37,119 bases of DNA from Prevotella sp. (GTDB lineage: Bacteria; Bacteroidota; Bacteroidia; Bacteroidales; Bacteroidaceae). The DNA is taken from NCBI GenBank assembly GCA_017548275.1, contig JAFZAH010000020.1, positions 1-37,119 on the forward strand. Reading direction: 5' to 3'. Under the pieces are notes generated by a model. That model was not told the DNA's origin, ran no database searches, and was given only the letters and a program-made list of their open reading frames with translations. This document shows, in pieces, positions 1 to 37,119 of this stretch. Both the position numbers and the translations under genes were made by a program. How positions within the stretch are numbered: position 1 is the stretch's first letter; each line of letters opens with the position of its first letter.

Positions 1-85
1 CAATCATTGTGCAAAACATATGGCTCTTTAACTCCCCTTCATAACTCCTCTTTTTAACTCCCCCTCTTAACTCCCTTTATATTTT
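1..85. repeat. Partial copy of the TAACTCC interspersed repeat, left edge
   Basis: Several TAACTCC words separated by short pyrimidine runs fill the first 80 bases. They match the right arm of the fuller elements at 20599-20728 and 23448-23628. The left arm and conserved core are absent or lie outside the window. The rest of the leader up to the GH115 gene is AT-rich and holds the promoter listed separately. Confidence 0.6.
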
Positions 86-153
86 TTCAAACTCAAATTA
101 TCACTAATACATTTGATTTTGTTACATTGAAACATTTTTTTTATGAAATGTAG

Positions 154-182
154 TTGAAGGTCAAGGGAAAGCATTATCTTTG
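154..182 (+). promoter_or_regulatory. Bacteroidetes-type promoter for the GH115 gene
   Basis: A TATCTTTG box at 175-182 matches the Bacteroidetes -7 consensus TAnnTTTG. A TTG at 154-156, 18 bases upstream, fits the -33 element. Transcription should begin near 188, which puts the TTG codon at 197 almost on the start site and favours the ATG at 206. Confidence 0.65.
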
Positions 183-205
183 CAAAAACTAACTATTTGC
201 CAAAG

Positions 206-2620
206 ATGAAACATTTATTCAAAATTTTGTTGCTTTGTCTTGTGTCCTTCATGCCGTTGTCTATGACTGCCGCCGAACGATTCGTGTCCTTCGATGGGCA
301 AGGGTGGCTGATCAACTCGTCACAAGTGCGTATCGCTTATCAGGGAAGTGACAAGGGCGTCGTCCGTGCGGTTCACGATCTCTGTGCCGACTTCGGAAAG
401 GTGACTGGCAAAGACGCCTCGATGGTGGCTGATGCGAACAACGCTGATATCGTGGTCAGCATCGACCCGAAAATGAAAGCGAGAGAGAAATACATCATCG
501 ACATCACCAACGGAAAAATGACCGTCAAAGGCAGCGACAAGCGTGGCACCATCTATGGCATCTATGAGTTGTCCCGGCAATTGGGCGTATCCCCTTGGTA
601 TTATTGGGCAGACGTTCCAGTCGCACATCATGACAAGATTTATCTCACCCCAGGCACCTACACCGACGGTGAGCCGGTGGTCCGTTATCGTGGCATATTC
701 CTCAACGACGAGGCTCCCTGTCTCACATCATGGGTAAAAAACACGTTCGGAACCGAATACGGCGGTCACGATTTCTATGAGAAGGTGTTTGAACTCATTC
801 TACGCCTCAAAGGCAACTTCCTCTGGCCCGCCATGTGGGGATGGGCTTTTTATGCTGACGACCCGCTCAACTCGCCCACAGCCGACGAGATGGGCGTTAT
901 CATCGGCACCTCGCACCATGAGCCTATGGCACGTAATCACCAGGAATGGGCGCGCCACAGACGCGAATACGGGGCATGGAACTACCAGACCAACAAAGAG
1001 GTACTCGACCGCTTCTTCCGCGAGGGTATCGAGCGTATGAAAAACACCGAGGACATCGTGACTATCGGCATGCGTGGCGACGGCGACGAGGCCATGAGTG
1101 CCGAGGCTGACACCAAACTCCTGCTCGACATCGTCAACAACCAACGCCAAATCATCAAGGAGGTGACTGGGAAACCAGCCAAAGAGACGCCTCAGGTGTG
1201 GGCTTTATATAAAGAAGTGCTCGATTATTACGACAAGGGTATGCGCGTGCCCGACGATGTCACCATCCTCCTGTGCGACGACAACTGGGGCAACGTCAGA
1301 CGTGTGCCGACTGCGAAAGAGAGAAACCACAAAGGAGGGTGGGGACTCTACTACCATGTCGATTATGTTGGGGCGCCACGCAACTCCAAATGGCTCAATG
1401 TCACACCCATTCCCAATATGTGGGAGCAACTCACCTTGGCACTTGACTATGGGCTTGATAGGCTCTGGGTGCTCAATGTGGGCGACCTCAAACCCATGGA
1501 ATACCCCATACAACTCTTCCTCGACATGGCATGGAAAGGCAAGGAGACCATCCCCCAACACACGCGCATTTTCTGTGCAGAGCAGTTCGGTGAAGACCAG
1601 GCCGACGAAGCGGCGCGTCTGCTCGACCTTTGTTGCAAATACAACGGGCGTTGCACCGCTGAGATGATGGATGCCCGCACCTATAATGTCGAGACGGGTG
1701 AATGGAATCAGGTGGTCGCGCAATACGACCGTCTGGAAATGGAGGCGCTCAGACAGTACACCACGCTCAAACCCGAATATCGCGACGCTTACCAGCAAAT
1801 CATCCTCTTTCCCATACAGGCCATGGCCAACATCCACCGTATGTATCAGGCGCAGGCTATGAACCAGAAACTGGCAAGAGAGGGCAACCCCGATGCCAAC
1901 ATCTGGGCCGACAGGGTGGAGGAGTATTTCAAACGCGACTCCGCTCTTTGTGCCGCTTATAACCATGAGTTCGCCGGCGGAAAATGGAACGGCATGATGA
2001 CCCAGAAACACATCGGATACCGCTCGTGGAACGATGACTTCGGACCGCGCGACATTATGCCCCGTGTCAAACGCATCGACGTAAAAGCCGACGGCAACAT
2101 CTTTGCGGAACATAACGGCATGGTGGCTATCGAGGCCGAGCATTTCTATGGAAAGACCGACGCCGCAGAGGCGCAGTGGACCGTCATCCCCGGATTGGGG
2201 CGCACTTTGAGCGGCATATCGCTCCAGCCTTATACGAAACCCGTCGACGGGGCTGCACTGACATATCGTTTCACCACGACATCCGACATCCGGCAGGTGC
2301 TCGTCATAGTGAAATCCACGCTCGATTTCCTCAACAAAGGAGGAATGTGTTACCGCGTCACTCTCGATGACCAGACTCCCGTGACCGTCAATTTCAATGA
2401 GAATCTTAACGAAGATCCCAAAAATATTTACAGTGTCTATTATCCCACTGTGGCAAGGCGCGTGGTGGAGAAACGGATACCCGTCGCGGCTGCTCCCGGT
2501 GAGCATACCCTGCGCATCGAACCGCTCGACCCCGCCATCGTCTTCGAGAAAATCGTCATCGACTGCGGCGGCTACAAAACCTCCTATCTCTATGGCGACG
2601 AGTCACCAAGGAAACAGTAG
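206..2620 (+). CDS. GH115 family alpha-glucuronidase, secreted
   Basis: This 804-residue protein is recognised as a glycoside hydrolase family 115 member, a family that removes (4-O-methyl-)glucuronic acid side chains from xylan. An N-terminal hydrophobic segment ending near TAAERF is a signal peptide, so it acts outside the cytoplasm. An N-terminal accessory domain (roughly residues 20-150) precedes the central catalytic barrel, which carries conserved-looking stretches such as KGNFLWPAMWGWAF, GMRGDGDEAM and LCDDNWGN. The last 150 residues form the family's beta-rich C-terminal domain. Length is normal. The frame opens at a TTG at 197, but ATG 206 gives a standard signal peptide and sits about 18 bases after the predicted transcript start. 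It is followed on the same strand by the locus regulator and the SusC/SusD pair, so it is probably one enzyme of a xylan-type utilisation locus. Substrate is inferred from the family. Confidence 0.9.
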   Translation: MKHLFKILLLCLVSFMPLSMTAAERFVSFDGQGWLINSSQVRIAYQGSDKGVVRAVHDLCADFGKVTGKDASMVADANNADIVVSIDPKMKAREKYIIDITNGKMTVKGSDKRGTIYGIYELSRQLGVSPWYYWADVPVAHHDKIYLTPGTYTDGEPVVRYRGIFLNDEAPCLTSWVKNTFGTEYGGHDFYEKVFELILRLKGNFLWPAMWGWAFYADDPLNSPTADEMGVIIGTSHHEPMARNHQEWARHRREYGAWNYQTNKEVLDRFFREGIERMKNTEDIVTIGMRGDGDEAMSAEADTKLLLDIVNNQRQIIKEVTGKPAKETPQVWALYKEVLDYYDKGMRVPDDVTILLCDDNWGNVRRVPTAKERNHKGGWGLYYHVDYVGAPRNSKWLNVTPIPNMWEQLTLALDYGLDRLWVLNVGDLKPMEYPIQLFLDMAWKGKETIPQHTRIFCAEQFGEDQADEAARLLDLCCKYNGRCTAEMMDARTYNVETGEWNQVVAQYDRLEMEALRQYTTLKPEYRDAYQQIILFPIQAMANIHRMYQAQAMNQKLAREGNPDANIWADRVEEYFKRDSALCAAYNHEFAGGKWNGMMTQKHIGYRSWNDDFGPRDIMPRVKRIDVKADGNIFAEHNGMVAIEAEHFYGKTDAAEAQWTVIPGLGRTLSGISLQPYTKPVDGAALTYRFTTTSDIRQVLVIVKSTLDFLNKGGMCYRVTLDDQTPVTVNFNENLNEDPKNIYSVYYPTVARRVVEKRIPVAAAPGEHTLRIEPLDPAIVFEKIVIDCGGYKTSYLYGDESPRKQ

Positions 2621-2742
2621 GGATTCAGGAGTGTAGGAGTTTAGACAATAGTACTCCATTAGTGGGTATTCTCTCGCCTCCTGTCTCTAATCTCACCTCT
2701 AAGGAAAAACTTTATGATAATAACAACACTCCACTGACTATT

Positions 2743-2809
2743 CCCTCCCTCGGGGTTGCCCTCCCCCGACAAACGGGGGAGCACGGAGGGGGTGGTTAGG
2801 GTGGGGGCT
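2743..2809. repeat. GC-rich hairpin repeat element, copy 1
   Basis: This spacer between GH115 and the regulator holds CTCCCCCG (2761-2768) and CGGGGGAG (2774-2781), an 8-bp stem with a 5-base loop. It lies inside an outer CCCTCC/GGAGGG pairing and is followed by GGTTAGGGTGGGGGCT. The same tail appears at 12455-12538 and in shorter form at 13515-13546. I saw no clear promoter for the downstream gene in the rest of this 200-bp gap. Confidence 0.6.
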
Positions 2810-2820
2810 ATTTATTTGAA

Positions 2821-5800
2821 ATGAAAAAACTGCTGCTTATCTTTGCCTTCATTGTCGCTGCTGTACCCATGCGGGCCGGCAATGGCATCTTCTATACTGC
2901 TGACAAGTTGTCGAGCAGCATGATTGACTATATCACCCAAGACAGTTACGGATACATCTGGGTGGCCACACTCTATGGCCTCAACCGTTTCGACGGGTAT
3001 CATTTCACGCATTATTACACGGACAAGAATGATACCACCACTTTGTTGGACAATGATGTCACGCGCTTGCTCGTTGATAGCAACCACCGCTTGTGGATAG
3101 GTTCGTCGAAGGGCGTTTGCAGGTTCGACTACGAACGTAACGCGTTTGTGCGATATCCCTTCCCGGAAGGGGCTGCCAGAAGGGTAGAGTACCTCATGGA
3201 GGACTCCGATGGCAATGTGCTCATCACCACGGCGGGCTTTGGACTATATGCCGTGAGGAAAGGGCAGGATATCGTCACCCACGAGACGCAATTCTCGCGG
3301 CGCAAGGAGAATGACTTCATGGGCATCCTCTTCGAAGATGAGCAACGCAACATCTGGCGCGGATATCAGACCGACACCATCACCAGAATCAAGGTCAACC
3401 AACTGCAACCTACATCGGTCAAAGACTTTGCCTCGCAACACGGACCGGTGGTCAGTTTTCTCAAGACTGATGCCCGCGGATTCCTCGCCGTCTGTACGTT
3501 TGGCATTTACCGTTACGATTATGCGTCAGGACGGCTCGACGAGGCGGAGTATGACTTGTCGGCGCTTGGAGGCGAGGTGTCCATACGAAGTGCGCTCATC
3601 GACCGCGAGGGTAATATCTATCTCGGCACGTCAGGAAGGGGCGTCTTCACTATTCCCGCTGGCGAGAAACGCCTCATACAGATGGAGAACAAAAGCGGGA
3701 AATACGACATCACTTCCACCAATGTCAATCACCTCTTTGAAGACAAAGACCACAACCTGTGGGTCAGTTGCTATAAGAAAGGCCTCTTCGAACTGAGTAA
3801 GGGAAAAGAGGTGTTCTCCACATGGAAATTCGCCGACCAGAACTACATCCTCGGCAGCGGTGTGTCGAGTGTCGCACCGGCTGATGACGGTGGGGTGTGG
3901 TGTACCGTGCAGAAAAGTGGTATCTATCATTTCGACAGGTATGGGAAAATTACTCCTGCACCGCATACGCCTCCGGGTGCCAACTGTATCTACCTCGACA
4001 AAAACGGCCGCTATTGGGTGGGCAGCGAGAATGTGCTCTACAGTTACAATCCTGTGACGGGTGCAGCCCAAACACGGTTGAAACTCAACGGGTGGGGCAT
4101 CAATTGCATGACCGACGATGGCGAGGGGGTACTCTATATTTGCGACTATGGAAAAGGTCTCTGCTCGTTTGACACTGCGACGGGAAAAACGACGCAATGG
4201 TCTATGTATCAGAAGGATGCGGTTAAAGGCTCCCTGTGCAACGACTGGGTCAAGGCACTTTTGCTCGACAGCCGCGGGATGCTGTGGATAGCCACCGTCA
4301 ATGGTCTTTGCGTGATGAACCCCGCCGACGGCAACTTCAAAAGTTTCGGATGGGAAGTGCAACTTCCCGGCGTGCAGTGCTTCTCACTGTGCGAATACAA
4401 TGGCGAGGTGCTCATCGGCACCGACAGCGGCTTGTACCAGTATCAGCGCAATCAAAACAAAGTGGCTCTCTTCCCCGGTTCACAGGCTATCGAGAACAAG
4501 CCTGTATATACTATCGTGTGCTCAAAAAGCGGTGATTTCTGGATCAGTTCCGCCAATGGCATTTGGCAGTATGAGCACACAGGCAAGCGCTTCATCAGCC
4601 ATGTGTCGGGCAACGGGCTTGAGTCGCGTGAGTTTGCGCTCGGAGCGATGGTGCATGCCGACGATGACAGGGTATTCTATGGCAGCAACGAAGGTATCGC
4701 GGCGTTCTATCCCGACGAGGTGAACGGAAAAATCGATTACCTCAACACGGAGGTTTATCTCACCAGTTTCACCATCGACGGAGAACCCGCCAACTGTCAT
4801 AAGCGAGAGTTTGTCATCCCCTTCAGGCAAAATTCGTTCACGATGGATTTCTCGCTCCTCAATTTCCGGAATGCTGACAATGTTCATTATGAATACCGGC
4901 TCAACGGGGGTGAGTGGACGCCTTTCCCTGATGACGGAAACACGCTTTCTTTTAATAAACTCAAACCCGGCAAATACAATATCGTCGTCAGAGCCACCAG
5001 CAACGGCGTCTATACCGACTCCACATGCTCGCTCACCGTTATTGTCAGGGCTCCGTGGTATGCTTCCACATGGGCTTATATCCTCTACGGGCTTCTCATT
5101 CTCTCAGCCCTCGCGGCCGCTTTCTATTTCCGTGAGCGTAAACAGCGAAATGACCTCGACGAGCAGAAAATGCGCTTCCTGATTAATGCCACTCATGACA
5201 TCCGTTCACCGCTGACATTGATTATGGGTCCTCTTAACAAACTGAAGAACAGTAAGTTGGAGAGCAAAGATAAAGAGAATGTGGAAATCATCGACCGCAA
5301 TGCGCAGCGTCTCTTGCTTTTGGTCAACCAAATACTCGATGAGCGGAAGATTGACAAGAAGCAGATGCACCTGCATTGCGACGAGACCGACTTGGTCGCT
5401 TTTATTTCCGGTGTCTGCTCTTTATACCATTACAATGCCAAACAAAGAAACATCACCTTCATTTTTGAACACGAACAGGAGCATCTCATGGCATGGATTG
5501 ACCGCATACAGTTTGACAAGGTCATCAGCAACCTCCTCTCCAACGCTATGAAATACTCCTTCGACGGCGGTGAGGTCAAGGTCGTGCTCGACAGCGACGG
5601 GAAAACGGCGAACATCAAAGTCATCGACAATGGCATAGGATTCAAGGAGGAGAACACCGACAAACTCTTTGAGCGTTTCTATCAGGGCAAAAACACACGC
5701 GACCTGCATATCGAGGGGACGGGCATCGGGCTCAACCTCAGTCGTGCCATCGTCATGATGCACGGGGGAAAGATAAAAGCCGCCAACAGGAACGACGGAG

Positions 5801-6684
5801 TGAAAGGGGCGTGCATGATGATTCAACTGCCCCTCGGAAAAGACCACCTCAAACCCGAAGAAATAGTGGATGCCGAAGAGGGCAAAAAGATAAATGGAAA
5901 ACGCCAGGCGTCACGAAACATGAGGGTGCTCATCGTTGATGATGACAAAGAGGTGGCACAATACATCAAAAACGAGTTGAGCGACTGGTATAAGATTGAT
6001 GTCGCTTACAATGGCAAGGAGGCACTCAAACGGCTCCTTACCAACAATGATTATGACTTGGTCATCAGTGATATTCTCATGCCAGAGATGGATGGACTCA
6101 CATTCATCAAACAACTCAAGTCAAACACGCAAATCAGCGATATCCCCGTCATCCTCCTCACTTCAAAGGCTGAGGCTGCCGACAGGCTTGAAGGTCTGAA
6201 AAAAGGCGCTGACGCATACCTCTCAAAACCCTTCAACATGGAAGAACTGCACATCCTCATCGACAATCTCGTGGATAATGTGCGCAGACTCAGAGGAAAA
6301 TTCACCGGGGCGCAGGCGCAAGAGGACAAGGTGGAGAATGTGGAAGTTAAAGGCAATAACGACTCTCTCATGGAGCGGATTATGAAAACCGTCAACCAGC
6401 ACATGCAGGATGCCGACTTCAATGTTGACAAACTGGCCGATGAGGTGGGATTGAGCCGCACACAATTGCACCGCAAGATGAAGGAAATCACGGGCATCTC
6501 CACGGGTGAGTTCATACGTAATATCCGATTGCAACAAGCGGCACGGCTCATCCGTGAAGGAAAAGTAAACATCGCACAAGTGGCATATTCTGTAGGCTTC
6601 AACAACCAGACCTATTTTTCTACAGTTTTCAAACGCTATTATGGCATGACACCCACAGAGTATGCCGAAAAAGCACCCGAATAG
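2821..6684 (+). CDS. Hybrid two-component system sensor/regulator (HTCS)
   Basis: This 1287-residue protein joins a sensor kinase, receiver and DNA-binding domain in one chain, the typical regulator of Bacteroidales polysaccharide loci. A signal sequence (about 1-20) precedes two-component-propeller repeats, a Y_Y_Y domain near 640-745 and a membrane helix near 752-775. The kinase core follows, with phospho-accepting His792 in ATHDIRSPL, the N box SNLLSNAMKYS, and glycine boxes DNGIGF and GTGIGL. The receiver contains VLIVDDD and the acceptor Asp1084 in ISDILMPEMDG. An AraC-type double helix-turn-helix fills the last 100 residues. All key residues are present, so it should be active. By analogy with characterised HTCS proteins, the periplasmic propeller senses an oligosaccharide from the target glycan. 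Position between GH115 and susC/susD suggests it controls them. Confidence 0.95.
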   Translation: MKKLLLIFAFIVAAVPMRAGNGIFYTADKLSSSMIDYITQDSYGYIWVATLYGLNRFDGYHFTHYYTDKNDTTTLLDNDVTRLLVDSNHRLWIGSSKGVCRFDYERNAFVRYPFPEGAARRVEYLMEDSDGNVLITTAGFGLYAVRKGQDIVTHETQFSRRKENDFMGILFEDEQRNIWRGYQTDTITRIKVNQLQPTSVKDFASQHGPVVSFLKTDARGFLAVCTFGIYRYDYASGRLDEAEYDLSALGGEVSIRSALIDREGNIYLGTSGRGVFTIPAGEKRLIQMENKSGKYDITSTNVNHLFEDKDHNLWVSCYKKGLFELSKGKEVFSTWKFADQNYILGSGVSSVAPADDGGVWCTVQKSGIYHFDRYGKITPAPHTPPGANCIYLDKNGRYWVGSENVLYSYNPVTGAAQTRLKLNGWGINCMTDDGEGVLYICDYGKGLCSFDTATGKTTQWSMYQKDAVKGSLCNDWVKALLLDSRGMLWIATVNGLCVMNPADGNFKSFGWEVQLPGVQCFSLCEYNGEVLIGTDSGLYQYQRNQNKVALFPGSQAIENKPVYTIVCSKSGDFWISSANGIWQYEHTGKRFISHVSGNGLESREFALGAMVHADDDRVFYGSNEGIAAFYPDEVNGKIDYLNTEVYLTSFTIDGEPANCHKREFVIPFRQNSFTMDFSLLNFRNADNVHYEYRLNGGEWTPFPDDGNTLSFNKLKPGKYNIVVRATSNGVYTDSTCSLTVIVRAPWYASTWAYILYGLLILSALAAAFYFRERKQRNDLDEQKMRFLINATHDIRSPLTLIMGPLNKLKNSKLESKDKENVEIIDRNAQRLLLLVNQILDERKIDKKQMHLHCDETDLVAFISGVCSLYHYNAKQRNITFIFEHEQEHLMAWIDRIQFDKVISNLLSNAMKYSFDGGEVKVVLDSDGKTANIKVIDNGIGFKEENTDKLFERFYQGKNTRDLHIEGTGIGLNLSRAIVMMHGGKIKAANRNDGVKGACMMIQLPLGKDHLKPEEIVDAEEGKKINGKRQASRNMRVLIVDDDKEVAQYIKNELSDWYKIDVAYNGKEALKRLLTNNDYDLVISDILMPEMDGLTFIKQLKSNTQISDIPVILLTSKAEAADRLEGLKKGADAYLSKPFNMEELHILIDNLVDNVRRLRGKFTGAQAQEDKVENVEVKGNNDSLMERIMKTVNQHMQDADFNVDKLADEVGLSRTQLHRKMKEITGISTGEFIRNIRLQQAARLIREGKVNIAQVAYSVGFNNQTYFSTVFKRYYGMTPTEYAEKAPE

Positions 6685-6750
6685 TACTGTATCAAGCACC
6701 TTTTATATTGACAAAACGCAGATTTCATCAAAAAATTCACGATGAAACAA

Positions 6751-6793
6751 AATCAAAAACCCTTGAAACAATCGTTGACAAGGGTTTTTGATT
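6751..6793 (+). terminator. Perfect 15-bp inverted repeat, probable terminator overlapping the susC promoter region
   Basis: Bases 6751-6765 and 6779-6793 are exact reverse complements (15 bp, 13-base loop). The right arm ends in a T-rich run, as expected for an intrinsic terminator, and lies 67 bases after the HTCS stop. The left arm starts with A-rich sequence, so it could act in both directions. The right arm ends only 7 bases before the TACCTTTG box for susC, so an operator role is also possible. Confidence 0.6.
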
Positions 6794-6800
6794 TTAATCC

Positions 6801-6808
6801 TACCTTTG
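6801..6808 (+). promoter_or_regulatory. -7 promoter box for the susC/susD operon
   Basis: TACCTTTG matches the Bacteroidetes -7 consensus. The nearest TTG upstream (6775-6777) is 23 bases away, a little further than usual, so the -33 element is weak, as expected for a promoter that needs an activator. The predicted transcript leader is about 130 bases. Confidence 0.55.
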
Positions 6809-6947
6809 CAACATGATTCACAAATAAAAAGTATTGATAATTGTCCAAATTGAACAAATTTTTATCCTGGATAGGAAGACAAACGACATTAAAAACAAGA
6901 TGTTTTAACTTTTTACCAAATCATATTAATAACTAAAATGTATTGCT

Positions 6948-9900
6948 ATGCATGTGAACTTTAGAAAAACAATCTGTTGCGTAGGACTGTGCTCCGTTTT
7001 CGGAATCATCGGTGCTACGCAGGCTGTGGCTGCCGTGCCCGACAATATGTCGGTCAGCGAGGTACAGCAGACAAAAACAGTGACAGGTTACGTGGGCGAC
7101 TCCGAAGGAGCACTTGTGGGTGTCACCGTGCTCGAAAAGGGTACTTCCAACGGTACGGTGACTGACCTCGACGGTAACTTCTCGCTCAATGTGAGTCAGG
7201 GCGCCTCGCTCGTATTCTCATACGTGGGATATGTCACACAAGAAGTGAAGGTGGGCGATCAGTCCAACCTCCGCATCATCCTTGAAGAGGAAGGAAAGAG
7301 CCTCAACGAGGTCATCGTCATCGGTTACGGTACTCAGCGCCGTGAGGCTGTTACTGGTTCGGTGGCAAACATCGGCGGTGAGAAACTCAACCAGGTGGCT
7401 GCTTCCAACGCTGCACAGGCCCTCCAGGGACGTATCGCCGGTGTGCTCATGACACAGACTTCTACACAGCCCGGTGCTGAGATGCAAATCCGCATCCGTG
7501 GTCAGCGCTCGCTCAGCGCCAGCAACGACCCGCTCATCGTGCTCGACGGAATACCTTTCATGGGTGTTCTCTCCGACATCAACCCCGCCGACATCAAATC
7601 AATTGATATTTTGAAAGACGCTTCTGCTACAGCCATTTACGGTAGCCGTGGTGCCAACGGTGTCATCATCATTACTACCAGCAAGGGTTACCAGGGCGCT
7701 CCCGCCAAGGTGTCTTACAATGGCTACGTCAGTTTCAAGACTGTATTCAAAGAGTATCCCATGATGGACGGACCTACCTATGCAAAGTTCCGTCAGTATG
7801 CAGGTAAATACCAGAATTCTCTCTATGAGGACGACAATGTCGATACCGACTGGCAGGACCTCTATTACCAGACGGGCGTCAGCCACAACCATGACATCTC
7901 CGTTTCAGGTGGTACCAATGGCGGCAGTTACAGTTTCGGCGCTGGTTACTATCATGATGGTTCGGTAGTGCCCACACAGGGTTATGACCGCATCTCCCTC
8001 CGTGGTAATTTCGACCAGTTTGTGGGCAAATACTTCCACTTCGGTCTCTCCACCAACAACAGTTATCGCAAGACTCAGGGCGTTAATAATATATATGGTG
8101 TGCTCAGCATGCCTCCTATCGTGAGCCCCTACGATGAGGAAGGAAATCTCAGATCATGGGTTTCACTGCCTGCTGACGACCAGGTGGTCATCACTAAGGA
8201 AAAGGTGGAAGGTTGGAAAGATGTTTGGAAGAATGATAACAAGGGTATCGGTTCATACAACACCATCTTCGGTGAGGTGAAATGCCCGTGGGTTGAAGGA
8301 CTCAGTTATCGAATCAACGTCGGTCTCAACTACCGTTCCAACAAGCATGGCGGATTTACCGGTACAGGTGTCAACAGCAAAGACGCTACTACCGTTAACA
8401 GCGGCGACCAGAATGAGAACAGCACCTACAACTGGGCTGTGGAGAACCTCATCACGTTCGACCGCACGTTCAATGATGTGCACAACCTCAATATCGTAGG
8501 TATGTACTCTGCCGAGGAGACCACTTACGAATCGACTGGCGCAAACTCAAAGGGCATCTTCAACGACGCTTTCTTGTACTATGCTCTTGACCAGGCTTCT
8601 GGCGAGGTCAACCTCAGCAATTACAACTACTGGAAGAGCGGACTCGTCTCATGGATGGGGCGTGTGATGTATTCTTATGACAACAAGTACATGATTTCTG
8701 CAGCGCTCCGTTCCGATGGTTCGTCACGTCTGGCAAAGGGACATAAATGGCACACTTATCCCGCAGTCAGTGTGGGTTGGAACATCCACCGTGAGGAGTT
8801 CATGAAAGGCCTCGGTTGGCTCAATAACCTCAAACTCCGTATCGGTTACGGTGAAACTTCTAACCAGAGTATCAGTCCCTATTCCACACTGGGTACGCTG
8901 TCAACACGTAACTACAACTTCGGTTCTACTTATAATCCCGGTTTCTTCGTTACCGCACTGCCTAATGAAGAACTCGGATGGGAGTACAGCAAGACATGGA
9001 ACTTCGGTCTCGACTTTTCACTCTTCAACGGCCGCCTATATGGTAGTTTCGAATACTACATCCAGAAGACACACGACATCCTGCTTGACGTCTCTCTGCC
9101 TTCAACATCGGGTGTGAGCAGTTTCACGGGTAATATCGGTAAAACTCAGAACAAAGGTTTCGAGTTCACGCTCAACGGAACCATCATCGACAATAAGAAC
9201 GGATGGACTTGGGATGCAGGAATCAACCTCTATCAAAACCGCAACAAACTGGTCGCTCTGGCCTCTGGTCAGGAAGAGGATGAGGCTAACCGCTGGTTCG
9301 TAGGCTATCCCATCGATGTCATCTACGACTATAAGAAAATCGGTCTCTGGCAAGAGGGTGACCCCTATCTCGATATTCTCGAGCCAGGTGGAAACGTAGG
9401 TATGATTAAAGTGGAATATACTGGCGACTACAATGCTGACGGAACTCCGACACGTGCTATCGGTGCAGATGACAGACAAATCATCAGCATGGAGCCCGAC
9501 CTCATCGGCGGTTTTAACACCACAGTGTCATACAAGCACTTCGATCTCTCCATCATCGGTGCATTCCAGTTTGGTGGTAAACTGATTTCAGCCATCCATT
9601 CATCTAATGGCTATCTGAATATGCTCACAGGTCGTCGCGGACAACTCGACGTCGATTACTGGACAGAAGAGAATACGGGTGCCAAGTATCCGAAACCGGG
9701 CGGCGCACAGAGCGGCGACAACCCCAAATACGGTTCTACGCTCGGTTACTTCGACGCAAGTTACCTGAAGTTCCGCACCATCACGCTGGGTTACAACTTC
9801 GAACACCTTAAGGCTGTCAGAGACCTCGGCATCAGCCGCCTACGCGTCTATGCTACTGTGCAGAATCCCTTCGTGCTCTTCTCACCGTTCACCAACGAGA

Positions 9901-10049
9901 GTGGACTCGATCCCGAGACCAACTCATGGGCTAATGAGAACACCGCTGTGGCTTACGGTGAATACTCCGGAAAGCACCGCATGCCAATCGTAGGTTACAA
10001 CACACCTGCTACGCGAAACTTCCTCTTCGGTGTTAACGTGACATTCTAA
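6948..10049 (+). CDS. SusC/RagA-like TonB-dependent outer membrane transporter
   Basis: This 1033-residue protein imports glycan fragments across the outer membrane using TonB energy. A signal peptide ending near AVAAVP is followed by a carboxypeptidase-regulatory-like domain (about residues 42-115, VTGYVGDSEGALVGVTV) that marks the SusC subgroup. The plug domain comes next (about 120-235), with typical stretches EVIVIGYGTQRREAVTGSV, IRIRGQRSLSASNDPLIVLD and ILKDASATAIYGSRGANGV. The remainder is a long beta barrel ending in phenylalanine, a usual outer-membrane assembly signal. Length is normal and no frameshift is seen. The susD-like gene follows after about 85 bases, so the two are almost certainly co-transcribed and form a membrane complex. 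Likely activated by the upstream HTCS. Confidence 0.95.
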   Translation: MHVNFRKTICCVGLCSVFGIIGATQAVAAVPDNMSVSEVQQTKTVTGYVGDSEGALVGVTVLEKGTSNGTVTDLDGNFSLNVSQGASLVFSYVGYVTQEVKVGDQSNLRIILEEEGKSLNEVIVIGYGTQRREAVTGSVANIGGEKLNQVAASNAAQALQGRIAGVLMTQTSTQPGAEMQIRIRGQRSLSASNDPLIVLDGIPFMGVLSDINPADIKSIDILKDASATAIYGSRGANGVIIITTSKGYQGAPAKVSYNGYVSFKTVFKEYPMMDGPTYAKFRQYAGKYQNSLYEDDNVDTDWQDLYYQTGVSHNHDISVSGGTNGGSYSFGAGYYHDGSVVPTQGYDRISLRGNFDQFVGKYFHFGLSTNNSYRKTQGVNNIYGVLSMPPIVSPYDEEGNLRSWVSLPADDQVVITKEKVEGWKDVWKNDNKGIGSYNTIFGEVKCPWVEGLSYRINVGLNYRSNKHGGFTGTGVNSKDATTVNSGDQNENSTYNWAVENLITFDRTFNDVHNLNIVGMYSAEETTYESTGANSKGIFNDAFLYYALDQASGEVNLSNYNYWKSGLVSWMGRVMYSYDNKYMISAALRSDGSSRLAKGHKWHTYPAVSVGWNIHREEFMKGLGWLNNLKLRIGYGETSNQSISPYSTLGTLSTRNYNFGSTYNPGFFVTALPNEELGWEYSKTWNFGLDFSLFNGRLYGSFEYYIQKTHDILLDVSLPSTSGVSSFTGNIGKTQNKGFEFTLNGTIIDNKNGWTWDAGINLYQNRNKLVALASGQEEDEANRWFVGYPIDVIYDYKKIGLWQEGDPYLDILEPGGNVGMIKVEYTGDYNADGTPTRAIGADDRQIISMEPDLIGGFNTTVSYKHFDLSIIGAFQFGGKLISAIHSSNGYLNMLTGRRGQLDVDYWTEENTGAKYPKPGGAQSGDNPKYGSTLGYFDASYLKFRTITLGYNFEHLKAVRDLGISRLRVYATVQNPFVLFSPFTNESGLDPETNSWANENTAVAYGEYSGKHRMPIVGYNTPATRNFLFGVNVTF

Positions 10050-10134
10050 TTCACAATTGTACAATTCAGAATGAACATTTAACAATTCAGGATTCACAAT
10101 TGGTATTCAAATGAAAATTAAAAAGTATATAACA

Positions 10135-12114
10135 ATGAAAACGAATATATTCAAAAAATGGGGTGTCGCATGCCTTCTTGGCGCTATGCTGCTTTCATCT
10201 TGTAATGATATTCTCGATGAGGAACCGCGCAGCAAACTGGCACCTTCCTTCTTCAATACTGAAATGGGTATCGAGGGCGGTCTGACTTCGCTTTATGCAC
10301 ACCTGCGCTATATCTATGGCAATGGCTATTGGCTCAATATCTGTGAGACGGGTACCGACGAGTACACATGGGCACAGTCGGCTGACGGCAACTTCAAGGA
10401 TGCTGACCTCTCAGGTGTCGGTAATCTCAATGCTAATACAAGCCGCTCTGACCTCCTCTGGGGTAATGCTTTCGCTAACATCAATACTGCCAGCGGTGTC
10501 ATCGAGAATGGTACGGAGGCTGGAATGAGCGATGCCCTCCTTGCTGAGGCTTATTTCTTCCGTGCTTTCGACTATTTCATGCTTGTGCAGACTTTCGGTG
10601 GTGTGCCCCTGGATCTGGGCGCTGGAGAACTGAAGTTCAACACTTCTACCGTTCGTACGTCCGTACGTAATACCGTTCCTGAGGTTTATAAGGCCATCTT
10701 CAGCGACCTCGAGTTCGCTGTCAACAACCTGCCCGATAAACCCCGCCTGACTGGTACCGCTACGAAAAATCTCGCACGCCTCTACCTCGCAAAAGCTTAT
10801 CTGACCTTCGGATGGTGGCTCGAGAATCCCAACAATATTCCCACATACCCGGAGTGCGCACGTCAGGATCTCAACGGCCATGATGCCAAGTGGTATTTCC
10901 AGCAGGCTTATGATGTGGCGAAAACAGCCATCGACAATCCTGCCGATTACAAACTCATGGATACATTCTATGATGTGAACGTGGCTACCAATGACCGTAA
11001 TGCAGAAATCATGCTCTATGCCGACCACGACGAGAATGAAAAATACGGTAACGGCGGTGCCGGTTATGGTTGGGGTAGTGGCAGCTCTCCTGAGAACTTC
11101 GCCTATTGGATGGAGACATGGAACTATACTGAGATGATTGCCAAGTATTCATACACCGATGATAAAGGTAAGGTGCAGGAAGGTACTCTCAACCCCGTAC
11201 AGCGCGAGGCCGTGCAGGCGCTCGGACGTCCCTGGACACGTATGGCTCCTATCACTGACAATTTCATTGAAGGTGGTGTTTGGGAAGATGCGGTCAAAGA
11301 GATGGATTCACGCTACGATGCTACATTCACCCTTCGTTACCACACCAACTGGCCGAAGTCGGGCAATTCTGTTCCGTTCGTATTTGGAGCAAACAATATG
11401 CAAATCTATCCCAATGATGTCTATTTCAGTTGGGTGCCTGAGAGTGAGGATGCCAACATCAACTATACTGGTGCTGATGGAAAACTCGGTTTCGGAGAGA
11501 TGCCACAACGTCCTGACTTCGTCGTCGCTGTCAACCACATCAGCCGCAAAAAATTCCCCATCAACTGGAAACTCGGTATCTACCGCACTGACAACGGTAC
11601 AACCCTCGGCAGCAAGGTCAATGGCGGCAGCCCCCGCCCGTTCGTCATCGCTAAGTTCTCTGAGTTCTACCTCATCGCAGCCGAGGCTGCTGTGAAACTG
11701 GGCAAGAACAGCGATGCACGCGACATGGTGAATGTGCTCCGCGCACGTGCCGGTAAACAGTCATTCAATCAGAATGATAATGTGAAATTGGATCAGATTA
11801 TCGATAAAAGCGCTGACATGATAGCAGCCACTCCCGCCACCATCACCATCGACTACATCCTCGACGAGCGTAGCCGTGAGTATTGGGGTGAGGGACAGCG
11901 CTGGTACGACCTCGTGCGTACTCAGAAATGGGCTGAGCGTGCGTCAGTCTTCCACATTGCTGGCGTCGGATACACCGACAAAGACCTTGAAGAGTTCCAT
12001 CGCACCATCACTCCCGACCATTACCTCCGTCCTATCCCGCAGGGACAACTCGACGGTATGGAAATGACCAAAGAGGAGAAGAGCGCATATCAGAACCCCG
12101 GTTACAGAGATTGA
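10135..12114 (+). CDS. SusD/RagB-like surface glycan-binding lipoprotein
   Basis: This 659-residue lipoprotein is the lid and binding partner of the SusC transporter. The signal peptide ends in a lipobox with cysteine in LLSSCND, giving surface lipidation. The N-terminal SusD-like domain includes AYFFRAFDYFMLVQTFGGVPL, a stretch of tetratricopeptide-like helices typical of the family. The C-terminal RagB/SusD domain includes FSEFYLIAAEAAVKLG and the near-terminal ILDERSREYWGEGQRWYDLVR pattern, which is highly characteristic. An in-frame ATG lies upstream at 10111, but the one at 10135 gives a normal-length lipoprotein signal. The short gap after susC contains a simple repeat (copies of AATTCAG and CACAATT). 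A strong terminator follows the stop codon by about 45 bases, ending the operon. Confidence 0.95.
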   Translation: MKTNIFKKWGVACLLGAMLLSSCNDILDEEPRSKLAPSFFNTEMGIEGGLTSLYAHLRYIYGNGYWLNICETGTDEYTWAQSADGNFKDADLSGVGNLNANTSRSDLLWGNAFANINTASGVIENGTEAGMSDALLAEAYFFRAFDYFMLVQTFGGVPLDLGAGELKFNTSTVRTSVRNTVPEVYKAIFSDLEFAVNNLPDKPRLTGTATKNLARLYLAKAYLTFGWWLENPNNIPTYPECARQDLNGHDAKWYFQQAYDVAKTAIDNPADYKLMDTFYDVNVATNDRNAEIMLYADHDENEKYGNGGAGYGWGSGSSPENFAYWMETWNYTEMIAKYSYTDDKGKVQEGTLNPVQREAVQALGRPWTRMAPITDNFIEGGVWEDAVKEMDSRYDATFTLRYHTNWPKSGNSVPFVFGANNMQIYPNDVYFSWVPESEDANINYTGADGKLGFGEMPQRPDFVVAVNHISRKKFPINWKLGIYRTDNGTTLGSKVNGGSPRPFVIAKFSEFYLIAAEAAVKLGKNSDARDMVNVLRARAGKQSFNQNDNVKLDQIIDKSADMIAATPATITIDYILDERSREYWGEGQRWYDLVRTQKWAERASVFHIAGVGYTDKDLEEFHRTITPDHYLRPIPQGQLDGMEMTKEEKSAYQNPGYRD

Positions 12115-12160
12115 AACTTGCTTTTCTAATCAGATACAGTTATTAGTTTTTAGGTCTATG

Positions 12161-12196
12161 AAGAGAGAGGCTGCCACAAGGCAGCCTCTCTCTTTA
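12161..12196 (+). terminator. Strong intrinsic terminator of the SusC/SusD operon
   Basis: Bases 12161-12175 and 12180-12194 form a perfect 15-bp stem with an ACAA loop, followed by a short T run. Because both ends are A/T-rich it may also stop transcripts arriving from the minus-strand genes on the right. Confidence 0.9.
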
Positions 12197-12213
12197 GCAT
12201 ATGATTTCATCCA

Positions 12214-12340
12214 TTTCAGGATTTTAGTAGTTTCAGGAGTTCAGTATTTTCAGTAGTTCGTTGTCTGTAGTTCAGTAGTCAGTGGTTTCAGTAGTTCAGT
12301 ATTCGTATGCTAATTCGTTTCATTAGTGAAATTCGTAGTC
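12214..12340. repeat. Degenerate simple repeat of AGTAGTTCAG-like words
   Basis: After the operon terminator the spacer contains many imperfect copies of AGTAGTTCAG, TTTCAGTAGTTCAGTATT and related words, then ordinary AT-rich sequence. I see no coding potential in it. It resembles the other simple repeats in this window's spacers, though the repeat word differs. Confidence 0.6.
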
Positions 12341-12454
12341 ATTATTCCTGTTTCGTGTCCTTTGTGCCTTTTGTGGATATATCCGCAAAAAAAGGCATAC
12401 ATAACGTATGCCCTACAATAATCCTGCTATTATTTGTCATTGGAGTAGTAACCA

Positions 12455-12538
12455 TTCCCTCCCCTCGGGGAGGGTTAGGGTGGGGGCTCCTAGAGGGTTA
12501 GGGTGGGGGCTCCTTGGTTGGGGCTCCTTGGGTTCCTA
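12455..12538. repeat. GC-rich hairpin repeat element, copy 2, with tail repeated
   Basis: CCCTCCCC (12457-12464) pairs with GGGGAGGG (12467-12474). It is followed by GGGTTAGGGTGGGGGCTCC, which repeats once fully (from about 12494) and once truncated (GGTTGGGGCTCC). The stop codon of the SecD-like gene sits at the right edge of the element. Confidence 0.7.
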
Positions 12539-13477
12539 CTTCGTAACAATTTTCGCTGTTCTTTTGAGAATGCCCGAACCGAGAATCAGTGCCAGTTCTT
12601 TGGTCTGTTCTGGAGTGTATTGGCCGGAGATAGACGCATTTCCGCCGGTGATTTCCATATTGACTCTTGGTGCACTGTACACTCGGCCATCTATAACGAT
12701 GGCTATCGGCTGGCCGATGTTCTTCTTAGTTAAGTCTGTAAATTGACGGGCTCCCTCCTCGTTCATCTTCATGGTCACAATAGGACTGTGATTGAACGAA
12801 TCCTCTTCGTCTTTGGCTTCAATGATTTTGTCACCGGTGATGGCGGCAATGGGACCACGCACACAAAACAGCCCATAGAATGTTGTCTCAGAGTCCTCCA
12901 TATCGGTATCTTCATTTGAAAACATACCTCTGGAAACCATCTCTTCTTGAACGCCCCAATAAAGTCTGACGTCAGGGCTGAGCCGTTTCTGTATCTCTTC
13001 GTTTTGCAACAGACGGTTAACCTCGGCGGTGTCTTTCTCTTGGACGTATCCCAATATACAATAGTCGTCGGAATTCAGTTTCAACAAGCGGATAATCCGC
13101 TCGCCGTCTTTCATTTGTTTGCTTCCTTCCACTATCAGCCCTGCGATTTCGTTGGAATGGTACGTCTCCCAAAAACCGAATTCTCCTCTTTGACTCAGCA
13201 GACGGTTGATGCTTGTCGTGTCAACGGGCATGGGCAGATTGACGGAAAGACGGGTAGGGTCTCCTTCAACCTCAAGAATGTCTTTCTCTTCTACTTCCAA
13301 CCGTTTGGCTATCACCTTACGGATGTCTGCCAACACGGCCTGCACATCTTGACTGTCACTTTTCACGGAATCTTGCAGGGATATCTCCAACAACACGGTC
13401 TGAGTCTGTGCCTCCTGTTTACCCTTACAAGCCGCCAGCGACATCAATAACACCACGAATAATAATAACTTTTTCAT
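12536..13477 (-). CDS. Lipoprotein resembling the periplasmic P1 domain of SecD
   Basis: This 313-residue protein begins with a lipoprotein signal (MKKLLLFVVLLMSLAAC), so it should be membrane anchored and face the periplasm. Its C-terminal half reads like the first periplasmic domain of the translocase subunit SecD: ITGDKIIEA, then VTMKMNEEGARQFTDLT, NIGQPIAIVIDGRVYSAP and GNASISGQYTPEQTKELAL. The N-terminal half (RLEVEEKDILEVEG...LSVNLP) matches the part of SecD that scores RxG-type residues. The SecD membrane helices are missing: after ILGSGILK the protein simply stops. It is therefore not a working SecD, but a stand-alone version of the substrate-contacting head. I chose the second in-frame ATG because the upstream one (13513) would bury the signal peptide. 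A 46-residue ORF lies 70 bases upstream on the same strand. Its job is unknown; a periplasmic chaperone role is only a guess. Confidence 0.8.
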   Translation of the reverse strand: MKKLLLFVVLLMSLAACKGKQEAQTQTVLLEISLQDSVKSDSQDVQAVLADIRKVIAKRLEVEEKDILEVEGDPTRLSVNLPMPVDTTSINRLLSQRGEFGFWETYHSNEIAGLIVEGSKQMKDGERIIRLLKLNSDDYCILGYVQEKDTAEVNRLLQNEEIQKRLSPDVRLYWGVQEEMVSRGMFSNEDTDMEDSETTFYGLFCVRGPIAAITGDKIIEAKDEEDSFNHSPIVTMKMNEEGARQFTDLTKKNIGQPIAIVIDGRVYSAPRVNMEITGGNASISGQYTPEQTKELALILGSGILKRTAKIVTK

Positions 13478-13514
13478 ATTACTTATGTATTTGTTCACTT
13501 TCTTGTCCCTCAAA

Positions 13515-13546
13515 TGCCTCCCTCACACGGGGAGGGTAGGGGTGGG
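13515..13546. repeat. GC-rich hairpin repeat element, short copy 3
   Basis: CCTCCC and GGAGGG flank a short loop and are followed by TAGGGGTGGG, a shortened version of the tail seen in the other two copies. It lies in the 70-base gap between two minus-strand genes. Confidence 0.5.
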
Positions 13547-13547
13547 T

Positions 13548-13688
13548 TTACTTCCCTCCCTGATAAAACTTCATGATGGAACGCTCAATACGCACTTTCA
13601 ACTCTTCTTTTTCCTGAAGAGTGAGGGGAGCCATCTCGCATGCGAATAGTTCCTCGTGGCGGTGCGTGTTGATTGTTTTCTTTACCAT
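13548..13688 (-). CDS. Small 46-residue ORF, charged helical protein
   Basis: An open frame from ATG at 13688 to TAA at 13548 encodes MVKKTINTHRHEELF followed by ACEMAPLTLQEKEELKVRIE and a basic end. The middle is strongly charged and should form an amphipathic helix. It has no signal peptide or recognised domain. It lies 95 bases after the RlaP-type gene and 70 bases before the SecD-like gene on the same strand, so it could be part of either transcript. Amino-acid use looks protein-like (no run of rare residues) and the frame fits the gap neatly. I do not recognise a family. Confidence 0.5.
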   Translation of the reverse strand: MVKKTINTHRHEELFACEMAPLTLQEKEELKVRIERSIMKFYQGGK

Positions 13689-13783
13689 CTATAGTGCATT
13701 TTACCTATAGACTGCAAAGACTTCGTTTTGTAATCAATTCCTTTCCATCATTTTCAATCTAACCCCAAAAGCATCTCCCAGTG

Positions 13784-14983
13784 TTATACATTAGGCATGG
13801 CCAACTGTTCGTTTCTTATCTCAATCATCAATTGGTTCACGAATTGAGTGTCAATCTTTTCGGGGATGGTTGATTGCTCCATGAGCAGGTTCATCCGTTC
13901 TTTCTCCTCTTCCAACAGACTGATAATCTCGTCATACTCAAATTTGTGATTGCGCACATCCATCAGGAATTGCCTGTCTTGATGTCGTTGCAACATCATG
14001 CCCTTACCTTGTGCTATCTCACCGGCCATATGCATCAGACGTAAACAGTGCATCATGTTTTTCGAGTCATAGGTCTTGTCAAGATTTGACTCGTAACGCT
14101 TCGGATTCCGCTCTTTCACCCATGTCTGATATTCGGCATAAACACGGCAATGTGAAGAATAACCGTCATGGTTGTATGAGATGAAACATATCGGACGGGT
14201 ATCCTTGTCATCAATTGACGACAGTCTCAATTCGTTGCTGTCGGTCTCTTCGTTAATCACCCCGCGATAGCCGATGGGCGATATGCTGGTGAGTCGGCTC
14301 TTCACCGCATCAATGCCGCTGTCATGATAATACTCGCACGCAAAGGTAAGAAACACCATGTCTTCTTTCCAGTCGGCATGGTTTGCGATATGTGCCCCGA
14401 AGTCATAATAAACACCGTAAATGTCGTGCATATTCGGGATGTTTACCAGTCCGCAATACGCTTGATGGAGATGGCGGTTGGAGAGCCAGTCGCGGAACTT
14501 CGTGCTGCCTTGACCCTTAAAAGTGTAAATGAAGTCAAAGGGTGTAAGACGCTCTTTGACAGGGTTGACGATTTTCTTGTTCAACCCGCGCGCTTTCTCT
14601 ATCTGCGATTTGGCATAACCGAAGAACGGGTTGAAACACTCTTTGGTGAGAAACCGCTCCCGGTGGTCGATAACCATCTGCATCAGCGGATGCACTTTTC
14701 CTATAATCTTGTCTTTCGGCACAAACAGACTCTCCAACGCTGTCGGGTTCGATTTCAGCAGCAACCGCATCAGTTCGCCTATCTCATACCAGGTGTTGTC
14801 GTGTCGCGCATCCGACACCTGCGCCTGATAACCGAAACATCCCAACAACTCGTCTCTAGTGCAGACATATACGCCACTCGTGTCTATGTCCGACTCTTCT
14901 GTGTTCAGTCCATATAGGTGGCTGCCGCGAATATACTCATACAGCAGCCGCCCTTCATTCCTTATGATGTCAAATGTCGCCAT
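13784..14983 (-). CDS. RlaP-type nucleotidyltransferase (DNA polymerase beta fold)
   Basis: This 399-residue protein belongs to the predicted nucleotidyltransferases of COG3541 (Pfam 'RlaP'), a polymerase-beta-fold family proposed to act in RNA repair. The active-site signature is near the start: RGSHLYGLNTEESDID, with the GS of the nucleotide-binding loop followed by the DxD metal-binding pair. The rest contains family-like features such as GYAKSQIEKARGLNKKIVNP and MHCLRLMHMAGEIAQGKGM. It is the last of three genes packed with only a few bases between them (kinase, Thg1-like polymerase, then this), so translation is probably coupled. Length is typical. The exact reaction (adding nucleotides to RNA ends, or modifying another target) is not known for the family as far as I recall. 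Confidence 0.88.
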   Translation of the reverse strand: MATFDIIRNEGRLLYEYIRGSHLYGLNTEESDIDTSGVYVCTRDELLGCFGYQAQVSDARHDNTWYEIGELMRLLLKSNPTALESLFVPKDKIIGKVHPLMQMVIDHRERFLTKECFNPFFGYAKSQIEKARGLNKKIVNPVKERLTPFDFIYTFKGQGSTKFRDWLSNRHLHQAYCGLVNIPNMHDIYGVYYDFGAHIANHADWKEDMVFLTFACEYYHDSGIDAVKSRLTSISPIGYRGVINEETDSNELRLSSIDDKDTRPICFISYNHDGYSSHCRVYAEYQTWVKERNPKRYESNLDKTYDSKNMMHCLRLMHMAGEIAQGKGMMLQRHQDRQFLMDVRNHKFEYDEIISLLEEEKERMNLLMEQSTIPEKIDTQFVNQLMIEIRNEQLAMPNV

Positions 14984-14985
14984 AT

Positions 14986-15759
14986 TCAGTCCTCTTTATT
15001 CGATTGTTCTATAATAGTGTTAATCAACCGTGAATAATCCTTGCCAATGGGCAACTCCATCTCCAACTGCAAAGCCCGCCTGATATATGTGGTCGTTTCA
15101 TTGGTCATCGGGTTGAAACCCTGTCGTTGCACATTATGGTAATACATACCGACGCCTCGTTTTTGCCAAAGCGGCAGATCGTTATAATTGATGCCTCTCT
15201 CAAACAGAATCTCATTTTTCTCACTGGTTGATATACCCGACAACCGTTTTTGTGCAGCATTGGCAGAGACTCCTTCTTTACGAAGTGCCCAATAGCAATG
15301 CGAGTTCAGGGAGTTGCGGTGAGCATCCTCCTGTCGCCATCTGAAGTAGTCTGCCACGTTTTCCGCCGTGGGCAGGGGAATAAGTCGGTTGTCAAACACG
15401 GCTGCTCTGCCTGTATGCATGGAGAATGCGACAGATGCCTCGGAAGCAAGGATTGAAATCAATTTCCTTTCCTTCCTGCCAAATGTACTGTCTTTCAAAT
15501 GGAATAACAGCGAAATTTCGTCGCTTTGGGTATATCCGTATATCATTCGGAATCCACAATCCATCAGATGTTTGGTAGTATCTATCATGGCATCGCGGAA
15601 TCTGATATCAAAAGGCTTTTCCAAATCCCATTCCTTCTTGGTAAGCCGTGTAAAACCGTGACCGTCCAACCGTGCCACGACATAAATACCTTCGAGCATC
15701 GTCCTGTCAAGTGACTGCTCAAATTTCCTCATTTGTTTATCAAGGGTATCAAAGTCCAT
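14986..15759 (-). CDS. Thg1-like protein (3'-5' RNA polymerase / tRNA-His guanylyltransferase family)
   Basis: This 257-residue protein is a bacterial member of the Thg1 family, enzymes that add nucleotides to the 5' end of tRNA in the reverse, 3'-to-5' direction. The metal-binding residues are visible: Asp32 in ARLDGHGFTRLTKK and Asp80-Glu81 in YGYTQSDEISLLF. The family's DAHRNSLNSHCYW stretch is also intact, as is a later ERGINYNDLPLWQKRGVG. True Thg1 adds G-1 to eukaryotic tRNA-His; in most bacteria that base is genome-encoded, and bacterial Thg1-like proteins instead repair 5'-truncated tRNAs using the 3' strand as template. It sits between the kinase and RlaP-type genes with gaps of 3 and 2 bases. 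A tRNA-like sequence with a mismatched acceptor lies just upstream of the operon, a possible substrate (inference). Confidence 0.93.
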   Translation of the reverse strand: MDFDTLDKQMRKFEQSLDRTMLEGIYVVARLDGHGFTRLTKKEWDLEKPFDIRFRDAMIDTTKHLMDCGFRMIYGYTQSDEISLLFHLKDSTFGRKERKLISILASEASVAFSMHTGRAAVFDNRLIPLPTAENVADYFRWRQEDAHRNSLNSHCYWALRKEGVSANAAQKRLSGISTSEKNEILFERGINYNDLPLWQKRGVGMYYHNVQRQGFNPMTNETTTYIRRALQLEMELPIGKDYSRLINTIIEQSNKED

Positions 15760-15762
15760 TGT

Positions 15763-16230
15763 CTATTCCCTCCATGTTGATATTTCAAAATCGTTATTGT
15801 CTATTCTCACAAAATACAGTTCATCAAATCCTTCTGCCTTCGATGGCATCTCCAGTTTATTGCTCGTGCAAGCGATAGCCTTAGAGGGCACTTTGTCGCC
15901 TCGTGACTCATTCCTCAGAACACAGTCTTTCACGATGCTTTGAAAGAACAAACCGATGACTTGATAACCGTACTCCTTGGCTTTTTGTATATATATCATA
16001 CGGTCTGCAATCTCTGGATTGGTGTTGTCGATGACGAACGATTTACCCTCGTCAAGACATTTCATCAATTCCAAATTCTCTTTGTTGCGGGTATGAAGAA
16101 TATCAAGACTGATATGGGTATAGTTCCCGTCAGACAGCATTTGACGATAGAATGTTGTCTTTCCGCTTGCCTGAATCCCCATAAAGATGATGGCTTGCCG
16201 GTTTCGTTTCTCAAAAGGCAGGTGTTTCAT
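15763..16230 (-). CDS. P-loop nucleotide/polynucleotide kinase-like protein
   Basis: This 155-residue protein is a small P-loop kinase of the polynucleotide-kinase-like (AAA_33) type. The Walker A loop GIQASGKTT has its lysine at residue 24. Asp43 in SLDIL and the DNTNP motif (68-72), usual for 5'-OH polynucleotide kinases and related zeta-toxin-like folds, follow. The lid region is CVLRNESRGDKVP. No phosphatase or ligase domain is attached. As the first gene of the three-gene operon it would fit as the enzyme that re-phosphorylates a cleaved RNA 5' end before the Thg1-like polymerase extends it; a 5' mono- or triphosphate is required or made during Thg1-type activation. That order of action is inference. 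The start is unambiguous, about 40 bases after a -7 box on this strand. Confidence 0.85.
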   Translation of the reverse strand: MKHLPFEKRNRQAIIFMGIQASGKTTFYRQMLSDGNYTHISLDILHTRNKENLELMKCLDEGKSFVIDNTNPEIADRMIYIQKAKEYGYQVIGLFFQSIVKDCVLRNESRGDKVPSKAIACTSNKLEMPSKAEGFDELYFVRIDNNDFEISTWRE

Positions 16231-16271
16231 TCTAAATTGTTGCAGATAACTTTCTTATTTCTATTCTGTTG

Positions 16272-16279
16272 CAAAATTA
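16272..16279 (-). promoter_or_regulatory. -7 promoter box for the RNA-repair operon
   Basis: Read on the minus strand the sequence is TAATTTTG followed by CAAC, a good -7 match. No TTTG is found 19-21 bases upstream, so the -33 element is missing or weak. The predicted leader is about 35 bases. Confidence 0.5.
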
Positions 16280-16372
16280 ATCATCTTTGCGCAGCCTTTT
16301 TGCGTAGAGCCGTTTTTTGTCTTTTTTTTGAAAGATTTTTTAAAAACGCAAAAACATTTCGTAGTACCATTC

Positions 16373-16380
16373 TACTTTTG
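16373..16380 (+). promoter_or_regulatory. -7 promoter box for the tRNA-like sequence
   Basis: TACTTTTG fits TAnnTTTG and lies about 50 bases before the tRNA-like body. No convincing -33 element is visible. It points away from the RNA-repair operon, so the two units are divergent. Confidence 0.45.
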
Positions 16381-16428
16381 CAACGGAAAAACATAATAAC
16401 GTTCTTTGAATGCAGTGAGTGCCGTAGG

Positions 16429-16503
16429 AGAGGAATACTTCGTAAGTGGTAAGAACGTCGGATTGTAATTCCGAAGGTCGCGGGTTCGAGTCCCGCCTCC
16501 AAA
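16429..16503 (+). ncRNA. tRNA-like RNA, anticodon GTA, tRNA-His-like arms, mispaired acceptor
   Basis: The anticodon arm is perfect: TCGGA (16458-16462), loop TTGTAAT, TCCGA (16470-16474), giving anticodon GTA. A 5-base variable region leads to a perfect T arm, GCGGG-TTCGAGT-CCCGC (16480-16496). A D arm is present with GTGGT in the loop (stem TTC/GAA, or alternatively CGT/ACG), preceded by T-A as at positions 8-9. The acceptor does not pair properly: with U8-A9 at 16436-16437, positions 4-6 pair (G-C, G-C, A-T) but 1-3 and 7 do not. Alternatively GGAG (16427-16430) could pair with CTCC (16497-16500). No CCA in the normal place. A GTA anticodon means tyrosine, but bacterial tRNA-Tyr has a long variable arm and this has a short one; the anticodon and T arms look like tRNA-His with one changed base. 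It may be a pseudogene or a substrate of the nearby Thg1-like protein. Confidence 0.6.
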
Positions 16504-16743
16504 TCGCTGGTGTAGTTCAGAACCCTCTCCGCCCGTCGCCTCATTATTTAAGGGAGCGATATATTACTTTTCCCGGATAATCATTTGATATAAATGCAGT
16601 CAGAAATGGCTGCTTTATTTTTTTCCCCTAAATAATGTCAGAAACTACATTATGAAAATTCGTGTTTTTGTCAATGCCTTTTGACTCAAGGCGATTATTA
16701 TCGACATATCCAATAAGTCCAACTGTCGCCATTCTTTTTTTGT

Positions 16744-18063
16744 TTACGAAGTTGAGTCATTATCAAAATCCCTATAGTCAATCTTTTCGATACGGACCAC
16801 ATAATCATGCCATACCTCTTCCATCCGTTCGGCTTGGCTGTCACTCAACATCTCGCCCGAATGCCCCTCTTTCCAGTTAAAATCAGGGATGGCCTCGCTC
16901 AACGCTTCCGTCGTCAGCAGTAACGGCGACTCCTCGGGGTGAATCATGTGACTCAGGGTCATCCGGATATAATACACTTTTCTGCTCCTTCCGCTCCAGT
17001 CCTCATCGGGATAGGGCGTTCCGGTAAACGTCCCGCGCATCACCACGCCTTGTTTCTCTCCGCCCGTGCGAATCATATAAAACTTGTCGCCGATATGCAC
17101 ATGCTGGTGGTCCCAAATGCTCCACTCATAATAGTACCCTTCATGAGGGAAGACCTTGATGGCATCACCAAACTCTGCCAATGTGTAATTGCTGATGTCG
17201 GTGTTCCAACGCATGATAAATGTCTTACGGAAATGCTCCCTGACTATTCCTTGGGCAGCGTCAAACAACTCACTCCATCTATCCCTTGTCATCTTCCTGA
17301 GAAAGGCTTGGCATGAGTCCATCTGCCTGAACTCCTCTTGGTCGCTCATCAAAGCGAAGAAATCATCTGCCGTTATCATCTTACAGGTGTTGCCCTTCAT
17401 CATACCGACATATTGGCTGGCACCGATGAATACATCGCGTGTGTTGTCCACAACCCTGAGAGTGCTGAGTTCCTCGTTGTCGGTGATATGCCGCTTTTCT
17501 TCTGTCACGTTCTCAAAATCCGGGTTGGTCCATTGCAAGGCGATGAAGTCTTGGAAAGCGATATCTGCGAGGTCCTCGACACGCCCCATTCCGGCATAGC
17601 GTTTCGGAGAAAGATAGAAATCTCTTCTCACACCCGTTATCACTGTCAGTTCCTCCTTGCCGAGCATCTCTGCCATATTCTGCCGCCGCTGTTGCCATTG
17701 CAAACGGGAGTCATCGTCATTCAGACGGGCGTGTCGCTCATCCTCGTCAAAAATCCTTGCGCTGCGGTGTGCCTTGCCTGTGGCATAGAGAAAGGCATAG
17801 CATAACTCGACATCTTTCTCGGATGCCAACCATGGGATTTCCACAACGATACTGCCGCCAATCATCTGTTTCACGTGAACGCCTTGTGTTGACATGCCTT
17901 CGACCATCAACGTGTATGACTCTCTTTCGCTGTTCACAGGCTCACGATACACTTTCATGACACTTTGTGTGGTCGCATCGCCGCAAAACAGTGTTATGAC
18001 TCTATTCAATACTTTCTGATGATTGAAATAACGGACGCCTTTGATTGTAAATTTATATGCCAT
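16744..18063 (-). CDS. Uncharacterised protein with possible C-terminal EVE/PUA-like domain
   Basis: This 439-residue protein has no signal peptide and should be cytoplasmic. I do not recognise the N-terminal two thirds. It includes a strongly charged stretch (DEDERHARLNDDDSRLQWQQ) and several tryptophans. The last 120 residues, beginning near VHIGDKFYMIRTGG, resemble small PUA/EVE-type RNA- or modified-base-binding domains: a GD-F-hydrophobic opening, then GVVMRGTFTGTPYPDEDW, a YYIRMTL strand and a closing FNWKEGHSGEMLSDSQAERM. This resemblance is by eye only. The frame extends upstream to 18138, but the ATG at 18063 (or 18069) begins the conserved-looking YKFTIKGVRYF. It is flanked by the tRNA-like sequence and, across a repeat-filled gap, by a WYL regulator, all on the minus strand. 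Confidence 0.8.
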   Translation of the reverse strand: MAYKFTIKGVRYFNHQKVLNRVITLFCGDATTQSVMKVYREPVNSERESYTLMVEGMSTQGVHVKQMIGGSIVVEIPWLASEKDVELCYAFLYATGKAHRSARIFDEDERHARLNDDDSRLQWQQRRQNMAEMLGKEELTVITGVRRDFYLSPKRYAGMGRVEDLADIAFQDFIALQWTNPDFENVTEEKRHITDNEELSTLRVVDNTRDVFIGASQYVGMMKGNTCKMITADDFFALMSDQEEFRQMDSCQAFLRKMTRDRWSELFDAAQGIVREHFRKTFIMRWNTDISNYTLAEFGDAIKVFPHEGYYYEWSIWDHQHVHIGDKFYMIRTGGEKQGVVMRGTFTGTPYPDEDWSGRSRKVYYIRMTLSHMIHPEESPLLLTTEALSEAIPDFNWKEGHSGEMLSDSQAERMEEVWHDYVVRIEKIDYRDFDNDSTS

Positions 18064-18285
18064 AATCATTCGATTTTTGCTGTTTTGTGTTGGTTGAGAA
18101 CGGTCTGTGTTGAAGTCTGTGTTTTTAGGAGGGACCATGTAAGGCCGCCTGTCGTCCCCGCGACCTTACAGGTTCTCTCCATGAAGCAATCGTGATACAA
18201 GTTAATTTCTGTTTCTTTCTTATAGGATTACCTGTACACCCGCATTCGAGATCAGGTGACAGTATGTTTTTCTCTTATGATGCTG

Positions 18286-18293
18286 CAAAGTTA
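18286..18293 (-). promoter_or_regulatory. -7 promoter box upstream of the EVE-like gene
   Basis: Minus strand TAACTTTG followed by CAGC matches the -7 consensus exactly. The nearest CAAA on the plus strand (TTTG on minus) is 14 bases further, closer than usual for -33. It lies at the edge of the 82-bp repeats and predicts a long leader of about 215 bases. Confidence 0.45.
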
Positions 18294-18314
18294 AATGCAG
18301 GTTGTGTCAAATCG

Positions 18315-18493
18315 TGGCACAAGCGAGAGAAAAATGCGAAAAAAATGATTTTTCGGCATTTTCCCGAGCGCCCCGACGATTCGCCGCAGGCAAATGTGGC
18401 ACAAGCGAGAGAAAAATGCAAAAAAATGTTTTTTCGGCATTTTCCCGAGTGCCCCGACGATTCGCCGCAGGCAAATGTGGCACAAGCGATTCG
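18315..18493. repeat. Two 81/82-bp tandem repeats, each with an A/T hairpin
   Basis: Unit 1 (18315-18396) and unit 2 (18397-18477) are almost identical, and a third copy starts at 18478 but diverges after about 12 bases. Each begins TGGCACAAGCG, then has an imperfect hairpin (18331-18343 with 18349-18362 in unit 1, one bulge) and a GC-rich end CCCGACGATTCGCCGCAGGC. Reading frames run through the repeats but give no credible protein. The rest of the 720-bp gap (18064-18780) has the inverted repeat below and otherwise nothing I recognise. Confidence 0.9.
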
Positions 18494-18671
18494 CTGATGG
18501 TTGGTGTCACCCGCTTGCCATTCTCATTCTCCGTAGGCAGCAGTTTACCGCTGCTGTCAACCTCCCTCTAGATTGTTCTACCGAACCAGAATTAAACGAA
18601 TCTTACTGTCTACAATGATTTATAAGAGTAAGATTTCTCACGAAGCGGCTAAGAACTGACACAAACACAAG

Positions 18672-18724
18672 TTCCCATGAATGTTCCCCAAATATTAATG
18701 ATGTTTAATGGACATTCATGGGAA
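18672..18724. other. 13-bp perfect inverted repeat with 27-base spacer
   Basis: TTCCCATGAATGT (18672-18684) and ACATTCATGGGAA (18712-18724) are exact reverse complements. The loop is AT-rich. There is no T run on either side in the minus direction, so it is not a standard terminator for the WYL gene that ends 57 bases away. It might be a regulator binding site or the ends of a small element. Confidence 0.6.
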
Positions 18725-18780
18725 TTTGATGTAAAAGAATACCTAAAAACCTCGTCACGCTTTTTCCTGTTGTCAGCGTT

Positions 18781-19743
18781 TTATTGTCCGTTTGGCAGAT
18801 TGTCTTCTTCCTCCGTTTCATACATCTGCGCCGCTTCTTTGTGCATGACAGAAATCTCGTCGGCCAACCATTTGGGCGACAGCACTTTGAGTTGGCTGCC
18901 GCGGCTCAGTATGTGACCGCTGAAATCGACTGTAGGACGCAGAAACAGTTCAAAATCTGCGAAGTCCTCACCATGACCTATCTCGTGTTGGCTCTCATGT
19001 ATGGGCAAATCCCTCAGATAATACCGCTCATATCCATATGCGCGCAAGACAATGTGTTCGGGAGCCGTGCCGTTGTCAGCCAAAACGCCATAAAACTCTG
19101 CAAAATATTTTTGCGCATCGAAATCCGGGTCTATCCGGAATTTGACTTTGGTGAGCGACATGCTCATAATCCTGTCAAAAGAGAAAAGACCGAAGTAGTC
19201 CGACTCGGGCTTTTCCTCCGTCGCGTCGCGATGGAAATGCCCCAACACATACCAGCGCTGCTTAAACAGTTTCAGACAATAAGGCTCAAAGTCCAGACGG
19301 TTAGGACGGTCGGTGCCGTATTTCCTGTACTCCACCTCTATTCTCACATTTTTCTTCATCGCGTCTATCACCATCTTCAGATAGTTGCCCTCTGCTGGCA
19401 CGGGTTGGAGTAGGATGCGGTCTTGAAGCGACAAACTCTCGCTGATGATGTTGCTCACCGAGAGTGTTGACAACATCCAGTTTTGGACACTGTCATTGTG
19501 CAGCACATCATCGTTGCCGATAAAGTATTGATAACCGTTTTTCCTGTCGCAGTCGATGTAGATGCCGAACATCTCCTCTATGGCTATCCTATGGCGGGAA
19601 AAAGTGGAACGCGTCAGTTCCACACCCTCGCTCATGTCGGTGTCGAGCCACTTCTCCTGTATCTCGGCAAACGTGATTCTACGTGCCTTGCGAATGGTGT
19701 TTACAAGCCAGATGTATTCCTTGAATTTCGCTGGTATTTTCAT
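18781..19743 (-). CDS. WYL-domain transcriptional regulator
   Basis: This 320-residue cytoplasmic protein has the WYL regulator layout. An N-terminal winged helix-turn-helix (about 1-70) contains RRITFAEIQEKWLD and STFSRHRIAIEEMFG. The WYL domain (about 130-230) has the ligand-binding line FEPYCLKLFKQRWYVLGHF, and a C-terminal WCX extension follows (HIVLRAYGYERYYLRDLPIH). WYL domains bind nucleic acids or nucleotides and regulate stress, DNA-damage and defence genes in many bacteria. It has its own -7 box. The next gene on its strand is the EVE-like protein, 717 bases further, with the tandem repeats in between; these could include its operators (inference). Confidence 0.9.
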   Translation of the reverse strand: MKIPAKFKEYIWLVNTIRKARRITFAEIQEKWLDTDMSEGVELTRSTFSRHRIAIEEMFGIYIDCDRKNGYQYFIGNDDVLHNDSVQNWMLSTLSVSNIISESLSLQDRILLQPVPAEGNYLKMVIDAMKKNVRIEVEYRKYGTDRPNRLDFEPYCLKLFKQRWYVLGHFHRDATEEKPESDYFGLFSFDRIMSMSLTKVKFRIDPDFDAQKYFAEFYGVLADNGTAPEHIVLRAYGYERYYLRDLPIHESQHEIGHGEDFADFELFLRPTVDFSGHILSRGSQLKVLSPKWLADEISVMHKEAAQMYETEEEDNLPNGQ

Positions 19744-19796
19744 AAGTAATCTCCTCTGTTATTTGTCTATATTAAATCCACTTCCAACGGATGTTG

Positions 19797-19804
19797 CAAA
19801 GTTA
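19797..19804 (-). promoter_or_regulatory. -7 promoter box for the WYL regulator
   Basis: Minus strand TAACTTTG followed by CAAC is a full match to the Bacteroidetes -7 consensus, 53 bases before the start codon. No clear -33 element. Confidence 0.55.
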
Positions 19805-19847
19805 AAAAAATAATATGTTTTTCTCTTCCTTTTTTGATATTTTTTTG

Positions 19848-19855
19848 TATCTTTG
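19848..19855 (+). promoter_or_regulatory. -7 promoter box, divergent, for the metallophosphoesterase
   Basis: TATCTTTG on the plus strand lies 43 bases from the WYL -7 box in the opposite direction. The predicted leader is about 165 bases, longer than typical here; the rest of this spacer shows nothing else recognisable. Confidence 0.45.
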
Positions 19856-20025
19856 TGCCGTTTTCTGACAGAATATGCCGCTGACCGATGTCTGCTCTTT
19901 TATAAAAGGACAACACCCCGGGCATGCAAGATTACTAATCAAAGGATATAGACTTTTTACTTTTTTTGAAAGGTTAAAATAAACTGCCTGGGAAAACATC
20001 TCAATATTCTGAATTCATTAATGAC

Positions 20026-20634
20026 ATGAAAATCCTACAAATCTCCGACACGCACAATCGCCACCGAAAGTTGAAAAGGCTTCCGGCGGCGGATGTCATC
20101 GTCCATTGCGGTGATTTCGCCGACAACGGAACAGAAGGAGAAGTGCTCGATTTCCTCAACTGGTTCATCGAATTGCCTTATCCCCAAAAGATTTTCGTGA
20201 CGGGAAACCATGACTTGTGCCTGTGGAATGCTGCGGACATCGAAGATCTGCCCGACAACGTCCATTTTCTTCAAGATCGTGGATGCGAGATTGACGGGGT
20301 GAAATTCTTCGGACTGGCATACAACCACCCCGAGGCGTTGATACCCGACGGTGTGGATGTACTCGTCACCCACGAGCCGCCCATCATGATACTCGACAAG
20401 TCGAGCGGCATCCACTGGGGAAACACTTCGTTGTGGAACAAGGTACTGGAAGTGAAACCCCGTTACCATCTCTTCGGACATGCCCATGAAGCCAACGGCA
20501 TCAAACAAGAAGACGGCATCATTTTCTCCAATGGCTCCGTCCTCGATGATGTCATGAAGATGCGGTATGAGCCGCGAATAATAAACTATTTTACGTTAGG
20601 GAGTTATGATGAGGAGTTAAAAAAATGGAGTTAA
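20026..20634 (+). CDS. Calcineurin-like metallophosphoesterase
   Basis: This 202-residue protein is a small cytoplasmic metallophosphoesterase. All metal-ligand motifs are present in order: SDTHN near residue 8, HCGDFAD near 29, GNHD near 60, THEPP near 117 and GHAHE near 150. Family members cleave phosphomonoesters or phosphodiesters; the substrate here cannot be told. The final residues (LGSYDEELKKWS) and the stop codon are encoded by the interspersed GGAGTTA repeat, so the original C-terminus was probably replaced when that element arrived. The core is intact. It stands alone, with its own predicted promoter. Confidence 0.9.
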   Translation: MKILQISDTHNRHRKLKRLPAADVIVHCGDFADNGTEGEVLDFLNWFIELPYPQKIFVTGNHDLCLWNAADIEDLPDNVHFLQDRGCEIDGVKFFGLAYNHPEALIPDGVDVLVTHEPPIMILDKSSGIHWGNTSLWNKVLEVKPRYHLFGHAHEANGIKQEDGIIFSNGSVLDDVMKMRYEPRIINYFTLGSYDEELKKWS

Positions 20635-20728
20635 AGCGAGGAGTTAAAAAGCGCCAAATGTCTCTGAAACATATTCTATTTGCATGTCGGATAGTAATGA
20701 CTCATGATAACTCCCCCTCATAACTCCC
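20599..20728. repeat. Interspersed GGAGTTA/TAACTCC hairpin element, full copy B
   Basis: Four GGAGTTA words (20599-20647), a core GCCAAATGTCTCTGAAACAT (20653-20672), about 25 unrelated bases, then TAATGACTCATG followed by two TAACTCC words. The two arms can pair into a large hairpin. The same order and core occur at 23448-23628 with one mismatch in the 20-base core. Its left end overlaps the 3' end of the metallophosphoesterase gene. Confidence 0.85.
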
Positions 20729-20767
20729 GAAAAATCAGTAAACTATATAAGTAATAAGCAATTAACT

Positions 20768-21874
20768 ATGAAAACAAAGACAAAGAAGAGGTTGAAGATC
20801 ATGATGTGGATTATATGTCCGTTGTTTATTATCATCATCGCCACGATGCTCATCTGCAACAAAATCGTCACTGACTATGCCGAAGGGATGGTCTTCTCTG
20901 AAATTGATAGCATTGCGCCTACAAAATGGGGATTGTTGTTGGGGACAACCCCGCAGACACGTATAGGCAACCGTCAGAACATGTTTTTCAAATACCGTAT
21001 CGATGCTGCCGAGCAACTGTATAAGGCCAGGAAAGTACAAAAATTCCTCATCAGTGGTGACGAAAACAGCCTGGGCGGGGTCAATGAACCCCAATGCATG
21101 AAAGATTCGTTGGTGGCACGTGGCGTTCCTGCCGATAGCATCTTCCTTGACGGGAAAGGCTTCCGCACACTCGACTCCGTGGTCAGAACGTGCAAAAAAT
21201 ATTGTATCAAGTCGTTCATCATTATCTCACAACGTTTCCACAACGAGCGTGCGGTCTACCTTGCCAACCATCTTGGGCTTGACGTGGAACGTGTGCAGGC
21301 ATACAATGCAGTAAGCCCTGACGATGGTTGGGCATTCATCACCTATGCCCGCGAATATCTCGCAAGGGTCAAAATGTTTTGGGATATCCTGACCGATAAG
21401 CAACCCGAGGAACTTGGCAAATGTGAGCCGTTGGATGAAATGAGATATGTTCACAGATCCGTTCCTGACATGCCTGATGTCGTGCATATTGACACTTTAT
21501 ACTCGTTCTTTGGACACCCGCTTGTCTTCAATGGTTCGATTAGTGAGCAAATCGCAGACATTGCGGCCCATGACAAGATGCTTTCTTATGATGGCAGGGT
21601 CTTGCAAATCGGAAAAGTGAGATGGGGTGTTAATCCTGGTGAGTCTGATATCTTCTTGATGACTTCAGTACAGCCGGATGCTCCACAGATGAAACAGGTG
21701 GTCAAATATCTGACTGGCATCTATGGTAAGCCCTACGAAGATGAGGATGAAGGCTTTGACATCAAATGGTCTTCATCGCGCGATTCTCTTAATGTATTTA
21801 AACCGCATAGTACTTTAGTCCATTTGCGTAGCGTACATTCTGAAAACGGAGGGACAACCCTGATTTTTCATTGA
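20768..21874 (+). CDS. SanA/ElyC-like (DUF218) envelope protein with C-terminal extension
   Basis: This 368-residue protein has one N-terminal membrane helix (IMMWIICPLFIIIIATMLI) and then a DUF218 domain related to the vancomycin-exclusion protein SanA: WGLLLGTTPQTR, IDAAEQLYKARKVQKFLISG, and later FIIISQRFHNERAVYLA. SanA-type proteins face the periplasm and support envelope integrity by an unclear mechanism. SanA is about 240 residues; here about 150 extra residues follow (from HRSVPDMPDVVH), which I do not recognise. This may be a fusion. A lipoprotein gene follows after 42 bases on the same strand, probably in one operon. It starts 39 bases after the interspersed repeat; no clear -7 box was found in that gap. 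Confidence 0.85.
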   Translation: MKTKTKKRLKIMMWIICPLFIIIIATMLICNKIVTDYAEGMVFSEIDSIAPTKWGLLLGTTPQTRIGNRQNMFFKYRIDAAEQLYKARKVQKFLISGDENSLGGVNEPQCMKDSLVARGVPADSIFLDGKGFRTLDSVVRTCKKYCIKSFIIISQRFHNERAVYLANHLGLDVERVQAYNAVSPDDGWAFITYAREYLARVKMFWDILTDKQPEELGKCEPLDEMRYVHRSVPDMPDVVHIDTLYSFFGHPLVFNGSISEQIADIAAHDKMLSYDGRVLQIGKVRWGVNPGESDIFLMTSVQPDAPQMKQVVKYLTGIYGKPYEDEDEGFDIKWSSSRDSLNVFKPHSTLVHLRSVHSENGGTTLIFH

Positions 21875-21916
21875 ATAAACCTCTACTACAATATCACACC
21901 ATCAACAAAAAATGAT

Positions 21917-22648
21917 ATGAGAACTATACTATTACTAACCATAGCATTTTTCATGACCAGTTGCAGTGCCGGCAATAAAGAAGGACAGGTCGAAAAGGAG
22001 GCAGAATACAAAGACGAGCCTGTCTCTGTGATACGAAAGGATACGCTGGGACTGATAGTCCTCTATCCCCAATATTCGTCAATTGACTTTGTGTGCGGCA
22101 ACATGCCCTCAAAGAGCGACACCAGTGTTATCCTCTTTGCTGAAGCGGCATATACGGGTGAATTGTTGAAAGAGTTCAAACATACCAATGTGGCTGGCGA
22201 CCATGTGTCACAGGGTAAGCGCTATAAAGGGTATAAATGCAAGCGCAATACTGGGGCCTTTGTCTATTATGGCGAGAAATGGGATTTCTGTTACAAAGAT
22301 TATTCTAAAGCAATGGACGTCGCTGCAGAGAATGGGGGTGCAGCCTTCGCGCAGGAGATGATGATTTACAAAGGGAAGATGGTTGAGATAGCAAGGAAAG
22401 ACAGCAACAAAAACCAATTCCGAGCCTTATGCAACCATGACGGTCGTTTGTGTATCGTCGAAACAAAAGGCAAAATACCCTTCGGCGATTTCAAGAAAAA
22501 ACTGTTGGCTCTCGGCATATCCGATGCCCTATACCTCGATATGGGGGCCGGTTGGAACTACGCATGGTATCGTGACAGGGGCAAAATCGTGGAACTGCAT
22601 CCGAAAGTTCACGACTACTGCACGAACTGGATTACGTTTTATAAATAA
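21917..22648 (+). CDS. Lipoprotein with phosphodiester glycosidase (NAGPA)-like domain
   Basis: This 243-residue protein has a lipoprotein signal with cysteine in FFMTSCSAG. The C-terminal half resembles the phosphodiester glycosidase family related to NAGPA, with GGAAFAQEMMIYKG, a central RALCNHDGRLCIVETKG, then LGISDALYLDMGAGWNYAWYRD and a closing TNWITFYK. These are typical family lines around a catalytic pocket, though I cannot confirm the catalytic residues. Such enzymes hydrolyse sugar-phosphodiester bonds, for example in cell-wall polymers. Pairing with a SanA-like envelope protein suggests a shared role in surface glycan processing (inference). No terminator is evident after it; the following 119 bases hold nothing I recognise. 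Confidence 0.82.
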   Translation: MRTILLLTIAFFMTSCSAGNKEGQVEKEAEYKDEPVSVIRKDTLGLIVLYPQYSSIDFVCGNMPSKSDTSVILFAEAAYTGELLKEFKHTNVAGDHVSQGKRYKGYKCKRNTGAFVYYGEKWDFCYKDYSKAMDVAAENGGAAFAQEMMIYKGKMVEIARKDSNKNQFRALCNHDGRLCIVETKGKIPFGDFKKKLLALGISDALYLDMGAGWNYAWYRDRGKIVELHPKVHDYCTNWITFYK

Positions 22649-22767
22649 CAAAGGTGTATGAAGGGGTAAAACGTCATAAGGCATATATTGTCAGGAAGCA
22701 TATCGCCACGAATATGACTTACACTGTTTGAAGAACAGGAAACACTACCGGTATAAGAATTAATCCT

Positions 22768-23268
22768 TCACAATTCCATCCGCATGATATAATCATTCAT
22801 GTAGAAACCGTGGCCGATGTCGAAATCACCGCTGCGGTCCTTGTGCATGCCCATGCGCTCATAAAACGTCACGGCACGGTTGTTGCGGTTCACGTTCAGT
22901 TCCATGGCACATGCCTCGGGGTGTTGGCTCTTAATCAGTGCGATGGCTGCCTCAAACAAATGCCTTCCCAATCCCTCGCCCTGGCGCTCGGCCAACACAT
23001 AAATCTTCTGCAGATGAAATAGATGCTCGCCCTGCTGTTCCACGCTGACATACCCCACAGCCGTATCCCCGTCATATGCCAACAGGTATTGATGACCGTG
23101 CGTCATCTGTTCTTTCAGATTGGCCTCCGAATACATCCACTCCATCATGTAGTCATTCTGCTCGGGAGTGAGTATCTCGCGGTAGGTTTGCGGAAAAATA
23201 CGCCATGCCAGGTCGTGGATGGTCGCGATGTCGTGCTCTGAAGCCCGACGGATGGTGATGTCGCTCAT
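22768..23268 (-). CDS. GNAT family N-acetyltransferase
   Basis: This 166-residue protein is a GNAT acyltransferase, using acetyl-CoA. The pattern is complete: IRRASEHDIATIHDLAW at the start, the YVSVEQQ strand, and the acetyl-CoA loop ERQGEGLGRHLF (Q-x-x-G-x-G type), then LNVNRNNRAVTFYERMGM. Substrate is not predictable. The start codon overlaps the stop of a 46-residue ORF (ATGA), so translation is coupled to it. Length is normal. Confidence 0.92.
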   Translation of the reverse strand: MSDITIRRASEHDIATIHDLAWRIFPQTYREILTPEQNDYMMEWMYSEANLKEQMTHGHQYLLAYDGDTAVGYVSVEQQGEHLFHLQKIYVLAERQGEGLGRHLFEAAIALIKSQHPEACAMELNVNRNNRAVTFYERMGMHKDRSGDFDIGHGFYMNDYIMRMEL

Positions 23269-23405
23269 AATGACTCGTGAATGTAATTCTTGGTGCTCAT
23301 ATCGTAATAGAGCGCTTCCAGTTCAGGCAATGACAGTTGTTCCACTGACCGTTCGATGAGGCGTACCAATTCCTCACGACGGTATTCATCTGATGAAAAA
23401 TCCAT
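23265..23405 (-). CDS. Small 46-residue ORF overlapping the GNAT gene
   Basis: This frame opens with MDFSSDEYRREELVRLIERS and ends with KNYIHESL; it is acidic and helix-prone with no signal peptide. Its TGA stop overlaps the GNAT start as ATGA, a 4-base overlap typical of coupled genes, which is strong support that it is real. The gene pair may be a single transcript starting near 23450. I do not recognise a family; a regulator or stabiliser of the acetyltransferase is a guess. Confidence 0.72.
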   Translation of the reverse strand: MDFSSDEYRREELVRLIERSVEQLSLPELEALYYDMSTKNYIHESL

Positions 23406-23447
23406 ATATCAAAAACTTATTTTTTTACTTTTTGTAAGTGATAATGA

Positions 23448-23628
23448 GGAGTTATATATGGGAGTTAAAACGATGAGTTTAAAAAAGCCAAATGTCTCTG
23501 TAACATGTCCTTTTTTGTGTGTTATTCAGGTAATGGCTCATAATAACTCCCCCTCATAACTCCCCCTCATAACTCCCCCTCATAACTCCCCCTCATAACT
23601 CCTTATCTTAACCACCCCACATAACTCC
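23448..23628. repeat. Interspersed GGAGTTA/TAACTCC hairpin element, full copy C
   Basis: Left arm words GGAGTTA (23448-23454, 23461-23467 and a variant), core GCCAAATGTCTCTGTAACAT (23487-23506), then TAATGGCTCATA and an expanded right arm: four complete and one partial 13-base units of CATAACTCCCCCT (23542-23603), then a last TAACTCC. The same core as at 20653-20672. The rest of the gap between the two minus-strand genes is unremarkable. Confidence 0.85.
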
Positions 23629-23665
23629 AGAAACTATAGTGAACGACAGATTCCACTCTTCCTCT

Positions 23666-24307
23666 CTACCTCCTATACACTCCTAATTCCACCGCATACA
23701 TTCCCACAACATCTTGACCGTCGATGTTCGATTCGTCTGCTTTCTTGATTTTCTCAGGGGTACTCACATACACCCACTTAAAACCGGTCACAGGACGCGT
23801 GCGGTTCGACATGCCGCCATACACTTTGTCGACGCTCAGCGGAAGGCCTGCGTTGCGGATGTCCTGTGAGAGGAGGTTGTAAAAACTCATGGCCTCCTTC
23901 TGGGTCTCAAAGTAGAAGCGATACCATTGCCTATTGTCTTGCCAGTCATAATAACAAACGCTGATGGGAGCACCTTTGTAGGTGAAATCAAACGTGTCAT
24001 TGTAATGCAAACCAGGCAAAAGGTTGACAGACTCGTATGAGCCGAACGTAGCCTTGAGTTGTTCTTGAGTCTCTTCTCTGGTATCCATCTCGCCCGTGAT
24101 ACAACTGAAGGGGAAAAACAATAAGTCTTTGATGGTACGCTCCCTCACATCCATCGGAGTGGGCGAGGTGGGTGCCTTCAGTGTGGCGCGTGTATTTGCC
24201 CTCTTCTTTGCGCCCTTGCTTTGAGCGTCTGCTGGTGTGACAGCAAACATCAATGCTGCACCGAGCAATATCATGGGCAGTGCCCTGAAAAAACGTGAAT
24301 ACATCAT
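23666..24307 (-). CDS. Secreted protein of unknown function
   Basis: This 213-residue protein has an N-terminal signal peptide (RALPMILLGAALMFAVTPADA) followed by a basic linker (SKGAKKRANTRATLK), so it should be exported. The body contains many aromatic residues (YYDWQDNRQWYRFYFETQKEA) and a GGMSNRTRP-KWVYVSTPEKI end. I recognise no domain. The start may be either of two adjacent ATGs. It is a single gene on this strand; the terminator of the upstream gene pair lies just beyond its start, so it has its own promoter, which I could not identify securely. Confidence 0.75.
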   Translation of the reverse strand: MMYSRFFRALPMILLGAALMFAVTPADAQSKGAKKRANTRATLKAPTSPTPMDVRERTIKDLLFFPFSCITGEMDTREETQEQLKATFGSYESVNLLPGLHYNDTFDFTYKGAPISVCYYDWQDNRQWYRFYFETQKEAMSFYNLLSQDIRNAGLPLSVDKVYGGMSNRTRPVTGFKWVYVSTPEKIKKADESNIDGQDVVGMYAVELGVYRR

Positions 24308-24386
24308 ATAGCAAAATATTTAATGGTTAATTGTCTCAATTCTTGAGATTATTATCACCTCATAATTACACACCCTCATAACCTCA

Positions 24387-24418
24387 CAAAAAGGGGCGCT
24401 TCACATCGAAACGCCCCT
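24387..24418 (-). terminator. Intrinsic terminator after the acidic-tail gene
   Basis: On the minus strand an 11-bp stem (AGGGGCGTTTC with GAAGCGCCCCT, one G-U pair) has a 5-base loop (GATGT) and is followed by TTTTTG. It starts 10 bases after the stop codon at 24428. Confidence 0.9.
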
Positions 24419-24427
24419 CATTATTGT

Positions 24428-25234
24428 TTATTCGTCTTCGTACTCATCGCTCATGCCCTCGGCCTCAAGGCTCAGGTCCTCGGGATCGGTCTCAAACGTG
24501 GTGCGGTAACTCTCTTCGGTCAATTTGTCCTCGTCGAAATCGTCATCATCGTCTTCGGCATCCTCGTAATGGTCCTCTTCCTCCGGCAAATCCTCGTCGT
24601 CGTCCTCGTTGTTGGCAGGCAATTCTTCGGGTTCGTCATACTTCATGCGGGGCTTCTCAATCTCAGGTTTCGCTTTGGCGAAAATAGCCTCAATCCAAAG
24701 ACCCTTCGTTATCTCCAGCACCTCGAATCCGTCGTTCACCTTCTTCTCATACATCCCGCCGGGCTTGCGCAGACGGTCTTTTGGAAGGGTGGTAGTGCTG
24801 ATGTCGAAACCGCTCTCAATGATGTCTTTGATACTTTGTGACAGACTGTCCCAACCGCCACCGAAGTTACGGTCCAGCACCTCGATGAGTTTCGCGGCAC
24901 TGATGTGGTGGATGTTCTCATACGTCAGGTCGGTGACACGCAGTATCGGGCGTTTCTTGATGCCCCATTTCGACTTCGTGTTCTCGTCCATGCGTATCTG
25001 ACCCACCTTGAAGCCGCGCGCTTCGTATTTCTTGATGATTTCAGGTTTATCAACCTTCACCTCTTCTATATCAAACGCACTCTTGATGATGTCAAGATAA
25101 CGGCGCACGTTGTCTTTCAGGTCGGCATCTTTCTCTGCCGCTTCCCACATACGGAAGATATCATTCTCCTGTAAATCCCAAACGTTGCTCTTGTTCAGTG
25201 TCTTTAGGCTCAAAGTCCTCTTTTCTTGTCTCAT
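24428..25234 (-). CDS. Uncharacterised protein with long acidic C-terminal tail
   Basis: This 268-residue cytoplasmic protein has a mixed-charge N-terminal part (about 1-190), for example NVRRYLDIIKSAFDIEEVKV, then LRVTDLTYENIHHISAAKLI. From about residue 195 it is almost only Asp, Glu and short hydrophobics (DDDEDLPEEEDHYEDAEDDD). I do not recognise it. Acidic tails of this kind are seen in DNA-mimic or chaperone-like proteins; nothing here proves that. Its ATG overlaps the last codon of the nitrilase-family gene (ATGA), so both belong to one operon with a strong terminator at the end. Confidence 0.8.
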   Translation of the reverse strand: MRQEKRTLSLKTLNKSNVWDLQENDIFRMWEAAEKDADLKDNVRRYLDIIKSAFDIEEVKVDKPEIIKKYEARGFKVGQIRMDENTKSKWGIKKRPILRVTDLTYENIHHISAAKLIEVLDRNFGGGWDSLSQSIKDIIESGFDISTTTLPKDRLRKPGGMYEKKVNDGFEVLEITKGLWIEAIFAKAKPEIEKPRMKYDEPEELPANNEDDDEDLPEEEDHYEDAEDDDDDFDEDKLTEESYRTTFETDPEDLSLEAEGMSDEYEDE

Positions 25235-25986
25235 AATGTATAGTTATCTCTGTCTTTTAATACTTCAAATTTGTTTCTGAATGATTGCACTTCCTCCAAC
25301 GAGATTTCTCCGCTCACAATCGTCTCGCTCTCCGTCATGCTGCTCGAAACGGTAAATCCTTTCGGATCGATGATGACACTATGCCCGGAATATTGGCTGT
25401 AAGGGTCGCGGCCCACACGGTTGGCGCCTATCACATAGCACTGGTTCTCTATGGCACGTGCGCGTAATAGGATATGCCAGGCGTTCATGCGGCTCTTCGG
25501 CCAATTAGCCACTACGATGATGGCGTCGTAATCCTCGCGGTAGCGGCACCACAACGGAAATCGCAAGTCAAAACACGTGAGCAACAGAAAACGCATGCCC
25601 TGCCACTCGGCTATCGTGCGCTTGTCGCCCGGCTCGTACTCCCGGTCTTCCCCGCCATGACGAAACAGGTGGTGCTTGTCGTAGAAATCGTATGTGCCGT
25701 CGGGACGCACGAAATAGTGGCGGTTTCGGTGACTGTCACCCCATACGATGGCCACGCTGCCGCAAATGGCAGCACCCGTCCGCCGGGCTGTCCGCCGCAT
25801 CCAATGCAGTGATTGGTCGTCACGCTCGGCTATGCCTTTCGCCTGGGTGGCAAACCCCGTGCTCCACATCTCAGGCAGCACATACACGTCGCTCGTCGGG
25901 GCTGAGGATATCAGCGCTTCTGCTTTCTGCGCATTTTGCTGCGGCAATGACCACTCGATGTCGGTCTGGAGTATCGTGATTCTCAT
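25231..25986 (-). CDS. Nitrilase-family amidohydrolase (YafV/omega-amidase-like)
   Basis: This 251-residue enzyme of the carbon-nitrogen hydrolase family probably cleaves small omega-amides. The Glu-Lys-Cys catalytic triad is recognisable: glutamate in LPEMWSTGF, lysine in YDKHHLF, cysteine in LLTCFDLRFP. The frame reaches 26058, giving 24 extra residues, but family members begin like MRITILQTDIEW, so I chose ATG 25986. With the promoter at 26081-26111, ATG 26058 would have a leader near 17 bases and cannot be excluded. Divergently transcribed from rarA/mgsA. It forms an operon with the acidic-tail protein. Confidence 0.88.
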   Translation of the reverse strand: MRITILQTDIEWSLPQQNAQKAEALISSAPTSDVYVLPEMWSTGFATQAKGIAERDDQSLHWMRRTARRTGAAICGSVAIVWGDSHRNRHYFVRPDGTYDFYDKHHLFRHGGEDREYEPGDKRTIAEWQGMRFLLLTCFDLRFPLWCRYREDYDAIIVVANWPKSRMNAWHILLRARAIENQCYVIGANRVGRDPYSQYSGHSVIIDPKGFTVSSSMTESETIVSGEISLEEVQSFRNKFEVLKDRDNYTL

Positions 25987-26080
25987 TTGCAGTGTTTCAG
26001 GTCTCGATTTAAGGTGGGTTGTCACCCCATCGTTGTTATCGTTATTTGTGGGAATCATATAAACCCACTTTAGTGCGTTG

Positions 26081-26111
26081 CAAATTTATACATTTATCTA
26101 ATATCTGCAAA
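26081..26111 (-). promoter_or_regulatory. Full -33/-7 promoter for the nitrilase-family operon
   Basis: On the minus strand TTTG (26111-26108), 19 bases, then TAAATTTG (26088-26081). This is a textbook Bacteroidetes vegetative promoter. Confidence 0.8.
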
Positions 26112-26126
26112 AAAAAACCGCTTTTT

Positions 26127-26157
26127 TTTCATTCTCTTCATAAATTCATTAACTTTG
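26127..26157 (+). promoter_or_regulatory. Promoter for rarA/mgsA, predicting a near-leaderless transcript
   Basis: TAACTTTG at 26150-26157 is a perfect -7 box; 19 bases upstream is TTTC, one mismatch from TTTG. The start codon at 26168 is only 10 bases after the box, so the transcript leader should be only a few bases. Confidence 0.75.
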
Positions 26158-26167
26158 CACTTGGATT

Positions 26168-27454
26168 ATGACACAACCGTTAGCAGAGAGATTAAGACCA
26201 CGAACCCTCGATGAGTACATCGGGCAAAGGCATCTCGTGGGTGAAGGGGCCGTCCTGCGTCAGATGATTGACTCGGGGCGCATCTCCTCATTCATCCTGT
26301 GGGGACCGCCGGGCGTAGGAAAGACCACACTCGCACAAATCATAGCCAACAAACTCGAAACACCGTTCTATACGCTCAGCGCGGTGACCAGCGGAGTGAA
26401 AGATGTGCGCGACGTGATTGAAAAAGCAAAAAACGTCCGTTTCTTCAACCAACATTCGCCCATTCTCTTTATCGACGAGATACACCGTTTCTCGAAAAAT
26501 CAGCAGGACTCTCTCCTCGGAGCCGTCGAACGGGGAACCGTTACGCTCATCGGCGCGACGACCGAGAATCCCTCGTTCGAGGTCATCCGGCCGCTGCTCT
26601 CAAGATGTCAACTGTATGTGTTGAAACCTCTTGAGAAAGACGATTTGCTCAAACTGCTCGATCGTGCCATTCATCAAGACATAGAACTGTCAAAACGCAA
26701 AATCACTGTCAAAGACACTGGCGCGATACTCAGATATAGTGGCGGCGACGCCAGAAAACTGCTGAATATTTTGGAACTTGCCGTGGGCACAGGCGATGAC
26801 GACAGCGAGGTGGTCATCACCGATGAACTCGTCGTCAATCGCTTGCAGCAAAACCCGCTCGCATACGACAAGGACGGCGAGATGCACTACGACATCATCT
26901 CCGCATTCATCAAAAGCATACGGGGCAGCGACCCCGACGCGGCTCTCTATTGGATGGCTCGGATGATAGAGGGGGGAGAAGACCCGGCGTTCATCGCCAG
27001 AAGACTCGTCATCAGCGCCGCCGAAGACATCGGACTGGCTAATCCTAACGCGCTGCTGTTGGCAAATGCCGCCTTCGACGCAGTCATGAAGATAGGATGG
27101 CCCGAGGGACGCATACCCCTCGCCGAGGCTGCCGTATATCTCGCCACTAGCCCCAAAAGCAACTCAGCCTATCTCGGCATCGACAAGGCACTCGCGCTCG
27201 TACGCGAGACAGGCAACCTGCCCGTGCCGCTTCACCTGCGCAATGCGCCTACAAAACTCATGTCACAACTCGGATATGCGGATGGATACCGTTATTCACA
27301 CGATTATCCCGGACATTTCGTCGAACAGCAGTTCTTGCCCGACGAACTCAAAAACCACCGACTCTGGATGGCTCAGCATTATCCCAACGAGGAGAAACTC
27401 TACCAGCAGATGCTCCGCTGTTGGGGCGACCGCTTCCGCGATGACCAATCTTAA
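26168..27454 (+). CDS. rarA: Replication-associated recombination protein A (RarA/MgsA), AAA+ ATPase
   Basis: This 428-residue protein is the widely conserved RarA/MgsA/WRNIP1 ATPase that acts at stalled replication forks and binds single-stranded DNA ends. Family hallmarks are present: the start PLAERLRPRTLDEYIGQRHLVG, Walker A GPPGVGKTTLA (Lys52), Walker B ILFIDEIHRF, and LIGATTENPSFEVIRPLLSR with sensor 1 and arginine finger. The C-terminal tetramerisation region includes GSDPDAALYWMARMIEGGEDP and YKYSHDYPGHFVEQQ-like lines close to YRYSHDYPGHFVEQQFLPDE. The start cannot be moved because the conserved domain begins at residue 4. Full length, intact. Confidence 0.97.
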   Translation: MTQPLAERLRPRTLDEYIGQRHLVGEGAVLRQMIDSGRISSFILWGPPGVGKTTLAQIIANKLETPFYTLSAVTSGVKDVRDVIEKAKNVRFFNQHSPILFIDEIHRFSKNQQDSLLGAVERGTVTLIGATTENPSFEVIRPLLSRCQLYVLKPLEKDDLLKLLDRAIHQDIELSKRKITVKDTGAILRYSGGDARKLLNILELAVGTGDDDSEVVITDELVVNRLQQNPLAYDKDGEMHYDIISAFIKSIRGSDPDAALYWMARMIEGGEDPAFIARRLVISAAEDIGLANPNALLLANAAFDAVMKIGWPEGRIPLAEAAVYLATSPKSNSAYLGIDKALALVRETGNLPVPLHLRNAPTKLMSQLGYADGYRYSHDYPGHFVEQQFLPDELKNHRLWMAQHYPNEEKLYQQMLRCWGDRFRDDQS

Positions 27455-27473
27455 TCCTTTCCCCATATCTCCC

Positions 27474-27532
27474 ATCGTTCCCATCGTTCCCATCACTCCC
27501 ATAATTCCCATTCCTCCTATTCACCTTTTTTT
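27474..27532. repeat. Simple repeat of TCCCATCGT-like words
   Basis: Imperfect copies of TTCCCATCGTTCCCATCAC follow the rarA gene with a period near 10 bases, then a pyrimidine-rich run to about 27590. No hairpin or gene seen. Confidence 0.7.
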
Positions 27533-27615
27533 CTCCCGTTCTCTCCCTTTCTCTCCCTTTCTTTTTCCCTTCTCCTTTTCTTCCTTCAAAAATTCTCAAA
27601 AAAATCCCCAAAAAA

Positions 27616-27647
27616 TTTGGTCGTTCCAAAAAATCATCATACCTTTG
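27616..27647 (+). promoter_or_regulatory. Full -33/-7 promoter for tRNA-Arg
   Basis: TTTG (27616-27619), 20 bases, then TACCTTTG (27640-27647). The tRNA starts 19 bases downstream. Confidence 0.85.
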
Positions 27648-27666
27648 CAACCGCATTTGCAAAAAT

Positions 27667-27740
27667 GGCTCCCTAGCTCAATTGAATAGAGCATCTGACT
27701 ACGGATCAGAAGGTTGTGGGTTTGAATCCCGCGGGAGTCA
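27667..27740 (+). tRNA. tRNA-Arg(ACG)
   Basis: A complete cloverleaf: acceptor GGCTCCC with GGGAGTC (one G-U pair), D arm GCTC...GAGC, anticodon stem TCTGA/TCAGA with loop CTACGGA (anticodon ACG), variable AGGTT, T arm GTGGG-TTTGAAT-CCCGC, discriminator A. CCA is not encoded. The prophage integrase lies 290 bases downstream, so the tRNA 3' end is the probable attachment site. Confidence 0.97.
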
Positions 27741-27750
27741 CTTTTAGGAA

Positions 27751-27794
27751 AAGTCCGATAAGTGGTAACCGCCAGTATCGGGCTTATTTATTTT
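27751..27794 (+). terminator. Terminator after tRNA-Arg
   Basis: AAGTCCGATA (27751-27760) pairs with TATCGGGCTT (27776-27785), ten pairs with one G-U, 15-base loop, followed by ATTTATTTT. Confidence 0.85.
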
Positions 27795-27889
27795 CCTGAA
27801 AATCAGGTATTTAGAGTCTCAATTATGTCATGTTCTGATGGCTATGGAAATGTTAAATTCTGTGGAAATGTGACCTAATTGGGACGATT

Positions 27890-27954
27890 TTGTTACCCAA
27901 AGTGACGATTTTTGTTACCCATTTGTTACCCATTTTGGGGTATTTTTGTTACCC
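27890..27954 (+). repeat. Four TTGTTACCC direct repeats upstream of the integrase
   Basis: Exact copies start at 27890, 27912, 27923 and 27946, that is 22, 11 and 23 bases apart, close to whole turns of the helix. The first two are part of a longer repeat, GACGATTTT(T)GTTACCCA. The position between the presumed attachment site and the integrase start fits arm-type integrase or excisionase binding sites (inference). Further left, TGGAAATGT occurs twice (27845, 27863). Confidence 0.8.
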
Positions 27955-28032
27955 ATTTTCGGCAAATACAGTCCGAGACGAGGCAAAATGACCCAAAAAC
28001 AGCATTTTCCACGTTAAAAAAAATTAAAAGTT

Positions 28033-29187
28033 ATGGCTAAAAGTGCTGTAAAAGTCTATTGGGACAGGAAAAAGGTAGCCGCTAAGCGTGGTCACGGTTA
28101 CATTGAGTTAGCAATCTATCTCGGCCCTGGGCAGAGAAAGTTCTATTCCATCGGTAGCGCAACGCCCTTGGAATGGCTACAGATTAAGAAGAGTAGGGAC
28201 TTGGAGAAAGAAATCGCCAAGTATGAGGAAATCATCAGTGTGATGCGTGAGAATGGTGAGGAGATGAACATTGCCACGCTTGACACTCATCTTGAATTGT
28301 TGGAACTTGTGGCAGAGAGAAAGAAGAAGGATGTTGAGCTAGTCAACGGCTATGACCTCTCCATCAACTTCATCGAGTACATGGAAGATTGTGTTCATGA
28401 TGAAGATTTACGTGACGGAACAAGACGCAACAAAACAGTGGTTATTGATGCCTTGAAGCGGTTCGGAAAGATTGTTACCTTTGCCGACCTCACATCGGGA
28501 AAGATTATGCTTTTCAACAAATTCCTGTATGATGGCACGCGCTCAGTCAACACAATCTACAATTACCACAAGCGTCTGAAGAAATACACGAAACAACTGC
28601 GTATGGCCGACATGATACCCTATGATCCCTACGATAGGGTGAAGTTCAACAAAGGTAAAAACAATGAACGTCGTCCTTTAACTGAACCACAATTGAAGGA
28701 AATGCGGGCGATGAACTTAATAGGTAAGTTGGAGCGTGTATGCGACCTCTTCATCTTCTCCGCTTATTGTGGCATGGCTTATTGTGATGTGATGGCCTTT
28801 GACTTCTATCGTGACACAGACAGGGTAGGGGAGCATTATTACATTGACGGGCTGCGCATGAAGACAGGTAACAATTTCTATACGCCCATTCTTGAGCCGG
28901 CTATGGAGGTATTAAAGAAGTACAACTTCAAACTGCCTAAGATTACCAACCAGAAGATGAACGATTATCTTCATATTATCGAGGAGAGAATGCACCTGAA
29001 TAAACCACTGACTTACCATGTAGCGCGTCATTCTTTCGCCACATTGATGTTGGCGCATGACGTACCCATTGAAAATGTGGCCCGTATGCTCGGACATCAT
29101 GACGTGAGGACTACACAGGTATATGCAAAAATACTGAAATCTTCCATCGAGAGGCATACAGAGGCTATTGCTAAGTTGATAGTATGA
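28033..29187 (+). CDS. Tyrosine recombinase / prophage integrase
   Basis: This 384-residue integrase has an N-terminal SAM-like core-binding region (about 95-200) and a C-terminal catalytic domain. Conserved residues are His329 and Arg332 in YHVARHSFATLML, His355 in LGHHDVRTT and the nucleophile Tyr364. In the first catalytic box (SAYCGMAYCDVMAF) the usual arginine is absent; many Bacteroidetes integrases carry TGLAYSDV-like versions of this box and are active. It is adjacent to tRNA-Arg and faces the tail genes, ending 17 bases before the stop of the next gene. Controlled perhaps through the repeats upstream. Confidence 0.93.
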   Translation: MAKSAVKVYWDRKKVAAKRGHGYIELAIYLGPGQRKFYSIGSATPLEWLQIKKSRDLEKEIAKYEEIISVMRENGEEMNIATLDTHLELLELVAERKKKDVELVNGYDLSINFIEYMEDCVHDEDLRDGTRRNKTVVIDALKRFGKIVTFADLTSGKIMLFNKFLYDGTRSVNTIYNYHKRLKKYTKQLRMADMIPYDPYDRVKFNKGKNNERRPLTEPQLKEMRAMNLIGKLERVCDLFIFSAYCGMAYCDVMAFDFYRDTDRVGEHYYIDGLRMKTGNNFYTPILEPAMEVLKKYNFKLPKITNQKMNDYLHIIEERMHLNKPLTYHVARHSFATLMLAHDVPIENVARMLGHHDVRTTQVYAKILKSSIERHTEAIAKLIV

Positions 29188-29204
29188 CAGTGATGGTGGG
29201 TGTT

Positions 29205-31145
29205 CTATTCGTCTTGGATGCGGTAGAACACCCCTTTTAGTTTCTTGCTCCTGCCCTCTTCCGTGAATGTGGCGGTGATCTTCTCGCAGAGGTATCTTCC
29301 ACCCTTGATGTGGAAGACGGCTCTCACATCGGGAATATCATCAGCGAGGAAGGAGAAGTTGTATTTCTTCTTCCCGTCGATATGGCGCAACATGCCCCTG
29401 TCGATGGACTGGCTTGCCCGGTCCAGACGCAACGAGAACGAGGTGCTGATGGCGTTGAAGTTGTTGTCCGTCATCACCGAGTCAACTATGGGGCATGGTT
29501 GCAGCCCGGGTATGAGGATATTCCCGTCCCAGAACGCCACATAGAGGCAGTCGAAATAGTCCTCCGACTTCTCCTGCTCCCCTCTCTCGATGGCCAGCCC
29601 TGCCTTGCTCTGCGCCAGTTCCCCACTGTCATAGTCCACGGTGTCGTAGTTGTTACTTCTTCCCGTCCTTGCTCCTCCGAAAGCCATACCGCTGCTTCCA
29701 GAAAAACTGCTGGATGTGTTTCCCTGCCCGTCATCATCGTCCGTCCATGACACGGCACTGCCCATCTCTCCACATTCAAGGAAGAAGCATGGGCCATGTT
29801 CATCGTCCGTGTCATCTATCCATGCCGGCACGATTTTGATTTCCAAATCTTCGGCATCTTTATCGACCATTCTTTTCCCGAACTGTGCTATCGGCTCCAG
29901 ACGATTGTAGTACTTGTACCATTTGTGTTCTTCATCGCCTACATTGGTGGTGTAGATTAGCTCCGACCTGTAGCAGAACATGATGAAGTACGTGTCCACG
30001 TCTGCCGCATAAAACAGCTTATGCCCGTTTGAGCCAGCCGGATAGCCGCGTGTGTAAACCTCTCTTGTGCCTCCTGTCGGTGTACTCCACGATTCATAGC
30101 CGCTCTCTTTGAAGGCATAGGCTGCTACGAGCAGTTGAACGAGTGTGTCATAGACCACCGCTTCATTTTTGTGTTCGCGGATGTACCAGTCACAGGAGCG
30201 ATACGCCCAGAAGCGGTTGTCGTTGTCCGCATAGGCGATGTTCTTCACACCGACATACTCGCAAGCATCGTCCTTCGACACCTCTGCTGTATATTCATTC
30301 AGCACCTTGTCAATCTTGACGGGTGCAGTCTGCTGAATGAGCCGGGTGGAGAAGGCGAAAGAGATGCGCTTTGCCTTGTGGTCGATGGTGAACTCCCCGA
30401 AGAGGAAGTTCTCCATCTGCTCGAAGAACTCCGTCAACGACCAGTGAGGGAGTGCGATGGCAAAGTTGCGAACGCCCCATGTATAAGGGAGCGTGTTGCA
30501 TACGAGGAGGAACTTGTAATCCGTCTGCTCTATCTCCGTGAAGTCGCCGGTGTAACCGACGGCTTCGCATATCTTGTTCAGGAGATGCAGGAGATAGGGC
30601 TGGAAGGTCAGTTCCCTGTCATTATGGCTCCAAGTGTATGCCCCGTTGTTCTGCTGGTCGCAGAACACCTCATTCTGTATATTCCCCGATGTGTTGTTCA
30701 CCCACGGCAGCGCCACCGTATTCCTCTGGGGGTACGGGAGCCATGCCTGTTGAGGGTTGAGGGTTTGAGGGTTTAGGGTTGAGGGATATCCCAATGATAA
30801 TTCATTGAGATAGATATCATCGAAGGAAGTGTTGAAGTTCTGTTCACTTCGTCCTTCGAGGAATTGCGTCTTGACCTCGACTTCCGAAATCTCCGTGACG
30901 GTGATGGTGCCCGACTTGATGAAGTTGCGGTCGCGGATGTCGCAGTCAAAGACGATCCTGGTCTTTTCCACGTCCTGCCGGTGGAGGTGTCCGAAGATGG
31001 CGATGTTCTGCGGACAGTCCTTCAGCGGGAAGGTGATGGTCAGAGTGTAGCTGTCCGAGCCTGTGAAAAGACGGTTTTCGGTGATATACTCAAAGGATGT
31101 ATTCTCTTTAAGGTATGCCGGCTGGCCGTTGATTTGGATTTCCAT
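29205..31145 (-). CDS. Prophage tail protein downstream of the tape measure
   Basis: This 646-residue protein is unrecognised at family level, but its position directly after the tape-measure gene is where phages encode distal-tail or baseplate proteins. The N-terminal 125 residues begin MEIQINGQPAYLKENTSF and are beta-rich; a glycine/serine-rich stretch (SGSSGMAFGG) near 495 looks like a linker. No signal peptide. A 7-8-base simple repeat (30748-30786) is translated in frame as STLNPQTLNPQQ. Start ATG overlaps the tape-measure stop by one base (TAATG), indicating coupled translation. Confidence 0.75.
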   Translation of the reverse strand: MEIQINGQPAYLKENTSFEYITENRLFTGSDSYTLTITFPLKDCPQNIAIFGHLHRQDVEKTRIVFDCDIRDRNFIKSGTITVTEISEVEVKTQFLEGRSEQNFNTSFDDIYLNELSLGYPSTLNPQTLNPQQAWLPYPQRNTVALPWVNNTSGNIQNEVFCDQQNNGAYTWSHNDRELTFQPYLLHLLNKICEAVGYTGDFTEIEQTDYKFLLVCNTLPYTWGVRNFAIALPHWSLTEFFEQMENFLFGEFTIDHKAKRISFAFSTRLIQQTAPVKIDKVLNEYTAEVSKDDACEYVGVKNIAYADNDNRFWAYRSCDWYIREHKNEAVVYDTLVQLLVAAYAFKESGYESWSTPTGGTREVYTRGYPAGSNGHKLFYAADVDTYFIMFCYRSELIYTTNVGDEEHKWYKYYNRLEPIAQFGKRMVDKDAEDLEIKIVPAWIDDTDDEHGPCFFLECGEMGSAVSWTDDDDGQGNTSSSFSGSSGMAFGGARTGRSNNYDTVDYDSGELAQSKAGLAIERGEQEKSEDYFDCLYVAFWDGNILIPGLQPCPIVDSVMTDNNFNAISTSFSLRLDRASQSIDRGMLRHIDGKKKYNFSFLADDIPDVRAVFHIKGGRYLCEKITATFTEEGRSKKLKGVFYRIQDE

Positions 31146-34100
31146 TACTTGCGTCTTGATTTGGGTGTCTTGTTTCTCATCAGCTTGTCATATTCATCCT
31201 GCGCCTGTTTGATGCCCGTGTCTCCGGCCACAGTGTTGACGGTGACGAACGGCTCATCAAGACGCTCACTCAGCCGTGTTATCACGGCTTCGAGTTTGGA
31301 ATGTTGAATGTTGAATGTTGAATTGTCACTTTGCGATGATGAATGTTCAATGACGAATCGGGGCTGCGGATTAGGGAGCACCAACTGCGGGACGATGGTT
31401 CGTGAAACGTCCTCGCTGCGCAGAGATCCTATCGTGTTCGTTCGCTGCGCATAGTCGAGCGCCTCAATCATGGGTCGGGCTACGGGCGATTGCAGGAGCT
31501 TCTGCGACGCCACCCATTCCCCTTTGTGTACCACACCAGCTACCTCGTCTTTCTTGCCTTTCGGCGTGAAACCACCTTCGGCATATCCTTGCGCCTCGGA
31601 TGCCTGTTGCTGCTTCTTGATGGCAGCGACCTGCAGCATGCCGGCTGCGATGGCTGACGCTGCCGCGATGGGTGCCAGGATATAGCCGACCAACGGCACC
31701 GCTGCCGCACTGCTATAGGCATTGAGGGCAGCCGTTGCCGTCTGTGCCACCGCCTGAATCACCTGCATGGCGAACATCTTCTTGTTCGCATCGCTCTTGA
31801 TTTTGGCGATGTCTTTCTCTTTCTGTTTCTCCAGTTTCTTGACGATGTAGTTGTTGCCTTCGGCGTTGGACACTTCCGTCTGATATCGTTTCTCGATGGC
31901 AACGGTCTGTATATCCGTCTCTGCCTGTACAAGCGCAGTGAGTTGCTGGAAGATGGCGCTCATCCCTGACGAGAGGACTTCGAGGGAGCCAGTGACCGCC
32001 TTGCCCATGTCGGTCTGCAGCCACTCCTGCATGTCCTCCGTCCACTCCTCGAGGAAGTTCTTATTGTCATCGAGTTCGTCGATGCCGTACTTTTTGCGCA
32101 GCGCACGTTTCGCCTTCTGGTACGCTTCCTCGATGCGCAGTTTTTCTTTGGCATTATCCCCAGCCGTTTTCAGTTCGATATTATACAGTTCTTTGAGTCC
32201 TTCGAGGTCAGCCATGTACTTCGAGACACGCTCTTGGCGGTTGTCCCCGAAGTAGTCCTTCTTCAGGTCGGCGAGCCGTTGCTGGTGCTCCTTTTCCTTT
32301 GCCTCCGTCTCCTTCTGCCTTTTCTCCTGGTCAGCGATGAGCCGGTCCTGATATGCCTTTTCCGCCTGTGCCCGCTCCTTTGTGCCCTCCTGTGTGAGGG
32401 CTGTCATGCGTTTGAGATGTCGCAGTTCGAGGACCTGCAGCGTGTCATCGTAGAGCTGCTTGTCTGTCTGCCCGTCGATGTACCGCTGTTTCTGCATGGC
32501 CACCGCCTCGTTATAGAAGGCGTTCTCGTCCTCCATGGACTTCTTCTGCTCGTCCTCCGTCTTTTTCCTCATGGCCTCGTAGTAGCCCGTCTGGGCATTG
32601 AGACGCTCCTGCTCCGTCAGGTCGGTGCGTTCGAGGATTTTCTTGTGGTATTCCTCCTCTATCTCCGTCATGCGGAGGGTGTATGCCTCGTAGTTCTTCT
32701 GCCCCGTGGCGTAGGCGATACGGTTCAGCGCCTCCTCTTTCTCCTTCCATTCTTTTTCGGCCTTGAACTTGTCTTCATGGCTGCCGGTGTTCCCTCCGTT
32801 CTTGCCGGGCGTGCCGCCCGAAGGGGGAATAGCCGTCGGCGCGTCCGTATTCAGCCCTGCCTCAATCGCCGTGTTGATGTCCTTCTCGTAGGGCTGCCAC
32901 TTCCGGTTCACGCTGTCCTCATGGATGCGGGTGCTGACGTACTGGCGGATGTATGCCGTCATGGCGTCGCCCACGGAAGTGTCGAGCTGGCTCTCCACGG
33001 TGTCGTAATATCCCTCCCTCATCCTTTGTTTTGCCACATGGTTCTTAAACACTGCCTTTTCAAGTGCCTCGTAGGAATACGAACCTGACTTGCGCAGCTT
33101 CTCGTATTCCTCATCTACGGCCGCTTTCAGCCACTCGCCCGTCATGACCGTGCCGTGGTCACGCGCCACCTTGTCATAGTCGGCGAGCTTCGTGGCTTCC
33201 CAGCCGTACCTTACTCCGACTTTCTCCTTCAGGTCTTTCTCCTTCGCCTCCAGTAGCAATTTCGCCCTGAGGTTCTTGACCACCTCCCCGTATGCGTTGG
33301 CGAGATCCAGGGCGGTGCTCTTCTCCGTCAGCAGCTTGGAGAGGTACTGCCCGAATTTGTTGTTGAACTCACGGATAAGGGCGTTGCGTTTGTCGCTTCC
33401 TACGTTCTCCGCATCGATCGCGTCTTTGAGGCGTTTGACAGCGGAGGTCTCCTCGCCTATCCTTGCCTCCACCTCCCTGATTTCCGTGGCTGCCTGACGG
33501 GCCTCTTTCTTCAGCCGCTCCTGCTCCTCCCTCGCTGCGGTCATCTTCTTTTTGAGCATGACCAGTGCGGTGACCGCTGCCGTGACTGCAGAGACGAGCA
33601 GCCCCAGCGGGTTCGCCTTCACCACCTTGTTGAAGAACAGCTGCGCCGCCGCCGTGGCGGTTATCTCTCCCCTCAGCACCTTGTGGCGGAGTATGCCGGC
33701 AGCGAGCCATGCCTCCTCTATGGCCATCGCGGCAGCTTTCAGTTTGCTCGCCGCCACCGCTTTCAGCGTCCATAGGTGCTGCAGCTTCACCGCCGTCACG
33801 TAGGCTATCACCGCTGCCGTGGAGGAGATGATGGCCACGCGGTATTTGATGAAGAAGTCCACGATGGCGCTCAATGTCCTCAACATGATGGAGGTGCTGG
33901 TGTAGATATGCCTCATCACCGGCACCAGTTTCTCGCCCAGCTCTATCGCAAGTTCTTTCACTCTTTTCCTCGCCTTGTCGAGACCTGCCTGTGTCGTGTT
34001 GTTGAAGATGTTGTACTCGTTGGTGGCGGAGGTGGCTTCCCGGAACGCCTTGTTCGCCGCCTCCGTCTCCCACTTCACCATGTCGAGGTGTTCCGCCAGC

Positions 34101-35338
34101 GTAGAGAGCACCTGCGACATGCGCACGCCGTCCATGCCCAGGTCTTTGAACATCGGTGCTAGAATGGCCAGTCCGTCCTTCGCTCCGAGGTCGTGGATGC
34201 GTTGCAGGAACATCATCAGCCCCTCGTAGGTGCTCTTTTTCAGCGTCTCGTTGAACTTGTTCACCTCCAGCCCCACCTGTTGCGCTATCTCCGTCGGTCT
34301 CTGGAACAGGTTCATCGTCAGCTTGCCGAGCGCCGATGCCGACATCTCCACCTTCTGGCCGTTCGCGTCGAGTGTGGCTCCGAAGGCGAGCAGTTCGGGG
34401 ATGCTCAGCTTCGCCTGTGCTCCCACGCCCGCCATGCGTTGTGCGAACTGCACGAGGTACGGCTTGGACGCCGTGCAGTTCTGCGACAGCACGTTCACCG
34501 TGCTGCCCACTGCGAGCATCGCGTCACGGGTGCCCATGAGTTTGGAAACCCCGAAGATGTCGGTCAGCTTGGCGATGGTCTGTGTGGCTCCCTCTCCGAG
34601 ATCCACCAGCGCCACGTTGATGATGTCGGCGGCTTCCACGTATCCTTGCACGTCCTCCAGCGTGTTCTTGCCCAGCCTTCCGGCTTCTTGTGCCAGTTCA
34701 TTGAGCTGTTCGCGCGAGGTGCGGGTGTCCATCTTCTTGAAGATGTCGTTCAGCTTGCCGACATCCTCCACCGTCATGCCGGTGTACTTGCGGGTGTTCG
34801 CCAGTTCCTCGTCCATCTCCGCGAAGGATTTGACAGCCGAGCGGCCCGCCATGATAAGCCCCGTGACGGCGGCGGCAGCCCCCATGAGGGTTATCTGCCA
34901 GTTGTTCAGGGTGCGGTTCATGCGCTCCCAGCGGCTTTCCGACTCCCGCAGGTCGGCATTGACGCGTGAAAGTTCCGCTTTCACCCGTTTGATGGCCTCG
35001 CACTGCCGTTTCCACTCGGCTGTGCCGCGCTCGATGCCGTTCAGCTGTTTTTTGAGCGTGGTCAGCGTCTTGTTGAGTTCTTTCGGAGTGGCCCGGTCGA
35101 GGTTGTGGAGCACCTTCTCCACCCCGACGGTGGCAGACTCAATCTGTGCTATCTGGCGGTTCGTCTGCCGGAGTTCCCTCTGGAGCTTGTTGAGGGACTG
35201 CTTGTTGCCCGCCTTGGCCGCTTTCTCGATGGCTTTCTCGAGATCCTGGGACTTCCGTTTCAGGTTGTCGAGCATCTCCTGTGCCTGTCTGCCGTTGACG
35301 GTGAGGGTGACTGTTGCGTTTGCGTTGATGGATGACAT
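31145..35338 (-). CDS. Phage tail tape-measure protein (TP901-type core)
   Basis: This 1397-residue protein sets phage tail length. The N-terminal 130 residues form a coiled coil rich in Lys/Glu/Gln, followed by a hydrophobic segment (ITLMGAAAAVTGLIMAG). The TP901 core spans about 175-440 with FAEMDEELANTRKYTGMT and MAGVGAQAKLSIPELLAFG. More hydrophobic segments (near 500, 590 and 1240) and a long charged coil in the middle complete the typical plan. The end, GGFTPKGKKDEVAGVVHKGEW, is characteristic of tape-measure C-termini. A simple 8-base repeat near 31298-31325 is translated as NSTFNIQHS. Full length, no frameshift. An 8-base simple repeat also lies just upstream of its start (35346-35380). 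Confidence 0.93.
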   Translation of the reverse strand: MSSINANATVTLTVNGRQAQEMLDNLKRKSQDLEKAIEKAAKAGNKQSLNKLQRELRQTNRQIAQIESATVGVEKVLHNLDRATPKELNKTLTTLKKQLNGIERGTAEWKRQCEAIKRVKAELSRVNADLRESESRWERMNRTLNNWQITLMGAAAAVTGLIMAGRSAVKSFAEMDEELANTRKYTGMTVEDVGKLNDIFKKMDTRTSREQLNELAQEAGRLGKNTLEDVQGYVEAADIINVALVDLGEGATQTIAKLTDIFGVSKLMGTRDAMLAVGSTVNVLSQNCTASKPYLVQFAQRMAGVGAQAKLSIPELLAFGATLDANGQKVEMSASALGKLTMNLFQRPTEIAQQVGLEVNKFNETLKKSTYEGLMMFLQRIHDLGAKDGLAILAPMFKDLGMDGVRMSQVLSTLAEHLDMVKWETEAANKAFREATSATNEYNIFNNTTQAGLDKARKRVKELAIELGEKLVPVMRHIYTSTSIMLRTLSAIVDFFIKYRVAIISSTAAVIAYVTAVKLQHLWTLKAVAASKLKAAAMAIEEAWLAAGILRHKVLRGEITATAAAQLFFNKVVKANPLGLLVSAVTAAVTALVMLKKKMTAAREEQERLKKEARQAATEIREVEARIGEETSAVKRLKDAIDAENVGSDKRNALIREFNNKFGQYLSKLLTEKSTALDLANAYGEVVKNLRAKLLLEAKEKDLKEKVGVRYGWEATKLADYDKVARDHGTVMTGEWLKAAVDEEYEKLRKSGSYSYEALEKAVFKNHVAKQRMREGYYDTVESQLDTSVGDAMTAYIRQYVSTRIHEDSVNRKWQPYEKDINTAIEAGLNTDAPTAIPPSGGTPGKNGGNTGSHEDKFKAEKEWKEKEEALNRIAYATGQKNYEAYTLRMTEIEEEYHKKILERTDLTEQERLNAQTGYYEAMRKKTEDEQKKSMEDENAFYNEAVAMQKQRYIDGQTDKQLYDDTLQVLELRHLKRMTALTQEGTKERAQAEKAYQDRLIADQEKRQKETEAKEKEHQQRLADLKKDYFGDNRQERVSKYMADLEGLKELYNIELKTAGDNAKEKLRIEEAYQKAKRALRKKYGIDELDDNKNFLEEWTEDMQEWLQTDMGKAVTGSLEVLSSGMSAIFQQLTALVQAETDIQTVAIEKRYQTEVSNAEGNNYIVKKLEKQKEKDIAKIKSDANKKMFAMQVIQAVAQTATAALNAYSSAAAVPLVGYILAPIAAASAIAAGMLQVAAIKKQQQASEAQGYAEGGFTPKGKKDEVAGVVHKGEWVASQKLLQSPVARPMIEALDYAQRTNTIGSLRSEDVSRTIVPQLVLPNPQPRFVIEHSSSQSDNSTFNIQHSKLEAVITRLSERLDEPFVTVNTVAGDTGIKQAQDEYDKLMRNKTPKSRRK

Positions 35339-36646
35339 GAAGCTTGGTCGTTTGGTGGTTTAGTCGTTTGGTCGTTTAGGGTATAAAACAATCCGTTGAA
35401 AATCGCCTGTCTGCGACTTGACTGGGCAAAGATAGACGGCAAATTTTAGACATGAAAAGACGTAAAATCGGATGAAAGGCAGGTGCCATTCGTTAATCGT
35501 TGCGATTGTCCTGTCAACGATTGTTAAATAGTCCGATTTTAGGGCTTTCGGGGGTGTCGGGGGAAATTTTTCCCCTGACTCTCCGAGAGAAGACCCCCCA
35601 CGCGCCCTGTCCTCGCTCGCCCTCGCTCGCCCCTCGTTTCGAGCGGAATATGTAAACAAATGTTAATTATTTGGTTGCGCTTCGGCAAAATGTTAATTTT
35701 CGGGTTTCAGTGCCTCCACCCTCCAAAATGCGCCTTTAGGGTTTCGCTTTTGGCGGTCTCTGCTGACCGATGCGCCTTGCGCCCCGAATGGGCGGTGACG
35801 GGCTACGGGTGCGACAAAAAAAATTCTCAGTCATCCGAAGGTTGACCGAGGATTTTAGTGTCGTGCTTTCTTTTTATAGGCACAATGTGCGGTGAAATTC
35901 TTTGTGGAATTGGATTGAAGGATGCTTGCATCGGACTCGGCGAGTGTTTGCGAGTGAAGCGAGCGACGGCAAAGAGTGCCGCAGGCGAGATGGCAGCAGT
36001 GGAGTGTAATGGAGGGATGTGCCACGGGTTGCGCCGCGAGCCATGCCGACCGTCCGCCTCGTAAATGAAGTGGAACAAGGCGACGCGCAGCTTCGTTTGT
36101 GGAGCGTAATGTCGAGCCGGCAAGTGTTGTGTGTGTCGTTGCCGGAGGCACAAACACTCTATACTTGAGGTCAGCATCGCTCGCATCAGGCGCACACGAA
36201 TGGCTTATCCCGCAACGGAGAGGAACGGAGTGACAGCCGCCTTCGTGCACACGGGAGCCGTCATCTACTGTGTAACAGGAGATAAAACACGAAGGGGCTT
36301 GGGGCGGGACTGTCAGGGCGTCAGCCTTGAAGGGGAAGATGCCGCTACTCATTCGGGGTATGTTGCCGTGTAAGAGCCACGAGTGGAATGGATGTGCCGA
36401 TGTGTCATGACGTAGGAGCATAGCGTCAACCGTCCGCCTTGCGGCAAAACAATGAGTGTGGGCGGTTGCCGTGCGGCACCGGCCTTACTCTTTATTTTGA
36501 GGTTAGCCATGCCCCGTTAAGCGGCGTGACTCTTCGAGCACAGGAATGGAGCGAGCAAGGCTCTTGCGGCAGCGCCCCGAATGACTGTCATGGAACTTGT
36601 GGAATGATGTGCGACATCCGGGTGGGCGGGAAAGAAAGAGGTGCGC
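35339..36646. other. 1.3-kb GC-rich spacer without a credible gene, with diverged repeats
   Basis: From 35339 to about 35870 it holds simple repeats of GGTCGTTT, an AAATGTTAATT direct pair (35657, 35688) and GC-rich runs. From about 35990 to 36620 diverged copies of several words recur in the same order: GTGGAATGGATGTGCC-like (35999, 36380, 36597), ACCGTCCGCCT (36049, 36429), GTTGCCG...GGCAC hairpins and ACTCT-TA-TTGAGGT-AGC. Open frames across it are rich in Cys, His and Ser and do not look like proteins. It could be decayed DNA or an untranslated structured RNA. Confidence 0.6.
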
Positions 36647-37024
36647 CTATCGACGCACCTTATAAATAATATAGATAGCGGCTGCTATGATTGCGAGCAA
36701 GAGGATGTATCTTGCGAGCGGGACGGGTGAAGATTTCTTCACGTTGTCTTCTTCGTATTTCGCGGACTGGGACGACTTGTCGTCTCGGTCCGCCGAAGAA
36801 GATTGTTGTATGGATTGCTTACTGGAGCCTGTGGAAGTGTGCAAGCCATACACTTTGAGGGACGTAGTCTGTGGGTGGGCGGTGGGACGCTTTACGTCAG
36901 GAGGCTTGCTGAAGGCATACACATCGTCCAGCGATCCTGCAAGGTCGTTGGGCGATGGCATGGATGCCGACTGCAAGGAAACCACCCCTGCTCTAAATTT
37001 GCGGCGTGGAAGATTAGAGAGCAC
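36647..37024 (-). CDS. Small prophage protein with C-terminal membrane anchor
   Basis: This 125-residue frame begins with a basic segment, then a polar, serine/glutamine-rich middle (SSKQSIQQSSSADRDDKSSQ) and ends in one membrane helix plus positive charges (LARYILLLAIIAAAIYIIYKVRR), a tail-anchored layout. I do not recognise it. It is upstream of the tape-measure region on the same strand but separated by 1.3 kb. The real start may be an internal ATG (MPSPNDLAGSLDD). An overlapping frame on the other strand is less protein-like. Confidence 0.55.
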   Translation of the reverse strand: MLSNLPRRKFRAGVVSLQSASMPSPNDLAGSLDDVYAFSKPPDVKRPTAHPQTTSLKVYGLHTSTGSSKQSIQQSSSADRDDKSSQSAKYEEDNVKKSSPVPLARYILLLAIIAAAIYIIYKVRR

Positions 37025-37074
37025 TTGATGAATGAAATCTCAGTAAAAAACTTCCACAAACGGGATAAGTTGTA

Positions 37075-37082
37075 TACCTTTG
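37075..37082 (+). promoter_or_regulatory. -7 box pointing right, out of the window
   Basis: TACCTTTG fits the -7 consensus on the plus strand. No -33 element is clear. It would drive a plus-strand prophage gene beyond the window. Confidence 0.4.
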
Positions 37083-37119
37083 TTGTAATAAGGAACAACT
37101 GACCCCCTGGAGGGGTAAA

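Follow-up and report, generated by a model that had tools for sequence, protein, structure and literature searches.

Rsr, Y RNAs and RtcB are found together, in an RNA-damage context, in the Salmonella rsr-yrlBA-rtcBA operon, which is reported to be regulated by RtcR (PMC7790460), and a second report describes bacterial Y RNAs that were co-immunoprecipitated in Bacteroides thetaiotaomicron Ro60 RNPs (PMC11277228). One Y RNA, YrlA, is reported to mimic a tRNA in its D, T and acceptor arms (PMC8394870). Algae and archaea have permuted tRNA genes, in which the 3' half lies ahead of the 5' half and a D-loop junction marks type I, and these genes are reported to be processed to tRNAs (PMC3978253). 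The purpose of the tRNA-like ends of Y RNAs and the in-cell targets of bacterial Thg1-like proteins are given as unsettled in two papers (PMC7790460, PMC6471195); at the locus described here, Y RNA tRNA-like ends and a Thg1-like protein (TLP) appear to belong to a single gene set with a regulatory site that recurs, which makes both questions testable.

The locus lies in a 37,119-nucleotide stretch of Prevotella sp. DNA (contig JAFZAH010000020.1, analysed over its whole length and called the window below). The original prediction of a three-gene RNA-repair operon was borne out, in that Pfam matches identified the three close-packed minus-strand genes as encoding a kinase, a TLP and an RlaP protein (Table 1). 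The kinase matched the NCBIfam PNK-3'Pase model with an E value of 1.4e-12, yet its 46.8 bits fell below the cut-off of 502.8; the best solved chain for the TLP was 5axk, a Thg1-like protein (E 6.7e-34). PADLOC returned no match for the kinase, TLP, RlaP, a 464-aa protein or Rsr, its matches being two WYL proteins only, and Rsr scored 24.7 bits against the NCBIfam Rsr model (cut-off 900). Compared with the Salmonella operon, the present gene set adds the kinase, TLP and RlaP, and where the Salmonella operon is under RtcR control (PMC7790460), a palindrome and a WYL gene close by are the candidate regulatory features seen here. The likeness to the B. thetaiotaomicron Ro60 RNP is one of description (PMC11277228).

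Divergent from the operon and 184 bp away lies an RNA unit whose tRNA-like stretch (16445-16498) scored 33.8 bits against RF00005 (gathering score 29), a partial match covering model positions 6-65 of 71; ARAGORN made no call on this stretch. The divergent tRNA-like gene of the original prediction is thus real, although its boundaries (16429-16503) were too short, the conserved unit extending over 130 nt. On the evidence of the alignments, the tRNA-like element mimics a tRNA that has been circularly permuted: it is entered through the D loop from a two-helix stem, and the downstream strand 16507-16512 acts as the acceptor 5' strand and closes the hairpin. A supposed resemblance of the anticodon arm to tRNA-His did not hold, since the anticodon position of the loop reads GUA whereas the His anticodon is GUG, and the loop sequence varies among the homologues in alignment A4.

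Table 1. Positions of the RNA unit and its parts, candidate regulatory sites and repair genes in the window
Feature	Coordinates	Strand	Evidence
Whole Y-RNA-like unit, with D-loop-opened (circularly permuted) tRNA-like domain	16415..16544	+	Alignment A4
Outer helix P1, 5' strand GUGAG; partner 16540-16544	16415..16419	+	Two-sided changes in 2/5 pairs
Conserved core UGCCGUAG: bulged U, then GC paired with 16538-16539	16420..16427	+	Recurs in rsr-side arrays
Helix P2, 5' strand; partner 16524-16530	16427..16433	+	Two-sided changes in 2/7 pairs
Conserved inner core AAUACUUCG	16434..16442	+	Recurs in other array units
Opened D loop, 3' part (with GG), and D-stem 3' strand	16443..16456	+	Alignments A4, A6
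D-stem 3' strand GAAC; partner 16515-16518	16453..16456	+	A6: all cells paired, two-sided in 1/4 pairs
Anticodon-arm equivalent; loop 16463-16469, UUGUAAU	16458..16474	+	Two-sided changes in 2/5 pairs
T arm, UUCGAGU loop	16480..16496	+	RF00005 match; two-sided change in 1/5 pairs
Acceptor hairpin, capped; strands 16497-16502 (3') and 16507-16512 (5') on either side of the loop	16497..16512	+	Double changes; RNAalifold
U8-A9 equivalent and D-stem 5' strand GUUC	16513..16518	+	Alignments A4, A6
P2 3' strand, conserved GCCCGUCGC, P1 3' strand	16524..16544	+	Alignment A4
Palindromic operator-like site ACGCAA-N5-TTGCGT, 1 mismatch	16346..16362	.	Pattern count, 22 loci
Second operator-like site, 2 mismatches, operon side of intergenic region	16289..16305	.	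Pattern
TACTTTTG, -7-like element	16373..16380	+	10-11 bp past operator in 8 places
Conserved TTCTTTGA upstream of RNA	16402..16409	+	Conservation
P-loop kinase, polynucleotide-kinase-like	15763..16230	-	PF13671 AAA_33, 47 bits
Thg1-like protein (TLP)	14986..15759	-	PF04446, 110.2 bits; PF14413, 69.5 bits
RlaP-family nucleotidyltransferase	13784..14983	-	PF10127, 72.6 bits

The permuted fold was assessed in A4, which comprises the window unit and five homologues (six sequences). It paired 98.5% of 202 cells, with two-sided changes in 8 of 34 pairs; none of 500 shuffles equalled it on any of five measures, and slid versions of the fold gave 0-2 two-sided pairs. With a divergent seventh sequence included, 97.0% of cells were paired and 14 of 34 pairs showed two-sided changes (slid versions, 2-5); the unit of L140, the D arm of which was misaligned by MAFFT (A5), was omitted from this seven-sequence pair count and parsed by hand, and the L139 anticodon arm, one column off in A6, was counted as partly unpaired. 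In the acceptor hairpin, an A-U to G-C double change was present in L091 (A4) and a C-G to U-A double change in L139 (A6), while two of the six acceptor pairs were mismatched in the window copy. No two-sided change was seen in the D stem in A4. RNAalifold, run without a supplied structure, drew P1, P2, the anticodon arm, the T arm and the acceptor hairpin and did not draw the D stem, and single-sequence fold energies were only mildly unusual (z of -2.2, -1.2, -0.5 and -0.6). The acceptor register on which the idea of a mispaired acceptor had been based paired 42.9% of cells in six homologues, with no two-sided pairs, and most of its supposed 5' strand (16429-16433) belongs to P2. The seven-pair acceptor and free 3' end of an elongator tRNA are absent from the window unit.

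We consider it very likely that the unit is a bacterial Y RNA with a permuted fold, since its stem motif recurs in rsr-side (Ro60/TROVE) arrays and sister units match YrlA below threshold. Like a Y RNA, it has a terminal helix formed by its 5' and 3' ends around a conserved internal-loop core, with two-sided changes in both P1 and P2, and an rsr (TROVE) gene nearby or elsewhere in the genome. Against the YrlA model (RF02553, gathering score 69) the window unit scored 22.1 bits, and the sister units scored 26 to 42 bits, all below gathering (E 1.2e-6 and 2.6e-6; at full length, 4.9e-6 and 7.6e-6). These sub-threshold matches are weak evidence, since an ordinary tRNA pair on contig C44 of the same genome outscored the window unit (32.2 bits) and sub-cut-off matches occurred in 13 of 14 control genomes. 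YrlA and the window unit share an outer stem, a capped tRNA-like domain with no free acceptor end, and association with rsr and rtcB. They differ in the point of stem entry, which in YrlA is the anticodon-stem position (Rfam consensus), an arrangement that the sister units fit, and in the window unit is the D loop, the anticodon arm being retained. Insertion into the D loop with the anticodon arm kept would be a second route by which a Y RNA takes up the tRNA fold and, if true, would show tRNA mimicry among Y RNAs to be modular. Among the literature matches listed, drawn largely from outside subscription journals, titles and abstract openings did not name a D-loop-opened Y RNA.

Six close D-loop-type sequences are known, namely that of the window, four reached through the TLP and one through a covariance model, R1, built from the window unit and four of the five A4 homologues; the window unit scored 139 bits against R1, whose training set includes it. 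By blastn-short the window unit matched L006 and L013 (E 1.56e-15 each) and L011 (5.9e-12), and the L016 copy, a weak match (50 nt, E 0.33), was recognised by pattern and alignment. The expectation of a similar sequence beside homologous operons was confirmed, the unit adjoining the operon in these four other TLP loci, where arrays of Y-like units also lie between the repair operon and the TROVE gene and abut rsr. In the window's own genome Rsr is encoded on another contig, C40, with three Y-like units and rtcB beside it. Of 5 core-pattern matches in this genome, three flank the TROVE gene and one lies in the window; the reversed control had 11, so that the pattern shows clustering at rsr without enrichment by count. 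With a loosened pattern, some further matches resembled chance hits (window 33172, L012 2643, L139 10871, L141 865, L143 3371).

Across genome samples of 299 to 393 per search, the RNA unit, as far as sequence matches tell, tracks Rsr rather than the TLP, since D-loop-opened forms occur in three genomes (G493, G923 and G781) with TROVE and no detected TLP, G493 being only 69% complete. TROVE was present in G000, G341, G493, G895, G923 and G781. Within the order sample of 393 genomes, TROVE was found in 6 and R1 matched in 2, each of which also had TROVE; G341 and G493 likewise had an R1 match together with TROVE. Two genomes, G072 and G109 (the latter 78% complete), had a TLP and no detected TROVE. 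The earlier suggestion that the RNA is dedicated to the operon survives in part: it accompanies RNA-repair genes but follows Rsr. In the family sample, 297 of 301 genomes had some R1 match at an E value of 0.01 or better, whereas only three exceeded 47 bits; the matches below 47 bits were taken to be ordinary tRNA genes, lone or in tandem (one inspected, in L094, was an ordinary tRNA). In L021, L024, L029 and L030, R1 matches scoring 16 to 32 bits lay inside tRNA clusters.

Of the other readings, the one that survives best is a decoy, a role proposed for Salmonella YrlA (PMC7790460), by which the tRNA-like domain, its anticodon arm retained, would competitively inhibit an anticodon nuclease in stress. 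We judge it improbable for the present unit: a seven-base anticodon loop is retained in the window and its five close relatives, unlike in YrlA-type units, and the nuclease is reported to leave YrlA uncut (PMC7790460), but the loop sequence differs among the relatives and L139, parsed by hand, has a GAAA-capped hairpin in place of the loop, which makes for a poor fit to a decoy of a specific nuclease. Far less probable is that the TLP edits the 5' end of a mismatched acceptor on this RNA, which would then be its dedicated tRNA-like substrate. The unit's divergent position and its adjoining the operon in L006, L011, L013 and L016 speak for this reading; however, the mismatches in pairs 1-3, which had been taken as targets of Thg1 editing, are a boundary artefact that vanishes once the unit runs as far as 16544, the acceptor forms a closed hairpin that leaves neither a 5' nor a 3' end free, and the D-loop forms also occur in the three Rsr genomes lacking a detected TLP. 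A Thg1-edited tRNA with a mispaired acceptor was rejected on the covariation.

Slightly less probable still is a circularly permuted tRNA gene whose product would be ligated and matured into a working tRNA. The topology of the unit resembles that of the type I genes of C. merolae, with their D-loop junction (PMC3978253), but the acceptor loop is only about 4 nt long, there is no CCA and no free CCA end, the anticodon varies between close relatives, a conserved stem with a Y core stands at the junction, and in sister units the anticodon arm is missing or nothing evidently tRNA-like is present. That the unit is a tRNA pseudogene, or what is left of a tRNA-integrated element, for which the partial RF00005 match might speak, is almost certainly wrong, being contradicted by covariation throughout the unit, by conservation beside the operon and by the rarity of >47-bit family matches, which also answers the earlier concern about a scattered pseudogene. 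A self-cleaving ribozyme around the tRNA domain was rejected on sub-threshold matches only (Twister-sister, 21.7 bits in L013 versus a gathering score of 34), as was a tmRNA (18.5 bits versus 47; E 6.6e-6 in a small search, the truncated match being carried by the T-arm end).

Returning to the Y RNA reading, the palindrome ACGCAA-N5-TTGCGT precedes rsr and rtcB as well as Y RNAs and repair operons at related loci, and a WYL regulator is often encoded close by. With up to one mismatch there were 21 sites in 16 of 22 chosen, related loci (271,017 bp), compared with none for the reversed pattern and a mean of 1.1 for 60 anagrams (the operator itself included), a count to be read with the fact that the operator was first noticed in loci later used for counting. 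No enrichment was seen in the window's own genome with up to two mismatches (88 versus 124 in the control), two-mismatch sites being common, or in the window with up to three (16 versus 17 expected), and two further perfect sites lay on contigs C25 and C34 of that genome. The -7-like element follows the operator by 10-11 bp in the window and in seven places in six other loci; we take TACTTTTG to fit the Bacteroidetes -7 consensus TAnnTTTG, and TTCTTTGA is presumably boxA-like. WYL proteins 59-87% identical stand beside 7 TLP operons, and others with 50-52% identity stand beside rsr in L139 and L140; one WYL protein is encoded at L088 2278-3306. From the position of the palindrome at related loci we infer, with reasonable confidence, that a single regulon takes in the Y RNAs and rsr together with rtcB and the repair operon, and gene neighbourhood suggests that the WYL regulator next to rtcB probably binds the palindrome.

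In gut and rumen bacteria, the unit most likely acts together with RNA-repair enzymes and a ring-shaped protein of RNA quality control. The outer stem would bind the Ro60 orthologue Rsr, and the tRNA-like end may serve as a tether or gate on the Rsr ring; that it docks tRNA-binding repair enzymes (kinase, TLP, RlaP, RtcB) or damaged tRNAs is a tentative suggestion, somewhat short of even odds. Taken whole, a Y RNA with Rsr stem binding, docking and a shared regulon is the explanation that we regard as likely. More speculative, and on balance doubtful, is a general scheme in which Bacteroidales possess modular tRNA-mimic Y RNAs, with the stem set in the anticodon stem or the D loop, that form with Rsr a WYL-induced RNP workshop; the differing insertion sites could then yield adaptors exposing different tRNA faces, and the workshop would bring damaged tRNAs to the kinase, the 3'-5' polymerase (TLP), RlaP and RtcB. 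RNAs of the D-loop-opened shape are also misread as odd tRNAs by annotation programs. ARAGORN labelled the units of L011 and L013 as tRNA-Leu and that of L016 as tRNA-Arg.

Conservation across homologous loci extended from 16415 through 16544 of the window, a stretch that we call the Y unit. The original prediction was of a tRNA-like sequence at 16429-16503 with a mispaired acceptor, perhaps a substrate, guide or damage sensor for the operon of the Thg1-like protein (TLP); a tRNA-like sequence does exist here, as Rfam reports a partial tRNA at 16445-16498 (33.8 bits; no call by ARAGORN for this stretch), but those boundaries do not hold. From 5' to 3' the unit comprises P1 and P2 of the outer stem, with core UGCCGUAG between them and core AAUACUUCG after P2, the second half of the D loop with GG, the D-stem 3' strand, the anticodon arm, the T arm, the acceptor 3' strand, a loop of ~4 bases (UUCG in the related loci L006, L011 and L013), the acceptor 5' strand, U-A, the D-stem 5' strand, P2, core GCCCGUCGC and P1. 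Because of this order of elements, the unit reads as a tRNA whose opening lies in the D loop and whose acceptor end is closed.

The neighboring kinase/TLP/RlaP operon was correctly described, with all three genes on one strand and gaps of 3 and 2 bases. TLP is uncommon, being present in 3 of 299 genomes from the genus; 105 relatives were found and 80 loci retained, and the unit adjoins the operon in four of the 80, namely L006, L011 and L013, with strong blastn-short matches of 108 to 130 nt, and L016, recognized from a weak match (50 nt, E 0.33) together with the core pattern and alignment. In L021, L022 and L024 (Butyrivibrio, Oribacterium), TLP genes come after tRNA genes, and downstream of TLP lies a sequence that ARAGORN annotates as a tRNA whose 'anticodon' has two bases (ca or aa).

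Coordinates of genes and RNA features in the window and in loci of relatives
Feature	Locus	Position	Strand
Kinase gene	window	15763-16230	minus
TLP gene	window	14986-15759	minus
RlaP gene	window	13784-14983	minus
Y unit	window	16415-16544	plus
464-aa protein	window	16744-18138	minus
Second WYL protein	window	18781-19743	minus
tRNA with two-base 'anticodon'	L021, L022, L024	6595-6667	plus
CAT-anticodon tRNA	L013	1438-1511	minus
Anticodon-entered Y unit	L121 (= L124)	976-1128 (= 7052-7204)	
Anticodon-entered Y unit	L139	3474-3618	
Y unit	L124	8981-9109	
Y unit	L140	9992-10123	
250-aa protein	L124	7872-8624	plus

The permuted fold was evaluated on an alignment of six sequences, the sixth of which (L091) came from the covariance-model search. 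In this alignment 98.5% of 202 cells were paired and two-sided changes occurred in 8 of 34 pairs, values matched by 0 of 500 shuffles, and slid structures gave 0 to 2. At least one two-sided change was present in each of the P1, P2, anticodon, T and acceptor helices, and RNAalifold drew all five with no structure supplied. The D stem showed no two-sided change in the six sequences and was absent from the RNAalifold drawing; adding the divergent L139 unit revealed one D-stem pair changed from A-U to G-C. The mispaired-acceptor register proposed originally was not borne out, with 42.9% of cells paired and zero two-sided changes, and five of the seven bases of its acceptor 5' strand belong to P2. 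The window copy is mismatched in two of six acceptor pairs. Single-sequence fold energies gave z scores of -2.2, -1.2, -0.5 and -0.6 and, therefore, the structural case depends on the comparison.

In L006, L011, L013 and L016, the window-type unit is among five to seven core copies arrayed between the repair operon and the TROVE (Ro60/Rsr) gene, one copy in L013 lacking its own 3' half. Several array neighbors mimic a tRNA that is entered through its anticodon stem. Such neighbors in L013 matched YrlA, the Rfam bacterial Y RNA (E = 1.2e-6, 2.6e-6 and 0.0032), as did, at full length, two units of G895, a genome from another family of the order (4.9e-6 and 7.6e-6), all below the gathering score; the model also gives 32.2 bits to an ordinary tRNA pair in the window's own genome and sub-cut-off matches in 13 of 14 control genomes. 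The pattern TGCCGTAGN{5,14}RCTTC had five matches in the own genome versus 11 for the reversed control, and it is the clustering of the five (window, three around the TROVE gene of contig C40, one on contig C7) that carries weight, not the count. The C40 locus is ordered WYL (minus strand), rtcB, Y unit, Y unit, rsr, Y unit, and the genome's Rsr contains PF05731 (94.2 bits) and vWA_Ro60 (32 bits) domains.

A CAT-anticodon tRNA lies within or borders all four arrays; we take it to resemble an initiator tRNA, but the three G-C pairs typical of an initiator's anticodon stem are missing. In the anticodon-entered units of L121/L124 and L139, the acceptor strands are bridged by ~25 and ~17 nt, respectively, and with these long inserts rather than a short acceptor loop their shape is near that of true permuted tRNA genes. 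The tabulated Y units of L124 (8981-9109) and L140 share an inner GAGGAATAGTGAG...CGAGACTATCCGGTTCG common to two families, and the L124 250-aa protein, which has no Pfam match, is flanked by two near-identical Y units.

The unit tracks Rsr rather than TLP. Separate searches of the order with identical settings, assumed to cover the same 393 genomes, detected TROVE in six (E <=1e-6) and R1, the covariance model of the window unit and four homologues, in two (E <=1e-8), both with TROVE. Five of the six TROVE genomes carry the core motif within the sequence retrieved around rsr; none was seen there in G647, whose TROVE protein is 32% identical to that of the own genome. Within the family, R1 exceeded 47 bits in 3 of 301 genomes: the own genome (G000) and the TROVE-positive G341 (source of L006) and G493. 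G000 and G341 have TLP, and G895 has one that is 55% identical. No TLP turned up in G493 (at 69% completeness), G923 or G781, three genomes that carry D-loop-type units (L123, L139 and L140, the latter two typed by hand parse). In the TLP-bearing G072 and G109, no TROVE was detected and the core motif was absent from 12 kb around TLP. The genome-wide R1 search missed the L139 and L140 units, which were found on searching the loci alone; therefore, the R1 genome counts are lower bounds.

Fold, conservation and gene company of the unit could be demonstrated by sequence comparison; its outer stem would bind Rsr and its tRNA-like end would dock partners. In published accounts, YrlA tethers Rsr to PNPase (PMC8394870), TROVE with a tRNA-like partner is described as an RNA-repair platform and RlaP and Thg1 are predicted to replace lost nucleotides (PMC7824862), and the bacterial TLPs examined favor tRNAs truncated at the 5' end (PMC6471195). 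A coherent reading is that the Y RNAs here keep Rsr, damaged tRNAs and repair enzymes in one assembly; it is also possible that the unit acts as a decoy. In such an assembly, the D-loop type would present anticodon, T and acceptor arms, and the other type would offer the D arm in place of the anticodon arm.

The palindrome ACGCAA-N5-TTGCGT (<=1 mismatch), first spotted by eye in some of the loci counted, occurred at 21 sites in 16 of 22 related loci (271,017 bp; loci that combine Bacteroidales-type TLP with kinase or that contain rsr or Y units, L142 left out) versus 0 for the reversed pattern; 60 anagram palindromes, the true one included, averaged 1.1, the next highest reaching 5, and at two mismatches the counts were 39 versus 6. 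Of the TLP loci of Bacteroidales type, 13 have a kinase match; 10 of these 13 carry the palindrome and five carry Y cores. Before Y RNAs, two more elements come after the palindrome (up to 3 mismatches permitted): TA(N)1-2TTTG at a distance of 10-11 bp and then, 16-23 bp beyond it, TTCWTTGA. This arrangement occurs at eight places, one in the window and the other seven spread over six further loci; anagrams reach at most 4 (mean 0.4). A simple count gave no enrichment of the palindrome, either genome-wide in the own genome (88 versus 124 for the control) or in the window (16 versus 17 expected). A perfect copy lies between WYL and rtcB in the own genome, and WYL is the predicted binder. The C40 WYL is 76-87% identical to the WYL after TLP in L011, L013, L014, L019, L020 and L041, 59% identical to that after RlaP in L016, and 50-52% identical to those adjoining rsr in L139 and L140.

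Y RNAs, tRNA mimicry and the Rsr-RtcB linkage are already known. The D-loop-opened form retaining an anticodon arm, the Bacteroidales arrays and the palindrome link to kinase/TLP/RlaP went unnamed in the titles and abstract openings covered and are provisionally new, because coverage of the key Y RNA literature was partial. Two further proteins are encoded near the window's Y RNA: the 464-aa protein, with no Pfam, PADLOC or NCBIfam match, and the second WYL protein, which shares 28% identity with the C40 WYL over 187 aa.
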